Source: Geodermatophilus siccatus
Lineage (GTDB): Bacteria > Actinomycetota > Actinomycetes > Mycobacteriales > Geodermatophilaceae
Assembly (NCBI RefSeq): GCF_900103785.1
Contig: NZ_FNHE01000014.1
Coordinates: forward strand, 1-64,000
DNA length: 64,000 nucleotides
Direction of reading: 5' to 3'
The translations under genes were made by a program, and so were the position numbers. The notes below the pieces were generated by a model. It did not search any database. It saw only the letters and a list, made by a program, of their open reading frames with translations, and was not told the origin of the DNA. Below, one piece after another: positions 1-64,000 of the stretch (position 1 is its first letter; the number at the start of each line of letters is the position of its first letter).

Positions 1-8
1 CCGCCCGG

Positions 9-728
9 GTGCGGCTGCCGCTCCCCCCGGTGCTCATGTACCACTCGATCAGCCCGTCGGCCGCGCCCGACCCGCACCGGCTGCGGGTGCACCCCGACCG
101 GCTGGACCGGCACCTGCGGCTGCTGCGCCGGCTGGGGCTGCGGGGCGTCTCGCTGACCGAGCTGGTGCGCGCCGCCGACCGGGGCGCGGCCGCGGGCCTG
201 GTCGGGCTCACCTTCGACGACGGCTACACCGACTTCCTCGACTTCGCCGTCCCGGTGCTGCGGCGGCACGGGATGACCGGCACCGTCTACGTCGTCGCCG
301 GCCGCCTGGGCGGGCACAACGAGTGGGACACCGGCCCGCGGTTGGCCATCATGGACGCCGACCAGGTGCGTGCCGTGGCCGCGGCCGGCCAGGAGGTGGG
401 CAGCCACACGCTGACCCACGCCCGGCTGGCCGGCGCCGAGCCGGCCGTCCTCGCCGCCGAGGTGGGGGGGAGCCGCCGGGTGCTGGAGGACGTGCTGCAG
501 GCCGAGGTGACCGGCTTCTGCTATCCCTACGGCTCCTACGACGAGGCCGCGGCCGACGCCGTCCGGGCCGCCGGTTACGACAACGCCTGCGTCACCGGCG
601 ACTACTCACCCGGTGACCGGGTCACGCTGCCGCGCTGCTACGTCAGCCCGCGCGACACCCGGGCACACGTCGTGGCCCGGCTCGCCCGGCACGCGGTGCG
701 GCTGCGGTCCGCCTCGTCCCGGGACTGA
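9..728 (+). CDS. Polysaccharide deacetylase (NodB-type)
   Basis: Predicted metal-dependent carbohydrate N-deacetylase (CE4 family), 239 aa, acting on a cell-surface or exported polysaccharide. The metal-binding Asp pair is visible in TFDDGYTDF near residue 68 and the two-His metal motif in SHTLTHARL near residue 132; CYPYGSYD near residue 175 is the usual third motif. The N-terminus MRLPLPPVLMYHSIS is typical of the family and no signal peptide is evident. It starts with GTG eight bases from the window edge, so it may be coupled to an upstream gene that is not visible. The flippase follows 7 bp later. The substrate cannot be read from the sequence. Confidence 0.88.
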   Translation: MRLPLPPVLMYHSISPSAAPDPHRLRVHPDRLDRHLRLLRRLGLRGVSLTELVRAADRGAAAGLVGLTFDDGYTDFLDFAVPVLRRHGMTGTVYVVAGRLGGHNEWDTGPRLAIMDADQVRAVAAAGQEVGSHTLTHARLAGAEPAVLAAEVGGSRRVLEDVLQAEVTGFCYPYGSYDEAAADAVRAAGYDNACVTGDYSPGDRVTLPRCYVSPRDTRAHVVARLARHAVRLRSASSRD

Positions 729-735
729 GCCGGCG

Positions 736-1992
736 GTGAGGGGGAGGCTCGCGCGGCTGCTGGGCCGCCGTGCCACCGCGGCGGTGCTCGGGCAGGGCAC
801 CCAGGCGCTGGCCGGGCTGGCGCTGCAGGTGGCCGCCGCGCGGCTGCTCGGCGCCGGTGGCCTGGCCGTCTTCGCCCTCGTCTACGGGGCGCTGGTCCTG
901 GGGACGGCGGTCTGCAGCGGCCTGGTCGGCGACTCGCTGACCGTGCTGGACCGCGCCGACCGCGGCACCCGGGCCGGCCTGCACGTGTGGACGGCGGTGG
1001 TCGCCACCGCCGTGGGGCTCGCCGGCGCGGCCGCGGCGCTGGCCAGCGGGCTGGTGCCGGTGTGGGCCGGGCTGCTGCTCGGGCCGGCCTGCGCGGCGTT
1101 CGTCGTCGAGGACACGCTGCGCCGGCTGCTGATGGCGACCGGCCGGTACCGCGCGCTGCCGCTGGTCGACCTGACCAGCCTCGCCGGAGCGCTCGCGGCG
1201 CTGGGCGTCGCCGGGCTGGCCGGCGGGATCACCCTCGCGTCCTTCGTGGTGGCGCTGCTCGTGGGCCAGGCCGCGGCTGCGGTCGTGGCGTGGTGGTGCG
1301 TGCCGGCGGGCGAGCGGCCGCGTGGCCCGTGGCGCCGTCCCGACCTGCGCGGCGTGGCCGCCTTCGGTACCTGGCGGGCGGCCGCGCAGACCGTGCGGCC
1401 CGGCTCGCTCACCCTGCTGCGGGTGCTGGTCATGGCGACGGCCGGTGCCGCCGCCTACGGGCCGCTGGAGGCCGCCCGGGTCTACACCGCCCCGACGCTG
1501 ACCCTGGTCGCCGGCATCGGCTCGTTCCTGCTGCCCCACTTCGTCGGGCTGCGTGCCCGGCCTATGGCCGAGAGCCTGCGCGTCGCCGACCGCGCCGCGG
1601 CGGGCCTGGCCGCGGGCGTCGGTGCGATCGGGATCGCCGGGCTGCTCGTCCTGCCGTGGCTGGGCCCGCTGCTCACCGGCGGGGACTACGCGGTGCCCGC
1701 CGCCGCCGTCGCGGGCTGGTCGGTCTACGCCGTCGCCGGCGCGGTGCTGCTGCCGTACTCCTCGCTGGCCTCGGTGCACGGCGGCCAGCGCCGGGTGCTG
1801 GCGCTGCGCGCGCTGGAGTTCGGCGCGCTGGGCGCGGTCGCCGCGCTCGTCCTGCTCGCGCCCGGGAGCGTGACCTGGACGCCGCTCGCCCTGGCACTCG
1901 GCCCGGTCCTGGCCGCGGTCGCCGTCCGGCAACGGGTCGTCGTGCCGACGACGCGCACGCGCACTCCCACCCCGGTCGCCGTCCCCGCCTGA
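736..1992 (+). CDS. Polysaccharide flippase-like integral membrane protein
   Basis: About 418 aa, almost wholly hydrophobic, with some 12 predicted membrane segments. This is the pattern of the oligosaccharide flippase (Wzx/MATE-like) superfamily, which moves lipid-linked sugar units across the membrane. GTG at 736, seven bases after the deacetylase stop, was taken as start; an open frame continues upstream but only as a shadow of the deacetylase. Context supports the role: a deacetylase lies before it, and an O-antigen ligase and a Wzz-like protein lie within 4 kb. No diagnostic residue was identified, so the assignment rests on topology and neighbours. Confidence 0.7.
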   Translation: MRGRLARLLGRRATAAVLGQGTQALAGLALQVAAARLLGAGGLAVFALVYGALVLGTAVCSGLVGDSLTVLDRADRGTRAGLHVWTAVVATAVGLAGAAAALASGLVPVWAGLLLGPACAAFVVEDTLRRLLMATGRYRALPLVDLTSLAGALAALGVAGLAGGITLASFVVALLVGQAAAAVVAWWCVPAGERPRGPWRRPDLRGVAAFGTWRAAAQTVRPGSLTLLRVLVMATAGAAAYGPLEAARVYTAPTLTLVAGIGSFLLPHFVGLRARPMAESLRVADRAAAGLAAGVGAIGIAGLLVLPWLGPLLTGGDYAVPAAAVAGWSVYAVAGAVLLPYSSLASVHGGQRRVLALRALEFGALGAVAALVLLAPGSVTWTPLALALGPVLAAVAVRQRVVVPTTRTRTPTPVAVPA

Positions 1993-2073
1993 CACCGCCT
2001 GCCGGAGCACGCGGCGGGGGACAGCGCCGGACGACCGTTGCGACGTGCGGCGTCGCACGGCACGGTCGCGGCC

Positions 2074-2733
2074 ATGAGCACCCCGCCCGCCGCCCCGACC
2101 GTCGCCGTCCGCGGTGAGTGGACGGCGGAGGTGCCGCCCGAGCTGGCGCGGCTCCGGGTGGCCGTGGGTGCCCGCTCCGCCGACCGGGCCACCGCGCTGC
2201 GCGACCTGGCCCGTCGGGTCGAGGAGGTGCGGGCCACGCTGGACGCGTCCGGCGCGGCCGTCGAGTCGGTCGCGGCGTCGCCGCTGCGCGTGCGGCCGCA
2301 GTTCCGCGACGGCCGGCCGAGGGAGCGGGTGACCGGCTACGTCGCCGGCCAGCACCTGACCGTGGTGGTCGTCGACCCGGAGGTGCTCGGCGACCTGCTC
2401 GTGCGGCTGGCCGACCGGGACATGGTCGAGCTGACCGGCCCGGAGTGGGCGCTGCGGCCCGACAGCGAGGTGCACCGGCGGGCGCGCACGGAGGCCGTCC
2501 GTGACGCGCGGCGGCGGGCAGAGGAGTACGCCGCGGCGGCCGGGTCCCGGCTGACCGGCCTGGTGGAGATCGCCGACACCGGCTTGTCCGGCGGCCCCGT
2601 CCCCGTCGCGCCGGCCGCCTTCCTCAGCGGGGCCCGGCAGGAGGCGCTCGCCTTCGACGTCGAGCCGGTGCCCCAGACCGTGCACGCCGCGGTGGAGGCC
2701 CGCTTCACGCTGACCCAGCCCGACTTCGGCTGA
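2074..2733 (+). CDS. SIMPL domain-containing protein (DUF541)
   Basis: A 219-aa protein matching the SIMPL/DUF541 family: an N-terminal strand VAVRGEWTAEVPPELARLRV, a central PQFRDGRPRERVTGYVA-like segment, a long helix rich in Arg/Ala with EYAAAAG near residue 160, and the end VEARFTLTQPDFG. Family members are mostly secreted or periplasmic oligomers of unclear function; no signal peptide is seen here, so it may be cytoplasmic. The start is ATG at 2074. A 21-bp perfect hairpin lies about 160 bp downstream, before the convergent O-antigen ligase gene. Confidence 0.8.
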   Translation: MSTPPAAPTVAVRGEWTAEVPPELARLRVAVGARSADRATALRDLARRVEEVRATLDASGAAVESVAASPLRVRPQFRDGRPRERVTGYVAGQHLTVVVVDPEVLGDLLVRLADRDMVELTGPEWALRPDSEVHRRARTEAVRDARRRAEEYAAAAGSRLTGLVEIADTGLSGGPVPVAPAAFLSGARQEALAFDVEPVPQTVHAAVEARFTLTQPDFG

Positions 2734-2896
2734 GGTCCCGCTGCCTCACAGCGCTCCTCGGGCGGGTTGGTGGGCTCGGGTGTCGTCCGGAGGTGCGGGC
2801 TCACCCGGTACACGTCGTGCGGCCTGGACCCCATCGGACAGCCGGCCCACGCCCCGGTCGGGCACCGACGGGGCCGCCGGGTGCAGTCCCCTCCGG

Positions 2897-2942
2897 GGGA
2901 GCTCCACCCCTGCTTCCAGGGGGAAGCAGGGGTGGAGCTCCC
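2897..2942. terminator. 21-bp perfect inverted repeat, likely bidirectional terminator
   Basis: Arms 2897-2917 and 2922-2942 are perfect reverse complements around a 4-nt loop (AGGG). The stem lies between two convergent genes, as expected of a shared terminator. There is no U-tract, which is common in high-GC actinobacteria. The rest of the 348-bp gap (2734-3081) shows no convincing gene. Confidence 0.75.
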
Positions 2943-3081
2943 ACGGAAGGTGTTCGGCAGCGCGTCTCGGGACGCAGTCGGGCCCGCTCCGCGCCGGGCG
3001 GGCGAGACCCTGACCCGGTGTCGCCGGCCGACCCGACCCCGCCGACTCGCCCCGCCGGGTCGACCGAGGCGAACACCGCTC

Positions 3082-4305
3082 TCAGTCGGGCAGCGCCTCG
3101 GCCTCGGCGGCCAGCCGGTCGGCCGATCCGCGCTCGGCCAGCGCGGAGACCGCGGCGAGCAGCAGGTAGGCCGGGGTGGCGTCGAACATCCCGCTCTCCA
3201 CGGTGCTGCGGCCGACCACGAAGACCAGCAGGCCGAGGAAGAGCACCCGCACCGGCCGGGGCGTCCGCGTCACGCCGCGCAGCGCCCACAGCACCCAGCC
3301 GAGGCCGACCGCCAGCCCGAGGACGCCGGCCTGCACGAGCAGGGACACCCAGCTGCTGTCCAGCGGCTGCTCGTCCCACCACTGCCCCTTGATCGGGATG
3401 ACCTTGAGCGCCATGCCGCTGCCGAAGACCTCCTGCCAGGCCGACTGCGGCAGGTCCAGCGCGGCCCGCCAGGCGATGAAGCGCGACTCCAGGGTGCCCA
3501 CGCCGTCCCCGTCGCGGGTGACGAAGGCGCTGACGACGCCCGTCGCGGCCGCCCCGACCACCGCGAGCGCGCCGAGCATCAGCCCGCCGACCACCAGCCC
3601 GACCGGGGGGCGGCGCAGGTACAGGGCCATGACCGCCAGGGCGACGAGCAGCATGAGCAGGCCGGTGCGCGACTCGGTGGCCCAGATGACGCCGAGGAAG
3701 GCCGCGCCCGTGACGGCGTCGGCCCAGCCGGCCCGACCGAGCACCGTCCGCCAGGCCAGGACGAGCACGACGACCCCGGCCAGCAGCGACAACTCGTTGG
3801 GGCTCAGCGCCGGCACCCCGCCGGCCAGCCGGCCCTCGGCGAGGGTGGGCAGCCCGGTGACCGCGGCGACGGCGGCCACCGCGCCGCACGCGACCGCCAG
3901 GCTGGTGAGGACCTGCAGGCCGGGCGCGGCCCGCAGCAGCAGGTGCACGGTGGCGCCCAGCACGGCCACGCGGACGGCGACCGCGCCGCCCGCCACCAGG
4001 TCGCCGCTGGTCAGCGCGCCGAACACCGAGCAACCGAGGACGACGCCGAGCCACCACAGCCAGGCCGTGCCGACCCGCCGCCGCGGACCGGACGACGCCA
4101 GGAGGAAGGCCCCGGCCAGCGCGAGCGCGCTCAGCCCGGCCTTGGCGAGGACGACCGGGTCCAGCGAGCCGGTGAAGTACTCGCCGCGCCGCCAGCCGAC
4201 CGTCACGACGACGAGCAGCAGCGCGACCGCCAGCACGCCCGGACGGCGCGCGTCGGCCGGCGGGGCCGGAGCCGGGCCGGGCGCGAGGGGGGCGAAGGCG
4301 GTCAC
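3082..4305 (-). CDS. O-antigen ligase/polymerase-like membrane protein
   Basis: A 407-aa polytopic membrane protein with about 10-11 hydrophobic segments and one large hydrophilic loop between roughly residues 240 and 320 (containing TLESRFIAWRAALD and WWDEQPLDSSWVSLL). That is the layout of the Wzy_C/O-antigen ligase family, which polymerises or transfers lipid-linked oligosaccharides on the outer face of the membrane. Start GTG at 4305 lies 4 bp after the Wzz-like stop, so the two form an operon. The sugar polymer is unknown; in an actinobacterium this is more likely an exopolysaccharide than a lipopolysaccharide. Confidence 0.75.
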   Translation of the reverse strand: MTAFAPLAPGPAPAPPADARRPGVLAVALLLVVVTVGWRRGEYFTGSLDPVVLAKAGLSALALAGAFLLASSGPRRRVGTAWLWWLGVVLGCSVFGALTSGDLVAGGAVAVRVAVLGATVHLLLRAAPGLQVLTSLAVACGAVAAVAAVTGLPTLAEGRLAGGVPALSPNELSLLAGVVVLVLAWRTVLGRAGWADAVTGAAFLGVIWATESRTGLLMLLVALAVMALYLRRPPVGLVVGGLMLGALAVVGAAATGVVSAFVTRDGDGVGTLESRFIAWRAALDLPQSAWQEVFGSGMALKVIPIKGQWWDEQPLDSSWVSLLVQAGVLGLAVGLGWVLWALRGVTRTPRPVRVLFLGLLVFVVGRSTVESGMFDATPAYLLLAAVSALAERGSADRLAAEAEALPD

Positions 4306-4309
4306 GGGC

Positions 4310-5461
4310 TCAGCGCGGCGTGGGCACCGGGGCGGCCGGGCGGGCCGGCGTCGCCTCGGGGCGGGCGACCCGCGGCGGGGTGGCCCCGCCGGAGCGGATG
4401 CGGGTGAGCACCAGCGCGAGCGGCCGGATGCCGGCGCCGGTCAGGACCGTGCCGAGCTCGGCGAGGTCGGCCCGCTGTGCCTTCCCCCGGCCGACGGCGA
4501 CGACCACGTCGGTGGTGGGGGCCAGCCGGTGCCAGTCGTGCAGCGCGAGCAGCGGGGAGACCACCGACAGCCGGACCCGGGCCGGCGCGTCGCCGGTGTC
4601 GTTCCCGGCCGCGTCCACGACCGCGGTCGTGAGGCCGGCGGCGCGCAGCCGCACGGCCAGCTCCTCGACCAGCGACCACGGCACCAGGTCGGGGGAGGGG
4701 GAGACGAGGGCGACCGACACCGGCCGGTCCTCGGCCACGCCCTCCAGCCGCCGCGCCAGGACGGCCACCGGTTCGCCGGCCAGCGCGCTGCGCCGGGCAC
4801 GGCCGGACGGGCGGGCCACCACCGGGACGCCCCCCGCCCCGGTCCACGCCGTGCGGACGTCCTCGGCGGTGTGCAGCCGGCTGTCCAGCCGGGCGCGGAC
4901 GACCGCGGCGGCCGCGCCGAGCGCCAGCCCGACGACCAGTCCGAGCGCGAGCAGCAGGCCCGTCTGCGGCGAGGCCGGGGACGTCGGCACGGTCGCGGGG
5001 TTGGTGACGGTGAGGTCGACCGGCGAGGCGGCGCCGGCGGGCCGCTCGAGCCGCTCGACGACGGTGCCGAACTCCTCGGCGACCGCGTCGGCCACGCGGG
5101 CGGCCTCGGCGGCGTCCCGGCCGGTGACGGCGACGTCGATCTGCGAGGTCTCCAGCGGGTTGGTCGCCTCGACGCGCTCCCGCAGGTCGGCGAAGGACTC
5201 GTCCAGGCCGAGGCGCTGGATCACCGGGTCCAGGACGGCGCGGCTGCGGGCCACGTCGGGGTAGCTGGTGACGCGCTGGTTGACGAACTGCGAGCCACTG
5301 GTGCCCTCGCCGGTGCTGGCGACGAACACCTGCGCGGTGGCCCGGTAGGTGGCCGGCGTGGCCAGCACGACGACGACCGCGGCGAGCAGGCAGGCCAGTG
5401 CCACGCCCACGCCGGCCCGCCAGTGACGGCGCAGCGCCACCCCGTAGTCCCGCAGTTCCAT
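4310..5461 (-). CDS. Wzz/BY-kinase-like chain-length regulator with a degenerate P-loop
   Basis: A 383-aa protein with an N-terminal membrane segment (about residues 16-36), an extracytoplasmic Wzz domain beginning ATYRATAQVFV, a second membrane segment near residues 170-190 and a cytoplasmic domain. The cytoplasmic part resembles an actinobacterial BY-kinase, but where a Walker A GEGKS would stand (about residue 254) it reads SPSPDLVPWS, and the Walker A' segment is VVDAAG. Nucleotide binding is therefore doubtful and it may act only as a co-polymerase or scaffold. ATG at 5461 has a G-rich SD (GGGGGA) about 9 bp upstream. A -10-like TACCGT lies at 5507-5502 on this strand. Confidence 0.75.
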   Translation of the reverse strand: MELRDYGVALRRHWRAGVGVALACLLAAVVVVLATPATYRATAQVFVASTGEGTSGSQFVNQRVTSYPDVARSRAVLDPVIQRLGLDESFADLRERVEATNPLETSQIDVAVTGRDAAEAARVADAVAEEFGTVVERLERPAGAASPVDLTVTNPATVPTSPASPQTGLLLALGLVVGLALGAAAAVVRARLDSRLHTAEDVRTAWTGAGGVPVVARPSGRARRSALAGEPVAVLARRLEGVAEDRPVSVALVSPSPDLVPWSLVEELAVRLRAAGLTTAVVDAAGNDTGDAPARVRLSVVSPLLALHDWHRLAPTTDVVVAVGRGKAQRADLAELGTVLTGAGIRPLALVLTRIRSGGATPPRVARPEATPARPAAPVPTPR

Positions 5462-5599
5462 GCCGTCTGTCCCCCGCCGTTCGTCCGGATCTCCGCAGCG
5501 CACGGTAGGTCCGCGAGGCGCCCGGGACCCGGGTCCGGCCGGGCCGGTCACCCCATCGGGGGGTGGCCGACGGCGGCGGCGGGGCGGTCGCGGCGGGAC

Positions 5600-5605
5600 T
5601 AACCT
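5600..5605 (+). promoter_or_regulatory. -10 element TAACCT for mfd
   Basis: TAACCT fits the actinobacterial TANNNT -10 consensus and stands out as the most AT-rich spot in the 209-bp divergent gap between the Wzz-like gene and mfd. It predicts a leader of about 59 nt ahead of the GTG at 5671. No clear -35 is seen. Confidence 0.4.
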
Positions 5606-5670
5606 GGGGGTCCGGCCCCCCGCGCACCCGGCGCGTCGTGCGTGGCCACCCGACCTCAGGAGACCCCTTC

Positions 5671-8600
5671 GTGACCCTCCGCGGCGTGCTCGACGTCGTC
5701 CTCACCGACCCCGGGGTGGCCCGTGTCGTGGCCGCCGCCGGCAACGCGGAGCTGGCGGTCACCGCGCCGCCGTCCGTGCAGCCGCTGGTCGCCGCGGCGC
5801 TCGCCGGGGGTGGGCGCGGCGCAGGACGGAGCGCCGGTGCCGGCGTGCCCGTCCTCGTCGTCACGGCGGGGGAGCGGGACGCCGACGCCGTCGCCGACCA
5901 GCTGCGCTGCTTCCTGCCCGACCGGCGCACCGAGGTCTTCCCCGCCTGGGAGACGCTGCCGCACGAGCGGCTCTCCCCGCGTGCGGACACCGTCGGCCGC
6001 CGGCTCGCGGTGCTGCGCGACCTGACCCACCCCGGCGCCAACGGGGCGGTCGACGTCCTGGTCGCGCCGGTGCGCAGTGTGCTGCAGCCCCTGGCCCCCG
6101 GCCTGGGCGATCTGGTGCCGGTCGAGCTGGAGCCCGGGGACACCGCCGAGCTGGACGACGTCGCGCGTGCCCTGGCCGATGCCGCCTACACCCGCGTGGA
6201 GCTCGTGGAGAAGCGCGGCGAGTTCGCCGTCCGCGGCGGCCTGCTCGACGTCTTCCCGCCCACCGAGCCGCACCCGGTCCGGGTGGAGTTCTGGGGCGAC
6301 GAGGTCGACGAGCTGCGCTACTTCTCCGCCGCCGACCAGCGCTCCCTCGACGAGCGCCCGGAGCGGCTGTGGGCCCCGCCGTGCCGCGAGCTGCTGCTGA
6401 CCGACGAGGTGCGGGCCCGCGCGGCCGAGCTGGCTGCGGAGCACCCGGGCCTGCTCGACATCCTCGGCAAGCTCGCCGAGGGCATCGCCGTCGAGGGCAT
6501 GGAGTCGCTGACCCCCGCCCTGATAGAGGGGGAGTTGCAGCTCCTCACCGACCTGGTGCCCGCCGGCACGCACGTGCTGGTCTGCGACCCCGAGCGGGTG
6601 CGCAGCCGCGCCGCGGACCTGGTCCGCACCGCCGAGGAGTTCCTCGCCGCCTCGTGGGCGACCGCCGCCGAGGCCGGCGAGGCCCCGCTGGACCTCGGTG
6701 CCTCGTCGTTCCGGACGCTGGAGGACGTCGAGGCCGCCGCCCGCGGCCGCGGCCTGCCGTGGTGGAGCACCGGCGCCTTCACCCTGCAGACCGAGGACGA
6801 CGACACCCACGTCACCCTCGACGCGACCACGGTCGAGCGCTTCGCCGGCGACGTCCCGCGGGCGGTCGAGCAGCTGCGGGCCTGGTCCCGCGACGGCTGG
6901 CGGGTGGTGGTCACCTTCGCCGGTCCCGGGCCCGCGCAGCGCGCCGCCGACCAGTTCACCGAGGCCGACCTCGGCGCGAGGCTCGTGCCGGACATCGCGA
7001 CGGCGCCCGAGCAGGGGCTTGCCCACGTCACCCAGGGCAACCTGGAGACGGGCTTCGCCTTCCCCGGTGTGGGGCTGGCGCTGCTCACCGAGCACGACCT
7101 CACCGGGCAGCGCGGGACGACGATGCGCGACGCGGTGAAGATGCCCGCGCGCCGCCGCAACGCCGTCGACCTGGTGCAGCTGCAGCCCGGCGACCTCGTC
7201 GTCCACGAGCACCACGGCATCGGCCGGTACATCGAGATGGTCAGCCGCACCATCAACGGCGGGCAGCGCGACTACCTCATCGTCGAGTACGCGCCGTCCA
7301 AGCGGAACCAGCCGCCGGACCGCCTGTTCGTGCCCACCGACGCCCTGGACCAGCTCACCCGCTACGTCGGCGGCGAGGCCCCGGCGCTGTCCAAGCTCGG
7401 CGGCGCGGACTGGCAGAAGACCAAGGGCCAGGCGCGCAAGGCGGTCAAGCAGATCGCCGCGGAGCTCATCCGGCTGTACTCGGCGCGGATGGCCACCAAG
7501 GGGCACGCGTTCGGCCCGGACACCGTCTGGCAGCGCGAGCTCGAGGACGCCTTCCCGTTCCAGGAGACCCCCGACCAGCTCGCCGCGATCGACGAGGTCA
7601 AGGCCGACATGGCGAACCCGGTCCCGATGGACCGGATCATCTGCGGCGACGTCGGCTACGGGAAGACCGAGATCGCCGTGCGGGCCGCCTTCAAGGCGGT
7701 GCAGGACGGCAAGCAGGTCGCCGTCCTGGTGCCGACGACGCTGCTGGCCAACCAGCACCACAAGACCTTCTCCGAGCGGTTCGCCCAGTTCCCGGTGACC
7801 GTGAAGGTGCTCTCCCGGTTCCAGTCCGACGCCGAGAGCGCCGAGACGCTGCGGCAGCTGGCCGCCGGGGAGGTCGACGTGCTGGTCGGCACCCACCGGC
7901 TGCTGCAGCCGACCACCCGGTTCAAGGACCTCGGCCTGGTCATCGTGGACGAGGAGCAGCGCTTCGGCGTCGAGCACAAGGAGTACCTCAAGACCATGCG
8001 GACGGCGGTCGACGTCCTGTCGATGTCGGCCACCCCGATCCCGCGCACCCTGGAGATGTCGCTGACCGGCATCCGCGAGATGTCGACGATCCTCACCCCA
8101 CCCGAAGAGCGGCACCCGGTGCTGACCTACGTCGGCGCCTGGGACGACAAGCAGATGGCCGCGGCGATCCGCCGGGAGCTGCTGCGCGACGGGCAGGTCT
8201 TCGTCATCCACAACCGGGTGCAGTCCATCGACAAGGCCGCGGCCAAGATCCGCGCGCTGGTGCCCGAGGCGCGCGTCGCCGTCGGCCACGGGCAGATGAA
8301 GGAGCACGAGCTCGAGCGGATCATGGTCGGCTTCTGGGAGAAGGAGTACGACGTCCTGGTCGCGACGACGATCGTCGAGTCCGGCCTGGACATCCCGAAC
8401 GCCAACACCCTGATCGTCGACCGGGCCGACACCTTCGGCCTCTCCCAGCTGCACCAGATCCGCGGCCGCGTCGGCCGCGGCCGGGAGCGGGCGTACGCCT
8501 ACTTCACCTACGACCCCTCGCGGCCGCTCACGGAGACCTCGGTCGACCGGCTGACCACCATCGCGCACAACACCGACCTCGGCGCCGGCATGGCGGTGGC

Positions 8601-9231
8601 GATGAAGGACCTGGAGATCCGGGGCTCGGGCAACCTGCTCGGCGGCGAGCAGTCCGGGCACATCGCCGGCGTCGGGTTCGACCTCTACGTGCGGCTGGTG
8701 GGCGAGGCGGTCACCGACTACCGGGCGCAGCTGGCCGGCGAGGAGCCGCCGGCCGAGCCGGCCGACGTCCGGGTGGACCTGCCGGTCGACGCGCACCTGC
8801 CGCACGACTACGTGCCCGGCGAGCGGCTGCGGATGGAGGCCTACCGCAAGGTGGCCTCGGTGCAGTCCGACGAGCAGGCGCAGGCGGTGCTCGACGAGCT
8901 CACCGACCGCTACGGCGCCCCGCCCGCGCCGGTGCTCAACCTGCTGGCCGTGGCGCGCTTCCGGGCCGCCGTCCGGCAGTGGGGCATCACCGAGGTGTCG
9001 ATGCAGGGCCGCGCGATCCGGATCAGCCCCGTGCCGCTGCCGGAGTCCAAGCAGATGCGGCTGGCCCGGCTGGCCGACGGCGCGACCTACAAGTCCGCCG
9101 TCGACACCATCTCGCTCAAGGTGCCCGTCGGCCCCGACCGGCGCACGCCGCTGCGGGACGTCGCCCTGCTGGACCACCTGCACTCGCTGCTCGCCGCACT
9201 GCTCGAGCAGCCGGTCGCCAAGGCGAGCTGA
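5671..9231 (+). CDS. mfd: Transcription-repair coupling factor Mfd
   Basis: A 1186-aa DNA translocase that removes RNA polymerase stalled at lesions and recruits UvrA. Visible domains in order: UvrB-like damage-recognition modules (about 1-450), the CarD-like RNAP-interaction domain (LQPGDLVVHEHHGIGRY near 500), the RecG-like motor with Walker A GDVGYGKTE near 658 and DEEQ box (VDEEQRFG) near 759, the RIRGRVGRGRERAYAY motif, and a C-terminal TRCF domain from about 1030. GTG at 5671 is preceded by AGGAG at 5658-5662. Length is normal. It opens the conserved mfd-mazG-eno-divIC-DUF501-ppx block known from mycobacteria. Confidence 0.97.
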   Translation: MTLRGVLDVVLTDPGVARVVAAAGNAELAVTAPPSVQPLVAAALAGGGRGAGRSAGAGVPVLVVTAGERDADAVADQLRCFLPDRRTEVFPAWETLPHERLSPRADTVGRRLAVLRDLTHPGANGAVDVLVAPVRSVLQPLAPGLGDLVPVELEPGDTAELDDVARALADAAYTRVELVEKRGEFAVRGGLLDVFPPTEPHPVRVEFWGDEVDELRYFSAADQRSLDERPERLWAPPCRELLLTDEVRARAAELAAEHPGLLDILGKLAEGIAVEGMESLTPALIEGELQLLTDLVPAGTHVLVCDPERVRSRAADLVRTAEEFLAASWATAAEAGEAPLDLGASSFRTLEDVEAAARGRGLPWWSTGAFTLQTEDDDTHVTLDATTVERFAGDVPRAVEQLRAWSRDGWRVVVTFAGPGPAQRAADQFTEADLGARLVPDIATAPEQGLAHVTQGNLETGFAFPGVGLALLTEHDLTGQRGTTMRDAVKMPARRRNAVDLVQLQPGDLVVHEHHGIGRYIEMVSRTINGGQRDYLIVEYAPSKRNQPPDRLFVPTDALDQLTRYVGGEAPALSKLGGADWQKTKGQARKAVKQIAAELIRLYSARMATKGHAFGPDTVWQRELEDAFPFQETPDQLAAIDEVKADMANPVPMDRIICGDVGYGKTEIAVRAAFKAVQDGKQVAVLVPTTLLANQHHKTFSERFAQFPVTVKVLSRFQSDAESAETLRQLAAGEVDVLVGTHRLLQPTTRFKDLGLVIVDEEQRFGVEHKEYLKTMRTAVDVLSMSATPIPRTLEMSLTGIREMSTILTPPEERHPVLTYVGAWDDKQMAAAIRRELLRDGQVFVIHNRVQSIDKAAAKIRALVPEARVAVGHGQMKEHELERIMVGFWEKEYDVLVATTIVESGLDIPNANTLIVDRADTFGLSQLHQIRGRVGRGRERAYAYFTYDPSRPLTETSVDRLTTIAHNTDLGAGMAVAMKDLEIRGSGNLLGGEQSGHIAGVGFDLYVRLVGEAVTDYRAQLAGEEPPAEPADVRVDLPVDAHLPHDYVPGERLRMEAYRKVASVQSDEQAQAVLDELTDRYGAPPAPVLNLLAVARFRAAVRQWGITEVSMQGRAIRISPVPLPESKQMRLARLADGATYKSAVDTISLKVPVGPDRRTPLRDVALLDHLHSLLAALLEQPVAKAS

Positions 9232-9282
9232 GCCACGGGCGCCTGCGCCGCGGGTCACACCGTGTGTGGCACGCTCCGAACC

Positions 9283-10275
9283 GTGCACAAGCGTCGCCTG
9301 ACCGCATCGCTGGCCGTGGGCCTGGTCGCGCTGGCCGGGGTGGCCGGCTGCCGCAGCGACCCGAGCGTGGCCGCGTACGTCGGCGACGAGCAGGTGACCG
9401 TCGACGAGCTGCAGACGGCGGTCGACACCCGCCTGCAGGACCCGGCGCTGGCCGAGGCCGCCACGGGCCGGGAGGACGAGTTCACCCGGCTGGTCCTCAC
9501 CCGGCTGGTCACCGCCGAGCTCTACGACCGGGTGGCGCAGCGCTACGGCGTCACGGTGGACGACGCCGACGTGCAGGCGCGCCTCGACGAGCTGCTCGCC
9601 GGCGAGGACCCGGAGGCCGTCTACGCGCAGGCCGCCGCCCAGGGCGTCGCGCGGGCCGACGTCTTCGAGACCGTCCGCCAGCAGCTGCTGCGCCAGCGGG
9701 TCGCCGAGTCCCAGGGGCTGGCCGGCGAGCTGGGCGAGGAGGAGCTGCGCGCGGCGTACGAGCAGCAGGCGCCGTCGCTCGCGCAGGTCCGGCTGGGCTA
9801 CGTCAACGTCCCCGACCAGGCCGCCGCCGACGCCGCGGTCGCCGCGCTGAACGCGGACCCGGGCACCTACCCGGCGATCGCCGCGCAGTACCCCGGCCAG
9901 GCGACGCTGCCCGAGGTGACGACGCGCGCGCCCGCGGACGTGCCGGCGCCGCTGGCCGACGTGGTGGGCAGCGCCGCGCCCAACTCGGCCACCTCGCTCA
10001 CGGTGCCCGACCTGCCCGGCGTCCTGGTCGTCTTCGTCGGCGAGCCGGCCGTGCCGAGCTTCGAGGAGGCCCGCCCCGACCTGGAGGAGGCCGCCCTGGC
10101 CGACGCCGACGCCGCCGCCCAGGAGCTGGTCGCCGACGTCCGCGCCGGCATCGACGTCACCGTGAACCCGCGCTACGGCGCCATCGAGGACGGCGCGGTC
10201 GTCCCGTCCGACGACGGGGTCGTCGACCTCCTGGAGGAGGCGGGCGGCACCGCGCCGGCGGCTGCCGGAGACTGA
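9283..10275 (+). CDS. SurA-like (SurA N-terminal domain) lipoprotein
   Basis: 330 aa with a lipoprotein signal: KRR, a hydrophobic stretch and lipobox GVAGC with Cys near residue 24. The mature part begins VAAYVGDEQVTVDELQ, typical of the SurA_N/peptidyl-prolyl isomerase-like chaperone family, followed by helical repeats and a C-terminal segment (PSFEEARPDLEEAAL) resembling parvulin-associated regions. Predicted to act outside the membrane in protein folding; isomerase activity is not certain because no complete parvulin domain is obvious. Start GTG at 9283 leaves a normal signal peptide. The stop is 4 bp before mazG, suggesting co-transcription. Confidence 0.75.
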   Translation: MHKRRLTASLAVGLVALAGVAGCRSDPSVAAYVGDEQVTVDELQTAVDTRLQDPALAEAATGREDEFTRLVLTRLVTAELYDRVAQRYGVTVDDADVQARLDELLAGEDPEAVYAQAAAQGVARADVFETVRQQLLRQRVAESQGLAGELGEEELRAAYEQQAPSLAQVRLGYVNVPDQAAADAAVAALNADPGTYPAIAAQYPGQATLPEVTTRAPADVPAPLADVVGSAAPNSATSLTVPDLPGVLVVFVGEPAVPSFEEARPDLEEAALADADAAAQELVADVRAGIDVTVNPRYGAIEDGAVVPSDDGVVDLLEEAGGTAPAAAGD

Positions 10276-10279
10276 CCGG

Positions 10280-11194
10280 GTGCCCGTCGCGCTCGCCGTC
10301 GTCGTCCACCCCGCCCTCCCGGGCCTGCTCGCCCCCGCGGCCTGGCGGGCGGTCGCCAGCGGCCGGCCGGTCGTCGCGCTGCCCGGCACCGCCGCGACCG
10401 CCGACGCGCTGCGCGCCGAGGGCCGGGCGGTGGACGACGTCCCCGACGCCGCGGCCGCCGCCGCCCGCCCCGACAGCGTCGTCGCCCTCGTCCCCGCAGG
10501 GGTCGAGGTGGACGCCGGGGAGGTCGTCGACGCCCCGCCGCTGCCCGGCAGCCGGCTGCTCGACGTCGTCCGGGTGATGGACGTGCTGCGCTCGCCCGGC
10601 GGCTGCCCGTGGGACGCCGAGCAGACGCACGCCTCGCTGCGCGGCTACCTGCTCGAGGAGGCACACGAGGCCTACGACGCGATCGTCGACGACGACCCGG
10701 CCGGCATGCGCGAGGAGCTCGGCGACGTGCTGCTGCAGGTTGTCTTCCACGCGCGGGTCGCCGCGGAGGCGCCACCCGGCCGGCGCTTCGACGTGGACGA
10801 CGTCGCCGGCGACCTCGTCGACAAGCTCGTCCGGCGGCACCCGCACGTGTTCGGCGACGCCGGCCCGCGCGACGTGGCGCAGGTCGAGGCGGGCTGGGAG
10901 GAGATCAAGAAGGCCGAGAAGCAGCGGCGCTCGCCGACCGAGGGCGTCTCCCGGTCGCAGCCCGCGGCCTCGTGGGGGGCGGCGCTGGTGCGCCGTGCCG
11001 CCCGCGCCGGCCTGACCACCCCCGAGCCCGCGGAGCTCGGCTCGTCCAGCCCCGAGGCGCTGGGGGAGCGGCTGCTGGCCGTCGTCGCCGCCGCCGAGCA
11101 GCGCGGCTGGGACGTCGAGGACGCGCTGCGCGAGGCGGTCCGCCGCTACGCAGGGGAGCTCGACGCCGAGGCGGCCGAGCGGCCGGCGGGGTAG
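10280..11194 (+). CDS. mazG: Nucleoside triphosphate pyrophosphohydrolase MazG
   Basis: 304 aa. Hydrolyses (d)NTPs, including damaged ones, to monophosphates. The MazG core begins near residue 93 with VMDVLRSPGGCPWDAEQTH; metal-binding acidic motifs EEAHEAYDA and EELGDVLLQ are intact. About 90 residues precede the core (LAVVVHPALPGLLAP...), as in mycobacterial MazG, possibly a remnant of a fused methylase-like domain. Start GTG at 10280, directly after the lipoprotein. The location near mfd and eno matches M. tuberculosis (Rv1021 region). Confidence 0.93.
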   Translation: MPVALAVVVHPALPGLLAPAAWRAVASGRPVVALPGTAATADALRAEGRAVDDVPDAAAAAARPDSVVALVPAGVEVDAGEVVDAPPLPGSRLLDVVRVMDVLRSPGGCPWDAEQTHASLRGYLLEEAHEAYDAIVDDDPAGMREELGDVLLQVVFHARVAAEAPPGRRFDVDDVAGDLVDKLVRRHPHVFGDAGPRDVAQVEAGWEEIKKAEKQRRSPTEGVSRSQPAASWGAALVRRAARAGLTTPEPAELGSSSPEALGERLLAVVAAAEQRGWDVEDALREAVRRYAGELDAEAAERPAG

Positions 11195-11226
11195 CGGGGC
11201 ACCCCGCCGGAGCGTCGCGGGCTGGC

Positions 11227-12528
<1,302 letters not shown>

Positions 12529-12544
12529 CCGGTCGCGCCCGCCC

Positions 12545-13129
12545 ATGAGCGCGGCGCGCGGCCGCCGCGGCGGGTCGGGCGCGGCGCCGTCCGGACGACG
12601 GCGCGCCACCGGACGCCCGCTGTCGGGTGCGGCATCCCGCCCCGTGCCGGCCGGCTCCCGCTCCGGTGCGGGCAGCCGGCCGGAGCCGAAGCGGGCCGTC
12701 CGCCGCTCGCCGCGGACGGCCCCGGCCGGCGGTGCGCCCCGGCGTCCGCTGGTCACCGGCCGCGCGGTGCTGCTGGCCGGCCTGGTGCTGGTGCTGCTGC
12801 TCACCCTGGCCGGTCCGGTGCGCCAGTTCCTGGCCGGTCGCGCCGAGCTGACCCGGCTGGCCGCGGAGGGAACCGCCCTCGACCAGCGGGCCGAGCAGCT
12901 CCAGGAGCAGCTGGAGCGGCAGGCCGACCCGGACTACCAGGCACGGCAGGCCCGCGAGCGGCTGGCGTACGTCCTGCCCGGTGACCGGCTGGTGGTCGTG
13001 GTGGACGGCGAGGCCGTCGAGGGGGACGCCGGCACGGTGCCGGAGTCCGAGGACGGCGACCTGCCCTGGTACGAGGCGCTGCTGCAGTCGGTCGCGGTGG
13101 CCGACGGCGACGAGGAGCCCAGCGAGTGA
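12545..13129 (+). CDS. FtsB/DivIC-type septum formation initiator
   Basis: 194 aa. A basic, Pro/Gly/Ser-rich cytoplasmic tail (residues 1-70) precedes one membrane helix (about 74-90) and a short coiled coil (about 100-127) followed by QARERLAYVLPGDRLVVVVD, a typical FtsB/DivIC ending. It would act in the divisome with FtsL/FtsQ at mid-cell. The long tail is usual for actinobacterial members. ATG at 12545 lies 16 bp after eno; its stop overlaps the GTG of the DUF501 gene. The M. tuberculosis equivalent is Rv1024. Confidence 0.88.
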   Translation: MSAARGRRGGSGAAPSGRRRATGRPLSGAASRPVPAGSRSGAGSRPEPKRAVRRSPRTAPAGGAPRRPLVTGRAVLLAGLVLVLLLTLAGPVRQFLAGRAELTRLAAEGTALDQRAEQLQEQLERQADPDYQARQARERLAYVLPGDRLVVVVDGEAVEGDAGTVPESEDGDLPWYEALLQSVAVADGDEEPSE

Positions 13130-13629
13130 GCGAACCGATGACGCCGGAGGAGCGGGAGGTCGTGGCCCGCCAGCTCGGCCGGCCGCCGCGTGCCCTGCGC
13201 GCGGTCGCGCACCGCTGCCCGTGCGGCCAGCCCGACGTGGTGCAGACCTCCCCGCGGCTGGAGGACGGCACCCCGTTCCCGACGCTGTACTACCTGACCT
13301 GCCCGCGCGCGAGCGCCGCGGCCAGCCGGCTGGAGTCCACCGGCCGGATGCGGGAGTGGCAGGCCGACCTGGGCACCGACCCGGAGCTGGCCGCGGGCTA
13401 CCGCGCCGCCCACGAGGCCTACCTGGCCGAGCGCGACGCCCTCGGCGAGCTGCCGACCCGCAACACCGCCGGCGGCATGCCCGACCGGGTCAAGTGCCTG
13501 CACGCCCTGGCCGCGCACGCGCTCGCCGCCGGCCCGGGGGTCAACCCGGTCGGCGACCGCGCGGTGGCCGAGATGGGGGAGTGGTGGGCCAACGGCCCCT
13601 GCGCGCTCCCCGAGGGGGTCGACCGATGA
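13126..13629 (+). CDS. DUF501 domain-containing protein
   Basis: 167 aa. Matches DUF501 (Rv1025-like): HRCPCGQPDVVQTSPRL, FPTLYYLTCPRASAAASRLE and the C-terminal GGMPDRVKCLHALAAHALA. Conserved Cys and His residues (CPCG, TCPR, KCLHAL..H) could bind a metal; this is inference. Function is unknown, but it is constantly placed between divIC and ppx in actinobacteria. The start GTG overlaps the divIC stop (GTGA) and the stop overlaps the ppx ATG (ATGA), so translation is probably coupled. Confidence 0.92.
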   Translation: MSEPMTPEEREVVARQLGRPPRALRAVAHRCPCGQPDVVQTSPRLEDGTPFPTLYYLTCPRASAAASRLESTGRMREWQADLGTDPELAAGYRAAHEAYLAERDALGELPTRNTAGGMPDRVKCLHALAAHALAAGPGVNPVGDRAVAEMGEWWANGPCALPEGVDR

Positions 13630-14597
13630 CCTGCGTCGCCGCGATCGACTGCGGCACCAACTCCATCCGCCTGCTGGTGGCCGACGTCCCGCCGGAGGGG
13701 CCGCACACCGACCTGCTGCGCCGGATGGAGGTCGTCCGGCTGGGCCAGGGCGTCGACGCCACCGGCCGGCTCGCCCCGGAGGCCATCGAGCGCACCCGCG
13801 TCGTCCTGGAGCAGTACGCCGCCCAGGCCCGCGACCTCGGCGCGACGGCGGTCCGCATGGTCGCCACCAGCGCCAGCCGGGACGCCGCCAACCGCGCCGA
13901 CTTCGAGGCGATGGTCCTGACCACCCTCGGCCAGCTGCCCGACGTCGTCCCCGGCGACGAGGAGGCGCGGCTGTCCTTCCTCGGCGCCACCGCCTCGCTG
14001 GACGCCGCGGTCGCCGCGCACGGCCAGGCCCGCCCCCGCCCGCCGTACCTGGTCGTCGACATCGGCGGTGGTTCCACCGAGTTCGTGCTCGGCGACGCGG
14101 CCGGGGTGCGCGCGGCCCGCTCGGTCGACGTCGGCTGCGTGCGGCTGACCGAGCGGCACCTGCACGGCGACCCGCCCTCGGCCGACGAGATCCAGCGCGC
14201 CGAGGCCGACATCCGCGCCGCGCTGGCCGACGTCGCCGCCGTCGTCCCGGTGGGGGAGGCCGCCACCCTGGTGGGTCTGGCCGGCTCGGTGACCACCGTC
14301 GCGGCGCTCGCCCTGGACCTGCCGGCCTACGACCCGGTGGCCATCCACGGCTCGCGGATCCCGGTGTCCGCCGTCCGCGCGGTGACCGCCGGGCTGCTCA
14401 CCGCCACCCGGGAGCGGCGCGCCGCGTACCCGGTCATGCACCCGGGCCGGGTCGACGTCATCGGCGCCGGCTCGCTCATCCTGCGGGTGCTCATGGACGC
14501 CTTCGCGCTCGACGACGTCGTGGTCAGCGAGCACGACATCCTCGACGGCATCGCGCTGCAGCTGGCCCGCGGACCGGTCAGGGAGAGCCCTCGTTGA
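13626..14597 (+). CDS. Ppx/GppA exopolyphosphatase family protein
   Basis: 323 aa, the short two-domain form found in actinobacteria. ASKHA-fold phosphate-binding motifs are visible: AAIDCGTNSIRLLV at the N-terminus, VRMVATSASRDAANRADF near residue 77, and VVDIGGGSTEFVLGD near residue 143. The family hydrolyses polyphosphate or (p)ppGpp. The M. tuberculosis equivalent in this position is Rv1026. ATG overlaps the DUF501 stop. Its last 20 bp overlap the 3' end of the convergent DUF4235 gene. Confidence 0.93.
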   Translation: MTCVAAIDCGTNSIRLLVADVPPEGPHTDLLRRMEVVRLGQGVDATGRLAPEAIERTRVVLEQYAAQARDLGATAVRMVATSASRDAANRADFEAMVLTTLGQLPDVVPGDEEARLSFLGATASLDAAVAAHGQARPRPPYLVVDIGGGSTEFVLGDAAGVRAARSVDVGCVRLTERHLHGDPPSADEIQRAEADIRAALADVAAVVPVGEAATLVGLAGSVTTVAALALDLPAYDPVAIHGSRIPVSAVRAVTAGLLTATRERRAAYPVMHPGRVDVIGAGSLILRVLMDAFALDDVVVSEHDILDGIALQLARGPVRESPR

Positions 14598-14880
14598 GCC
14601 CGGGCGGCAGCTTGCCGGTCAGCGACTGGTAGGCCGCCGCCGCGCCGCGGGCGGCGACCAGCCGGCCGGCCGCCACGGCGACCCCCGACACCGCCGCCCA
14701 CGCCAGGGCCTCGCCCCAGCCGACGCCCGGCGCGGCCGGGTTCTTGGGCGGCTGGGTGCCACGCACGGCGTACCAGGCGGCGTCGCTGAGCTTCCGGACG
14801 GCGATCCCCGCGGGGACGGCCATACCGGTGCCCAGGAGCTTCCAGGTCAGCGGTGCCTTCTGCTTCCTCTTCCGGGCCAC
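14578..14880 (-). CDS. DUF4235 small membrane protein
   Basis: 100 aa: basic N-terminus [19 protein letters not shown], then two hydrophobic stretches (about 15-35 and 56-78) separated by RGTQPPKNP. This is the DUF4235 pattern common in actinobacteria, function unknown. Its stop lies inside the end of ppx, a 20-bp antisense overlap. ATG start at 14880. Confidence 0.85.
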
Positions 14881-14939
14881 CCGGCGATCATGCCGCCCCG
14901 TGGCGCCCCCGCGCGCGCTCAGGTGGTCTGCTGGTGCCC

Positions 14940-15006
14940 ATGAAGGACCCCGCTGCCCCCCGTGGAGGACCCTCCTGCCCCCACGGCCTCCCTGCAGGGG
15001 CCCGCC
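14940..15006 (+). repeat. Family A repeat, copy A1 (within the 5' end of the glycosylase gene)
   Basis: Carries the family hallmarks AAGGACCC, CCTCCTGCCCCC and CCTGCAGGGGCCCGCC. It is somewhat rearranged relative to the others, with two AGGACCC blocks. Unlike the other copies it is not at a gene's 3' end; it overlaps the start codon of the uracil-DNA glycosylase gene. Confidence 0.7.
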
Positions 15007-15785
15007 CTGGCGACGCAGCCGGCTTCCCGGTCACCCGCAGCCCGGCCGGGGTCGTCCGCTCGGCGCGCGGCGCCCGCGACCTCGCCGTCCTCGACGCCCG
15101 GGTCTCCGGCTGCCGCGCCTGCCCGCGCCTGGTGGCCTGGCGGGAGGAGGTCGCCCGCGTGAAGCGGGCCTCCTTCCGCGACGAGGAGTACTGGGGCCGG
15201 CCGGTGCCGGGGCTGGGCCCGGCCGACGCCCGGATCGCCGTCGTCGGGCTGGCGCCGGCGGCGCACGGGGGCAACCGCACCGGCCGGGTGTTCACCGGCG
15301 ACCGCAGCGGCGACTGGATCTTCGCCGCGCTGTGGCGGGCCGGCCTGGCCAACCAGCCGACGTCCACCCACGTCGGCGACGGGCTGGAGCTCACCGGCGT
15401 GCGGGTCGCCGCCGCGGTCCGCTGCGCGCCCCCGGCGAACGCGCCGACCCCGGAGGAGCGGGACACCTGCTCGCCGTGGTTGGCGCGCGAGCTGGCGCTG
15501 CTGCCGTGGCTGCGGGTCGCCGTCGTCCTCGGTGGGTTCGGCTGGACGGCGCTGTGGCCGGTGCTGGCCGAGGCCGGCTACGCGCTGCCGCGGCCGCGGC
15601 CGGCGTTCGGGCACGGCGTCGAGGTGTCGCTGGAGGGGCCGCGCGGGCCGCTGACCCTGCTGGGCAGCTACCACGTCAGCCAGCAGAACACCTTCACCGG
15701 CAAGCTCACCGAGCCGATGCTGGACGCCGTCCTGACCCGGGCCACCGAGCTCGCCGACCTGCCCGAGGTGCGGTCCCGGCCCTAG
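14940..15785 (+). CDS. Family 5 uracil-DNA glycosylase (Fe-S type)
   Basis: 281 aa from ATG at 14940. Removes uracil (and often hypoxanthine) from DNA at the start of base-excision repair. Seen: [20 protein letters not shown] with cluster cysteines, the active-site motif [19 protein letters not shown], Cys residues in [19 protein letters not shown], and the C-terminal [15 protein letters not shown]. Family 5 (UdgB) has Ala rather than Asp or Asn in motif 1, which fits GLAPAAHGG. The only in-frame starts ahead of the core are GTG 14934 and ATG 14940, so the first 20 or so residues come from a family A repeat. Confidence 0.9.
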
Positions 15786-15788
15786 GCT
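15783..15788 (+). promoter_or_regulatory. -10 element TAGGCT for the NADH dehydrogenase gene
   Basis: TAGGCT ends 7 bp before ATG 15796 and overlaps the stop codon of the preceding glycosylase gene. The geometry predicts a leaderless transcript, as at eno. Confidence 0.45.
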
Positions 15789-15795
15789 CGGGCCC

Positions 15796-17178
15796 ATGGC
15801 ACAGCGACCCGTGGTCCTGGTCGTCGGCGGCGGCTACGTCGGCCTCTACACCGCCCTGCGGCTGCAGAAGCGCCTCTCCCGGGGACGGGCGGAGATCGTC
15901 GTGGTCGACCCGCAGCCGCACATGACCTACCAGCCGTTCCTGCCGGAGGCGGCGGCCGGCTCGGTGGAGCCGCGTCACGTGGTCGTGCCGCTGCGGCGGA
16001 CGCTGCCGCGGTGCCGGGTGGTCACCGGGGCGGTGACCGGGCTGGACCACGCGGAGAAGCGGGCCCGGATCGCGCCGATCGAGGGTGAGCCGTACGAGCT
16101 CTCCTACGACGTCCTGGTGATGGCCGCCGGCTCGGTGGCCCGCACGCTGCCCATCCCGGGGCTGGCCGAGCACGGCATCGGCTTCAAGAACGTCGGCGAG
16201 GCCATCTACCTGCGCAACCACGTGCTGGCCCGGCTGGACGCGGCCAGCTCGACCGACGACCCGGAGGTCCGCCGCCGCGCGCTGACCTTCACGTTCGTCG
16301 GCGGCGGCTACGCGGGGGTCGAGGCCTTCGCCGAGCTCGAGGACATGGCGCGCTACGCGATCACCCACTACTACCCGCGGCTCTCGACGGCCGACATGCG
16401 CTGGGTGCTGGTCGAGGCGATGGGCCGGATCCTGCCCGAGGTCGACCTGGACATGGCCGCCTGGACGGTCAAGCAGCTCACCGCGCGCGGGATGGACGTG
16501 CGGCTCAACACCCGGCTGGAGTCGATCTCCGACGGGTGCGTGGTGACGCTGTCGGACGGCGACGAGTTCGCCAGCGACACCCTGGTGTGGACGGCGGGCA
16601 CCAAGCCCAACCCGATGCTGACCCGGACCGACCTGCCGGTGGACGAGCGCGGGCGGGTGGTCTGCGAGCCCACGCTGCAGGTGCGCGGGGTGCCCGACGC
16701 GTGGTCGGCCGGTGACCTCGCCGCCGTCCCGGACCTCACCAAGGAGGCCCCCGGCGCGACCACCGCGCCCAACGCGCAGCACGCCGTCCGGCAGGCCAAG
16801 CGGCTGGCCGACAACATCGTGGCGACGCTCGAGGGCCGCGAGCCGGAGCCCTACCGGCACGCCTACGCCGGCTCCGTGGCGAGCCTGGGTCTGCACAAGG
16901 GCGTCGCCCAGGTCTACGGCGTGAAGCTCAAGGGCTGGCCGGCCTGGTTCATGCACCGCACCTACCACGTCAGCCGGGTGCCCACCTTCAACCGCAAGGC
17001 GCGGGTGGTCGCCGACTGGACGCTGGCCGCGGTGTTCCGCCGCGAGGTCATCTCGCTGGGCCAGCTGCAGGACCCGCGCCGCGAGTTCGTCCAGGCGGCG
17101 AACACCGGCCGGACCGGCTCCTTGCCGCCGCCCTCGGCGGAGGACAAGGCCCAGTCGGGCTCCCTGCGGGCAGGCTGA
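15796..17178 (+). CDS. ndh: Type II NADH:quinone oxidoreductase-like flavoprotein
   Basis: 460 aa FAD/NAD(P)-binding protein that passes electrons from NADH to membrane quinone without pumping protons. Seen: the FAD dinucleotide fold VLVVGGGYVGLYTALRL at the N-terminus, MTYQPFLPEAAAGSV near residue 43, the NADH fold TFVGGGYAGVEAFAELED near residue 168, VWTAGTKPNPML near residue 272, and SAGDLAAVPD near residue 308. The C-terminal segment (KLKGWPAWFMHRTYHVSRVP) is amphipathic, consistent with membrane association. A tRNA gene follows 23 bp later. Confidence 0.9.
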   Translation: MAQRPVVLVVGGGYVGLYTALRLQKRLSRGRAEIVVVDPQPHMTYQPFLPEAAAGSVEPRHVVVPLRRTLPRCRVVTGAVTGLDHAEKRARIAPIEGEPYELSYDVLVMAAGSVARTLPIPGLAEHGIGFKNVGEAIYLRNHVLARLDAASSTDDPEVRRRALTFTFVGGGYAGVEAFAELEDMARYAITHYYPRLSTADMRWVLVEAMGRILPEVDLDMAAWTVKQLTARGMDVRLNTRLESISDGCVVTLSDGDEFASDTLVWTAGTKPNPMLTRTDLPVDERGRVVCEPTLQVRGVPDAWSAGDLAAVPDLTKEAPGATTAPNAQHAVRQAKRLADNIVATLEGREPEPYRHAYAGSVASLGLHKGVAQVYGVKLKGWPAWFMHRTYHVSRVPTFNRKARVVADWTLAAVFRREVISLGQLQDPRREFVQAANTGRTGSLPPPSAEDKAQSGSLRAG

Positions 17179-17201
17179 CCGCCGGGCTGGCGTGCTCGGC
17201 G

Positions 17202-17278
17202 GCCCCCGTAGCCCAACTGGCAGAGGCAGGCCCCTTAAAAGGGTCCCAGTGTCGGTTCGAACCCGACCGGGGGCACCA
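17202..17278 (+). tRNA. tRNA with UAA anticodon and a short variable loop (class I)
   Basis: Acceptor arms GCCCCCG (17202-17208) and CGGGGGC (17268-17274), discriminator A at 17275, and encoded CCA at 17276-17278. Anticodon stem GGCCC (17229-17233) pairs with GGGTC (17241-17245) around loop CTTAAAA, so the anticodon is TAA at 17236-17238. The T arm GTCGG-TTCGAAC-CCGAC is canonical. The variable loop is only 5 nt (17246-17250). The D stem is weak: three pairs and a C-A mismatch. UAA reads the Leu codon UUA, but bacterial tRNA-Leu is normally class II with a long variable arm, so the amino-acid identity is uncertain. Confidence 0.85.
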
Positions 17279-17392
17279 CTGCGACGGTGCGCGCGTCGAG
17301 CCTTGACCGTGCGTCGTCACCCGACGGAGAGTCACACAGGTCACACCGGGTGTCCCAGCGTCGAGGCACCCGTGAGCGGAGGGGGACCCTGC

Positions 17393-19030
17393 ATGACCCG
17401 AACCGACTCCCGCCGGGCGCGTGTGGTCGCGCTCGGCGCTGCCGGCGCACTCACGCTGACCGGCACCGTCGCCCTCGCCGGCGCGGCCGGCGCGACGCCG
17501 CACGGCGGCAAGGCGTGCGAGGAACGGACGAACGACACGGTCGCCGAGCTGACCGGGTGCGTGACCCTGGACGGGGTCATGGAGCACTTGCGGGAGTTCC
17601 AGGGCATCGCGGACGCCAACGGCGGCACGCGGGCGTCGGGGACGCCCGGGTACACCGCCTCCGCCGACTACGTGCAGGAGCGACTCGAGTCCGCCGGCTG
17701 GACGGTCACCCGGCAGCCGTTCGAGTTCGCGTTCTTCCAGCAGACCAGCAGCGCCTTCGCCCAGGTCGCCCCGGATGTGGCCACGTACGCCGAGGGCACC
17801 GACTACGCCGTGATGACCTACTCGGCATCCGGCGACGTCACCGCGACCGCCCAGGCGGTCGATGTCGTGGTCCCGCCACCGGCGGTGGTCAACAGCAGCA
17901 CCAGCGGCTGCGAGGCCGCCGACTTCGAGGGCTTCACCGCGGGCAACATCGCGCTCGTCCAGCGCGGCACGTGTCCCTTCGGCCAGAAGGTCGCCAACGC
18001 CCAGGCCGCCGGAGCCTCGGCGGTCGTGGTGTTCAACGAGGGGCAGGAGGGGCGCACGGACGTGGTGCAGGGCACCCTGGGCGCGCCAGGGGCCACCATC
18101 CCGGCGATCGGCGTCCCGTACGCCCTCGGGTCGACCCTCGACGGGGACACCCTCCGCGTCGCCGTGCAGGCCGTGAGCGAGTTCCGGGACACCGAGAACG
18201 TCATCGCCGAGCTGCCCGGGAACACCTCGGACAACGTGGTGATGGCCGGTGCCCACCTCGACTCGGTCCCCGCGGGCCCGGGCATCAACGACAACGGCAG
18301 CGGCAGCGCCGCCCTCGTCGAGGTGGCCGAGAACCTGGCCGAGGCCGAGCTGCCCAACACCGTGCGCTTCGCCTGGTGGGGAGCCGAGGAGCTCCGCCTG
18401 CTCGGCTCGACCCACTACGTGACGTCGCTGACCCCGGAACAGCGCGAGGACGTCGCCCTGTACCTGAACTTCGACATGGTCGGCTCGCCGAACTTCGCCC
18501 GGCTCACCTACGACGGCGACCAGTCGACCTTCCCCGCTCCCGAGGGCGTGCCGGTGCCGGCGGGCTCGGACCAGATCGAGTACGTGTTCGAGGACTTCTA
18601 CGAGGAGCAGGGGCTCTTCTACGAGGGCACCGAGTTCAACGGCCGCAGCGACTACCAGGCCTTCATCGGTGCGGGCATCCCCTCCGGCGGCCTGTTCACC
18701 GGCGCCGAGCAGCTCAAGCAGGAGTACCAGGTCGCGGCCTACGGCGGTGAGGCCGGCGTGGCGTACGACCCGAACTACCACCAGGCCGGTGACGACATCG
18801 CCAACCTCGACCCCGCGGCGCTCGACCAGAACTCCGACGCCATCGCCTACGCCGTCCTGACGCTGGCGTACGACACCCAGCGGGTCAACGGCGTGGTCGG
18901 CGAGCCGGTCCCCGGTGGCACGTACCAGGGCGACCCGCAGGCCCGGCAGTACCGGCTCACGCCGCCCCCGCCGGCAGCCGAGGGCGGCGGTGGCGGGCAC
19001 GACCACGACCACGGGGGTGACACCGCCTGA
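17393..19030 (+). CDS. Secreted M28 family zinc aminopeptidase with PA domain
   Basis: 545 aa. A signal peptide (basic SRRAR then a hydrophobic stretch to about residue 35) indicates export. A protease-associated (PA) insert spans about residues 120-250 (GNIALVQRGTCPFGQKVANAQAAGA). The M28 catalytic core follows with zinc ligands in AGAHLDSV, GINDNGSGSAALVEVAE, WWGAEELRLLGS, LNFDMVGSPN and YHQAGDD. The C-terminus has a Gly/His/Asp tail (GGGGGHDHDHGG), possibly metal-binding. ATG at 17393 has GGAGGGGG 7 bp upstream. Predicted to trim peptides outside the cell. Confidence 0.92.
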   Translation: MTRTDSRRARVVALGAAGALTLTGTVALAGAAGATPHGGKACEERTNDTVAELTGCVTLDGVMEHLREFQGIADANGGTRASGTPGYTASADYVQERLESAGWTVTRQPFEFAFFQQTSSAFAQVAPDVATYAEGTDYAVMTYSASGDVTATAQAVDVVVPPPAVVNSSTSGCEAADFEGFTAGNIALVQRGTCPFGQKVANAQAAGASAVVVFNEGQEGRTDVVQGTLGAPGATIPAIGVPYALGSTLDGDTLRVAVQAVSEFRDTENVIAELPGNTSDNVVMAGAHLDSVPAGPGINDNGSGSAALVEVAENLAEAELPNTVRFAWWGAEELRLLGSTHYVTSLTPEQREDVALYLNFDMVGSPNFARLTYDGDQSTFPAPEGVPVPAGSDQIEYVFEDFYEEQGLFYEGTEFNGRSDYQAFIGAGIPSGGLFTGAEQLKQEYQVAAYGGEAGVAYDPNYHQAGDDIANLDPAALDQNSDAIAYAVLTLAYDTQRVNGVVGEPVPGGTYQGDPQARQYRLTPPPPAAEGGGGGHDHDHGGDTA

Positions 19031-19181
19031 ACGAGGCCCCGGCCCCGGTGGTCTGCGCACCCCCCGTCCGGGTGTCCGGGAGACGTCCAGGAACGCGCAG
19101 GGCCCCTCAGGCGTTGACCTGGACGAGTGGGGTGCAGGACCGTGGGCCCCACGACAGCCAGGTCACCTCGAGGAGATGACG

Positions 19182-20027
19182 ATGCCCAGCTCCAACCCGG
19201 TCTTCGGCCGGGGACTCCAGAACGCGGGCCCCGGCTACGGCCAGCAGTCCCCGTGGGGCGGCGCGCCCCAGTACGGGGCCCCGCAGTACGGCTACGGGAC
19301 GCAGGACCCGTACGCCGCGCCGTCGCCGTACGCGCAGTCGCCGTACGCCCCGTCGGCCACCCGCTACATGACGATGGACGACGTCGTCCAGAAGACGGGC
19401 CTCTCCTTCCTGGTCACCGTCCTCTCGGCCGCCGTCACCTGGGCGCTGCTCCCGCAGGAGCTGGCGTTCGGGCTGGCCCTGCCCGCGGTCCTCGTGGCCC
19501 TGGTGCTCGGCCTGGTCATCTCGTTCAAGCAGATCGCCAACCCGGTCGCCACGCTCTCCTACGGCGCCCTGTACGGCATCGCGCTCGGTGCCATCAGCGA
19601 GGCCTTCAACCAGGTCTGGCCCGGCATCGTGATGCAGGCGCTGGTCGGCACCTTCGGTGTCTTCGCCGGCATGCTGGTCGTCTACAAGACCGGCGCCATC
19701 CGGGTCACCCCCAAGCTGACCCGCTGGATCGTCGGCGCGATGTTCGGTGTCCTGGCGCTGGTCCTGGTCAACCTGGTGGTCGGGTTCTTCGTCCCCGGCG
19801 GCCTGGGCCTGCGTGACGGCGGCACCTTGTCGATCGTCTTCAGCCTGGTCGTGATCGGCGTCGCGGCGTTCTCGCTGCTGCTCGACTTCGACATGGCCGA
19901 CGAGGCGATCCGCCGCGGCGCCCCGGCGAAGTTCGCCTGGTACATCGCCTTCGGCCTGCTCATCACGGTCGTCTGGCTGTACCTGGAGATCCTGCGGCTG
20001 CTGTCCTACCTGCAGAGCAGCGAGTGA
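19182..20027 (+). CDS. Bax inhibitor-1/YccA family membrane protein
   Basis: 281 aa. A Gly/Tyr/Gln/Pro-rich N-terminal tail of about 60 residues (QYGAPQYGYGTQDPYAAPSP) precedes seven predicted membrane helices with MTMDDVVQKTGLSF at the junction and conserved LDFDMADEAIRRGAPAKFAWY near the end, as in Bax1-I/YccA proteins. These are putative ion or calcium leak channels or protease regulators. ATG at 19182 was chosen over ATG 19176 because AGGAG at 19171-19175 gives it a 6-bp spacing. A family A repeat and a strong terminator follow. Confidence 0.87.
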   Translation: MPSSNPVFGRGLQNAGPGYGQQSPWGGAPQYGAPQYGYGTQDPYAAPSPYAQSPYAPSATRYMTMDDVVQKTGLSFLVTVLSAAVTWALLPQELAFGLALPAVLVALVLGLVISFKQIANPVATLSYGALYGIALGAISEAFNQVWPGIVMQALVGTFGVFAGMLVVYKTGAIRVTPKLTRWIVGAMFGVLALVLVNLVVGFFVPGGLGLRDGGTLSIVFSLVVIGVAAFSLLLDFDMADEAIRRGAPAKFAWYIAFGLLITVVWLYLEILRLLSYLQSSE

Positions 20028-20034
20028 TCTGGTG

Positions 20035-20090
20035 AAGGACCCCGTCCTCCCCACCCTTCGCGAGCGCAGGGCGGGACCCGGGACGGGGCC
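20035..20090 (+). repeat. Family A repeat, copy A2
   Basis: Begins AAGGACCCC 7 bp after the Bax1-like stop. The outer stem GGACCCCGTCC pairs with GGACGGGGCC, and the inner core CTTCGCGAGCGCAGGGCGGG matches the family core with changes. Same orientation as the upstream gene. Confidence 0.8.
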
Positions 20091-20100
20091 GTAGCACACA

Positions 20101-20138
20101 CCAGTGGCCCGGTCCCCGCGAGGGGGCCGGGCCACTGG
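20101..20138. terminator. Strong hairpin terminator (17-bp stem)
   Basis: Arms 20101-20117 and 20122-20138 (CCAGTGGCCCGGTCCCC and its complement with one G-U pair) close a GCGA loop. It lies between the convergent Bax1-like and thiolase genes, next to repeat A2. Its inner half resembles the hairpin at 60678-60710. Confidence 0.8.
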
Positions 20139-20182
20139 CCGTTGGACGGGGCCTCACACGGCGTGGGGCAGGGGGTCCTCCT

Positions 20183-21403
20183 TCAGGAGAGGCGCTCCAG
20201 GACCATCGCCATGCCCATGCCTCCACCCACGCACATCGTCTCCAGGCCGAAGGTCACGTCCCGAGTCTGCAAGCCGTTGATCAGCGTGCCGGTGATGCGG
20301 GCGCCGGTCATGCCGAAGGGGTGGCCGACGGCGATCGCCCCGCCGTGCACGTTCAGCTTGTCGATGTCGATGCCCAGGTCGCGGTAGCTCGGGATGACCT
20401 GCGCGGCGAAGGCCTCGTTGATCTCGACCAGGTCGATGTCGCCGATGCTCATCCCGGCGCGCTGCAGCGCGAGCTTGGAGGCGTCCACCGGGCCGTAGCC
20501 CATGATCTCCGGCGAGAGGCCGGTGACCGCGGTGGAGACGATGCGGGCCAGCGGGGTCAGCCCCAGGTCGCGGGCCTTGGCGTCGCTCATGACCACGACC
20601 GCGGCGGCGCCGTCGTTGAGCGGGCAGGCGTTGCCCGCGGTGACCCGGCCGTCGGGGCGGAAGACCGGCTTGAGGCCGGAGATGCCCTCCAGCGTGGTGC
20701 CCGGCCGCGGGCCGTCGTCGGTGCTGACCACGGTGCCGTCCGGCGTGGTGACCGGGGTGATCTCGCGCTCCCAGAAGCCGTCGGCGATGGCCTGCTCGGC
20801 CAGGTTCTGGCTCCGGACGGCGAACTCGTCCATGTCCTGTCGGGAGACGTCCTTGAGCAGCGCCAGGTTCTCGGCGGTCTGCCCCATCGCGATGTAGATG
20901 TCGGGCACCTCGCCGTTCTGCCGCGGGTCGGTCCAGGCGTCCGCGCCGCTCTCGGCGGTCTTGGCCACCCGCGCCTCGGCGTCGTCGAACACCGGGTTCT
21001 TCGTGTCGGGCAGCGAGTCGCTGTTGCCCTTCACGAACCGGCTGACCATCTCGACGCCGGCGGAGATGAAGACGTCGCCCTCGCCCGCCTTGATGGCGTG
21101 CATGGCCATGCGGGTGCTCTGCAGCGAGGAGGAGCAGTAGCGGGTGATCGTCGTCCCCGGCAGGTGGTCCATGCCGAGCAGGACGCTCACGACCCGGCCC
21201 ATGTTGAAGCCCTGCTCACCGCCGGGGAGGCCGCAGCCGAGGATCAGGTCGTCGATGTTGGTCGGGTCGAGCGCGGGCACCTTGTCGAGGGCCGCGCGCA
21301 CGATGGTGGCGGTGAGGTCGTCGGGCCGCAGGTCCTTGAGCGAGCCCTTGAACGCGCGGCCGATGGGGGAGCGCGCGGTCGCGACGATGACGGCTTCGGG
21401 CAT
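20183..21403 (-). CDS. Acetyl-CoA C-acyltransferase (thiolase)
   Basis: 406 aa thiolase, catalysing thiolytic cleavage of 3-ketoacyl-CoA in beta-oxidation, or its reverse. Seen: nucleophile Cys in [10 protein letters not shown] near residue 90, [11 protein letters not shown] near residue 332, [16 protein letters not shown] near residue 360 and the C-terminal [13 protein letters not shown] with the second catalytic Cys. ATG at 21403 has GGAGG just upstream. A GDSL hydrolase gene lies upstream in the same direction, as for fadA3/Rv1075c in M. tuberculosis. Confidence 0.94.
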
Positions 21404-21490
21404 GGGTCCTCCACGATGAGGGGCTCCGACGACAGGTCGCCGGACGTCGGTCACCCCCGAACCTACTCCCCGGTAGGGAGCCTTCCACCG

Positions 21491-22519
21491 TCAGCCGAGG
21501 GGTGTCGTCTCCGCGGCGCGCTCGGCCTGCTCCGGCGTCGGGAGGTCCGGCGGCCGGCGCCGGCGCAGCCGGGCCCACGGACCCTGCGGCCCGGTGTCCC
21601 GACCGCGGACCGCGGTCGCCTGGACCTCGGTGCCGGTGCGGCCGGCGGCCCGGGCGGCGGCCCGGGCGACCGGGCGGACGGTGTCGCGGCGCAGGTTGCG
21701 CAGCCCCCGGTCGGCCGCGGCCGGCCAGACGCCGAGGGCGTCGGCGATCGAGGGCAGCAGGACGGCGGCCGCCGCGGCGTAGCCGGCCGCGCTGGGGTGG
21801 AACTCGTCGACGCTGAACAGGTCCCGGTCCTCGGCGAAGGACGGCCCGAGCACCGAGCCCAGCGACACGGTGCGCCCACCGGCCTCGACGACGGCGATGG
21901 TCTGCGCGGCGGCCAGCTGCCGGCTCCACCGGCGGGCCAGCCAGCGCAGCGGCCGACCGATGGGGCGCACGCTGCCCAGGTCCGGGCAGGTGCCCACGAC
22001 GACCTGCGTGCCGGCCTCGGTGAGCCGGCTGACGGCGTCGCGCAGGTGCCGGACGGAGACCGCGGGCGCGGTGCGGCTGGTGACGTCGTTCGCGCCGATC
22101 ATGACGAGGGCGACGTCGGGCTGCTCCAGGAGTGCCTCGTCGACCTGCTCGTCGAGCTGCCAGGACTTCGCGCCGGACACGGCCAGCCGCACCAGCCGGA
22201 CCGGGCGCTCGGCCAGCTCGGCGAGCGCCGCGGCGAGCAGCACGCCGGGGGTCTGGGCGGCGCGCTCGACGCCGAGGCCGGCCGCGGTGGAGTCACCGAG
22301 GACGGCGAGGACGATCGGCCGGCCGCGCCCGCGGCCGTACACCCCGTCTCCCGGGGGCGGGGCCGCCTTGACGGTGCGCGACTCGACGTGGCGCCGGGCC
22401 GACCGGGCCTGCTGACGGAGCAGGGCGAGCACCCCGGCGCCGGCCAGCCCCAGCCCGCCGCCGCCGTAGGCGGCCCCCGTGGCCAGCCGCCATGCCGTGG
22501 TCGCTCGAGTCACCGCCAC
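21491..22519 (-). CDS. SGNH/GDSL hydrolase, membrane-anchored or secreted
   Basis: 342 aa. An N-terminal hydrophobic helix (about residues 15-35) is followed by the SGNH core: block I VLAVLGDSTAAGLGV near residue 70, block III MIGANDVT near residue 140, and the catalytic D-x-x-H in VDEFHPSAAGYA near residue 240. Predicted extracytoplasmic esterase or lipase; the substrate is unknown. The C-terminal 80 residues are Arg/Pro-rich and probably disordered. GTG start at 22519. A TAGCCT -10 on this strand (22559-22554) lies in the 62-bp divergent gap shared with the DUF2252 gene. Confidence 0.88.
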   Translation of the reverse strand: MAVTRATTAWRLATGAAYGGGGLGLAGAGVLALLRQQARSARRHVESRTVKAAPPPGDGVYGRGRGRPIVLAVLGDSTAAGLGVERAAQTPGVLLAAALAELAERPVRLVRLAVSGAKSWQLDEQVDEALLEQPDVALVMIGANDVTSRTAPAVSVRHLRDAVSRLTEAGTQVVVGTCPDLGSVRPIGRPLRWLARRWSRQLAAAQTIAVVEAGGRTVSLGSVLGPSFAEDRDLFSVDEFHPSAAGYAAAAAVLLPSIADALGVWPAAADRGLRNLRRDTVRPVARAAARAAGRTGTEVQATAVRGRDTGPQGPWARLRRRRPPDLPTPEQAERAAETTPLG

Positions 22520-22569
22520 CCCGTCCCTCGGATGGAGAACACACCTGTCCCAGCAGGCTAACCGCCCCC

Positions 22570-22575
22570 TACGGT
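22570..22575 (+). promoter_or_regulatory. -10 element TACGGT for the DUF2252 gene
   Basis: TACGGT ends 6 bp before GTG 22582, predicting a leaderless transcript. On the opposite strand TAGCCT (22559-22554) would serve the GDSL gene, so two promoters are packed into 62 bp. Confidence 0.45.
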
Positions 22576-22581
22576 CCCTCC

Positions 22582-23916
22582 GTGGCCGAATCCCCCGCAG
22601 GGGTCACCCAGGGTGACCGCGCCCAGCAGATCGTCGACGTGCTGGTGGACGCCTTCTCCGAGCTGATGACCGCCGACGCCGACGCCTTCCGCACCAAGTT
22701 CCGCAAGATGGCGGCCGACCCGTTCGCCTTCTACCGGGGCACCGCCTGCCTCTTCTACGCCGACATGGCGCAGCTGGAGGACCGGTGGTGCGACGAGCGC
22801 ACCAGCCGGGTGTGGATCCAGGGGGACCTGCACGCGGAGAACTTCGGCACGTACATGGACGGCGCCGGGCGGATCGTCTTCGACGTCAACGACTTCGACG
22901 AGGCCTACGTCGGTCACGTCAGCTGGGACCTGCGCCGGTTCGCGGCGAGCTTCGCCCTGCTGGCCTGGCGCAAGGCGTTCTCCGACGAGGTCATCGCCGA
23001 GCTGCTCGGCGGCTACCTGCACGCCTACCTCGACCAGGTCGCGCACTTCACCCGGCTCGACGACGACAAGTCCTTCGCCCTCGTCCGCGAGAACACCGAG
23101 GGCGCCGTGCACCGGGTGGTCCTCGAGACCAGCGCGCGAAGCCGGTCGCGGCTGCTGGACCGGATGACCGTCGTCGAGGACTTCCAGCGGCGCTTCGCCG
23201 ACGGCCGGCGCACCCGGCGGCTGGACGAGACCGAGCGGGACCGGGTGCTGGCGGCGCTGGACCGCTGGCGGGGGACCGTCTCCCCGCCCCGCCGGCGCCG
23301 CGACGTCGCCTACGACGTCAAGGACGTCGTCGCCACGGGCGGCTTCGGCATCGGCAGCGCCGGCCTGCCCGCCTACAACGTGCTGATCGAGGGCTACGAC
23401 CAGGCGCTGGAGAACGACGTCGTCCTCTCGCTCAAGCAGGGCAACGTGCCGGCGCCCAGCCGCGTCGTCCGCGACCCGCAGATCCGGGCGGCCTTCGAGC
23501 ACGAGGGGCACCGGACGGCGGTGTCGCAGCGGGCGCTGCAGGCCAACGCCTCCCAGTTCCTGGGTCACACCGAGGTCGACGGGGTGGGGTTCGTCGTCCA
23601 GGAGCTCTCGCCCTACGAGCTGGACCTGGACTGGGAGGACCTCACCGAGCCCGAGGAGATCGCCCCGGTGCTGGCGCAGCTGGGCCGGGCCACGGCGAAG
23701 GTGCACTGCGTCGGGGACGCCGACAGCGACCACACCCTGGTGCCGTTCCAGACCGAGGAGGCGATCACCGAGATGGTCGGCAGCCGTCGGGAGGAGTTCG
23801 TGGCCGACCTGGTCGACTTCGCGCACTCCTACGCCCGCCGCACCCAGGACGACTTCCGGCTGTTCGTCGACGCGTTCCGCGCGGGGCGGATCCCGGGGAT
23901 CAGCTCCAGCGGGTGA
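22582..23916 (+). CDS. DUF2252 family protein (kinase-like fold)
   Basis: 444 aa. Matches DUF2252. Two motifs resemble those of aminoglycoside/choline kinase-like folds: WIQGDLHAENFGTY near residue 77 (compare HGDLHxxN) and VFDVNDFDEAYVG near residue 97. Later GFGIGSAGLPAYNVLIEG near residue 255 resembles a nucleotide-binding Gly-rich loop. Phosphotransferase activity is inferred, the substrate unknown. GTG at 22582 is the only start that fits the upstream -10. A family A repeat begins inside its TGA stop codon. Confidence 0.87.
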   Translation: MAESPAGVTQGDRAQQIVDVLVDAFSELMTADADAFRTKFRKMAADPFAFYRGTACLFYADMAQLEDRWCDERTSRVWIQGDLHAENFGTYMDGAGRIVFDVNDFDEAYVGHVSWDLRRFAASFALLAWRKAFSDEVIAELLGGYLHAYLDQVAHFTRLDDDKSFALVRENTEGAVHRVVLETSARSRSRLLDRMTVVEDFQRRFADGRRTRRLDETERDRVLAALDRWRGTVSPPRRRRDVAYDVKDVVATGGFGIGSAGLPAYNVLIEGYDQALENDVVLSLKQGNVPAPSRVVRDPQIRAAFEHEGHRTAVSQRALQANASQFLGHTEVDGVGFVVQELSPYELDLDWEDLTEPEEIAPVLAQLGRATAKVHCVGDADSDHTLVPFQTEEAITEMVGSRREEFVADLVDFAHSYARRTQDDFRLFVDAFRAGRIPGISSSG

Positions 23917-23976
23917 AGGACCCTCCTGCAGGGGCGCACCCCTCGCAGGCTCGGGGCGGGCCCCTGCGGGAGGGCC
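23916..23976 (+). repeat. Family A repeat, copy A3
   Basis: Begins at the last base of the DUF2252 TGA stop. The outer stem AGGACCCTCCTGCAGGGGC pairs with GCCCCTGCGGGAGGGCC; the core is CCTCGCAGGCTCGGGGCGGG. It ends 3 bp from the convergent VWA gene stop, so it can serve both genes. Confidence 0.85.
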
Positions 23977-23979
23977 GCC

Positions 23980-25962
23980 TCAGCGGGCCCGGCGTCCCCG
24001 CCGCGTGCGCAGGTAGTCGGCGACGACGTACTCGCCGAGCCGCTCGCTGTCGGGGGTGAACACCCGCCCGCCGGCCCGCTGGGTGATGTCGTGGACGAAG
24101 TGCACCAGCCCGGGCTCCGGGTCGAGGGCGAAGACGTTCATCACCGCCCCGGACCGGGCCACCCGCTCCACCTCGGCGACGGTGCGGGCGATGGTCTCGG
24201 GCATCGGCGGCCAGCAGAAGAACGGCGTCCCGTCGTCCTCCAGGTGGGCGGTCGGCTCGCCGTCGGTCACCACCAGCACCACCGGCTCGGCGTCCCGGTG
24301 CCGGGCGAGGAACCGGCGGGCCAGCATCAGCCCGTGCTGCAGGTTGGTGCCCTGCAGCGTGTCCACGCTCAGCTCGGCGAGGGTCTCCGGCCGCAGCACC
24401 TGGGCGGTGGAGGAGAAGCCGATGATCTGGATGGCGTCCTGCGGGAAGCGGGTGGTCACCAGCGAGTGCAGGGCCATCGCCGTCGACTTCGCCGCGCCCC
24501 ACGTGCCGCGCAGCGCCATCGAGTAGGAGAGGTCGACCAGCAGCGCGACCGCGGCCCCGGTGCGCCGTTCGGTCTCCACGACCTCGAAGTCCTCGACGGC
24601 GATGTGCACCGCGCGGTCGTCGTCCGCACGTGGCTCGTGGGCGGTGCGCAGGACGGCGTTGCGCACCGTGCGGACGACGTCCAGCGGCTGCTCGTCGCCG
24701 AACCGCCACTCCCGGGAGCCACCGGTCAGCTCGCCGGCCGCTCCCGCGTCGGCGACGTCGTGCTCACCGCGGCCGGTGGCGTCGAGCTCGGCGAACACCC
24801 GGCGCAGCGCGGTCGCGCCCAGCCGGCGGACGGCCTTGGGGGAGAGCTCGAGCTTGCCGTCGGAGCGGTTGAGGTAGCCCTGCCGCTCCAGCTCCCGCTC
24901 CAGCTGGCGCAGCGCACCGAGGTCGTCGACGGCGGGCCGGCCCAGCGCCCGCTCGAGCAGCTCCTCGTCGACGTCGGCCAGCGAGGCGCCCGCGTAGCCC
25001 TGGGAGAGCTGGTTGGACAGCGCCTCCAGGTCGGCCAGCTCGGCGACGGCGCTCGTGGCGTCGCCCATGCCGAGGGACTGCTCGCCGTCGGGCACCTGCC
25101 CGCGCTGCCCCCAGGGCAGGTCGGGCCGGGCCTGGCGGAGCGCGTCCTGCAGGTGCGCCATCTCGCTGGCCAGTCCCATGTCCTGCATCGTCTGGGCCAT
25201 CAGGTCGGACAGCTCGGCCCGCTGCTCGGGCGAGAGGCCGGCCATCATCCGCTCCTGGGCGGCCGCCCGGCGGGCCAGCTGGTCGATCAGCTCCTCGACC
25301 GACTGCGGGTCCTCCGGGAAGAACTGCCCGTGCTTGTCCATGAAGTCGCGGAACCGCTCGTCGGTGTCCTCGCCGCGGTTGTGGGCGTCGATGAGCTGCG
25401 AGAGGTCGGCCACCATGTCCTTGACCGCCTGCATGTCGCCCGCGGAGGCGTTCTCCAGCGCCTGCTTCATCGAGGCGAAGGAGCTGTCGAGCACCTCGCG
25501 GCGCAGCAGGTCCTGGATCTGCTCGTAGGCCTGGCGGGCCTCGTCCGAGCGCCAGTCGTACTCCTTGAGCGCCCGGACGGCGCCCGCGGTGTCCTCGGGC
25601 AGCGCGTCGAGCTCGGCCTCCTTGAGCCGGGCCATGTCGTCCGGGTCCGGGAACAGCTCCCGCCGCTCGGCCTCCACGGCGCGGTCGAGCAGCTCGCGGA
25701 CCTCCTGCAGGGTGCCGTCCATCCGGCCCGCGTTGCGCGCCTGCCGCAGCCGCTCGCGGACCGACCGGCGCAGCTCGTCCAGCCCGCGCCGGCCGTCCAT
25801 CCCGCGGCGCAGCAGCTCGCGCAGCGCCTCGCGGACGCCGCTGCCGCCGAGCACCGAGTCGCCGATCTCGTCGACCGCGCTGCCCAGGTCGTAGGGCGGG
25901 GCGAGCGGGTCGGGCCCGCCGCGCCAGCGCCCGTACCGGTAGCCCTTGCCGGGCCGCCTCAC
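23980..25962 (-). CDS. VWA domain protein (partner of an AAA+ ATPase)
   Basis: 660 aa. The long N-terminal part (1-440) is charged and helical, with repeated DELRR, LRELLRRG and VEELIDQLARRAAA segments. A C-terminal von Willebrand A domain (about 460-640) has the MIDAS motif DLSYSMALRG near residue 475 and the later metal-site segments LQGTNLQHGL and VVTDGEPTAHLED. Paired with the AAA+ gene 81 bp upstream, as in MoxR- or Mg-chelatase-like ATPase/VWA couples that remodel or metallate proteins. The client is unknown. GTG 25962 or GTG 25965 may be used; AGGAGG precedes both. Confidence 0.85.
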   Translation of the reverse strand: MRRPGKGYRYGRWRGGPDPLAPPYDLGSAVDEIGDSVLGGSGVREALRELLRRGMDGRRGLDELRRSVRERLRQARNAGRMDGTLQEVRELLDRAVEAERRELFPDPDDMARLKEAELDALPEDTAGAVRALKEYDWRSDEARQAYEQIQDLLRREVLDSSFASMKQALENASAGDMQAVKDMVADLSQLIDAHNRGEDTDERFRDFMDKHGQFFPEDPQSVEELIDQLARRAAAQERMMAGLSPEQRAELSDLMAQTMQDMGLASEMAHLQDALRQARPDLPWGQRGQVPDGEQSLGMGDATSAVAELADLEALSNQLSQGYAGASLADVDEELLERALGRPAVDDLGALRQLERELERQGYLNRSDGKLELSPKAVRRLGATALRRVFAELDATGRGEHDVADAGAAGELTGGSREWRFGDEQPLDVVRTVRNAVLRTAHEPRADDDRAVHIAVEDFEVVETERRTGAAVALLVDLSYSMALRGTWGAAKSTAMALHSLVTTRFPQDAIQIIGFSSTAQVLRPETLAELSVDTLQGTNLQHGLMLARRFLARHRDAEPVVLVVTDGEPTAHLEDDGTPFFCWPPMPETIARTVAEVERVARSGAVMNVFALDPEPGLVHFVHDITQRAGGRVFTPDSERLGEYVVADYLRTRRGRRAR

Positions 25963-26043
25963 CACTGCTCCTCCTCGCCGGCGCTCGTCCGAGCAGTGGT
26001 GCAGCACGCTGTGCTCGTGCGTGAGCTCGCACGCTCGCTCACG

Positions 26044-27507
26044 TCAGGCCCCGTAGACCGTGCGCGGGCCGTCGGTGTCCTTGGCCAGCCGGCGGGTCAG
26101 GTAGAGGCCCTCGAGGGCGAACTCCACCGCGGCGGCGGCCTGCTCGGCCGACTGCTCGCCCTCCGGCACGCCGAGGCGGCCGAGCAGCTCGGCGAGCTTC
26201 GGGATCGTGCCGAGCTGACCGAGCAGGGCCGCGGCCGGCACCAGCTCGCCGGACTCGACGGTCTCCCCGCCGGTGAAGTGCTCCTGCAGGCCGGTGAGGT
26301 CCAGCCCGGCGCAGCGGGCCCGGAAGGTCTGCGCGGTCGCCTGGCGCAGCAGGTGCTCGAGCACCTCCAGCTCCCGCTCGTCGTCCGGGTCGGAGCCGGA
26401 GTCGGCGAACTCCACCTTGCCGCGGCTGGCCGGGACGACGGCCGGCAGGTCCACGACGCGGGCGACCGGCCGGGTCTCCCCGGCGACGGCGGCCCGGCGG
26501 ACGGCGGAGGCGGCGGCCGTCTCCAGCCCGGCGATGGCGAAGCGGGCGCTGACGCCGGAGCGCTGGTCGACGTGGTTGGAGTCGCGGACCAGCCGGGTGA
26601 AGCGCGCGACGATCTCCACCAGGTGCTCGGGGACGAGCGGCGTCTCCAGCTGCCCCCCGCCCGACCAGCTGGTGTGCGCCTCCTGGTGCAGCAGGCGCAC
26701 CTCGTCGGCCAGCTCGATCGGGTAGTGGGTGCGCACCTCGGCGCCGAAGCGGTCCTTGAGCGGGGTGATGATCCGCCCGCGGTTGGTGTAGTCCTCGGGG
26801 TTGGCGCTGGCCACCAGCAGCAGGTCCAGCGGCAGCCGCACCCGGTAGCCGCGGATCTGGATGTCGCGCTCCTCCAGCACGTTGAGCAGCGCGACCTGGA
26901 TGCGCTCGGCGAGGTCGGGCAGCTCGTTGACGCTGAAGATGCCGCGGTTGGTGCGCGGCACCAGGCCGTAGTGCACCGTCTCGGGGTCGCCCAGCGTGCG
27001 CCCCTCGGCCACCTTGATCGGGTCGACGTCGCCGATGAGGTCACCGACGCTGGTGTCGGGGGTGGCCAGCTTCTCGCCGAAGCGGTCGCTGCGGTGCAGC
27101 CAGCCGACCGGGGTGGCGTCGCCGTGCTCGGCGATCTGGCGGTGCGCCCACACGCTGATCGGGGCCAGCGGGTGCTCGTTGAGCTCGCTGCCGGTGAGCA
27201 CCGGCGTCCACTCGTCCAGCAGGCCGACCAGCGTGCGGATCAGGCGGGTCTTGCCCTGCCCGCGCTCGCCGAGCAGGACCAGGTCGTGGCCGGCGATGAG
27301 AGCGCGCTCGACCTCCGGGACGACGGTGTCCTCGAAGCCGACGATGCCCGGCAGGGAGGGCTCGCCGGCCGCCAGGCGGGCGAGCAGGTTGGCGCGGATC
27401 TCGGCCTTGACCGGCCGGAAGGTGGCCCCGCTGGCGCGGAGCTCGCCCAGGGTCGTGGGGGCGGGGGGAGCGGAGGCGGGGGAGCCAGGGTCCGTCACCC
27501 CCGCCAC
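26044..27507 (-). CDS. AAA+ ATPase, Mg-chelatase subunit I/MoxR-like
   Basis: 487 aa. Walker A GERGQGKTR at residues 80-88, pore or loop segment TLGDPETVHYGLVPRTNRG near residue 170, NELPDLAERIQVALLNVLEER (Walker B region), ASANPEDYTNRGRIITPLKDRFG (sensor 1 and arginine finger region) near residue 235. These fit the ChlI/BchI-like helix-2-insert clade. It probably acts with the VWA protein downstream. GTG at 27507 gives the longest form; a GTG three codons further in is possible. It is divergent from ilvA (75 bp). Confidence 0.88.
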   Translation of the reverse strand: MAGVTDPGSPASAPPAPTTLGELRASGATFRPVKAEIRANLLARLAAGEPSLPGIVGFEDTVVPEVERALIAGHDLVLLGERGQGKTRLIRTLVGLLDEWTPVLTGSELNEHPLAPISVWAHRQIAEHGDATPVGWLHRSDRFGEKLATPDTSVGDLIGDVDPIKVAEGRTLGDPETVHYGLVPRTNRGIFSVNELPDLAERIQVALLNVLEERDIQIRGYRVRLPLDLLLVASANPEDYTNRGRIITPLKDRFGAEVRTHYPIELADEVRLLHQEAHTSWSGGGQLETPLVPEHLVEIVARFTRLVRDSNHVDQRSGVSARFAIAGLETAAASAVRRAAVAGETRPVARVVDLPAVVPASRGKVEFADSGSDPDDERELEVLEHLLRQATAQTFRARCAGLDLTGLQEHFTGGETVESGELVPAAALLGQLGTIPKLAELLGRLGVPEGEQSAEQAAAAVEFALEGLYLTRRLAKDTDGPRTVYGA

Positions 27508-27582
27508 GGTACGACGCAGGCGCCTCGCTGGTCACCCGTTCGGCCGCTGCCACCTGGGCGCCGTCCCTGCGAGGATCACGGC

Positions 27583-28818
27583 ATGGCGGCTGCGGAGGCG
27601 GGGAGGACCGGACTGCTCGTCGGCGGGGCGGACGTCGACGCCGCGGCGGCGCTGCTGGAGGGGGTCGTCCGGCGCACGCCGCTGGAGCACTCGCGCGCGC
27701 TGGCCGAGCGGGTCGGCGGCCCGGTCTGGCTCAAGTGCGAGAACCTGCAGCGCACCGGCTCGTTCAAGATCCGCGGCGCCTACACCCGGCTGGCCCGGCT
27801 CACGCCGGAGGAGCGGGCCCGCGGCGTCGTCGCGGCCAGCGCGGGCAACCACGCGCAGGGGGTCGCCCTGGCCGCGCAGCTGCTGGGCATCCGGGCCACG
27901 GTGTTCATGCCCGAGAGCGCGCCGCTGCCCAAGGTGGCGGCCACCCGTGGCTACGGCGCCGAGGCCCGCCTGGGTGGCGCCTCGCTGACCGAGGCCCTGG
28001 CCGCGGCCGCCGACCACGCGCAGCGCACCGGCGCGGTGTTCATCCACCCGTTCGACCACCCCGACGTGATCGCCGGGCAGGGGACGGTCGGCCTGGAGGT
28101 CCTCGACCAGTGCCCCGACGTCGCCACCGTCGTCGTCTGCACCGGGGGCGGGGGGCTGGTCTCCGGCATCGCGGCCGCGGTGCGCTCCCGTCGTCCCGAC
28201 GTCCGGGTGGTCGCCGTGCAGGCCGCCGCGGCCGCCGCCTTCCCCGGGTCGCTGGCCGCCGGCCGGCCGGTGGCGCTGTCGGGGATGACGACGATGGCCG
28301 ACGGCATCGCCGTCGGCGCGCCGGGGGAGCTGACCCTCGCGCACGTCCGCGAGCTGGTCGACGAGGTGCGCACGGTCAGCGAGGAGGACCTCTCCCAGGC
28401 GCTGCTGTTCTGCCTGGAGCGGGCCAAGCTCGTCGTGGAGCCGGCCGGCGTGGCCGCGGTGGCCGCCGTGCTCGCCGAGCCCGCGGCCTTCCCGCCGCCC
28501 GTGGTCGCGGTCGTCTCCGGCGGCAACATCGACCCGGTGCTGCTACTCAAGGTCGTGCAGCACGGCATGGCCGCGGCCGGCCGCTACCTGTCGCTGCGGC
28601 TGCGGGTGCCCGACCGGCCGGGGTCCCTGGCCGCGGTGCTCGGCGAACTGGCGCAGGTCGGTGCCAACGTGCTGGAGGTCGAGCACGAGCGGACGGCGAC
28701 CCGGCTCGGGCTGGGCGAGGTGGAGGTGTTCGTCGTCCTGGAGACCCGCGGTCCCGAGCACGCCGAGGAGGTGCTGGCCCGGCTGCACCGGGCCGGCTAC
28801 GCCGTCACCACCGGCTGA
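27583..28818 (+). CDS. ilvA: Threonine ammonia-lyase with ACT domain
   Basis: 411 aa PLP enzyme converting threonine to 2-oxobutyrate and ammonia for isoleucine synthesis or threonine breakdown. Seen: PLP-binding Lys in SFKIRGAY near residue 57, SAGNHAQGVALAA near residue 85, phosphate-binding TGGGGLVSGIAAAV near residue 187 and VSGGNIDP near residue 310. A C-terminal ACT domain (about 325-405, starting SLRLRVPDRPGSLAAVLGEL) suggests allosteric control. The single ACT and short length resemble TdcB/short IlvA forms rather than the long E. coli IlvA. Repeat A4 follows its stop. Confidence 0.93.
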   Translation: MAAAEAGRTGLLVGGADVDAAAALLEGVVRRTPLEHSRALAERVGGPVWLKCENLQRTGSFKIRGAYTRLARLTPEERARGVVAASAGNHAQGVALAAQLLGIRATVFMPESAPLPKVAATRGYGAEARLGGASLTEALAAAADHAQRTGAVFIHPFDHPDVIAGQGTVGLEVLDQCPDVATVVVCTGGGGLVSGIAAAVRSRRPDVRVVAVQAAAAAAFPGSLAAGRPVALSGMTTMADGIAVGAPGELTLAHVRELVDEVRTVSEEDLSQALLFCLERAKLVVEPAGVAAVAAVLAEPAAFPPPVVAVVSGGNIDPVLLLKVVQHGMAAAGRYLSLRLRVPDRPGSLAAVLGELAQVGANVLEVEHERTATRLGLGEVEVFVVLETRGPEHAEEVLARLHRAGYAVTTG

Positions 28819-28821
28819 GGC

Positions 28822-28943
28822 AAGGACCCCCTGCGCCCCACCGTGGAAGGACCCCGTCCTCCCCACCCCTCGCGAGCTCGGGGCGGGACCCGAGACGGGG
28901 CCGGAGCCTCGGGACGGGGCCGGCGGCGGACCCCTGCAGGGGG
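28822..28943 (+). repeat. Family A repeat, copy A4 (nested double copy)
   Basis: Begins 3 bp after the ilvA stop. An outer pair (AAGGACCCCCTGC at the left, GGACCCCTGCAGGGGG at the right) encloses a complete inner copy at 28847-28902 with core CCTCGCGAGCTCGGGGCGGG. This looks like one copy inserted into, or duplicated within, another. Confidence 0.8.
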
Positions 28944-28958
28944 ACCGGAAAACCGGTC
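28943..28958. promoter_or_regulatory. Operator-like palindrome GACCGG-AAAA-CCGGTC
   Basis: A perfect 6+6 palindrome with an AAAA spacer ends 22 bp before the -10 of the ABC exporter, where it would cover the -35 region. The A-tract is conspicuous in this GC-rich DNA. No regulator gene is adjacent. Confidence 0.5.
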
Positions 28959-28980
28959 GGGAAGTGTCGGCCCCGTCACA

Positions 28981-28986
28981 TAGTTT
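28981..28986 (+). promoter_or_regulatory. -10 element TAGTTT for the ABC exporter operon
   Basis: TAGTTT ends 7 bp before ATG 28994, with no SD-like sequence between, so the transcript is probably leaderless. Confidence 0.5.
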
Positions 28987-28993
28987 CCCGGTC

Positions 28994-29992
28994 ATGAGCG
29001 ACGCGATCGTCGTCGAGGGCCTGGTGAAGCGCTTCGGCGCCACCACGGCCCTCGACGGGGTGCACCTGACCGTGGCCGAGGGCTCCGTCCTGGGGTTGCT
29101 GGGTCCGAACGGCGCGGGCAAGACGACGGTGGTGCGGATCCTCACCACCCTGCTGCGGGCCGACGCGGGGCGGGTGCGGGTGGCGGGGCTCGACGTGGTG
29201 GAGGACGCCGACGCGGTGCGCGCCTCGATCGGGCTGACCGGCCAGTACGCCGCCGTGGACGAGTACCTCACCGGCCTGGAGAACCTGGAGATGGTGGGGC
29301 GGCTCTACCGGCTGGGGAAGCGCGAGGCGCGGGCGCGGGCGGGCGAGCTGCTCGAGCGCTTCGACCTCACCGGGGCGGCCGACCGACCGGCCAAGACCTA
29401 CTCCGGCGGCATGCGCCGGCGGCTGGACATCGCCGCGTCGCTGATCGCCCGGCCGCGGATCCTCTTCCTCGACGAGCCGACGACGGGCCTGGACCCGCGC
29501 AGCCGGCTGGGCATGTGGGAGTTCATCGCCGACCTCGCCGACGGGGGGACGACGATCCTGCTGACCACGCAGTACCTGGAGGAGGCCGACCGGCTGGCCG
29601 ACCGGATGGTCGTCATCGACCGGGGGCGGGTCATCGCCCGCGGCACCGCCGACGACCTCAAGGCACAGGTCGGCGGTCAGCGGCTGGAGTTCACCGTGAC
29701 GACGGCGGCCGTGCTGCCCGACGTCCTGGAGCGGCTGCGGGGGATGGCCGTCGACGAACCGCAGGTCGACGAGCAGGCGCGCCGGCTGAGCCTGCCGGTC
29801 AGCGGCGGCGCAGAGATCCTGGCCGAGGCACTGCAGCGGCTCGACGGCTTCACCCCCGACATCCTCGACGTGGGTCTGCGCCGTCCTGACCTCGACGACG
29901 TCTTCCTCGCCCTCACCGGGCACGCCGCCGAGGAGACCGCCGGCGACGACGACCGGCCGGCCCAGCCGGCCGCGACCGGGGGGATGGCATGA
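28994..29992 (+). CDS. Daunorubicin-resistance-type ABC transporter ATP-binding protein
   Basis: 332 aa. Walker A LGPNGAGKTT near residue 38, signature YSGGMRRRLDIAASL near residue 137, Walker B RILFLDEPTTGLDPRSR near residue 157, H-loop region replaced by LLTTQYLEEADRLADR (Gln in place of the usual His, as in DrrA-type proteins). The C-terminal extension VLPDVLERLRGMAVDEP fits the DrrA subfamily. Its stop overlaps the permease ATG (ATGA). Predicted to power export of a drug or lipid-like compound; the substrate is unknown. Confidence 0.93.
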   Translation: MSDAIVVEGLVKRFGATTALDGVHLTVAEGSVLGLLGPNGAGKTTVVRILTTLLRADAGRVRVAGLDVVEDADAVRASIGLTGQYAAVDEYLTGLENLEMVGRLYRLGKREARARAGELLERFDLTGAADRPAKTYSGGMRRRLDIAASLIARPRILFLDEPTTGLDPRSRLGMWEFIADLADGGTTILLTTQYLEEADRLADRMVVIDRGRVIARGTADDLKAQVGGQRLEFTVTTAAVLPDVLERLRGMAVDEPQVDEQARRLSLPVSGGAEILAEALQRLDGFTPDILDVGLRRPDLDDVFLALTGHAAEETAGDDDRPAQPAATGGMA

Positions 29993-30798
29993 ACACCCTC
30001 GCGACGACGCTGTCCGACAGCGTCGTGATCACCAAGCGCAACCTGATCAAGGTCAGACGGGTGCCCGACCTGATCGTCTTCGCGACGCTCTCGCCGATCA
30101 TGTTCGTGGTGCTGTTCCGCTACGTGTTCGGCGGCGCCATCGGGGGGCTGCCGCCGGGCATCAGCTACGCCGAGTTCCTGCTGCCCGGGATCTTCGCCCA
30201 GACGGTGGTCTTCGGGAGCACGATCACCGGCGCCAGCCTCGCGGACGACCTGCAGAAGGGGCTGATCGACCGGTTCCGCTCCCTGCCGATGTCCCGTTCG
30301 GCCGTACTCGTCGGTCGGACGGTCGCCGACGCCGGGCTCAACGTCATCTCGATCGCCGTCATGGCCCTGACCGGCCTGGTCGTCGGCTGGCGGATCAACT
30401 CCTCGCTCGGAGAGGCGCTCGCCGGGTTCCTCGTGCTGCTGGTCTTCGCCTACGCGATCTCGTGGCTGATGGCGGTGGTCGGGCTGCTGGTCCGCACGCC
30501 GGAGGTCGTCAACAACGCCAGCTTCATCGTCATCTTCCCGCTGACGTTCATCGCCAACACCTTCGTGCCGCTGGAGACCTTCCCCTCGGTGCTGAGGGTC
30601 TTCGCCGAGTGGAACCCCGTCTCGACGGTCACCCTGGCGTCGCGGGAGCTGTTCGGCAACGTGCCACCGGGCACCCCGGTGCCCGACGTCTGGTCGCTGC
30701 AGAACCCGGTGCTCTACACGCTGGTCTGGACGGCGGTCATCCTGGCCGTCTTCGTGCCGCTGTCGGTGCGGCTCTACCAGCGCACCGCGACGCGGTGA
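29989..30798 (+). CDS. ABC-2 type permease (DrrB-like)
   Basis: 269 aa with six predicted membrane helices. Seen: FATLSPIMFVVLFRYVFGGA near residue 24, the ABC-2 motif region LQKGLIDRFRSLPMSRSAVL near residue 84, and PLETFPSVLRVFAEWNPVST near residue 190. It starts ATGA-overlapped with the ATPase gene and would form its membrane partner. A partial family B repeat begins 5 bp after its stop. Confidence 0.92.
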   Translation: MNTLATTLSDSVVITKRNLIKVRRVPDLIVFATLSPIMFVVLFRYVFGGAIGGLPPGISYAEFLLPGIFAQTVVFGSTITGASLADDLQKGLIDRFRSLPMSRSAVLVGRTVADAGLNVISIAVMALTGLVVGWRINSSLGEALAGFLVLLVFAYAISWLMAVVGLLVRTPEVVNNASFIVIFPLTFIANTFVPLETFPSVLRVFAEWNPVSTVTLASRELFGNVPPGTPVPDVWSLQNPVLYTLVWTAVILAVFVPLSVRLYQRTATR

Positions 30799-30803
30799 GG
30801 CGA

Positions 30804-30842
30804 ACACCGCGGTCAGGTGCCGTCCCCGACCGACGCTGAGCT
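30804..30842 (+). repeat. Family B repeat, partial copy B3
   Basis: ACACCGCGG(T)CAGGTGCCGTCCCCG(A)CCG...GCTGAGC matches the first half of family B. It lies 5 bp after the ABC permease stop in the same orientation. Confidence 0.6.
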
Positions 30843-30889
30843 CGGCACCACCGGACACCCCGCGCGGCGTACGACCCGTGCGCGCCAGG

Positions 30890-32950
30890 ATGGACCTCGT
30901 GCCCGCCTCCGCCGCCCCGTCCGCCGACAACCCGCTGCTCGAGCCGTCCCGGCTGCCGCTGCAGCTGCCGCCCTTCGCGGAGATCACCCTCGAGCACTGC
31001 CGCGAGGCGGTGTTGGCCGGGATGGCCGAGCAGCGTGCCGAGGTCGCCGCCATCGTCGGGTCGCCCGAGCCGCCCACGTTCGAGAACACCGTCGTCGCGC
31101 TGGAGCGGTCCGGGCGGCTGTACCGCCGCGCCGGCGCGGTGTTCCACAACCTCGCCTCGTCGGTCGCGACCGACCGGTTGCGTGAGGTGGAGCGGGAGCT
31201 GGCCCCGCTGGAGTCCGCGCACGGCGACGCCCTGCGGCTGGACCCCGCCCTGTTCGCCCGCATCGACGCCGTCCACGCGCAGCGGCACGACTCGGGCCTG
31301 GACGCCGAGGCGGTCCGGTTGGTGGAGCGCTACCACCTGGACTTCGTGCTCGCCGGCGCGCGGCTCGACGAGGCCGGCCGGGCCCGGCTGACCGAGCTCA
31401 ACCGCGAGCTGTCGGAGCTGTCGACGAGGTTCGGGCAGAACCTGCAGCTGGCCACCGAGGCCGCCGCGGTCGTGGTGGGCGACGTCGCCGAGCTCGACGG
31501 GCTGGGCCCGGAGGAGGTCGCCGCGGCAGCCCGCGCCGCCGCCGACCGAGGGGTGGCCGGCTTCCTCATCCCGCTGCTGCTGCCCACCGGTCAGCCGGTG
31601 CTGACCAAGCTGCGCAACAGGGAGCTGCGCCGCCGGGTGTTCGAGGCCTCGGTGGGGCGGGCGTCGGGCGGCGAGCACGACAACGGGCCGGTCGCCGTCC
31701 GGATCGCCCGGGTGCGCGCCGAGCGCGCCCGGCTGCTCGGCTTCGACACCCACGCCGACCTGGTGCTCGCCGACCAGACCGCGCGCAGCACGGCGGCGGT
31801 CGACGCGATGCTCGGCCGGATGGTGGGGCCGTCGCTGGCCAACGCGCAGGCGGAGGCGGCCGCGCTGGGCGAGGTCGCCGCGCGGGACGGCGTGACCGAC
31901 CTGGCGCCCTGGGACTGGGCCTTCTACAGCGAGCGGGTGCGCGCCGAGCGGTACTCGGTCGACACCGCGGCGCTGCGACCGTGGTTCGAGCTGGACCGGG
32001 TGCTCGTCGACGGCGTCTTCGCCGCCGCCGAGCGGCTCTACGGCTACCGGTTCACGCCGCGGCCCGACCTCGGCGGCTACCACCCCGACGTCCGGGTCTG
32101 GGAGGTCTCCGACGCGGACGGGCAGACCATCGGCCTCTACCTCGGCGACTTCTACGCCCGCGAGGGCAAGCGCGGCGGGGCCTGGATGAGCTCGTTCGTC
32201 ACCCAGTCGCGGCTGCTGGACACCCGGCCGGTCGTCGTGAACAACCTCAACGTCACCCGTGGCGCCGACGGGCAGCCCACCCTGCTGACCCTCGACGAGG
32301 TCAACACGTTGTTCCACGAGTTCGGCCACACGCTGCACGGCCTGAGCTCCGCCGTCACCTACCCGCGCTTCTCCGGCACCAGCGTGCCGCGCGACTTCGT
32401 CGAGTTCCCGAGCCAGGTCAACGAGATGTGGGCGCTGTGGCCGGAGGTCCTGGCCGGCTACGCCCGGCACGTCGAGACCGGTGAGCCGCTGCCGGCCAGC
32501 GTCGTCGAGGCGATCGAGGCCGCCCAGCTGTGGGGCGAGGGCTTCGCGACGCTGGAGTACCTGGCGGCCACGCTGCTCGACCAGGCCTGGCACCGGATCA
32601 CGCCGGAGACCGAGGTCGGCGACCCGCAGGGGTTCGAGCGGGCCGCGCTCGAGGCGGCCGGTGTCGCCCACGACCTGGTGCCGCCGCGCTACCGGACGAC
32701 GTACTTCCAGCACGTCTTCGCCGGGGGCTACGCGGCCGGCTACTACTCCTACATCTGGTCGGAGGTGCTCGACGCCGACACGGTGGAGTGGTTCAGGGAG
32801 AACGGGGGGCTGCGCCGGGAGAACGGCGAGGTCTTCCGGTCGCGGCTGCTGTCCGTCGGCGGGGCGGTGGACCCGCTGGAGGCCTTCCGCGCCGTCCGCG
32901 GCCGGGACGCCGACCCGACCCCGTTGCTCCGCCGCCGCGGGCTCTGCTGA
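30890..32950 (+). CDS. M3 family metallopeptidase (oligopeptidase A/Dcp type)
   Basis: About 686 aa, normal for the family. The zinc site LFHEFGHTLHGLSS (HExxH) is near residue 475, with the third ligand Glu in VEFPSQVNEMW about 30 residues on. N-terminal helical region ITLEHCREAVLAGMAEQRAEV and C-terminal YSYIWSEVLDADTVEWF are typical. Cytoplasmic; degrades oligopeptides. Start is uncertain between GTG 30878, ATG 30890 and GTG 30899; AGGA at 30887-30890 would favour 30899. A family B repeat follows. Confidence 0.93.
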   Translation: MDLVPASAAPSADNPLLEPSRLPLQLPPFAEITLEHCREAVLAGMAEQRAEVAAIVGSPEPPTFENTVVALERSGRLYRRAGAVFHNLASSVATDRLREVERELAPLESAHGDALRLDPALFARIDAVHAQRHDSGLDAEAVRLVERYHLDFVLAGARLDEAGRARLTELNRELSELSTRFGQNLQLATEAAAVVVGDVAELDGLGPEEVAAAARAAADRGVAGFLIPLLLPTGQPVLTKLRNRELRRRVFEASVGRASGGEHDNGPVAVRIARVRAERARLLGFDTHADLVLADQTARSTAAVDAMLGRMVGPSLANAQAEAAALGEVAARDGVTDLAPWDWAFYSERVRAERYSVDTAALRPWFELDRVLVDGVFAAAERLYGYRFTPRPDLGGYHPDVRVWEVSDADGQTIGLYLGDFYAREGKRGGAWMSSFVTQSRLLDTRPVVVNNLNVTRGADGQPTLLTLDEVNTLFHEFGHTLHGLSSAVTYPRFSGTSVPRDFVEFPSQVNEMWALWPEVLAGYARHVETGEPLPASVVEAIEAAQLWGEGFATLEYLAATLLDQAWHRITPETEVGDPQGFERAALEAAGVAHDLVPPRYRTTYFQHVFAGGYAAGYYSYIWSEVLDADTVEWFRENGGLRRENGEVFRSRLLSVGGAVDPLEAFRAVRGRDADPTPLLRRRGLC

Positions 32951-32969
32951 CCGCGGTCCTCCGGACCGC

Positions 32970-33050
32970 ACCGCGGCCAGGTGCCGTCCCCGGCCGGGCT
33001 GAGCCGCCGCGTCGTTCCTCGCGGAGACCCTCCGGGCCCCCACTCGTCAC
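32970..33050 (+). repeat. Family B repeat, copy B2
   Basis: Roughly 80-bp element matching copy B1: ACCGCGGCCAGGTGCCGTCC, then GCTGAGCCGCCGCG, then CGCGGAGACCCTCCGGGCCC and CACTCG. It lies 20 bp after the M3 peptidase stop, in the gene's orientation, and the convergent RNHCP gene ends 28 bp beyond. Confidence 0.75.
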
Positions 33051-33077
33051 GACACCGCCCTGCTACGAACCGCCCTG

Positions 33078-33404
33078 CTACAACCAGGGCAGGGACAGGA
33101 CGACGTCCAGGTCGTCCGGCCCCTCGCCCTCGCGGACCAGCCGGTTGGGCTGGCGGTGGCCGCACGCTGTGCAGCGGTGGACCACCTGCCAGCCCTTGCC
33201 CGACTTCTCCACCAGGCCGATCGGCGCCATCGGCGCCCGGCAGGTGCTCGCCCGGTCGCCGGGGAGGTCGTCGACGTGCAGCGACCACAGGCACACCGGG
33301 CAGTGGTTGCGGTAGTGCCCGTCGCTGTTGGCCGGCACCGCCGACCCGCAGTGCACGCAGGCGAACCCGGTGTTCTCCGCCCGCCGGGAGCGGACGGGGC
33401 TCAC
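33078..33404 (-). CDS. RNHCP domain zinc-ribbon-like protein
   Basis: 108 aa. Four Cys pairs or singles (CVHCG, RNHCPVCLWSLHVD, STCRAP, RCTACGHRQPNRL) give the RNHCP domain its name and suggest one or two zinc sites. Known members are small, of unclear role, sometimes thought to be nucleic-acid binding. GTG start at 33404. greA lies 13 bp upstream in the same direction, so they may be co-transcribed. Confidence 0.85.
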   Translation of the reverse strand: MSPVRSRRAENTGFACVHCGSAVPANSDGHYRNHCPVCLWSLHVDDLPGDRASTCRAPMAPIGLVEKSGKGWQVVHRCTACGHRQPNRLVREGEGPDDLDVVLSLPWL

Positions 33405-33417
33405 GGCCGCGCCCCGG

Positions 33418-33921
33418 TCAGGGGACGAACGGCTCGACGGCGACGACGTCGACGGTGATGTCGCGGCCGTTGGGCGCCTGGTAGGTCACCGTCGTCCCGG
33501 GCTTCGCGCCGAGGATGGCCGAGCCGAGCGCCGACTCGGGGGAGTAGACCTGCAGCCCCGTCGTCCCGGCGATCTCCCGCGAGCCGAGGAGGAACTTCTC
33601 GGTCTCGTCGTCACCCTGGAAGCGGATGGTGATCACGGTGCCGGTGGCGGCGTGCGTCGCCGTCGTGGGCGCGTCGCCGACGCGGGCCTTCCGCAGCAGG
33701 TCCTCCAGCTGGCGGATGCGGGCCTCCTGCCGGCCCTGCTCGTCCTTGGCGGCGTGGTAGCCGCCGTTCTCGCGGAGGTCGCCTTCCTCGCGGCGGGCGT
33801 TGATCTCGGCGGCCATGGCCGGACGGCCCGCCACCAGCTGGTCGAGCTCGGCCTTCAGCCGGTCGTGGGCCTCCTGGGTCAGCCAGACGCCCTGGTCCTG
33901 CTCGTCAGTGGGGGTGGACAC
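33418..33921 (-). CDS. greA: Transcription elongation factor GreA
   Basis: 167 aa. Stimulates transcript cleavage by backtracked RNA polymerase. The N-terminal coiled coil (LTQEAHDRLKAELDQLVAGR to about residue 75) carries the acidic tip segment RREEGDLRENGGYHAAKDEQ, and the C-terminal FKBP-like domain contains GSREIAGTTGLQVYSPESALG. GTG at 33921 has AGGAG 7 bp upstream; the open frame extends further but without SD or homology. Divergent from mca, as in M. tuberculosis (Rv1080c/Rv1082). Confidence 0.96.
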   Translation of the reverse strand: MSTPTDEQDQGVWLTQEAHDRLKAELDQLVAGRPAMAAEINARREEGDLRENGGYHAAKDEQGRQEARIRQLEDLLRKARVGDAPTTATHAATGTVITIRFQGDDETEKFLLGSREIAGTTGLQVYSPESALGSAILGAKPGTTVTYQAPNGRDITVDVVAVEPFVP

Positions 33922-34139
33922 GGCAGTGCTCCTGAAATGTCGGTGGCCGCTCCCCGCCCGGGGAACGGCCGCGTTCAGAACGGCCAACGTAACACCGTCG
34001 CCCGGGTCCGGTGTTCCACCGGGACCCGGGCCTCCGGGATGCGGAACGGTAGCGGACCGCAGCGTGACGAGCGCCACGAACACCCGATCGAGGGCCTCGG
34101 CGGCGGCGGCGCCCCTCCTCGCCGGTGGATGATGGGCCG

Positions 34140-35027
34140 GTGACCGAAGCGGACCCGTTGCGCCTGCTCGCCGTGCACGCCCACCCCGACGACGAGTCGA
34201 GCAAGGGCGCCGCGACCATGGCCAAGTACGTCGCGGAGGGTGTCCGCGTCATGGTGGCGACCTGCACCGGGGGTGAGCGCGGTTCGGTGCTCAACCCGGC
34301 GCTGGACCGGCCCGACGTCTGGGAGCGCCTGCCGGAGATCCGCCGCGAGGAGATGGCCCGGGCGCGCGAGGTCCTCGGCGTCGAGCAGGAGTTCCTCGGG
34401 TTCGTGGACTCCGGCCTGCCCGAGGGCGACCCGCTGCCGCCGCTGCCCGAGGGCTGTTTCGCGCTGGTGCCGACCGAGGAGGCGGCCGCGCCGCTGGTCG
34501 AGCTGATCCGCCGGTTCAAGCCGCACGTGATCACCACGTACGACGAGCGCGGCGGCTACCCGCACCCGGACCACATCAAGACCCACGAGGTCTCGGTGCA
34601 CGCCTTCGACGCCGCCGGCGACCCCGACCGCTACCCCGACCTCGGGGAACCGTGGCAGCCGCTCAAGCTCTACTACCACATGGGTTTCACGCTGCCCCGG
34701 ACGCGGGCGCTGCACGAGGCGATCCTCGCCTCGGGCCAGGAGTCGCCCTACGCCGAGTGGCTGGAGAACTGGGACCCCGAGCGGGACATGTCGCACCGGG
34801 TCACCACCAAGGTGCCGTGCGCGGAGTACTTCGCCGTCCGGGACGCCGCGCTGATCGCGCACGCCACCCAGATCGACCCGAACGGCCGCTGGTTCGCCTG
34901 CCCGCTGGAGGTCCAGCAGCGGGTCTGGCCGACCGAGGACTACGAGCTGGCCCGGTCGGTCGTCGACTCGCCGGCGCCCGAGGACGACCTCTTCGCCGGG
35001 GTCCGCAGTGAGGTGGTCGTGCGATGA
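34140..35027 (+). CDS. mca: Mycothiol S-conjugate amidase Mca
   Basis: 295 aa zinc amidase that cleaves mycothiol S-conjugates, releasing a mercapturic acid for export: actinobacterial thiol detoxification. Seen: zinc ligands in [15 protein letters not shown] at the N-terminus and [12 protein letters not shown] near residue 140, plus [20 protein letters not shown] and KLYYHMGF. Length and spacing fit Mca rather than the deacetylase MshB. GTG 34140 gives the family's usual N-terminus; GTG 34125 is an alternative. Its stop overlaps the next gene's ATG. Confidence 0.95.
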
Positions 35028-35350
35028 ACGGGCTCGTGCTCCTCGCCGCCGAGCAGCAGCTGCCCGAGGACGTCGGCAAGGCCGGCCCCATCGGTGCGCT
35101 GCTGACCGTGCTGCTCTTCATCGCCATCCTGCTGCTGGTGAGGTCGATGACCACCCACCTCAAGCGGGTGCCGCGCAGCTTCGAGCGCGGGGACGACGGC
35201 CCGCGGGTCGTCGTCCCCGACACCCCGGCCGAGCTGGTGGACCCGGCACCCGCGCCGGGGCAGGAGCTGCTGGACACGCTGCGGCGGGCGCCTCGGGCGA
35301 TCGAAGGCCCACGCCGGGACGACGGCCGGCCGGACGCCACGGAGGGCTGA
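35024..35350 (+). CDS. Small single-pass membrane protein downstream of mca
   Basis: 108 aa with one hydrophobic helix (about residues 22-41, [20 protein letters not shown]) followed by a basic [10 protein letters not shown] and a Pro/Asp-rich cytoplasmic tail. Same position and layout as M. tuberculosis Rv1083. Function unknown. ATG overlaps the mca stop (ATGA), so translation is likely coupled. Confidence 0.85.
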
Positions 35351-35374
35351 CCGGCCGGCCGCCGCCGGGCCGGG

Positions 35375-35935
35375 CTACCAGCGGTGGGCGACGTCGATGA
35401 CCAGCCGGTCGACACCGGCGGACGAGCCCTCGAGGACGAAGGCGCGGAACGGCAGCCGGGCGCGGGTGCCGATGCCGAGGCCGGTGTGGCCCTCGAACGA
35501 GCCCAGCCAGGCCACCTGCCGCAGCGTGCGGTACCCGCTCACGTCGACGACCTCGCGCCGGTTCGCCGGGGTGTAGGTCGGGCGGCCCCGGTCGTCGTAG
35601 GCCACCGCGCCGAGGGTCACCTGCAGGTCCGCGCCGCCGCGCAGCGGGACCACCGTCCCGCTGCCGTCCTCGCGCACCGAGTCCACGTACCGGACCGACC
35701 AGGAGTCGAAGCCGGACACCTCTGCGACGTCGACGACGATCCGGTCGAAGCACTCGTGCCGCCCGGCGCGGACGTCCTGGACGAGGTCGTCCCCAGGTGC
35801 GGCGCGGCCGGCCACCTCTGGCTGGGAGCCCCAGGTGACGCCGCAGGAGGGAGCCGCACTCGCCGAGGCGGGTGCGGCCACCCCCAGCGCGGCGAGGGCG
35901 GAGACGGCGAGGACGAGGAACCGGGATCGGTTCAT
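35375..35935 (-). CDS. Secreted AMIN-like domain protein
   Basis: 186 aa. A clear Sec signal peptide (MNRSRFLVLAVSALAALGVA, cleavage likely after ASASA). The mature part has FDRIVVDV near residue 65, VTLGAVAYDDRGRPTY near residue 108 and ends RLVIDVAHRW, matching actinobacterial AMIN-like proteins, often annotated as (lipo)proteins. One Cys pair (CGVTW, HECFDR) could form a disulfide. Role unknown, probably envelope-associated. A perfect palindrome lies 69 bp upstream of its ATG. Confidence 0.8.
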   Translation of the reverse strand: MNRSRFLVLAVSALAALGVAAPASASAAPSCGVTWGSQPEVAGRAAPGDDLVQDVRAGRHECFDRIVVDVAEVSGFDSWSVRYVDSVREDGSGTVVPLRGGADLQVTLGAVAYDDRGRPTYTPANRREVVDVSGYRTLRQVAWLGSFEGHTGLGIGTRARLPFRAFVLEGSSAGVDRLVIDVAHRW

Positions 35936-36333
35936 GGCGGACCTCCTTGAGGAATCGATGCCGACGGCAGGATCTGCCCGACGCGACCGTCCGCGCCATG
36001 GGCGTCGACATGTCGACTCGATGAAGTACCCCGGGAGTCGCGGGCAGACTTTGCCAACCGTGACCGGTGCGCCTTCCCCGCTCCGGTGGCAACCTGTGTT
36101 ATCAGCCCGTCCGCGTCACCACTCGGCTGCCGTGTGTGATCCGTCGAGGGTGGTGGCCCGGGCGCGGCGACTCCCCGTCGATCGGCCGGGTCTTCGGGGA
36201 CCACTGCGACCTGCCGGCGCCGCTGCCGCCTGAGGAGGTCATGCGCGCGGACGTGGCGCAGGAGCTCTGCGCCCGGGAGCGACCCCGGTTCGGTGGGCAG
36301 CCGGCCGGCAGGTCCCGCGGCGGACGCCGAGCG
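35936..36333. other. 398-bp intergenic region
   Basis: Between two minus-strand genes. It contains the GTCGACATGTCGAC palindrome and the probable promoter of the AMIN-like gene. No convincing coding sequence was seen on either strand; open frames crossing it are extensions of neighbouring shadows. Confidence 0.6.
36004..36017. promoter_or_regulatory. Perfect palindrome GTCGACATGTCGAC
   Basis: 14-bp perfect palindrome centred about 75 bp upstream of the AMIN-like gene's ATG, a position suited to an operator. No nearby regulator identifies its binding protein. Confidence 0.4.
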
Positions 36334-37116
36334 TCAGTGGTGGGGGCCGTGCCGGCCGAGGGTCTCCACGGGGGTCGCGCCGGGGCGGGTCCACTGCGGC
36401 ACGGGGCGGCTGGTCGGGCCCCAGGTGGCGTTCCCGTCCGCGTCCGAGCGCCAGTACCAGCACGCGTGGCGCCCCTCGGGCCAGCCCTCGGGCTTGTCCT
36501 CCCACGCCTCGCCGCGGCCGTAGGGCGTCCTGTCGAGCAGGCCGAAGGACGCGGCGACCGGCTCGTTGCCGCGGCCCGTCGTGGAGTAGGTGAGGAACGT
36601 GCGGTCGCCGTCGCGCAGGAAGCAGGTGAGGTACCCCATCTCCCCGCCGACCGGCTCCGCCAGGTCGCGCACGGAGTACCAGGGCTGGGTGTAGCCCATG
36701 AACTCGACGAAGGCGGCCACCTCGTCCCACCGGCCTGTGGTGAGGACGGCGAACGAGACACCCCGGGCGTCGAGGTACACGGTGTCCCTCAGCTGCCAGG
36801 TCGTCATCGTGCAGCCCTCGCACTGCCCCTGGTGCGGCGCGCCGTCGTACCACATGTGCTTGTAGACCACGAGCTCGTCGCGGCCCTGGAACAGGTCGAG
36901 GAACGGGACCGGGCCGTCGGGGCCGACGACCCCCACCGTCCCGTCGAACTCCACCATCGGCAGCCGGCGGCGGGCCGCGGCGAGGGCGTCGCCCTCACGG
37001 GTGTGGGCCTTCTCGCGGACCAGGAGCTCGTTCCTGGCGGCCTGCCAGGTGGCCAGGTCGACGACGGGCGGGCGGCCGGGCAGCGCGGTGGTCGGGCGGT
37101 CCGGAGTGGTGGTCAT
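36334..37116 (-). CDS. DUF899 family thioredoxin-fold-like protein
   Basis: 260 aa. Matches DUF899: [20 protein letters not shown] near residue 28, [30 protein letters not shown] near residue 83 (one CxxC-like pair), [24 protein letters not shown] and [21 protein letters not shown] near the C-terminus. The family has a thioredoxin-like fold with unknown substrate. ATG at 37116 is preceded by GGAGGA. It is divergent from the DUF255 gene across 212 bp and absent from this position in M. tuberculosis, so it may be a local insertion. Confidence 0.9.
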
Positions 37117-37328
37117 GGAGTCCTCCGCGGGATCTGTGCCGGGCGGCGTCGGACGACGTCCTGCGACGGTCACCAGAGCAGACCGGCGCGCCGGCCGGAA
37201 CTCATCGCGGTCGGGGACGATCCCGGCGGACCGGCAGTGCTCCGGCGGCAGGCTCCGGGTTCGCCCGTGACGGCGTCGAGGCTCCCGGCGTCCGTTCGCA
37301 CCCGGACCGGTGTGGGAAGGAGACGGGC

Positions 37329-39319
<1,991 letters not shown>

Positions 39320-39326
<7 letters not shown>

Positions 39327-39348
39327 CCGCGCCACAGCGGCTTACCGT
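39320..39348 (+). promoter_or_regulatory. Promoter of the RHH-type gene (-35 TTCCTG, -10 TACCGT)
   Basis: TTCCTG at 39320-39325 and TACCGT at 39343-39348 are 17 bp apart. The -35 overlaps the stop codon of the DUF255 gene. The predicted start near 39355 leaves a 28-nt leader with GGGAGG before GTG 39383. Confidence 0.45.
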
Positions 39349-39360
39349 GTAAGTGTGTAA
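39341..39360. promoter_or_regulatory. Candidate operator CTTACCGTGTAAG plus GTGTAA direct repeat
   Basis: CTTAC-CGT-GTAAG (39341-39353) is a 5+5 palindrome covering the -10, and GTGTAA occurs at 39347-39352 and again at 39355-39360, an 8-bp period. This is one of the most AT-rich patches in the region. Confidence 0.55.
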
Positions 39361-39382
39361 TCACCCCACTCGGGAGGCCGTC

Positions 39383-39997
39383 GTGCACGGACAGCACCAC
39401 CGTTTCGCTGACAACCCCTTCGCAGGCATGCGCGGCGGGTTCCGCGGCCCGCGCGGCCGCGGTCCCGGCGGTCGCGGCCGGGGGCCGGACGCCCCGCCCC
39501 CGGTGGAGCGGGCCGAGGTCGCCGGCTGGTTCGCCGGGCGGCTGCCCGACGACTGGTTCACCGGGCCGGTCGAGCTCACCGTCGACCGCGACGAGATCAC
39601 CGTCGTCGGCACCCTGGCCGAGCCGGAGGCCGGCGAGGGCGACGCCGCCGCGGCGCGGGCCGGGCGGATCGCCCGCTTCCGCGAGGAGACCCGCGAGCAG
39701 CGCATGGCCGTCGCCGACGCCGCCCAGGCCCGCTACGGCCGGTCGGTCGCGTGGGGCGCGGCCTGCGGCGACGTCCGGGAGGTGTTCACCAACCTCTCGG
39801 TGCCGGTGATGACCCGGCTGCGGCAGCCCGAGCGGCTGGTCCTCGACACGCTCGTGGACGCCGGGGTCGCCCGGTCCCGGTCCGAGGCGCTGGCCTGGGC
39901 GGTACGGCTGGTCGCCCAGCACACCGACGAGTGGCTCGGTGAGCTGCGCGCGGCGATGGCCGCGGTCGAGGAGGTCCGCGCCCGGGGCCCGCAGTAG
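39383..39997 (+). CDS. Probable ribbon-helix-helix DNA-binding protein
   Basis: 204 aa. The N-terminal 40 residues are Gly/Arg-rich (RGPRGRGPGGRGRG), resembling nucleic-acid-binding RGG tails. A middle domain (40-130, GWFAGRLPDDWFTGPVELTV) is unrecognised. Residues 137-178 read as an RHH unit: a short strand NLSVPVMTRL, a helix RLVLDTLVDAG, and ARSRSEALAWAVRLV as the second helix. GTG at 39383 has GGGAGG upstream. The palindrome over its own -10 suggests autoregulation. The RHH call is by eye and needs a profile search. Confidence 0.7.
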   Translation: MHGQHHRFADNPFAGMRGGFRGPRGRGPGGRGRGPDAPPPVERAEVAGWFAGRLPDDWFTGPVELTVDRDEITVVGTLAEPEAGEGDAAAARAGRIARFREETREQRMAVADAAQARYGRSVAWGAACGDVREVFTNLSVPVMTRLRQPERLVLDTLVDAGVARSRSEALAWAVRLVAQHTDEWLGELRAAMAAVEEVRARGPQ

Positions 39998-40055
39998 GAG
40001 GACCCTCCTGCCCCTCACCCCTCGCTCGCTCGGGGCGGGACCCTGCAGGAGGGCC
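39998..40055 (+). repeat. Family A repeat, copy A5
   Basis: Starts directly after the TAG stop of the RHH-type gene. The outer stem GGACCCTCCTGC pairs with GCAGGAGGGCC; the core is CCTCGCTCGCTCGGGGCGGG. Confidence 0.85.
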
Positions 40056-40075
40056 GGCTCTGCCAGGCTGCCGGC

Positions 40076-40738
40076 GTGCCGTCGTCCACCGAGCTGCTCC
40101 AGGCCACCTACCGCGCCCTGTCCGCCCTGGTCAGGGACCTGCGGCCGGAGGAGGCCTGGCAGCCGACCGGGTGCACCGGGTGGGCGGTCCTGGACCTGAC
40201 GCTGCACCTGGTCGACGACGCCCGCCGGGGCCTGGTCGCGCTGGCCACCCCGGCGGCCCCGCCGGCCACGAGCGACGCCGTCGCCTACTGGCGGGCCTGG
40301 CAGCCAACCGCGGCGCAGGACGCGGACGTCGCCTGGCGCACCCGCGTCCGCGCCAGCGTGGCCGGCGGGCCGGCGGAGCTGTCCGGCGTGTACGCCGAGC
40401 TCGTGGCGGCGGTCGGTGTGGCCGCGGGCCGGTCCCGGCCCGAGGACCTGGTCGGCACCCAGGGGCACGTGCTGCGCACCGACGACCTGCTGTCCACGCT
40501 GGCCGTGGAGGCTGCCGTGCACCACCTGGACCTGGTGACCTGCCTCGACCGTCCCGGTCCGGCACCCGAGGCGCTCGCCGAGGTCCGCCGGGTGCTCGAG
40601 GGCCTGCTCGGCGACCCGCTGCCGGCCGGGTGGGACGACGCGACGGCAGCTCGGCGCGGCACCGGCCGGGAGCCTCTGGACGACGCCGACCGCGCCGTCC
40701 TGGGCGCGTCGGCGGAGCGCTTCCCCCTGTTCGGCTGA
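40076..40738 (+). CDS. Maleylpyruvate isomerase N-terminal/DinB-like domain protein
   Basis: 220 aa. Four-helix DinB-like fold of mycothiol-dependent enzymes: WQPTGCTGWAVLDLTLHLVDD near residue 23 with the conserved His, and AVEAAVHHLDLVTCLDRPGP near residue 145 with the two adjacent His ligands. Members are often mycothiol-dependent transferases, and mca in this window shows mycothiol is used. The reaction is unknown. GTG start at 40076. Confidence 0.82.
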   Translation: MPSSTELLQATYRALSALVRDLRPEEAWQPTGCTGWAVLDLTLHLVDDARRGLVALATPAAPPATSDAVAYWRAWQPTAAQDADVAWRTRVRASVAGGPAELSGVYAELVAAVGVAAGRSRPEDLVGTQGHVLRTDDLLSTLAVEAAVHHLDLVTCLDRPGPAPEALAEVRRVLEGLLGDPLPAGWDDATAARRGTGREPLDDADRAVLGASAERFPLFG

Positions 40739-40780
40739 GGGGTCGCGGCCCCGTTCCGCGCAGCCAGGGACACTGGGGCC

Positions 40781-42034
40781 GTGCCAGCCAGCGCCGCCGT
40801 CCCCATCGACACCGACGTCCTCGTGGTGGGTGCCGGCCCGGCGGGTGCGGCGGCCGCCGCATGGGCCGCGCGGGCCGGGCACGACGTCGTGCTCGCCGAC
40901 GCGGCCGTCTTCCCCCGCGACAAGACCTGCGGCGACGGGCTGACCCCGCGGGCGATCGCCGAGCTCGACCTCCTGGGCCTGGGGGACTGGGCGCGCTCGC
41001 GGGCGCGCAACCGCGGGCTGCGTGCCGCCGGCTTCGGCCGGACGTGGGAGCTGCCCTGGCCCGGCGGCGAGTTCCCCGACCACGGCAGCGCGGTGCCGCG
41101 CACGGAGCTCGACGCCCGCATCCGCCAGGTGGCCCTGACCGACGGCGCCGTCCCGCTGGAGGGGGCACGGGCCGTCGACGTCGAGCGGGACGGCGACCGG
41201 GTGGCCGGGGTGGTGTTCGAGCTCGCCGACGAGGAGACGGTCACGGTCGGCTGCCGGCGGCTGGTCGTGGCCGACGGCGTCCGCTCGCCGCTGGGCCGGG
41301 TGCTCGGCCGCGAGTGGCACCGCGACACCGCCTACGGCGTGGCCGCCCGCGGCTACGTCCGCTCCGGCCGTGCGGACGACGAGTGGATCTCCTCGCACCT
41401 GGAGCTGCGCGGCGCCGAGGGAGAGCTGCTCTCCGGCTACGGCTGGGTGTTCCCGCTCGGTGCGGAGGCCGGGCAGGTCAACATCGGCGTCGGCACGCTG
41501 GCCACCGCCCGCCGTCCCGCCGGGGTGCAGCTCAAGGCCCTGATGGAGGTCTACGCCGACGCCCGCCGGGAGGACTGGCGGCTCGACGGGCCGGTGGAGG
41601 CGCCGGCGTCGGCGCTGCTGCCCATGGGTGGCGCGGTCTCCGGGGTGGCCGGCCGCAACTGGGCGCTGGTCGGCGACGCGGCCGGGTGCGTCAACCCGCT
41701 CAACGGCGAGGGCATCGACTACGGCCTGGAGACCGGTCGCAGCGTGGTCGGCCTCCTCGGCGAGGAGGACTGGACCGCCGCCTGGCCGGCGGAGCTGCGG
41801 CGGCACTACGGCGAGGCGTTCTCCATCGCCCGGCGCCTGGCCGGCCTGCTCACCGTCCCGCGCCTCCTGCCGGCCGCCGGCCCGGTCGGCATGCGCTCGC
41901 GGGCGCTGATGACCGTCGCGCTGCGGGTCATGGGCAACCTGGTCACCGACGCCGACCGCGACCTCGTCGCCCGCGCCTGGCGCACCGCCGGCCGGCTGTC
42001 GACCCGCATCGACCACCGCCCGCCGTTCAGCTGA
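40781..42034 (+). CDS. Geranylgeranyl reductase family FAD oxidoreductase
   Basis: 417 aa. FAD-binding fold DVLVVGAGPAGAAAAAWAAR near residue 10, DKTCGDGLTPRAIAELD near residue 47 (the substrate-side Cys motif of GGR enzymes), VVADGVRSPLGRVLGR near residue 160, and GDAAGCVNPLNGEGIDYGLE near residue 297. Such enzymes reduce isoprenoid double bonds, for example in menaquinone or polyprenol lipids (compare M. tuberculosis MenJ). A cis-prenyl synthase lies 1 kb downstream, which would fit isoprenoid metabolism. GTG start at 40781. Confidence 0.9.
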   Translation: MPASAAVPIDTDVLVVGAGPAGAAAAAWAARAGHDVVLADAAVFPRDKTCGDGLTPRAIAELDLLGLGDWARSRARNRGLRAAGFGRTWELPWPGGEFPDHGSAVPRTELDARIRQVALTDGAVPLEGARAVDVERDGDRVAGVVFELADEETVTVGCRRLVVADGVRSPLGRVLGREWHRDTAYGVAARGYVRSGRADDEWISSHLELRGAEGELLSGYGWVFPLGAEAGQVNIGVGTLATARRPAGVQLKALMEVYADARREDWRLDGPVEAPASALLPMGGAVSGVAGRNWALVGDAAGCVNPLNGEGIDYGLETGRSVVGLLGEEDWTAAWPAELRRHYGEAFSIARRLAGLLTVPRLLPAAGPVGMRSRALMTVALRVMGNLVTDADRDLVARAWRTAGRLSTRIDHRPPFS

Positions 42035-42050
42035 GGCGACCGACGAGGGG

Positions 42051-42136
42051 TCACGCCGAGTGGGGCCCGGAGGGCTCCGCGCAGGCGGGACGCAGCGGCT
42101 CAGCGCACGCCGGGGACGGCACCTGGCCGCGGTGTC
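42051..42136 (-). repeat. Family B repeat, copy B1
   Basis: On the minus strand it reads ACACCGCGGCCAGGTGCCGT... GCTGAGCCGCTGCG... GCGGAGCCCTCCGGGCCCCA, about 80% like B2. It lies 18 bp beyond the stop of the PAQR gene, in that gene's direction. Confidence 0.75.
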
Positions 42137-42154
42137 GGCCGGTAGGCCGACAGA

Positions 42155-42967
42155 TCACACGAATGGGCTCGAGTACATCGCGAAGTAGACGGCGATGTAG
42201 TGGCAGATGGCGGCCACGACGGTCATCGCGTGGAAGACCTCGTGGTAGCCGAAGACGCCGGGCCAGGGGTTGGGCTTCTTGACCGCGTAGGCCACCCCGC
42301 CCAGCGTGTAGAGCACCCCACCGACGGCCAGCAGCACCAGCGAGGTCACGCCGGCGATGTGCAGGATGTCGGTGAGGATGAAGACGGCGACCCAGCCCAG
42401 GCCGATGTAGAGGGGCACGCCCACCCAGCGCGGCGCGGTCGGCCAGGTGAGCTTGAGCGAGACGCCGGCCAGTGCGCCGGCCCAGACGCCGGCGAGCACC
42501 CAGTAGCCGGTGGGCTGGTCGACCGCCAGGAGCGAGAACGGCGTGTACGTGCCCGCGATGAACAGGAAGATCATCGAGTGGTCGAGCCGTTTCATGATCT
42601 TCCAGCCGCGCGGTGACCAGCGGCGGCGGTGGTAGAGCGCGCTGATGCCGAACAGGCCGCAGATGGTCAGGCAGTAGACGGTCACCGAGAGGCCGGCGCG
42701 GGCACCGAGCGCGAAGCCCAGCGGGACGAGCACCGCCCCGGCGACGATCGCGCCGAAGAAGGAGAACAGGTGCAGCCAGCCGCGCATCCGCGGCCGGGTG
42801 TCGGGGTGGTCCCAGTCGCTGTCGCCGAAGTCCTCGGCGGTCCAGGCGCGTTCGACCTGCTCGCCCTCCCGGAGGACGGTGGCCACCGCCGGGCCGGGAG
42901 GCGCCTCGATCCGGGCGCCGTCGGCCTCGACGCGGACGGTCTCGCCCTCGCTGCGGGGGACGCTCAT
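42155..42967 (-). CDS. PAQR/hemolysin III family membrane protein
   Basis: 270 aa with seven predicted helices in the C-terminal 200 residues and a soluble N-terminal 60. Conserved PAQR motifs: FGISALYHRRRWSPRGWKIM near residue 105, RLDHSMIFLFIAGTYTPF near residue 125, and GYHEVFHAMTVVAAICHYIA near the C-terminus, where Ser, Asp and His residues form the putative zinc site. Activity in bacteria is unsettled (possibly lipid hydrolysis). Corresponds by order to M. tuberculosis Rv1085c and is divergent from the cis-prenyl synthase gene, as Rv1085c is from Rv1086. Confidence 0.9.
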   Translation of the reverse strand: MSVPRSEGETVRVEADGARIEAPPGPAVATVLREGEQVERAWTAEDFGDSDWDHPDTRPRMRGWLHLFSFFGAIVAGAVLVPLGFALGARAGLSVTVYCLTICGLFGISALYHRRRWSPRGWKIMKRLDHSMIFLFIAGTYTPFSLLAVDQPTGYWVLAGVWAGALAGVSLKLTWPTAPRWVGVPLYIGLGWVAVFILTDILHIAGVTSLVLLAVGGVLYTLGGVAYAVKKPNPWPGVFGYHEVFHAMTVVAAICHYIAVYFAMYSSPFV

Positions 42968-43087
42968 GGGCCGAGGTTACGCACGCGTAGGGAGGGCGGC
43001 GACGGGACCGGGGTGTGAGGTCCCCGGCAGTCCCGTGGACCTTCGTGCAGGTCGGGGACGGGTGCGCACGACCTCGCGGAGTGGGCC

Positions 43088-43093
43088 TACTGT
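43088..43093 (+). promoter_or_regulatory. -10 element TACTGT for the cis-prenyl synthase gene
   Basis: TACTGT ends 8 bp before GTG 43102, again in leaderless position. It lies in the 134-bp divergent gap with the PAQR gene. Confidence 0.4.
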
Positions 43094-43101
43094 GACCCAC
43101 C

Positions 43102-43881
43102 GTGGGGGTGCGGCAGTGGGCACGCGACGTCCTCACCCAGGTGTACGAACGCCGGCTGGCCCGGGCGCTCGAGGGCGCGGCGATCCCGCGGCACGTCGGG
43201 GTGATCGTCGACGGCAACCGGCGGTGGGCGCGGGCCATCGGCCTGGAGGACCCCAACGCCGGCCACCGCCGCGGCGCGGACAAGATCGCCGGCTTCCTCG
43301 GCTGGTGCGACGAGGCCGGCGTCGAGGTGGTCACCCTCTTCCTGCTCTCCACCGACAACCTGTCCCGCCCCGAGCCCGAGCTGGTGCCGCTGCTGCGGAT
43401 CATCGAGGGCGTCGCCGAGGACCTCGCCGCCCCGGACCGGCGCTGGCAGCTGCGCCCGGTGGGCGCCCTGGAGCTGCTGCCCGCCGAGACGGTCGCCGTC
43501 CTCAAGCAGGCCGCCGAGGACACCCGCGACCGGCCGGGCGCGACGGTCAACCTCGCCGTGGGCTACGGGGGACGCCGGGAGATCGCCGACGCCGTCCGCT
43601 CGCTGCTGGCCGAGCACGCCGAGCGGGGGACGACGCTGGACGAGCTGATCAGCGTGCTCGACGTCGAGCACATCGCCGAGCACCTCTACACCCGCGGCCA
43701 GCCCGATCCCGACCTGGTCATCCGCACCAGCGGGGAGCAGCGGCTCTCGGGCTTCCTGCTCTGGCAGACCGCGCACTCGGAGTTCCACTTCACCGACGTC
43801 TACTGGCCCGACTTCCGCCGCGTCGACTTCCTGCGGGCGCTGCGCGCCTACGCCGCCCGGCACCGGCGCTTCGGCGGCTGA
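43102..43881 (+). CDS. cis-Prenyltransferase (short Z-isoprenyl diphosphate synthase/UppS family)
   Basis: 259 aa. Condenses isopentenyl diphosphate with an allylic primer to give Z-prenyl diphosphates used for polyprenyl carriers. Seen: HVGVIVDGNRRWARAIGLED near residue 33 (catalytic Asp and DGNRRWA), GHRRGADKI, FLLSTDNLSRP near residue 87, VNLAVGYGGRREI near residue 152, and C-terminal DLVIRTSGEQRLSGFLLWQ and EFHFTDVYWPDF. Position after the PAQR gene matches Rv1086, the short-chain enzyme of M. tuberculosis; product length is not readable here. Confidence 0.94.
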   Translation: MGVRQWARDVLTQVYERRLARALEGAAIPRHVGVIVDGNRRWARAIGLEDPNAGHRRGADKIAGFLGWCDEAGVEVVTLFLLSTDNLSRPEPELVPLLRIIEGVAEDLAAPDRRWQLRPVGALELLPAETVAVLKQAAEDTRDRPGATVNLAVGYGGRREIADAVRSLLAEHAERGTTLDELISVLDVEHIAEHLYTRGQPDPDLVIRTSGEQRLSGFLLWQTAHSEFHFTDVYWPDFRRVDFLRALRAYAARHRRFGG

Positions 43882-43894
43882 GAAACTGCTGGTC

Positions 43895-45109
43895 ATGGCC
43901 TCCGTCCTCGACGTCCCCCTGGAGTACGTGCGGCTCGGGCTGCGCTTCGACCGGCTCGAGCGCGGCTTCGTCGACGCGTACACCGGTGACAAGCGGGTCC
44001 GCGCCGAGGTGGAGGACGAGTCGGCGCCCACCCCGCAGGGGCTGCGCGACCAGGCCCGCGGGCTGCTGGCCGAGCTGACGTCGGCCGACCTGCCGGCCGA
44101 CCGCGCCGGGTTCCTCCGCGGGCAGCTCACCGGTCTGGAGTGCAGCGCCCGCAAGCTGGCCGGCGAGCCGGTGCCCTTCCTCGACGAGGTGCGCAGCTAC
44201 TTCCAGGTCGACCTCACCCTCGGCGACCCGGCCGCCTACGCCGCCGCGCACGCCGAGCTCGACGCCCTGCTGCCCGGCAACGGCCCGCTGGCCGACCGCT
44301 ACGCCGCCCACCGGCGCCGCGAGGAGTGCCCGCCGGAGCGGCTGGCCGAGGCGGTGCACGCCCTGTCCAGCGCGCTGCGCGACCGGGCCCGCGCCGACTA
44401 CGGGCTGCCCGAGGTGGAGACGGTGCGCTACGAGGTGGTCACCGACCAGCCGTGGTCGGGCTTCAACTACTACGAGGGCGACTACCGCTCCCGCGTGGCG
44501 ATCAACGCCGACCTGCCGCACCGGCTGGGCCAGCTGCCGCACCTGGTGGCCCACGAGGCCTATCCGGGGCACCACACCGAGCACTGCCGCAAGGAGCTGG
44601 GCCTGGTCGAGCGCGGCTCGCGGCTCGAGCACACCGTCTTCCTGGTCAACACCCCCGAGTGCCTCATGGCCGAGGGACTGGCCGACCTCGGCGTGCAGGC
44701 CGCGATCGGCGACGGCTGGGGCCCCTGGGCGGCCGAGGTGCTCGGCGACCTCGGGCTGCACTTCGACGGGCACCTCGCCGAGCGGGTCGCCGCGGCGACC
44801 GCGCCGCTCAACCGGGTGCGCCAGGACGCCGCCGTCCTGCTGCACGACCGCGGCGCCTCCACCGACGAGGTGGCCGCCTTCATCCAGCGCTGGTCGCTGG
44901 TCAGCGGTGACCGGGCCCGCCAGCAGCTGCGCTTCCTCACCCACCCGCTGTGGCGGGCCTACACCACCACCTACGTCGAGGGCTTCGACCTGCTCTCGCG
45001 GTGGCTGGACGCCCGCCCGGCCGACCAGCCGGTGGCCGACCGCTTCGTCCGCCTGCTCGACGAGCCCCTCACCCCGGCCGCCGTCGCCGGCGAGCTGCGG
45101 GCGGGCTGA
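43895..45109 (+). CDS. DUF885 family protein, putative metallopeptidase
   Basis: 404 aa. Contains LPHLVAHEAYPGHHTEHCRKE near residue 213, the HExxxGHH-like motif typical of DUF885, and NTPECLMAEGLADLGVQAAI about 40 residues on, supplying a possible Glu ligand. The family is distantly related to zinc carboxypeptidases. No signal peptide, so probably cytoplasmic. ATG at 43895, 13 bp after the cis-prenyl synthase. This form is shorter than the common 550-aa DUF885 proteins. Confidence 0.85.
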   Translation: MASVLDVPLEYVRLGLRFDRLERGFVDAYTGDKRVRAEVEDESAPTPQGLRDQARGLLAELTSADLPADRAGFLRGQLTGLECSARKLAGEPVPFLDEVRSYFQVDLTLGDPAAYAAAHAELDALLPGNGPLADRYAAHRRREECPPERLAEAVHALSSALRDRARADYGLPEVETVRYEVVTDQPWSGFNYYEGDYRSRVAINADLPHRLGQLPHLVAHEAYPGHHTEHCRKELGLVERGSRLEHTVFLVNTPECLMAEGLADLGVQAAIGDGWGPWAAEVLGDLGLHFDGHLAERVAAATAPLNRVRQDAAVLLHDRGASTDEVAAFIQRWSLVSGDRARQQLRFLTHPLWRAYTTTYVEGFDLLSRWLDARPADQPVADRFVRLLDEPLTPAAVAGELRAG

Positions 45110-45139
45110 GCAGGCGGGTGGGACGTGGCGGGGGGTGAC

Positions 45140-45316
45140 ATGGCGCGGCACAGCCCGGAGGAGGCCCGGGACCTGGGCCTGTGGACGGCGGGCTGGCTGG
45201 CCGTGCTGCTGGTCGGCGGGCTGTGGTGGCTGGGCGACCTGCGCGTCCAGTGGCCGGTCCTGCTGGTGCCGCTGGTGTGGGTGCTGGTCGCCCTCCGGCC
45301 GCGCCGTCGCCGCTGA
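45140..45316 (+). CDS. Small two-helix membrane protein
   Basis: 58 aa from ATG 45140, or 63 from GTG 45125. N-terminal MARHSPEEARDLGLW, then two hydrophobic stretches (about 16-30 and 36-51) with a short DLRVQWP turn, ending [13 protein letters not shown] run precedes the ATG. Function unknown. Confidence 0.65.
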   Translation: MARHSPEEARDLGLWTAGWLAVLLVGGLWWLGDLRVQWPVLLVPLVWVLVALRPRRRR

Positions 45317-45390
45317 GACGGCCGGGACCGGTGGTGCCCCGAAGGGGGGACACGCCGCCCGTTCGACATGTTCCTGTCACCTCCCGGGCC

Positions 45391-45549
45391 TAACGTCCGC
45401 GGTGGACGGCGAGCTCACCTCGCCGACCACGGGAGGCCCGGTTGGTGCTGACGATCTCGTCGACCAGGGGGGGCCGGCACCCGGCCCCTCGGCCGGGGCC
45501 CGGCCACCTTCGAGCCGGGGCGCGTGCCGCGCCCCCACGGGAGTCGACC
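45391..45549 (+). promoter_or_regulatory. Structured leader upstream of phoH2
   Basis: A -10-like TAACGT (45391-45396) is followed by four successive hairpins: 45402-45430 (CGGCGAG/CTCGCCG core), 45435-45474 (GACGA/TCGTC within GGCCC/GGGCC), 45483-45500 (GGCCCC/GGGGCC) and 45517-45535 (GGGGCGCG/CGCGCCCC, tgc loop), then GGGAG before GTG 45550. It does not match a riboswitch I recognise. Confidence 0.45.
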
Positions 45550-46848
45550 GTGACCACTCACCGCCGCACGTTCGTCCTGGACACCTCCGTCCTGCTGTCC
45601 GACCCCGGCGCGCTGCTGCGCATGGGTGCCCACGACGTGGTCCTCCCGCTCGTCGTGATCGGGGAGCTCGAGGACAAGCGCAACCACCCGGAGCTGGGCT
45701 GGTTCGCCCGGCAGGCGCTGCGGCTGCTCGACGACCTGCGGGTGCAGCACGGCCGGCTCGACGCCCCGGTGCCGGTCGGCGAGGACGGCGGCACGCTGCA
45801 CGTCGAGCTCAACCACAGCGACCCGTCGGTGCTGCCGGCCGGCTTCCGCAACGACAGCAACGACAGCCGGATCATGGTGGTGGGGCTGAACCTGCGCGCC
45901 GAGGGGCAGGACGTCTGCCTCATCACCAAGGACGTGCCGCTGCGGGTCAAGGCCGCGGCCGTGGGGCTGGACACCGACGAGTACCGGGCGCTGGACGCCG
46001 TCGACGCCGGCTGGACCGGGATGGCCGAGCTCTCCCTCGACGACGCCGAGCTCGCCGGCCTGTACGACGAGGGCGAGGCGTACGTGCCGGCCGCCGCCGA
46101 GCTGCCCGCGCACACCGGGCTGGTGCTGCTGTCCTCCCGCGGCTCGGCGCTCGGGCGGGTGACGCCGGACAAGCACGTGCGGCTGGTGCGCGGCGACCGC
46201 GAGGCCTTCGGGCTGCACGGCCGCTCCGCGGAGCAGCGGATCGCGCTGGACCTGCTGCTCGACCCGGAGATCGGCATCGTGTCGCTCGGCGGGCGGGCCG
46301 GCACCGGCAAGTCGGCGCTGGCGCTGTGCGCGGGCCTGGAGTCGGTGATGGAGCGGCGCGCGCACGCGAAGGTCGTCGTCTTCCGGCCGCTCTACGCCGT
46401 CGGCGGCCAGGAGCTCGGGTACCTCCCGGGCAGCGAGGGCGACAAGATGTCGCCCTGGGCGCAGGCGGTCTACGACACCCTCGGCGCGCTGGTGTCCAGG
46501 GACGTGCTCGACGAGATCGCCTCGCGCGACCTCATCGAGGTGCTGCCGCTGACCCACATCCGCGGGCGGTCGCTGCACGACTCGTTCGTGATCGTCGACG
46601 AGGCGCAGTCCCTCGAGCGCGGGGTGCTGCTGACCGTGTTGTCGCGGCTGGGCTCGGGCTCGCGGGTGGTGCTCACCCACGACGTCGCCCAGCGCGACAA
46701 CCTGCGGGTCGGCCGGCACGACGGCGTCGCCGCGGTGGTCGAGCAGCTCAAGGGCCACCCGCTGTTCGCCCACGTGACGCTGACCCGCTCCGAGCGCTCG
46801 CCGATCGCCGCGCTGGTCACCGAGATGCTGGAGGACCTCCCGCGCTGA
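45550..46848 (+). CDS. phoH2: PhoH2: PIN-domain RNase fused to PhoH ATPase
   Basis: 432 aa. N-terminal PIN domain (1-150) with acidic metal ligands in [12 protein letters not shown] and [10 protein letters not shown]-terminal PhoH ATPase with Walker [14 protein letters not shown] near residue 247 and Walker [14 protein letters not shown] near residue 345. Mycobacterial PhoH2 is an RNA helicase/RNase that forms a toxin-antitoxin pair with an upstream small gene, phoAT. No such gene is visible upstream; instead there is a hairpin-rich leader. GTG at 45550 has GGGAG 6 bp before it. Confidence 0.93.
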
Positions 46849-46886
46849 CCCGGCGCGTCCGCGCGGCCGCGCGGCCGACCGGCCGC

Positions 46887-46952
46887 ATTGCCGGGGTTCC
46901 TCGTGCATCGCGGGTCCAGCAAGCCCGGCAGTGCACGAGGAACCCCCGCAAT
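46887..46952. repeat. Family C palindrome, copy C1
   Basis: A 66-bp near-palindrome: left arm ATTGCCGGGGTTCCTCGTGC (plus A), right arm TGCACGAGGAACCCCCGCAA (plus T), with one mismatch over 21 bp. The inner part can fold further (GCGGGT/AGCCCG). It lies 3 bp from the stop of the AbiEi/nuclease-like gene. Confidence 0.85.
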
Positions 46953-46955
46953 GGC

Positions 46956-47879
46956 TCAGCCGCGTCGGCGACGTCCGCGGGCGCGTGCCCGTCGCACCCG
47001 CTCGCCGACCACCGTGCCGGGCACGAGCTCAGCCCAGATCCAGCGCACGACGCCCCAGTCCTCGTCGCGGATGGCGTCCTCGCGGCGTTTCTCCTCGAAG
47101 ACGACCTCACCGGGATCCTGGCCCGGCCGGAGGCCGCGTCCGTACTTGATCCGACCGTCGAACTCACCGACGACGCGCTCCTCCTCCCACGCGAAGTCCA
47201 CGCGCCCCAGCTCCCGCCCGGACTCCGAGCGGATGATCCGCTGCAGGGTCGACGGCGCCAGGCCCAGCCGGTGCAGCAGGACCCGGCTGCGGCTCTCACC
47301 CGCGCTCTCGCTGCGCGCGTCGGCCAAGTCGAGGGCCCGAGCGGCGGCTCGGCTCCCTCGCGTGCCGGTCATCTCCTGGACCCGGCCGGCGAGGAGCGGT
47401 TGCTGCACGAGCCCGTGGTGCAGGGCGGCGTCGAGGAGGACCACAGCCGGCTCGAGCGGCAGTGGGCGGGCCAGGTCGAGCGCCGTCCGCACCGGGTCGG
47501 TCACCGGAAGACCGTCCACCTCCGTCACCTCGTGGTCGGCGAGGCGGGTCACGTGGGCGTGCAGGAAGCGGCCCACCTCGCTGGAGGCCGGACGTCGGCG
47601 GGTGACGTGCACACGGTCGAGACGGACCCCCCACAGCGGGAGCCCGTGGAGGACGGCGGCCGACTGGTGGCTGACCACTGCGGGACGGCGTAGCGAGGCC
47701 ATGGTGGCGGAGACGAGCAGACGGTGGCGTGCCTCCACCGTCAACGCGTCGGCCCCGATGACGTAGGCCCCCCGCCGCAGCCGGGTGAGGTCACCGCCGC
47801 GCACGTGCCGGGCGAGCTCGTCGTCGCTCCACCCTCTGGTCAGGGCGAGCCTCCGCAGTACCAGTCGATCGGTGTCCAT
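46956..47879 (-). CDS. AbiEi-type HTH protein with nuclease-like C-terminus
   Basis: 307 aa. Residues 1-60 resemble the winged-helix of type IV antitoxins (AbiEi): WSDDELARHVRGGDLTRLRR GAYV. The middle (60-170) matches the AbiEi C-domain pattern VSHQSAAVLHGLPLWG and VTDPVRTALDLAR. The C-terminal 80 residues read as a Vsr/DUF559-type PD-(D/E)XK fold: VDFAWEEERVVGEFDGRIKY, then EKRREDAIRDEDWGVVRW. ATG at 47879. No AbiEii nucleotidyltransferase toxin is adjacent, so it is an orphan. Palindromes C1 and C2 flank it. Nuclease activity is inferred. Confidence 0.8.
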   Translation of the reverse strand: MDTDRLVLRRLALTRGWSDDELARHVRGGDLTRLRRGAYVIGADALTVEARHRLLVSATMASLRRPAVVSHQSAAVLHGLPLWGVRLDRVHVTRRRPASSEVGRFLHAHVTRLADHEVTEVDGLPVTDPVRTALDLARPLPLEPAVVLLDAALHHGLVQQPLLAGRVQEMTGTRGSRAAARALDLADARSESAGESRSRVLLHRLGLAPSTLQRIIRSESGRELGRVDFAWEEERVVGEFDGRIKYGRGLRPGQDPGEVVFEEKRREDAIRDEDWGVVRWIWAELVPGTVVGERVRRARARGRRRRG

Positions 47880-47961
47880 GCCGGCACCGTGGCCCGGCCG
47901 ATCACCCGTCCGACGCGCTCGGCCTGATCGGTGGACGGCGGGAGCACCTGTGGACAGCGCG

Positions 47962-48026
47962 ATGCCGGGGTCCCTCGTGCATCGCGGGCCCTGCAGGACC
48001 GGCAATGGACGAGGAACCCCGGCAAT
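47962..48026. repeat. Family C palindrome, copy C2
   Basis: A 65-bp near-palindrome in the same orientation as C1, sharing CTCGTGCATCGCGGG and ACGAGGAACCCC. It lies 82 bp upstream of the AbiEi/nuclease-like gene's ATG. The two copies are about 1.07 kb apart as direct repeats. The remainder of 47880-48099 shows no gene. Confidence 0.85.
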
Positions 48027-48099
48027 TGGTCGGGGGCGAGGTCGGGGGGCGAGGGCAGGGGCCGAGGGGACGAGCGTGGGCGGAGCGTGGGCGCCGGGG

Positions 48100-48327
48100 T
48101 CAGGGCGCTGCGGGGTCGGCGTCCTCGTCGGTGGGGGAGGAGGGAGCCGACGGGCGGGGGGCGGCGGCCCAGCGCAGCAGCGCCACCACACCCCAGCCCG
48201 CTGCCAGGCACCACGGCAGCCGGGTGACGACGTCGTGCACGCCCAGGTCGCCGCGCAGACCCAGGGCGAGCACCGGCAGGGCCAGGAGGAAGGACACCGC
48301 CAGCACGTCCCAGCGCAGCGGGCTCAT
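48100..48327 (-). CDS. Small two-helix membrane protein coupled to the FlhF-like gene
   Basis: 75 aa: MSPLRWDVLAVSFLLALPVL forms one helix, a short GLRGDLGVHDVVTRLP turn follows, then LAAGWGVVALLRWAAA, and a Pro/Ser/Asp-rich tail. The ATG overlaps the stop of the FlhF-like gene (ATGA), so it ends the flagellar operon. Not recognised. Confidence 0.65.
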   Translation of the reverse strand: MSPLRWDVLAVSFLLALPVLALGLRGDLGVHDVVTRLPWCLAAGWGVVALLRWAAAPRPSAPSSPTDEDADPAAP

Positions 48328-50558
48328 GCCCCGGAGCTCTCCAGCCGCTCGCAGAGCAGCGAGGCCCAGCGGTGGGCGGTCGCCCGCGCGCCGTCGAGGA
48401 GGGCCACGGGGGTGGAGGTGCGGCCGAGCACCGCGGCCGGGTCGGCGGTCAGGTCGGTGTCCTGGACCATGAGCGCGTCCACGCGGGGCAGCGCGTCCAG
48501 CCACGGGCCGACGTCCTCGGGCTTGCGGGTGGCCTCGACGACCGCCCACACCCCGACCGGCGCGAAGACCGCGACCATCTGCTCCAGCCAGGCACCGCCA
48601 CCGGCGCGCAGCGGGACGTCGACGGCGACGATCGTCAATGCGCTCGACCGGTCGGCCTCCTGCTTGCGCTCGAGGGCCGTGTCGATGCTGGTGATCCGGT
48701 TGCTGCGCGGGGCCAGCGCGGCCAGGTCACCGCGGGAGGCCCACTGCAGCTGCTCGCCGTCCAGCCGCATCGAGGCGGCCAGGGAGCGGGCGGCGGCGAG
48801 GGTCTCCACGCCCGGGCCGACGACCAGCAGCACCTCGCCGGCCCCGGAGGGCAGCCCGGGAGCGGCCGGCAGGCCGGCGGCCAGCGAGCGGGTCAGCGCG
48901 GCGTAGGCGCCGAGCCGGGCGACCTCCGCGGCGAAGTCCTCGCCGAGCAGCCGCTCGGGCACGCCGAGTTCCAGCAGCTGCAGGATCAGGGCGTCCTCGG
49001 CAGCACCGGACACGGGTCCGCCGGTGCCGCCGGACGTCGACCGACCGCGGACCGAGGGCACCACCATCGGCGCGGACCGGCGCCAGGCGGCGGCGCGCTT
49101 GTCCACGGGCAGCCGGGTCACGGTGGCCAGGCGGGCGTCCGCGGACGGCGTCGCCACCCGGGCGACCGACTGCCCCGGGGTGCGGCCGATCGCCGGAGGC
49201 ACGGGCGGGCGGCCCAGCAGCGGCGGGACGGCGAGCGCGGTGCCGGGCGCCGGCGGCGGCAGCAGCGACAGCGGCGGCAGGATCGTGGTGGCGTCGGCGG
49301 GCAGCGGCAGGGGCGCCGGGTCGCTGGCGGTCGGGGCCAGGACCTCGGCCTCCACCTCCCACTCGTCGGCCTCGGCGGTCGCGTCGACCCACGCCGGGAT
49401 CTCGGCGGTGTGCGCGCAGGCGTCGGCCTCGGCCCACGCGTCGTCGGCCACGGCGGCGTCGTGCTCGTCCGACGGGGAGCCGGCGAGCACGCCGCGCAGC
49501 AGCTGGGTCAGCGCCGCGTCGGACGTGTCGTGCGCCAGGGCGGCGCGCAGCACCTCGGCGACCGCCTCCTCGCGGGAGGTGATCGGCCCGGTGCTGAAGT
49601 CCGGCTCGTGCACCCACTCGGGCACGGGGACCTGCTCGGGCTGCGGCGCCGGGACCGGCACCGGCGGGAGGACGGCGACGGCCGGCTCCGGAGCGGGCGC
49701 GGGGGCCGGGGGGACGACGGCGGCGGCCGGTCGCGGAGCGGGGGCGGGCGTGGGAGCCGGGCCCCAGAGGATGTCGAGCCCCGCGTCCTGGTCGTCGTCC
49801 TCGTCGTCGAGGTCGACGGCCGCAGCGGGGGCGGCGACGGGCGCCGGAGCCGGGGCCGGCACCGGCGCGGCAGCCGCGGGAGCAGGAGGAGCCACCGGCG
49901 CCGCCGGAGGAGCCACCGGAGCCGGAGCAGCCGGAGGAGCCACCGGGGGAGCGGGAGGAGCCGCCGGCGTCGGGGCAGCGGTCCGCGCCGGAGCGGGCGC
50001 GGCGGCGGCGATCGCCTCGTCCACGGCCTCGCGCACGTCGGCGTCCCGGGCCACCATCTGCGCCAGCGCGGCGGTGAACGGCGACGGCGGCAGCGCGGCG
50101 TCGGCCACCACGGGCACGGCCGGTGCCGGGGCCGGTGCGGGAGCCGGCGGAGCGGCGGGAGCCGCGGCCGGGGCCCGGCGGTTGCCCCGCGGAGCAGCCG
50201 GGCGGGCGGCGCGCGGCGCGGAGGTCCGCGAGTACAGCCCCACGGAGGGCTGGCCGGCGCCGCCACCGCCGAGCAGGTCGGCGACCTCGTCGACCGCGTC
50301 GGGCAGCACCGGGTCGCGGCGCAGCGCGGCCTCGATGCGGGCCATCGACTCGGCCTTCGACGCCGGCCGGCGCTCGACGACGGGCGGCGGGGCGACCTCC
50401 TCCACCTCGGCGACGAAGCGCTCGGTGGTGAAGAAGCCCATCACCCCACCGGTGCGGATGCGGCGGATGCCGACGATCCGGACGGACGAGCCGTACTTCT
50501 CCCGCGCTGCGGCGATGGCGCCCTCGCGGGAGGCGGCCTCAACGGACGGCAACGGCAC
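48324..50558 (-). CDS. FlhF-like protein with degenerate GTPase domain
   Basis: 744 aa. The N-terminus (EGAIAAAREKYGSSVRIVGI, VMGFFTTERFVAEVE) and the position after flhA are FlhF-like. Residues about 110-480 form a long Ala/Pro/acidic linker. The C-terminal domain should be an SRP-type GTPase, but the P-loop site near residue 579 reads VVGPGVETLAAA with no GKT, G3 is AVDVPLRAGG rather than DTAGR, and the G4 region VQDTDLT lacks TKxD. GTP binding is therefore unlikely. FlhF normally sets flagellar number and place; here it may act as a scaffold. GTG 50558 overlaps the flhA end by 20 bp. Confidence 0.75.
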   Translation of the reverse strand: MPLPSVEAASREGAIAAAREKYGSSVRIVGIRRIRTGGVMGFFTTERFVAEVEEVAPPPVVERRPASKAESMARIEAALRRDPVLPDAVDEVADLLGGGGAGQPSVGLYSRTSAPRAARPAAPRGNRRAPAAAPAAPPAPAPAPAPAVPVVADAALPPSPFTAALAQMVARDADVREAVDEAIAAAAPAPARTAAPTPAAPPAPPVAPPAAPAPVAPPAAPVAPPAPAAAAPVPAPAPAPVAAPAAAVDLDDEDDDQDAGLDILWGPAPTPAPAPRPAAAVVPPAPAPAPEPAVAVLPPVPVPAPQPEQVPVPEWVHEPDFSTGPITSREEAVAEVLRAALAHDTSDAALTQLLRGVLAGSPSDEHDAAVADDAWAEADACAHTAEIPAWVDATAEADEWEVEAEVLAPTASDPAPLPLPADATTILPPLSLLPPPAPGTALAVPPLLGRPPVPPAIGRTPGQSVARVATPSADARLATVTRLPVDKRAAAWRRSAPMVVPSVRGRSTSGGTGGPVSGAAEDALILQLLELGVPERLLGEDFAAEVARLGAYAALTRSLAAGLPAAPGLPSGAGEVLLVVGPGVETLAAARSLAASMRLDGEQLQWASRGDLAALAPRSNRITSIDTALERKQEADRSSALTIVAVDVPLRAGGGAWLEQMVAVFAPVGVWAVVEATRKPEDVGPWLDALPRVDALMVQDTDLTADPAAVLGRTSTPVALLDGARATAHRWASLLCERLESSGA

Positions 50559-52581
50559 CGTTCACCACTCCCAGTGACTCGATCTGGGCCGTGCGGGAGA
50601 CCTCCGTGTAGGAGATCACCGGCAGGCGGGGGAGGACCTGACGCATCAGGCGGGACAGCGCGGCCCGGACCTGGGGCGAGCACACGAGCACGGGGGCCAG
50701 GCCCATCCGCTCGGCGTCGCCGAGCAGGCCGCTGCACCCGTTGACCAGCGCGTCGACCGTGCCGGCGTCCAGGGCGAGGACCTGACCGGCCTCGCTCTGC
50801 CGCACGGCCTCGAGCAGGCGCTGCTCGAACGCCGGGTCGAGGGTCATGACGTGCAGCCGCTCGTCGGGCGTGACGTAGGGGTGGCTGATCGCCGACCCGA
50901 GTGCCGAGCGGGCGGCCTCGACCAGGCCGTCGACGTCGGTGGAGACCTTCGCCCGGACCGAGAGCGCCTCGAAGATGCGCACCAGGTCGCGGATGGAGAC
51001 GTTCTCCTCGAGCAGCCCGTGCAGCACCCGCTGGATCTCGCCCAGCGTGAGCAGCGTCGGGGTCAGCTCCTCGACGACGATCGGGTGGGTCCGCTTGACC
51101 ATCTCGACCAGCAGCCGCACGTCCTCCCGGCCGAGCAGGCCGGCCGCGTTCTGCCGGACGACCTCGGCCAGGTGCGTGGTGATGACCGACGAGCGGTCGA
51201 CGACGGTGGCGCCGGCCATCTCGGCCTGGCGCTGCAGCTCGACCGGCACCCACTTCGCGGGCAGCCCGAACACCGGCTCGCGGGTGGCCCGGCCGGGCAG
51301 CCCGTCGAGCATGTCGCCGATCGCCAGGACCGTGCCGGCGGGCGAGGTGCCCTTGGCCGCGGGGACGCCGTTGAGCCAGATGACGTACTGCGAGGCGGGC
51401 AGGTCGAGGTTGTCGCGGGTGCGCACCAGCGGGATCACCAGGCCGGTCTCCATGGCGACCTTCCGGCGCAGCGCCTTGACGCGGTCGAGCAGGTCGCCGC
51501 CGCGGGAGGCGTCCACCAGGTCGACCAGGTCGAAGGCCACCTCGAGCTCCAGCGGGTCGACCCGCATCTTCTCGGCGATCGCCTCGGGGGAGTCCGGGCG
51601 GGGCTCGTCGTCCGCAGCGGCCTGCGGGTCGGCGTCCTCGTCGACCTCCGGGGTCTCCTGCATGCGCGAGGCCATGAGCAGGAAGAGTCCACCGATGACG
51701 AGGAACGGCAGCTTGGGCAGGCCGGGGATCAGGCACAGCGCCAAGGCGGCGCCGCCGGCGATGCGCACCGGCTGCTTGAAGCGGCCGAGCTGGGCGAGCA
51801 GGTCCGAGCCCATGTCCCCGTCGGAGGCCGAGCGGGTGACGATGATGCCGGTCGCCGTGGACAGCAGCAGCGCGGGGATCTGGGACACCAGGCCGTCGCC
51901 GACGGTCAGCAGCGAGTAGGTGGAGACGGCGTCCCCCGGGGCCATGCCCAGCTGCATGACGCCGATGGCCATCCCGCCGATGAGGTTGATCAGCGTGATG
52001 ATGATGGCCGCGATGGCGTCCCCCTTGACGAACTTCGAGGCACCGTCCATCGAGCCGTAGAAGTCGGCCTCGGCGGTGACCTCGGTGCGCCGCCTGCGGG
52101 CCTGCTTCTCGTTGATCAGCCCGGCGTTGAGATCGGCGTCGATCGCCATCTGCTTGCCGGGCATCGCGTCGAGCGTGAAGCGGGCGCCGACCTCGGCGAC
52201 GCGGCCGGCACCGTTCGTGATCACGACGAACTGGATGATCGTGAGGATCACGAAGATCACCAGACCGACGATCAGCGACCCGCCGATCACGAAGTGCCCG
52301 AAGGCCTCGATGACCTTGCCGGCGTAGCCGTCGGTCAGCACCAGCCGCGTCGAGGAGACGTTGAGCGCCAGCCGGAACAGCGTCGCGATGAGGATCAGCG
52401 ACGGGAAGACGGCGAAGTCCAGCGGCCGCTTGATCTGCATGGCGACCAGCAGGATCAGCAGCGACGCGGTGACGTTGAGTCCCAGCAGCAGGTCCAGCAC
52501 CGCGGCGGGCAGCGGCACGACCAGCATGAGGACGATGGCCACCACGCCGATGGGGACGGCGGCCTTCGTCAGCTTCTGCAC
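50539..52581 (-). CDS. flhA: Flagellar export gate protein FlhA
   Basis: 680 aa. The N-terminal half has eight predicted helices and the FHIPEP signature region RFTLDAMPGKQMAIDADLNAG near residue 140, followed by RRRRTEVTAEADFYGSMDGA. The C-terminal half is the cytoplasmic ring domain (VDPLELEVAFDLVDLVDA, VIPLVRTRDNLDLP, VKRTHPIVVEELTPTLLTL). It forms the nonameric ring of the export gate. GTG 52581 matches the usual length; a GCCGATGA -10-like box stands 7 bp before it. A gap of 161 bp separates it from flhB. Confidence 0.97.
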   Translation of the reverse strand: MQKLTKAAVPIGVVAIVLMLVVPLPAAVLDLLLGLNVTASLLILLVAMQIKRPLDFAVFPSLILIATLFRLALNVSSTRLVLTDGYAGKVIEAFGHFVIGGSLIVGLVIFVILTIIQFVVITNGAGRVAEVGARFTLDAMPGKQMAIDADLNAGLINEKQARRRRTEVTAEADFYGSMDGASKFVKGDAIAAIIITLINLIGGMAIGVMQLGMAPGDAVSTYSLLTVGDGLVSQIPALLLSTATGIIVTRSASDGDMGSDLLAQLGRFKQPVRIAGGAALALCLIPGLPKLPFLVIGGLFLLMASRMQETPEVDEDADPQAAADDEPRPDSPEAIAEKMRVDPLELEVAFDLVDLVDASRGGDLLDRVKALRRKVAMETGLVIPLVRTRDNLDLPASQYVIWLNGVPAAKGTSPAGTVLAIGDMLDGLPGRATREPVFGLPAKWVPVELQRQAEMAGATVVDRSSVITTHLAEVVRQNAAGLLGREDVRLLVEMVKRTHPIVVEELTPTLLTLGEIQRVLHGLLEENVSIRDLVRIFEALSVRAKVSTDVDGLVEAARSALGSAISHPYVTPDERLHVMTLDPAFEQRLLEAVRQSEAGQVLALDAGTVDALVNGCSGLLGDAERMGLAPVLVCSPQVRAALSRLMRQVLPRLPVISYTEVSRTAQIESLGVVNGAVAVR

Positions 52582-52588
52582 GGACCCC

Positions 52589-52596
52589 TCATCGGC
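52589..52596 (-). promoter_or_regulatory. GCCGATGA -10-like box before flhA
   Basis: GCCGATGA matches the -10 of flagellar sigma-28/WhiG promoters (GCCGATAA) and ends exactly 7 bp before the flhA GTG, the same geometry as at fliM. No matching -35 is seen, so this may be weak or fortuitous. Confidence 0.35.
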
Positions 52597-52682
52597 ACAG
52601 CGCCCACCCGGGGGCACCGCCGTCGACCCCAGCCGTCACGTCCGTCCCAACCGCCCCGTCAGCGGCCCTGCGACCCGCCGCC

Positions 52683-52742
52683 GGCCCTCCTGCAGGGCCC
52701 CGCCGCGAGCCTGCGAGTGGTGGGGGGCAGGAGGGTCCTCTT
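52683..52742 (-). repeat. Family A repeat, copy A6
   Basis: On the minus strand it begins AGAGGACCCTCCTGCCCCCC directly after the flhB TGA stop, has core CTCGCAGGCTCGCGGCGGGG, and ends CCCTGCAGGAGGGCC. It separates flhB from flhA. Confidence 0.88.
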
Positions 52743-53876
52743 TCAGCGGCGGCGCCCGGCCCGGGGGAGCCCCTCGACGTCCGGCGCGGCGAAGCCGGGC
52801 CGGTGGAAGCCGCCGCGCACGCCGCGCGCCGACAGCTGCATGACGAACGCCAGCACCCGCGCGACCGCGGTGAACAGCTGCGCGGGCACCTCCTGGCCGA
52901 TCTCGCAGGAGGCGTGCAGCGCGCGGGCCAGCGGGACGTCCTGCACCAGCGGCACCCGCGCCTCCGCGGCCCGCTCGCGCAGCTTCGCGGCGACCTCGTC
53001 GGCGCCCTTGGCCACCACCCGGGGGGCGCCGCGGTCGGCCTCGTACTTCAGCGCGACGGCGACGTGGGTGGGGTTGACCAGCAGGACGTCGGCGGTCGCG
53101 ACCTCGGCCATCATCCGGTTGCGCGACATCGCCATCTGGGTGGCCCGGCGCTGCGCCTTCACGTGCGGGTCGCCCTCGGAGTTCTTGTGCTCCTGCTGGA
53201 TCTCGTACTTGGTCATCCTCAGCTGCTTCATCGTCTGCCGGCGGACGACGACGTAGTCGGCGACCGCGATCACCAGGCCGGTGACCGCCACGACGCGGAT
53301 CATCAGGACGGCGGAGTCGGTGAAGGTGGCGGTGACCGCCGACAGCGGCAGCGCGCCGGACGACGACACCAGCTGCTGGGCCTTGTCGCTGGTGACCACG
53401 ACGACCGTGCCCAGCGCCGCGGTCTTGATGACCGCCTTGGTCGCCTCCCACAGGCCGTGCCCGCCGAACATCCGCTTGATCCCCGGCAGGGGGTTGAGCT
53501 TCTTCAGCGTCGGCTTCACCGGCTTGCTGCTGACGGTGACCCCGCCCTGGGCCGCCGAGGCGGCGACGCCGACCACCATCAGGGCCACCGCCATGGGCAG
53601 CGCCACGGTGACGAAGGTGCTCAGCGCCTGGGTGAACAGGGCCGTGACCTTCTCGACCTCGGGGTCGTCCACCACCACGCCGACCTGCACGAACATCCGG
53701 CCGACCTCGTCGAAGGTGTTGCCCACCAGCATCGGCAGCAGGAAGCTGGCCGCCGCGGCGCCGGCCCACGTCCCGAGCTCCTGGGTCCGCGGGATCTGGC
53801 CGTCCTTGCGCGCCTTCTTGAGGCGCTGCGGAGTGGGGTCCTCTGTCCGTTCCCCACCCGGTCCGTCCTTGGCCAC
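52743..53876 (-). CDS. flhB: Flagellar export switch protein FlhB
   Basis: 377 aa. N-terminal ERTEDPTPQRLKKARKDGQI is the family signature; four membrane helices follow, then MTKYEIQQEHKNSEGDPHVK and the autocleavage site NPTH in ADVLLVNPTHVAVALKYEAD near residue 270. FlhB cleavage switches export from hook to filament subunits together with FliK. GTG 53876. The C-terminal tail after residue 345 is longer than usual and basic. Confidence 0.97.
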   Translation of the reverse strand: MAKDGPGGERTEDPTPQRLKKARKDGQIPRTQELGTWAGAAAASFLLPMLVGNTFDEVGRMFVQVGVVVDDPEVEKVTALFTQALSTFVTVALPMAVALMVVGVAASAAQGGVTVSSKPVKPTLKKLNPLPGIKRMFGGHGLWEATKAVIKTAALGTVVVVTSDKAQQLVSSSGALPLSAVTATFTDSAVLMIRVVAVTGLVIAVADYVVVRRQTMKQLRMTKYEIQQEHKNSEGDPHVKAQRRATQMAMSRNRMMAEVATADVLLVNPTHVAVALKYEADRGAPRVVAKGADEVAAKLRERAAEARVPLVQDVPLARALHASCEIGQEVPAQLFTAVARVLAFVMQLSARGVRGGFHRPGFAAPDVEGLPRAGRRR

Positions 53877-53915
53877 GGCTCACCTCCTCCCGGGACCGGC
53901 GGGACCGGCGCTCCC

Positions 53916-53934
53916 GCACGCCGGGGACGGCGCC
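53916..53934 (-). repeat. Family B repeat, possible partial copy B4
   Basis: GGCGCCGTCCCCGGCGTGC on the minus strand resembles the B1 core (GGTGCCGTCCCCGGCGTGC), 20 bp after the fliR stop in the same orientation. Only about 19 bp match. Confidence 0.4.
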
Positions 53935-53953
53935 GTCCGCTGTCCGCGCCGCA

Positions 53954-54718
53954 TCACCCGCTCCGGAGGGAGACCATCGCCCGGGCCGCGTGCTCCAGCA
54001 GCGCGTCCAGGGCCGGGGGCAGCAGCGGGAAGGTCAGGCCCAGCAGGGCCATCGTCAGCAGGATCTTCACCGGGAAGCCGAAGGAGAAGATGTTGAGCGC
54101 GGGCGCGGCGCGCGACAGCAGCGCGAGCGCCACGTCGGCGAGCAGCAGCACCGCCACCATCGGCCCGGCGATCTGCAGCGCGGCCAGGAACATCATCGAC
54201 AGCGCGGTGATGAGCACCTGGGCCAGCTGCTCGGTGGGCACCGAACCGCCGACCGGCATCCCCTCGTAGGAGGTGGCGAAGCCGCGCACGATCAGCAGGT
54301 GGCCGCCGCTGGTGAACAGCAGCGTCGTCGCCAGCAGGTAGTGCAGCCGGCCGACCGAGGAGCTGGTCGTCATCGACAGCGGGTCGTAGGCCGGCTGCAG
54401 CGAGAAGCCGCCGGTGAGGTCGATGAGGTCGCCGGCGTACTGGACGGCGGCGAACAGCACGTGGACGACGAAGCCCAGCGCCGCGCCGATGGCGACCTCG
54501 GTGATCGAGCCGACCACGAGGAAGCCGGTGGTCGGCTCGGGCAGTCCCGGCGCGATGCGGGTCATGAGCGCGACCGACAGGGCCAGCGCCAGCGCCCCCT
54601 TCACCGGGGCCGGGATGCTCTTGGAGTTGAACGGCGGGGCCAGCAGCACGAAGCCGGTGGCGCGCGCGGTGCCGAGCAGCAGCGCGGCCAGGGTGCCCGC
54701 CGGGACCTCGAGGTCCAC
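53954..54718 (-). CDS. fliR: Flagellar export gate protein FliR
   Basis: 254 aa, about six helices, typical motifs PPFNSKSIPAPVKGALALAL near residue 28 and LQIAGPMVAVLLLADVALAL near residue 185. Forms the core export gate with FliP and FliQ. Starts 5 bp after fliQ. Length is normal. Confidence 0.95.
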   Translation of the reverse strand: MDLEVPAGTLAALLLGTARATGFVLLAPPFNSKSIPAPVKGALALALSVALMTRIAPGLPEPTTGFLVVGSITEVAIGAALGFVVHVLFAAVQYAGDLIDLTGGFSLQPAYDPLSMTTSSSVGRLHYLLATTLLFTSGGHLLIVRGFATSYEGMPVGGSVPTEQLAQVLITALSMMFLAALQIAGPMVAVLLLADVALALLSRAAPALNIFSFGFPVKILLTMALLGLTFPLLPPALDALLEHAARAMVSLRSG

Positions 54719-54723
54719 GGCCG

Positions 54724-54999
54724 CTACGTCCGGTCGAGCAGGCGGGGCAGCGAGTCGAACAGGGACTGGGTGAAGCTGACCAGCTCGGAGAGCACCCAGT
54801 TGCCCGTGACCAGCAGCGCGATCGCGACCGCGATGACCTTCGGCACGAAGGACAGGGTCGGTTCCTGGATCTGCGTCGCCGCCTGGAACAGCGAGATGAG
54901 GAAGCCCACCAGCAGGGCGGTCAGCAGCACGGGGGCGGCGACCTTGGCGGCGACCAGCATCGTCTGGACGGCGATCTCGGTGACGTCCGCGTCGCTCAT
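54724..54999 (-). CDS. fliQ: Flagellar export gate protein FliQ
   Basis: 91 aa, two helices: VTEIAVQTMLVAAKVAAPVL and LVGFLISLFQAATQIQEPTL, then FVPKVIAVAIALLVTGNW. The AATQIQE(P/M)TLSFVPK segment is characteristic. Its ATG overlaps the fliP stop (ATGA). Confidence 0.95.
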   Translation of the reverse strand: MSDADVTEIAVQTMLVAAKVAAPVLLTALLVGFLISLFQAATQIQEPTLSFVPKVIAVAIALLVTGNWVLSELVSFTQSLFDSLPRLLDRT

Positions 55000-55832
55000 C
55001 CGTAGCTCCCCACCAGCGCCGTCGTGATCAGCGCCCAGCCGTCGACCACCACGAACAGCAGCAGCTTGAACGGCAGGGAGACGATCACCGGCGGCACCAT
55101 CATCATGCCCATCGACATGAGCGCGGCGCTGACCAGCATGTCCAGCACCAGGAACGGGATGAAGACGACCAGGCCGATGATGAACGCGCTCTTGAGCTCG
55201 GAGAGCACGAACGCCGGCACCAGCGTCGTCATGCTGACGGCCGCGGCGTCGGTCGGGGCCTCCTCGCCGGAGAGCCCGACCATCAGCGACAGCTCGTCCT
55301 CGCGGGTGTTGTCCAGCAGGAACTCCCGCAGCGGGACCACGCCGACGTCGTAGGCCTGCGACACCGTCATGGTGCCGTTGAGGTACGGCTGGACGGCGCT
55401 TGCGTTGATGTCGGAGAACACCGGGCCCATCACGAACAGCGTCAGGAACAGCGCGATGCCGGTGAGCACGGTGTTCGGCGGCGACATCTGCATGCCGAGC
55501 GCGTTCCGGGTCAGCGACAGCACCACGATGATCTTGGTGAACGACGTGGCCAGCAGCAGCACCGCCGGCGCCACCGACAGCACGGTGATCGCGAGGATCA
55601 GCGTGATCGAGGTGCTGGGGCTGCCGCCGCCGATCGAGATGTCCACGCCGCCGTCGACGGTGGGGACCACGGGCGCGGTCGGGGCCGTCGGCTCGACCGG
55701 CGCGGTGGGGGCGGCAGACGCCGGGCCGGCCAGCAGTGCGAGCACGACGCCGAGCAGCGCCGCGAGCAGCAGGACCAGCCCCACGCGCCGGGCGACCGGG
55801 ACGCCCCGGACGGGAGCGGGGGAGGCGGTCAT
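54996..55832 (-). CDS. fliP: Flagellar export gate protein FliP
   Basis: 278 aa. An N-terminal signal-like helix (about 14-40) and a Pro/Thr/Val-rich spacer lead to the FliP core: TSFTKIIVVLSLTRNALGMQ near residue 100, LFVMGPVFSDINASAVQPYL, PAFVLSELKSAFIIGLVVFIPF and MVPPVIVSLPFKLLLFVVVDGW. ATG 55832 abuts the fliO stop (TGATG). Confidence 0.96.
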   Translation of the reverse strand: MTASPAPVRGVPVARRVGLVLLLAALLGVVLALLAGPASAAPTAPVEPTAPTAPVVPTVDGGVDISIGGGSPSTSITLILAITVLSVAPAVLLLATSFTKIIVVLSLTRNALGMQMSPPNTVLTGIALFLTLFVMGPVFSDINASAVQPYLNGTMTVSQAYDVGVVPLREFLLDNTREDELSLMVGLSGEEAPTDAAAVSMTTLVPAFVLSELKSAFIIGLVVFIPFLVLDMLVSAALMSMGMMMVPPVIVSLPFKLLLFVVVDGWALITTALVGSYG

Positions 55833-56221
55833 CAGCGGCGGACCGTCCGCTCCCGCAGCTGGGAGACGAACGACGTCCACCCGTTGCGGTCGAACACCGA
55901 GCCGGCGAGCGCGCCGGGGCTGCCGGCCACGGCCGGCTGCGCGGGAGCCACCCGCCGCTCGGCGATGGCCTCCTCGACGACGTCGCCGTCCACCTCGGCG
56001 AGCAGGGTGACCTGCTCCTCGGTGGAGCCGACGACCAGCACGCGGTCGGCGATCCGGATGACGCTGACGCTGCTGGCCCGGCCCATGCGCTGCCGGGCGA
56101 CGACCTCGATGAGGCCGTTGCCCTGGCCCAGGCCGCGCTTCTGCGCGAACCGCGCGGCGAACCACAGGACGGCGCCGATGAAGGCCAGTGAGAGCACCAG
56201 CCGGATGACCATCCACGTCAC
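55832..56221 (-). CDS. fliO: Flagellar biosynthetic protein FliO
   Basis: 129 aa. One N-terminal helix (MTWMVIRLVLSLAFIGAVLW) then the small cytoplasmic domain LIEVVARQRMGRASSVSVIR, VLVVGSTEEQVTLL. Assists FliP complex assembly. ATG overlaps the fliN stop. Confidence 0.9.
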   Translation of the reverse strand: MTWMVIRLVLSLAFIGAVLWFAARFAQKRGLGQGNGLIEVVARQRMGRASSVSVIRIADRVLVVGSTEEQVTLLAEVDGDVVEEAIAERRVAPAQPAVAGSPGALAGSVFDRNGWTSFVSQLRERTVRR

Positions 56222-56967
56222 GGCTGCTGACCTCCGATCTCGGAGGCGGCGGCGTCGGTGATGATCTCGCTGATCCGCAGACCGAAGTCCTCGTCGACGA
56301 CGACGACCTCGCCGCGGGCGATCAGCGTGCCGTTGACCAGCAGGTCCGCCGGGGCGCTGGCGGCGCGGTCGAGCTCGACCACCTCGCCGGGGTGCAGGGA
56401 GAGCAGCTCGCCGACGGTCATCCGGGTGCGGCCGATCTCGACGGTGACCTCCATGGCCACGTGCCGCAGCAGGTCCAGGCTGCCGCGCTGGGTGCGCGCC
56501 TGGGGCAGCGTCACCTGCAGCGCGAACACCGCCTCGACCGTGCCGCCGGCGCCCATCAGCGGGACGGCGACGAACATCCCCTTGTCCCGCAGCCCGTCCA
56601 TCGCGGTGTCCGGGTCCTCGGTGCGCTCGGCGTCGACGCGCACCCGGCCCAGCGTGGCCGCGGCGGCCTCGAGGGCAGGGCGCAGCGCGGTGGCGACGTC
56701 CATCGGACCGACGGGGGAGTTGGCGAGGGCGTCGACGACCTCGGCGGAGAGGACGAGGACGACGTCCCCGCTGACCTCGCCGGAGAGCCTCGCCGCGACC
56801 GCGGCGGCGGCCGTGGCCGGCGCGAGGACGGCGTCGGGGTCGCTGACCGGCGCGCCGGGGACGAGTTCGGCCGTCGCCGGCACCAGCGCGGCCGCGGCCC
56901 GGGCGGCGGAGGCCACGACGGCGATCACGGTCTCGGATGCCTGCGAGTGGTCCACGGTGGCGGTCAT
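56218..56967 (-). CDS. fliN: Flagellar motor switch protein FliN (long form)
   Basis: 249 aa. The C-terminal 80 residues are a SpoA/FliN domain: VAMEVTVEIGRTRMTVGELL, GEVVELDRAASAPADLLVNG, GEVVVVDEDFGLRISEII. The N-terminal 160 residues are an extra domain (VLVLSAEVVDALANSPVGPM, RDKGMFVAVPLMGAGGTVEA) resembling the CheC/FliY-like middle domain, as in FliY-type proteins of Gram-positives. No clear phosphatase motif was identified. ATG overlaps the fliM stop. Confidence 0.9.
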   Translation of the reverse strand: MTATVDHSQASETVIAVVASAARAAAALVPATAELVPGAPVSDPDAVLAPATAAAAVAARLSGEVSGDVVLVLSAEVVDALANSPVGPMDVATALRPALEAAAATLGRVRVDAERTEDPDTAMDGLRDKGMFVAVPLMGAGGTVEAVFALQVTLPQARTQRGSLDLLRHVAMEVTVEIGRTRMTVGELLSLHPGEVVELDRAASAPADLLVNGTLIARGEVVVVDEDFGLRISEIITDAAASEIGGQQP

Positions 56968-57917
56968 GCGGTGTCCTTCTGGGCTGGGTGCTGGGAGGTG
57001 GCCGGGGTGGGGACGATGGCGGCGGCCAGCCGGCGGCGGTGGTTGCTGGCGATCGCGTAGGCGAAGGTCACGTCGTTGGTGGTGACCTCGAGCGGCGCGT
57101 CCTGCGGGTGGCGCAGCAGCAGCACGTCACCGACCGCGAGGGAGAGCAGGTCCTCGGAGGAGACCTCGAGCGGGGTGAACCGCACGCCGACGTCCACCGG
57201 CACGTGGGTGAGCCGCTCGTTGAGGGCCTCGAAGGCGCGCCGCCGCTTGGCCTGCGCCGACTCCGACAGCTGCGGTGAGGCGGCGTTGTTCAGCGGCACC
57301 TGGAAGGAGGAGAACGGCAGCACCAGCGTGGCCTCGCCGGTGCGGCCGCCGATCCCGATGGTGAACGAGGCCACCATGACGGTGTCCGAGCCGGACGCGG
57401 CCTGGGCCAGCTGCGGGTTGTACTCGACCTCGCTGAGCTCGGGCTGCAGCTCGACGATGTGCGAGAAGGCCCCGGCGAACTCCTGCAGCAGCCGGGTGAG
57501 CAGGTGGTTGGTGATCGCCGTCTCCATGACCGTCATCGGCCGGTCCGGCTGGTCAGCGGCACCCGAGCCGCCGAGCATGTGGTCGACGGCGGCCATCGCG
57601 ATGTCGAGCGGGTAGGCGAGCACGCCCTTGCCGGCCAGCGGCTCGATCGTGAAGGTCGCGATGAAGCACGGGTCGGGCAGCGAGGCGACGTAGTCGTCGT
57701 AGGAGTGCTGCTCGATGCCCAGCAGCTCCAGTCGCGCGCCGGCCCGCAGCATCGTGGTGAGGACCGTCGTCGTCTGCCGGGCGAACGCCTCCTGGGCGAT
57801 CTGCAGCACCCGCACGTGCTCGCGGGAGAGCTTGGTGGGGCGGCGGAAGTCGTAGGTGCGGGGTTCGCCGCGGCGGCTGCGCCCGGTGGGGGCGGTTCCG
57901 TTCTCGGGGCGGGTCAC
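56964..57917 (-). CDS. fliM: Flagellar motor switch protein FliM
   Basis: 317 aa. Seen: TYDFRRPTKLSREHVRVLQI near residue 21, the middle CheC-like domain with DIAMAAVDHMLGGSG near residue 105 and TVMETAITNHLLTRLLQEF, and a C-terminal SpoA domain (VDVGVRFTPLEVSSEDLLSL). No obvious N-terminal CheY-binding motif of the EIDALL type was seen; the first 20 residues are basic and Pro/Gly-rich. GTG 57917 stands 7 bp after a GCCGATGA box. Confidence 0.94.
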   Translation of the reverse strand: MTRPENGTAPTGRSRRGEPRTYDFRRPTKLSREHVRVLQIAQEAFARQTTTVLTTMLRAGARLELLGIEQHSYDDYVASLPDPCFIATFTIEPLAGKGVLAYPLDIAMAAVDHMLGGSGAADQPDRPMTVMETAITNHLLTRLLQEFAGAFSHIVELQPELSEVEYNPQLAQAASGSDTVMVASFTIGIGGRTGEATLVLPFSSFQVPLNNAASPQLSESAQAKRRRAFEALNERLTHVPVDVGVRFTPLEVSSEDLLSLAVGDVLLLRHPQDAPLEVTTNDVTFAYAIASNHRRRLAAAIVPTPATSQHPAQKDTA

Positions 57918-57924
57918 GCCAGGT

Positions 57925-57952
57925 TCATCGGCGGGGAACGAGTCCGTCCTGA
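57925..57952 (-). promoter_or_regulatory. Candidate sigma-28/WhiG-type promoter of fliM
   Basis: On the minus strand TCAGG (57952-57948), 15 bp, then GCCGATGA (57932-57925), 7 bp before the fliM GTG. The -10 differs from the GCCGATAA consensus by one base. The transcript would be leaderless. Confidence 0.5.
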
Positions 57953-57986
57953 CCGGCGGCGCGGGGCGCTGCCGGTCAGGGCGGAC
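57942..57986 (-). terminator. 16-bp stem hairpin between fliL and fliM
   Basis: Arms 57942-57957 (GTCCGTCCTGACCGGC) and 57971-57986 (GCCGGTCAGGGCGGAC) pair with one G-U over a 13-nt loop. In transcription order it lies between the fliL stop and the fliM start; its downstream arm contains the -35 of the fliM promoter candidate. Confidence 0.65.
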
Positions 57987-58038
57987 GGGTGTGACGGGTG
58001 GTGCGAGAGGGGCTCCCCGAGCGGGCGCCCCCCGGTGG

Positions 58039-58518
58039 TCACTGGGTGACGTACTCGGTGAGGTAGACGTGCATGACCATCGGGACGCCGTCCTCGGTGT
58101 AGGCCTCGATGATCTTCTGCTCCAGGGCCTCCTTGAGCGCGTCGCGGGCGCCCACGACGTCGGCCGGCTGGGCCTGGGAGTAGGTCGAGATCAGCAGGTC
58201 GAGGGCCTTGGACCCGTCGACCCCGCCGCTGCCGTGCCCGCCGGCGGCGGCGTCCGCGGTGTACTCCAGGGTGATGCCGATCTTGAGGTAGCCGCCGCCG
58301 GCGAGGTTCACGGCGACCGGCTCCAAGGCGGTGTACCCGCCGTGCACGGGCTCCGCGGCGGCCTCGGCCTCGCCGCTGCCGGCGAACAGGAAGAAGTACG
58401 CCGCACCGGCGACCGCGAGCACCGCGGCCAGGCCGATGACCAGCAGCTTCTTCCTGCCCCCGCCGGGAGCCTCGTCGTCCTCGGGCGTCTCGTCCTTCTT
58501 GCTCTTCTTGTCAGCCAT
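58039..58518 (-). CDS. fliL: Flagellar basal body-associated protein FliL
   Basis: 159 aa. A short charged N-terminus (MADKKSKKDETPEDDEAPGG), one membrane helix (about 24-44), and the extracytoplasmic FliL domain with LEPVAVNLAGGGYLKIGITL and LKEALEQKIIEAYTEDGV. Supports the stator around MotB. The ATG overlaps the motB end by 8 bp. Confidence 0.93.
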   Translation of the reverse strand: MADKKSKKDETPEDDEAPGGGRKKLLVIGLAAVLAVAGAAYFFLFAGSGEAEAAAEPVHGGYTALEPVAVNLAGGGYLKIGITLEYTADAAAGGHGSGGVDGSKALDLLISTYSQAQPADVVGARDALKEALEQKIIEAYTEDGVPMVMHVYLTEYVTQ

Positions 58519-59452
58519 GGGTGTCCTCCTGGGCGGTGCCGGCGTCGGTCGTCCCGGCGTCAGTGGTCCCGGTGTCGAGGCCGGGGAGCAGTTCCTTGGC
58601 CTCGGCCGAGGCGTCGGAGAGGACCACCACGTCGACGCGGCGGTTCACGGAGATGGAGTTCGGGTCCGTCGGCGGGATGAGGGGCCGGGTGTCGGAGTAG
58701 CCGTTGGCGACCATCCGGGCGCCCGGGACGCCGTCGGTCGTCAGGTACCGGACGACGGTGGTGGCGCGGTAGGCCGACAGCTCCCAGTTCGACGGCCACG
58801 GCCCGCCCGGGGTGACCGGCAGGTGGTTGGCGTGGCCCTCGACGCCGAGGTCGTTGGGCACGTCGCGCAGCGTGGGGGCGATCGCGTCGAGGATCTGCCG
58901 GCCCTCGGGCCGCAGCACCGCCTGCTCGGCGTCGAACAGCACCTGGTCGGCCACGATGTGCACGACCAGCCCGCGCTCGTCGATCTCGAAGCGCGCCGCA
59001 CCGGCGTGGCCGGCGGCGGTCAGCGCGGCCTCGATCCGCTCCCGCACCTCGGACAGGTCCTGGTACTCGGCCTGCGCCTCGGCCGCGACCTGCTGGGCCT
59101 CGGCGAGCGCGGCCTGTGCCGCGGCGGCGTCGACCTCCGCCTGCTGGACCGTCTGGTCGGGGGCGATCGCCGAGGCGATGTCTATCGCGCCGGGCAGGCC
59201 GTCGAGCACCGAGCCCTCCGGCGTCGCCCCGGGCTGCGCGGTGATGGGGCCGCCGAGGCTCGCGGACAGGCCCTGGGCGAGGGCGGCGAACTTCTCCTTG
59301 TCCACCTGGCTCATCGCGAAGAGCACCACGAACAGCACGAAGAGCAGCGTCATCATGTCCGCGTAGGACACCATCCACCGCTCGTGGTTCTCGTGCTCCT
59401 CCTCCTCGTGCTTCTTGCCGCGGCGGCGGCCGCCGTGCCCGCCGCCGCTCAC
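58511..59452 (-). CDS. motB: Stator protein MotB
   Basis: 313 aa. N-terminal helix RWMVSYADMMTLLFVLFVVL carries the proton-pathway Asp (in YADMM) near residue 31; residues 115-160 form a coiled coil; the OmpA-like peptidoglycan-binding domain includes LGVEGHANHLP near residue 203 and LSAYRATTVVRYL, then RVDVVVL. The C-terminus has a Thr/Asp/Gly repeat (TGTTDAGTTDAGT). Overlaps motA (4 bp) and fliL. Confidence 0.95.
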   Translation of the reverse strand: MSGGGHGGRRRGKKHEEEEHENHERWMVSYADMMTLLFVLFVVLFAMSQVDKEKFAALAQGLSASLGGPITAQPGATPEGSVLDGLPGAIDIASAIAPDQTVQQAEVDAAAAQAALAEAQQVAAEAQAEYQDLSEVRERIEAALTAAGHAGAARFEIDERGLVVHIVADQVLFDAEQAVLRPEGRQILDAIAPTLRDVPNDLGVEGHANHLPVTPGGPWPSNWELSAYRATTVVRYLTTDGVPGARMVANGYSDTRPLIPPTDPNSISVNRRVDVVVLSDASAEAKELLPGLDTGTTDAGTTDAGTAQEDTHG

Positions 59453-60219
59453 GCGGCCTCCTTGGCCAGCTCACTGGGCGGGATGAGGGAGTTGAGCTTG
59501 AGCCGGACGGCGCGCGGGCTGGTGCCGGCCTGGATCTCGGTGATGCCCTCGACCAGCAGCTCCATCTGCGCGGCCTGCAGCTCGCTGACCCGCAGGATCT
59601 TGGCGCCCATCGGCAGGAACCAGAAGTTGGCGGCCATGACGCCCCACAGCGTGGCGACGAACGCGGAGGCGATCATGGGGCCCAGGGACGACGGGTCGTT
59701 GAGGTTGGCCATCACGTTCATCAGGCCGACGATGCAGCCGACGATGCCGATGGTCGGGGCGTAGCCGCCCATCGTGTTCATGAACTTGGCGGCGACCTTG
59801 TCCTCGGCCTTCTTGGCGGAGATCTCGCTCTCGAGGACGGCGCGCAGCTCCTCCGGGTCGGTGCCGTCGATGCCCATCTGCAGGCCGCGCTTGAGGAACG
59901 GGTCCTCGATGGCCTTGACCTGCGCCTCGAGGGCGAGCAGGCCCTCCTTGCGGGCCCTCTCGGCGAGGCTGACCAGGGTCTGGATCTGGTCGGTGGCCGG
60001 CGGCACCTTGGCCGGCATCACGGCCAGCTTGAACCAGCCGGGCAGCTTCTTGAGGTCGTCCATCGTCTGGCCGGACATCGCCGCGCCGAAGGTGGCGACG
60101 ATGACCAGCACGATGGCCGGGAGGAACAGCAGCGACGACGGGTCGGAGCCCTCCATGACCATGAACACCAGGAGGGCGACCAGCGAGACGACGAACCCGA
60201 TCAGGGTGGCGGGATCCAC
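59449..60219 (-). CDS. motA: Stator protein MotA
   Basis: 256 aa, four helices. Seen: MDPATLIGFVVSLVALLVFM at the N-terminus, LFLPAIVLVIVATFGAAMSG, a cytoplasmic loop (LAERARKEGLLALEAQVKAI) and conserved TMGGYAPTIGIVGCIVGLMN near residue 150 and MIASAFVATLWGVMAANFWF. Forms the proton-driven stator with MotB. Starts 3 bp after the flbD stop. Confidence 0.95.
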   Translation of the reverse strand: MDPATLIGFVVSLVALLVFMVMEGSDPSSLLFLPAIVLVIVATFGAAMSGQTMDDLKKLPGWFKLAVMPAKVPPATDQIQTLVSLAERARKEGLLALEAQVKAIEDPFLKRGLQMGIDGTDPEELRAVLESEISAKKAEDKVAAKFMNTMGGYAPTIGIVGCIVGLMNVMANLNDPSSLGPMIASAFVATLWGVMAANFWFLPMGAKILRVSELQAAQMELLVEGITEIQAGTSPRAVRLKLNSLIPPSELAKEAA

Positions 60220-60222
60220 GGG

Positions 60223-60507
60223 TCAGCGCTCCTCGCGGGCCGGGAAGGGGACGACGGCGGCGCTCGCGTCGGCCTCCTCCGCGCGGGACGGCGAGCGGTA
60301 GGTGCCGCGGTCCATCTCGTAGGCGGTGGCCAGGATGCTGGCGCGGTACTCGCGGATCTCCACGAGGACCTCCTCCACGCTCTCCGAGACGACGTACTTG
60401 GTGCCGTCCACCAGGAACACGACGGTGTCGGGGTGGCCCTCCACCCGCTCGACGAGGTCGGGGTTGAGCGCGAACCGCTCTCCGTTCAGGCGCGTCACAC
60501 GGATCAC
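60223..60507 (-). CDS. flbD: Flagellar FlbD family protein
   Basis: 94 aa. VIRVTRLNGERFALNPDLVE, RVEGHPDTVVFLVDGTKYVV and SESVEEVLVEIREYRASILA match the small FlbD family found next to motA in Gram-positives; function unclear. GTG 60507. It begins the flbD-motAB-fliL unit; a candidate flagellar promoter lies 71 bp upstream. Confidence 0.9.
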   Translation of the reverse strand: MIRVTRLNGERFALNPDLVERVEGHPDTVVFLVDGTKYVVSESVEEVLVEIREYRASILATAYEMDRGTYRSPSRAEEADASAAVVPFPAREER

Positions 60508-60577
60508 GGGAGGTCCTCTTGCTCGTTCGGGGAGGGGGAGACGGCGACCGCTCGGGCAGGCTGCCGGTCTGCAGTTG

Positions 60578-60605
60578 TCTTCGGCGTGGCGCGGGCGCGC
60601 CTTGA
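60578..60605 (-). promoter_or_regulatory. Candidate sigma-28/WhiG-type promoter of flbD-motAB
   Basis: On the minus strand TCAAG (60605-60601), 15 bp, then GCCGAAGA (60585-60578). Spacing and -35 match the fliM candidate. The predicted leader is about 65 nt. It lies just downstream of the flgE terminators, where a new promoter is needed. Confidence 0.5.
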
Positions 60606-60677
60606 GCCGAACAGGGCGCCTCACCCCCGCGGGTGAGGCGGGTGACCTGCGGGGATCCCGGGACGCACGGACGACGG

Positions 60678-60710
60678 CGGCCCGGCCCCCGCGAACGAGG
60701 GGCCGGGCCG
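60678..60710 (-). terminator. 12-bp stem hairpin after flgE
   Basis: CGGCCCGGCCCC (60678-60689) pairs perfectly with GGGGCCGGGCCG (60699-60710) over a 9-nt loop. It follows repeat A7 in the direction of flgE transcription and resembles the inner part of the hairpin at 20101-20138. Confidence 0.7.
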
Positions 60711-60728
60711 TACGGCGCCCGTGGAGGC

Positions 60729-60785
60729 GGCCCTCCTGCAGGGGCCCGCCGCGAGCCTGCGAGCGGTGGGGGGCAGGAGGGTCCT
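60729..60785 (-). repeat. Family A repeat, copy A7
   Basis: On the minus strand it starts right after the flgE TAG stop with AGGACCCTCCTGCCCCCCAC, core GCTCGCAGGCTCGCGGCGGG, and ends GCCCCTGCAGGAGGGCC. Nearly identical to A6. Confidence 0.9.
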
Positions 60786-62012
60786 CTACCTCTTCAGGTT
60801 CACCAGGTCCTGCAGCACCTCGTCGGAGCTGGTGATGACGCGGCTGTTCGCCTGGAACCCGCGCTGGGCGACGATCAGCCCGGTGAACTCCTCGGCCAGG
60901 TCGACGTTGGACATCTCCAGCGCGCCGGCGATGAGCGAACCGCGGCCGCCACCGGCGGGCTCGCCGATGGCCGGCTGCCCGGAGTTGTCGCCGACCCGGA
61001 AGGAGCTGTTGCCGGCCTTCGCCAGGCCGGCCGGGTTGGCGAAGGTGGCCAGGGCCAGCTTGCCGATCGGCTCGCGCAGGTTGTTCGAGTAGACGCCCAT
61101 GATCGTGCCGTCGCCGCTGAGCGAGATCGACTGCAGGCTGCCCATGGCGTTGCCGTCCACCCGCGCCGGCGTCAGCCCGGACGGTCCGCCGAACTGCCGC
61201 AGGTCGGCCAGGTCGATGGTGATCTGGCCGGGCCAGCTGCCGGCCATGGAGGCGTGCGGGGTGATCTGGAAGGTCCGCGAGGCGGGCGGCAGGGTGCCCG
61301 CGACCGGGTCGAACGCCAGCGGGCCGGCGGTGCTGGCGAGGACGTTGTCGTTCTCGTCCCGGGCGACGACGTTCCAGGTGTTGTCGCCGGTCTTGGTGAA
61401 CGACAGGCTGATCTGGTGCGCCGTCCCCAGGGCGTCGTACATGGTCATCTGGGTCTGCACGCCGGTGCCGGTGGCCGTCGTGCTGGACAGGTTGCCCACC
61501 ACCGCGCCGTTGTCGGTCTCGGTGGGCTGCATGACGTCGCCGAACGGCACGGTCAGCTGCCGGATCGGGCCGTTGGTGTCGACGACGCCGTCGGTCGCCA
61601 TCCAGCCCTGCAGCAGGGCGCCGTCGGGGGTGACCAGGTTGCCCGCGCCGTCGTAGCTGAACGAGCCGGCGCGCGTGTAGAGCTGCTCGTTGCCGGCCTG
61701 GGTGATGAAGAAGCCGTCGCCGCTGATCATGAAGTCGGTCGAGCGGCCGGTGTTCTGGGCCGAGCCCTGCTCGAAGTTCGTGGTGATGCCGGCGACCTTC
61801 ACGCCGAGGCCGACCTGGGCCGGGTTGGTGCCACCGGTCTGCGCCGTCGGAGCCGAGCCGTTGCGGATGACCTGGGACAGCGTGTCCTCGAAGACGGTGG
61901 TGCTGCTCTTGTAGCCGACGGTGTTGACGTTGGCGATGTTGTTGCCGGTGACGTCGAGCTTGGTCTGGTGGGCGCGCAGACCGGCGATCGCGGAGTTCAT
62001 GGAACGCAGCAC
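60786..62012 (-). CDS. flgE: Flagellar hook protein FlgE
   Basis: 408 aa. N-terminal rod/hook signature MLRSMNSAIAGLRAHQTKLD with VTGNNIANVNTVGYKSS, middle domain with GDGFFITQAGNEQLYTRAGS near residue 100, and C-terminal SNVDLAEEFTGLIVAQRGFQ plus VITSSDEVLQDLVNLKR, typical of axial proteins. GTG 62012 has GAGGAG upstream; it reproduces the MLRSM start of hook proteins. Confidence 0.96.
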   Translation of the reverse strand: MLRSMNSAIAGLRAHQTKLDVTGNNIANVNTVGYKSSTTVFEDTLSQVIRNGSAPTAQTGGTNPAQVGLGVKVAGITTNFEQGSAQNTGRSTDFMISGDGFFITQAGNEQLYTRAGSFSYDGAGNLVTPDGALLQGWMATDGVVDTNGPIRQLTVPFGDVMQPTETDNGAVVGNLSSTTATGTGVQTQMTMYDALGTAHQISLSFTKTGDNTWNVVARDENDNVLASTAGPLAFDPVAGTLPPASRTFQITPHASMAGSWPGQITIDLADLRQFGGPSGLTPARVDGNAMGSLQSISLSGDGTIMGVYSNNLREPIGKLALATFANPAGLAKAGNSSFRVGDNSGQPAIGEPAGGGRGSLIAGALEMSNVDLAEEFTGLIVAQRGFQANSRVITSSDEVLQDLVNLKR

Positions 62013-62044
62013 GGGGTGCTCCTCTCAACAGGGTGATCAGGGGT

Positions 62045-62104
62045 GGCCCCCTTGCAGGGCCCCGCCGTGAGCGTGCGAACGGTGGGGGGCAAGGGGGTCC
62101 TTGC
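62045..62104 (-). repeat. Family A repeat, copy A8
   Basis: On the minus strand it starts at the flgD TGA stop: GCAAGGACCCCCTTGCCCCC, core GTTCGCACGCTCACGGCGGG, ending CCCTGCAAGGGGGCC. The outer stem differs from A7 on both arms (CCTTG with CAAGG), keeping the pairing. Confidence 0.88.
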
Positions 62105-62527
62105 TCAGCTCGCGCCGGGCAGCGAGACCTCGGTGAGCCGGCCCATCGGGACGTCGACGCCGTCGACGACCGCACTGGGCTCGTCGCCGCTGATCTTGAC
62201 CGAGCTGACGGTGCCGGTGACCGTGGTGCCGTCCTCGCCGGTGTAGCTCACCGTGTGGCCGACGAGGGCGCCGGCGGAGAGCGAGCGCTGCAGCGCCACC
62301 AGGGAGGCGTTCTGCGCGGCGATCTCCTCGAGCTTCTCCACCTGGGTGAACGTCGCGGTCTGCGACATGAACTCGGTGGTGCTCGCCGGGCTGTTCGGGT
62401 CCTGGTAGCGCATCTGGGCGACCAGCAGCTGCAGGAACACGTCCTTGCCCATCTGGTCGGTGCGGGTCACCGTGCTGGTGGCGGGTGTGCCGGCGGCGCC
62501 GCCCACCCCGGTCAGGGGAGTGGTCAT
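62105..62527 (-). CDS. flgD: Flagellar hook assembly (scaffold) protein FlgD
   Basis: 140 aa, short form. Core DQMGKDVFLQLLVAQMRYQD and PNSPASTTEFMSQTATFTQV are the FlgD signature, followed by VSYTGEDGTTVTGTVSSVKI. It caps the growing hook. The C-terminal Fn3-like domain of longer FlgD proteins is absent, as in many Gram-positives. ATG 62527, 16 bp after fliK. Confidence 0.93.
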   Translation of the reverse strand: MTTPLTGVGGAAGTPATSTVTRTDQMGKDVFLQLLVAQMRYQDPNSPASTTEFMSQTATFTQVEKLEEIAAQNASLVALQRSLSAGALVGHTVSYTGEDGTTVTGTVSSVKISGDEPSAVVDGVDVPMGRLTEVSLPGAS

Positions 62528-62543
62528 CGGTCGGTCGCTCCTC

Positions 62544-63857
62544 TCAGACCCGGACGTCCAGGCCGGACGACGGGATGGCGGTGGTCCCGGGGGCGGGGCG
62601 GCCCGGGTCGGCCTCGGCGCCGCGCAGCCACGACCGGCCGCGGCCGTCGGGCTGCCCCTGCTGGCCGGCCCGGTCGCCGGCGGCGTGCTGCTGGGCCGAG
62701 GCCCACGACGCGCCGGCGTCCCGGTCGACCGAGGCGTTGGTGCACGTCAGGCCGGCGCTGGCCAGGTCGCGGCGCAGGTCGGGCAGGGCGTCGAGCAGGG
62801 CGACGCGGCCGGCCTCGGTGGCGCTCTTCAGGGCGAGGTCGACCGAGCCCTGGCTCAGGGTCACCTGGACCTCGACCGGCCCGAGGGTCTCGGGGGTGAG
62901 CACCAGGGTCATGGTGTGCGTGCCGTCCGGGGCGGAGCGCAGGACGGCGACGTGCTGCGCGACCTGACCGGCGACCGGCGCTGCCGCCGGGGCGGCCGGC
63001 TCGGCGGTCGCGACCGGGGTCGCCGCCGGGACGGCGGGAGCGGGCACGGGGGCGGTCGGCGCGGCGGTGGGGGCCGGGGCGGGCGCCGGGGCGTCCTGGT
63101 CGGGGGTCGCGTCGGCGTCGGTGCCCGCACCCTCGGCCGGAGCGGGGGCGGCGGCCGGCTGGGGGAGCGGGACGACGCTGTCCGGGGCCACGAGCTCCGG
63201 CGCCGTCGGGATCCCGGGTGCGTCCGCAGCGGCGAGCACGACCGGAACCCCCGGGAGCGGATCGGCCGGAGCGGTCGCCGGGGTCGGCCGGGGGGTGGCG
63301 GGCAGGACGGCGTCGGCTGCCGGCGCGTCCGGGGCGGGGACCGCACCCGCCGGGAGGCCGGTCGGGGTGGGCGCGGGGACGTCGGCGGGCGGTACCACCG
63401 CGGGGACGCCGTCCGGGACGCCGCCGGGGACGACGGGCGGCGGAACCACGGTGCCGGCCGCGACGGCGTCGGTCACCGGGACGACCGCGGAACCGGCGGC
63501 CGCGTGGTCGGCGGCGTTCGCGAGTCCGGAGGCGCCCGGTCCGATGCCGGTGAGCAGCGCCCACAGGCCCGGTGGCATGCCGGAACCGGAGACGGCGGGC
63601 TGCCCGGCGCCGGGCTGCTCGGGAGCGGGCTGCTCGCCGTCCGGGGCCTCGGGGGCCGGCTCGGCGGGGGTGCCGTCGGTCTCCGCGGCGCGCTCGCGGC
63701 CGCGGGGGCCGTCCTGCCCGCGCGACACCGCGTCGTCGAGGGCGGAGGCGAAGCGCTCGGCCCTGCCGGGGGCGTCGGTCGCGGCCGTGGGGTCGGTGGG
63801 GGAGGACGGGGCGGCCGGCGCGGGCGCCGGTGCGGCCATCACCAGGGGTGTGGTCAT
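62544..63857 (-). CDS. fliK: Flagellar hook-length control protein FliK
   Basis: 437 aa. The first 320 residues are an Ala/Pro/Val-rich, low-complexity ruler-like region. The C-terminal domain (about 325-420) has the FliK pattern [20 protein letters not shown] and [19 protein letters not shown]. It measures the hook and triggers the FlhB switch. ATG overlaps the transglycosylase stop (ATGA). Confidence 0.9.
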
Positions 63858-64000
63858 CGGAGGGCCTCTGCCTTGCTCATCACGCTGCGCACGTAGTCCT
63901 GGGTCTCGGAGTAGGGCGGGATGCCGCCGTAGCGGCGGACGGTGCCGGGCCCGGCGTTGTAGGCGGCCAGGCCCAGCTCGGTCGAGCCGAACTGCCGCGT
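63854..64000 (-). CDS. Lytic transglycosylase (SLT domain), C-terminal 48 residues only
   Basis: Partial: the gene runs off the right edge. The visible end, [18 protein letters not shown] then [17 protein letters not shown], is the last part of an SLT-type transglycosylase, with the conserved AAYNAGPG motif. In flagellar loci such enzymes open peptidoglycan for the rod. The stop overlaps the fliK ATG. Confidence 0.9.

Follow-up and report, generated by a model that had tools for sequence, protein, structure and literature searches.

To our knowledge, the bacterial case described so far in which palindromes scattered through a genome are linked to an enzyme resident there is that of REP and RAYT. 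Two papers on this arrangement, the REPtron, describe a stable RAYT gene flanked by palindromes, with many further copies dispersed in extragenic positions (PMC8266576, PMC3686654). According to the same papers, the palindrome class can switch at an orthologous place, which is called an "orthoswitch", and copy number is tied to the presence of the cognate gene (PMC8266576, PMC3686654). In the type IV AbiE system, AbiEi has an adjacent AbiEii in a bicistronic operon (PMC3985639). A search of open-access papers returned nothing on the pairing of an AbiEi-type nuclease with palindromes, and a search of PMC3733652 for actinobacterial names gave 0 matches. Here, a gene and its palindromes are described from Geodermatophilus siccatus, within a window that comprises the whole stretch analysed (64,000 nucleotides of contig NZ_FNHE01000014.1). 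Together they have the appearance of a system, overlooked until now, that distributes DNA sign-posts of its own.

The locus resembles a REPtron in its stable gene place, in having a cognate palindrome at either end of the gene, in dispersed copies whose class follows that of the resident gene in most cases, and in class switches. It differs in the enzyme, which is an HUH protein in the REPtron and here joins a predicted PD-(D/E)XK domain to a winged helix of AbiEi type; in the site, which is a 20-50-nt palindrome behind GTAG there and a 70-bp tetrad here; and in the taxon, since pairs of the window type were found in Actinomycetota. When the nine solo palindromes of the window genome were inspected by eye, no regular GTAG-type tag was seen before the palindrome, a single instance being present at L022, 6 nt before it and within a stop codon. 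With both the HUH domain and the GTAG tag lacking, the locus is therefore not a REPtron, though it works like one: enzyme, site and taxon are unlike the known kind, but the logic resembles that of RAYT/REP. This analogy had been raised in the original prediction and gains from the present data, in which the palindromes are tied to the gene family, co-diverge with the protein and, as solos, mostly follow the resident class. The homing-type cassette proposed alongside it found no support.

The nuclease-like gene (46956..47879, minus strand) encodes a protein of 307 residues from ATG, and one base separates the end of its stop codon from the downstream palindrome. The AbiEi-like N-terminus that had been predicted is borne out by the AbiEi profile of PADLOC, which matches residues about 12-204 of the window protein at 7.8e-19 and all nine family members; the Pfam AbiEi_4 profile reaches 15.1 bits with the window protein, under its cut-off, and E <= 0.01 in 37 of the 72 members of a wider set. 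The C-terminal third carries D228, E239-F-D241-G, K245, E263, R266 and E267 (307-aa numbering), which are invariant in 9/9 and in 72/72 members, the latter being partly built in because EFDGxxKY was one of the two patterns used for that search. We take the D...ExD/K residues to be a PD-(D/E)XK active site, and the C-terminal domain is predicted to be a nuclease of this kind. The nuclease-like C-terminus of the original prediction thus holds through relatives and not through a direct match of the window protein: MTES_1575 and DUF559, which the domain resembles by weak profile matches, were each found in 2/72 members at E <= 0.01 (best 8.5e-6, under the curated cut-off), and the family profile aligned with 99.8% probability to the own-genome paralogue L010, itself a weak match to MTES_1575 (1.1e-4, under the cut-off). 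Unlike the window family, L010 has neither flanking palindromes, as established by direct scan, nor the signature EFDGxxKY...EKxRED. At E <= 0.01, Pfam returned only AbiEi, MTES_1575 and DUF559 over the 72 members; no known transposase domain was found among them, and no H-x-H pair (HUH) occurs in their invariant or nearly invariant columns. A search of solved structures returned no relative of the window protein. Its nearest homologue, among the matches listed, is on contig C307 of G017 (87% identity), and homologues were represented by four weak records in plasmids and none in phages.

The two palindromes that were predicted to frame this single gene are confirmed, as units of 70 bp, slightly wider than the 65 bp originally given. 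In each, a 10-bp motif M occurs four times at 20-bp steps, twice direct and twice inverted, with 10-bp spacers in between (M-N-M-N-M'-N-M'). In the downstream palindrome C1 (46885..46954), M occupies 46885-46894 and 46905-46914, with inverted copies at 46925-46934 and 46945-46954; the upstream palindrome C2 (47959..48028) has the same design, and both belong to class 1. Aligned inverted to one another, C1 and C2 are 83% identical over 64 nt, and each is palindromic by itself, so that "near-identical" was a little strong. Their folding z-scores are -9.1 and -6.2, equalled in neither case by any of 200 shuffles. Over 48 palindromes from 24 loci, picked out of 35 because the gene was intact and the ends could be read, agreement between the first and second M is 72% at the 20-bp step, compared with 14-41% at other shifts. 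The spacers pair as well (73%, versus 29% from composition alone), though pairing is inflated by this choice of loci and by the selection of windows as palindromes. Since the spacers also pair, a double-stranded repeat and a hairpin are both possible. An exact-pattern search of the own genome recovered C1 only, and models were needed for further copies.

The association of gene and palindrome extends well beyond this locus. A window-blind scan of 41 loci placed a palindrome close 3' of the stop codon in most close homologues. Within the taxonomic family (35 loci, palindrome score >=14), a palindrome was found downstream in 28/35 and upstream in 25/35, at nearly constant spacing, with centres 34-67 bp past the match end and 106-147 bp ahead of the match start, counts and distances alike being taken without a control. 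The survey was extended to the best 80 of 487 confirmed relatives, some in the same genomes as the close homologues, from Geodermatophilus, Blastococcus, Modestobacter, Nakamurella, Pseudonocardia, Jiangella, Nocardia, Rhodococcus, Microlunatus, Propionibacteriaceae, Nocardioides and others. Among these Actinomycetota loci, a downstream palindrome of score >=15 was present in 44/80 versus 28/4022 control windows of the same loci, and an upstream one in 38/76 versus 26/2062; about half miss each threshold, 36 of the 80 doing so downstream. Sequence common to both ends of a locus was detected in 43/75 loci versus 57/5550 cross pairs and 0/70 shifted controls, and the ends were more alike inverted in 24/44 loci and direct in 19. 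In six more distant homologues, shared ends were scored in L124 and L126 (24 and 58), the other four giving 9-13. Long inverted non-palindromic ends occur in a few loci below threshold (L268, L292, L293). In L292 the homologue lies inside ends of about 78 bp (about 2773-2850 and 3928-4006), forming a 1.2-kb insertion-sequence-like unit, and inverted ends occur likewise at L268, L306, L317 and L333. As a separate observation, shortened or broken alleles of the nuclease gene were noted at L114, L116, L117, L118 and L119, of which the first four keep the usual address and the downstream palindrome; in the shortened-gene loci L113, L114 and L116, the downstream palindrome copy lies further away.

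Protein and motif were also found to diverge together. Over 24 loci, motif distance correlates with protein distance (Mantel r 0.56; 0/20000 permutations), and the value given PhoH distance is 0.52 (0/20000; 19 loci with a full phoH alongside). PhoH distance alone tracks motif distance as well (r 0.28; 62/20000), so part of the co-divergence signal is shared ancestry. The two ends of a locus are closer to each other than to those of other loci (0.27 vs 0.47; 0/20000; 24 loci), the single best match of the upstream end being its own downstream end in only 7/24. Along the protein, the correlation is highest for residues 151-180 (0.63), 101-130 (0.62), 1-30 (0.55) and 201-230 (0.53) and lowest for 226-255 (0.08), 51-80 (0.12) and 251-280 (0.17). 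It therefore avoids the most conserved part of the catalytic domain, where little variation caps the attainable correlation. At the level of sequence, the gene co-evolves as a single unit with the pair of tetrad palindromes that flank it and with the solo palindromes dispersed elsewhere.

The solo palindromes were sought with three models. Six copies from the window genome, including four solos, went into R1 (class 1), and gene-flanking copies only into R2 and R3. R1 matched 11 places in the window genome at E below 0.001, two of which adjoin the gene; among the matches listed, it also matched 30/61 genomes of relatives, all of the same family except G045, which has two weak matches. R1 gave no match beside the low-identity own-genome paralogues L010-L013, so that the clustering of solos around paralogues that had been envisaged was not observed in this genome. 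For seven of the nine own solos, a coding-biased ORF has its 3' end no more than 62 nt away. Across 19 genomes, the solo class matched that of the resident gene in 93/126 cases (0/100000 label shuffles), as read by hand at >=60 bits among the matches listed, with classes assigned from the motif by the analyst. The nine closest genomes gave 61/88 (3/1260 permutations; among the matches listed). As R1 was built partly from solos of the window genome (G000), the R1 counts there are biased; without G000, 88/114 solos among the matches listed were of the resident class (0/100000). The underlying table leaves out G002 and G019, which have a fourth class, G005 and G021, which lack a close homologue, and G023-G036, where R2 and R3 were not run; G022 enters as zero. 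Label shuffles, the close-clade test and tree-independent pairs were added because a plain chi-square ignores relatedness; the pairs went the same way in 4/4 for class 3, 2-3/4 for class 1 and 1-2/3 for class 2, none being opposite, and are too few for significance (p 0.125 or more). Two of 17 genomes break the class rule among the matches listed, namely G000, with seven class-2 and five class-1 solos, and G009, with three class-1 and two class-2 solos. Both exceptions are compatible with a recent class change at the address and do not prove one.

Comparison of seven of the eight solo sites (L019 left out) over up to 11 relatives and 69 stretches, with classes read and not tallied, indicated that a given gene end can hold a palindrome of class 1, 2 or 3, or none at all. 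G012, whose gene is of class 3, has class-3 palindromes at three sites that are class 1 in the window genome, and the class-2 genomes G003 and G009 have class-2 copies at another site, whereas G008 and G023 each have a class-1 copy at one site though their flhF/phoH genes are class 3. Some solos occupy the same place across species, so any activity must be slow. Seven instances of neighbouring palindromes of different class, 5-13 bp apart, were also noted among the matches listed, for example in the window genome at C30:30274-30341 and C30:30347-30416. L211 and L246, which in G013 and G015 represent the sites of solos L021 and L025, hold strong palindromes of other sequence (CCCGACTGCTGGGAAG... 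and CCTGGGCATGGGAAGC...), possibly a further repeat family, at places that hold the described classes in some relatives. On contig C351 of G017 (L167, L179), gene order breaks over about 4.7 kb at the place of a solo palindrome found in other species.

The arrangement was replicated in Nocardia. A Nocardia motif pattern gave 16-62 matches per strand in six Nocardia genomes and none with the reversed control, so that copies of the same palindrome design occur by the tens per genome; two Rhodococcus genomes gave 0 matches with this pattern, which is not tuned for Rhodococcus. The pattern adjoins the gene in 4/7 Nocardia loci and is lacking beside it in 3/7, and 6/12 Nocardia solos fall inside the same 62-nt distance from the 3' end of a coding-biased ORF. 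Palindromes scattered without a link to the gene family, the outcome that was to speak against the original prediction, were not what was found. Separately, in L335 (about 1470-1590) a Nocardia palindrome is nested within another inverted repeat (ACCGGTCGGCA...TGCCGACCGGT), and a left half similar to that of L335 adjoins palindromes in L336, L345 and L348, which hints at insertion into hairpins.

The main rival to a spreading system is a DNA-binding pair without spread, in which the protein would be an autoregulator or chromosome organiser, the solos selected regulatory or architectural sites, and the co-divergence ordinary co-evolution of a protein and its site. An AbiEi-type winged helix, four copies of M in helical phase, a palindrome upstream of the gene and some solos kept in place would all suit such a pair. 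It is nevertheless considered unlikely, because the own solos are found predominantly behind genes and not before them, a palindrome also follows the gene itself, the nuclease-type residues are invariant, and palindromes of different class lie side by side.

The position of the gene bears on a bolder alternative. In the window, the cassette is bordered on its 3' side by phoH (45559..46848, plus strand, start approximate) and on its 5' side by a small conserved ORF (48100..48327, minus strand, start approximate), which lies between the cassette and flhF (48324..50558, minus strand). These conserved genes serve as address markers, phoH being outside the system. The cassette is at flhF/phoH in 23/26 genomes of the genus, with only the phoH side visible in G017, where the contig ends beside the gene. 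In G003, G009, G013 and G014, the neighbouring genes are about 84-99% identical to those of the window, whereas the nuclease gene is 53-57% identical and the palindromes are of a different class. Five comparisons show a sharp drop at the cassette, with identity of about 95% for the flanking genes and about 40-60% for the cassette with its spacers. On a tree of four neighbouring genes from the 26 genomes, the class at this address has switched at least 11 times, compared with a shuffled mean of 13.8 and values as low in 9/200 shuffles, so there is some clustering of class on the tree. One genome per species was sampled. A fixed position and a lack of empty sites had been named as evidence against mobility, and the picture is divided: the position is kept in most of the genus, yet the address is empty of the gene in three cases, L149 and L150 of other genera, which also have no class palindrome, and L151, which has a 37-nt hairpin with arms resembling one M pair. 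Further contrary cases are the cassette inverted in place at L099, a second address common to six copies, and L148 (G026), where two class-3 palindromes about 80 bp apart (PhoH end +2 and +173) have no gene between them, a state compatible either with gene loss or with a gene that was never present.

The boldest reading of these data is a self-sufficient transposable element with a transposase of a new kind, the palindromes or inverted ends being its ends and the solos its MITE-like relics. The long inverted non-palindromic, insertion-sequence-like ends of L292 and of L268, L306, L317 and L333, the preference of locus ends for inverted likeness and the inverted cassette L099 fit this reading, and the short non-coding dispersed copies are a further likeness to insertion sequences and MITEs. 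However, insertion sequences and MITEs differ from the locus, in which no known transposase domain was found, the ends are palindromic by themselves and the genus keeps the gene at its address. The two addresses kept by the genus, the number of close homologues, one or two in each genome as far as the matches listed go, the failure to see a target duplication or gene jump among the loci compared, and the near-absence of homologues from plasmids and phages (four weak records and none, as above) make full self-sufficiency doubtful indeed.

That the palindromes are merely bidirectional transcription terminators of the neighbouring genes is very improbable. Many of them do lie between converging gene ends and fold strongly; in contrast, 0 hairpins with a T-run were detected in 46000-49000 (terminators without a T-run being outside this search), the palindrome sequence is common to unrelated genes, and it tracks the nuclease beyond what the neighbouring gene explains. 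Hardly credible is an orphan type IV antitoxin with incidental palindromes, which the AbiEi profile match would suggest but which leaves aside the nuclease-like C-terminal domain, the family-wide palindrome link on both sides of the gene, and the predicted and upheld lack of a toxin partner, no AbiEii having been seen among the conserved neighbours identified (phoH, flhF/flhA/flhB) in the window and another 22 genomes of this genus, a negative drawn from those identifications and not from an AbiEii profile run on every neighbour.

The explanation that we regard as probable is a pairing of protein and palindromes that functions in the manner of a RAYT/REP unit, with an unrelated enzyme, a predicted nuclease that we infer to spread the palindromes. 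The protein would bind the motif M, which recurs every 20 bp to give four copies in each palindrome, and this spacing would allow two or four subunits to align along the same face of the DNA, or else along an extruded hairpin. The PD-(D/E)XK domain would then nick or cut at the palindrome, and subsequent repair or copying could seed palindromes at new places, often just behind genes, while repair, copying or conversion would keep the two gene-flanking copies alike. The gene itself would mostly stay put at its address, where whole cassettes may be swapped between species, or gene and palindromes may change together. Such a change of cassette would alter M, and a new set of solos would start as the old solos decay. 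A wider generalization, put forward tentatively as a possibility, is a mobile-DNA system spanning the phylum Actinomycetota, in which the PD-(D/E)XK domain and AbiEi-type winged helix would constitute an undescribed transposase or copying enzyme, taking the form of insertion-sequence-like units with inverted ends in certain lineages and, elsewhere, of domesticated single genes from which 70-bp palindromes are seeded in trans.

What would such a system mean for the family? Actinomycetota are a phylum rich in drug producers and pathogens. If the proposed explanation is true, a second, unrelated enzyme has the RAYT/REP arrangement, and this way of life would be general. The family would likewise point to a function for a subset of the orphan-antitoxin-like genes, and would offer dozens of natural protein-site pairs with matched changes of specificity. 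The many allele changes at one address make the turnover of specificity and site directly testable.
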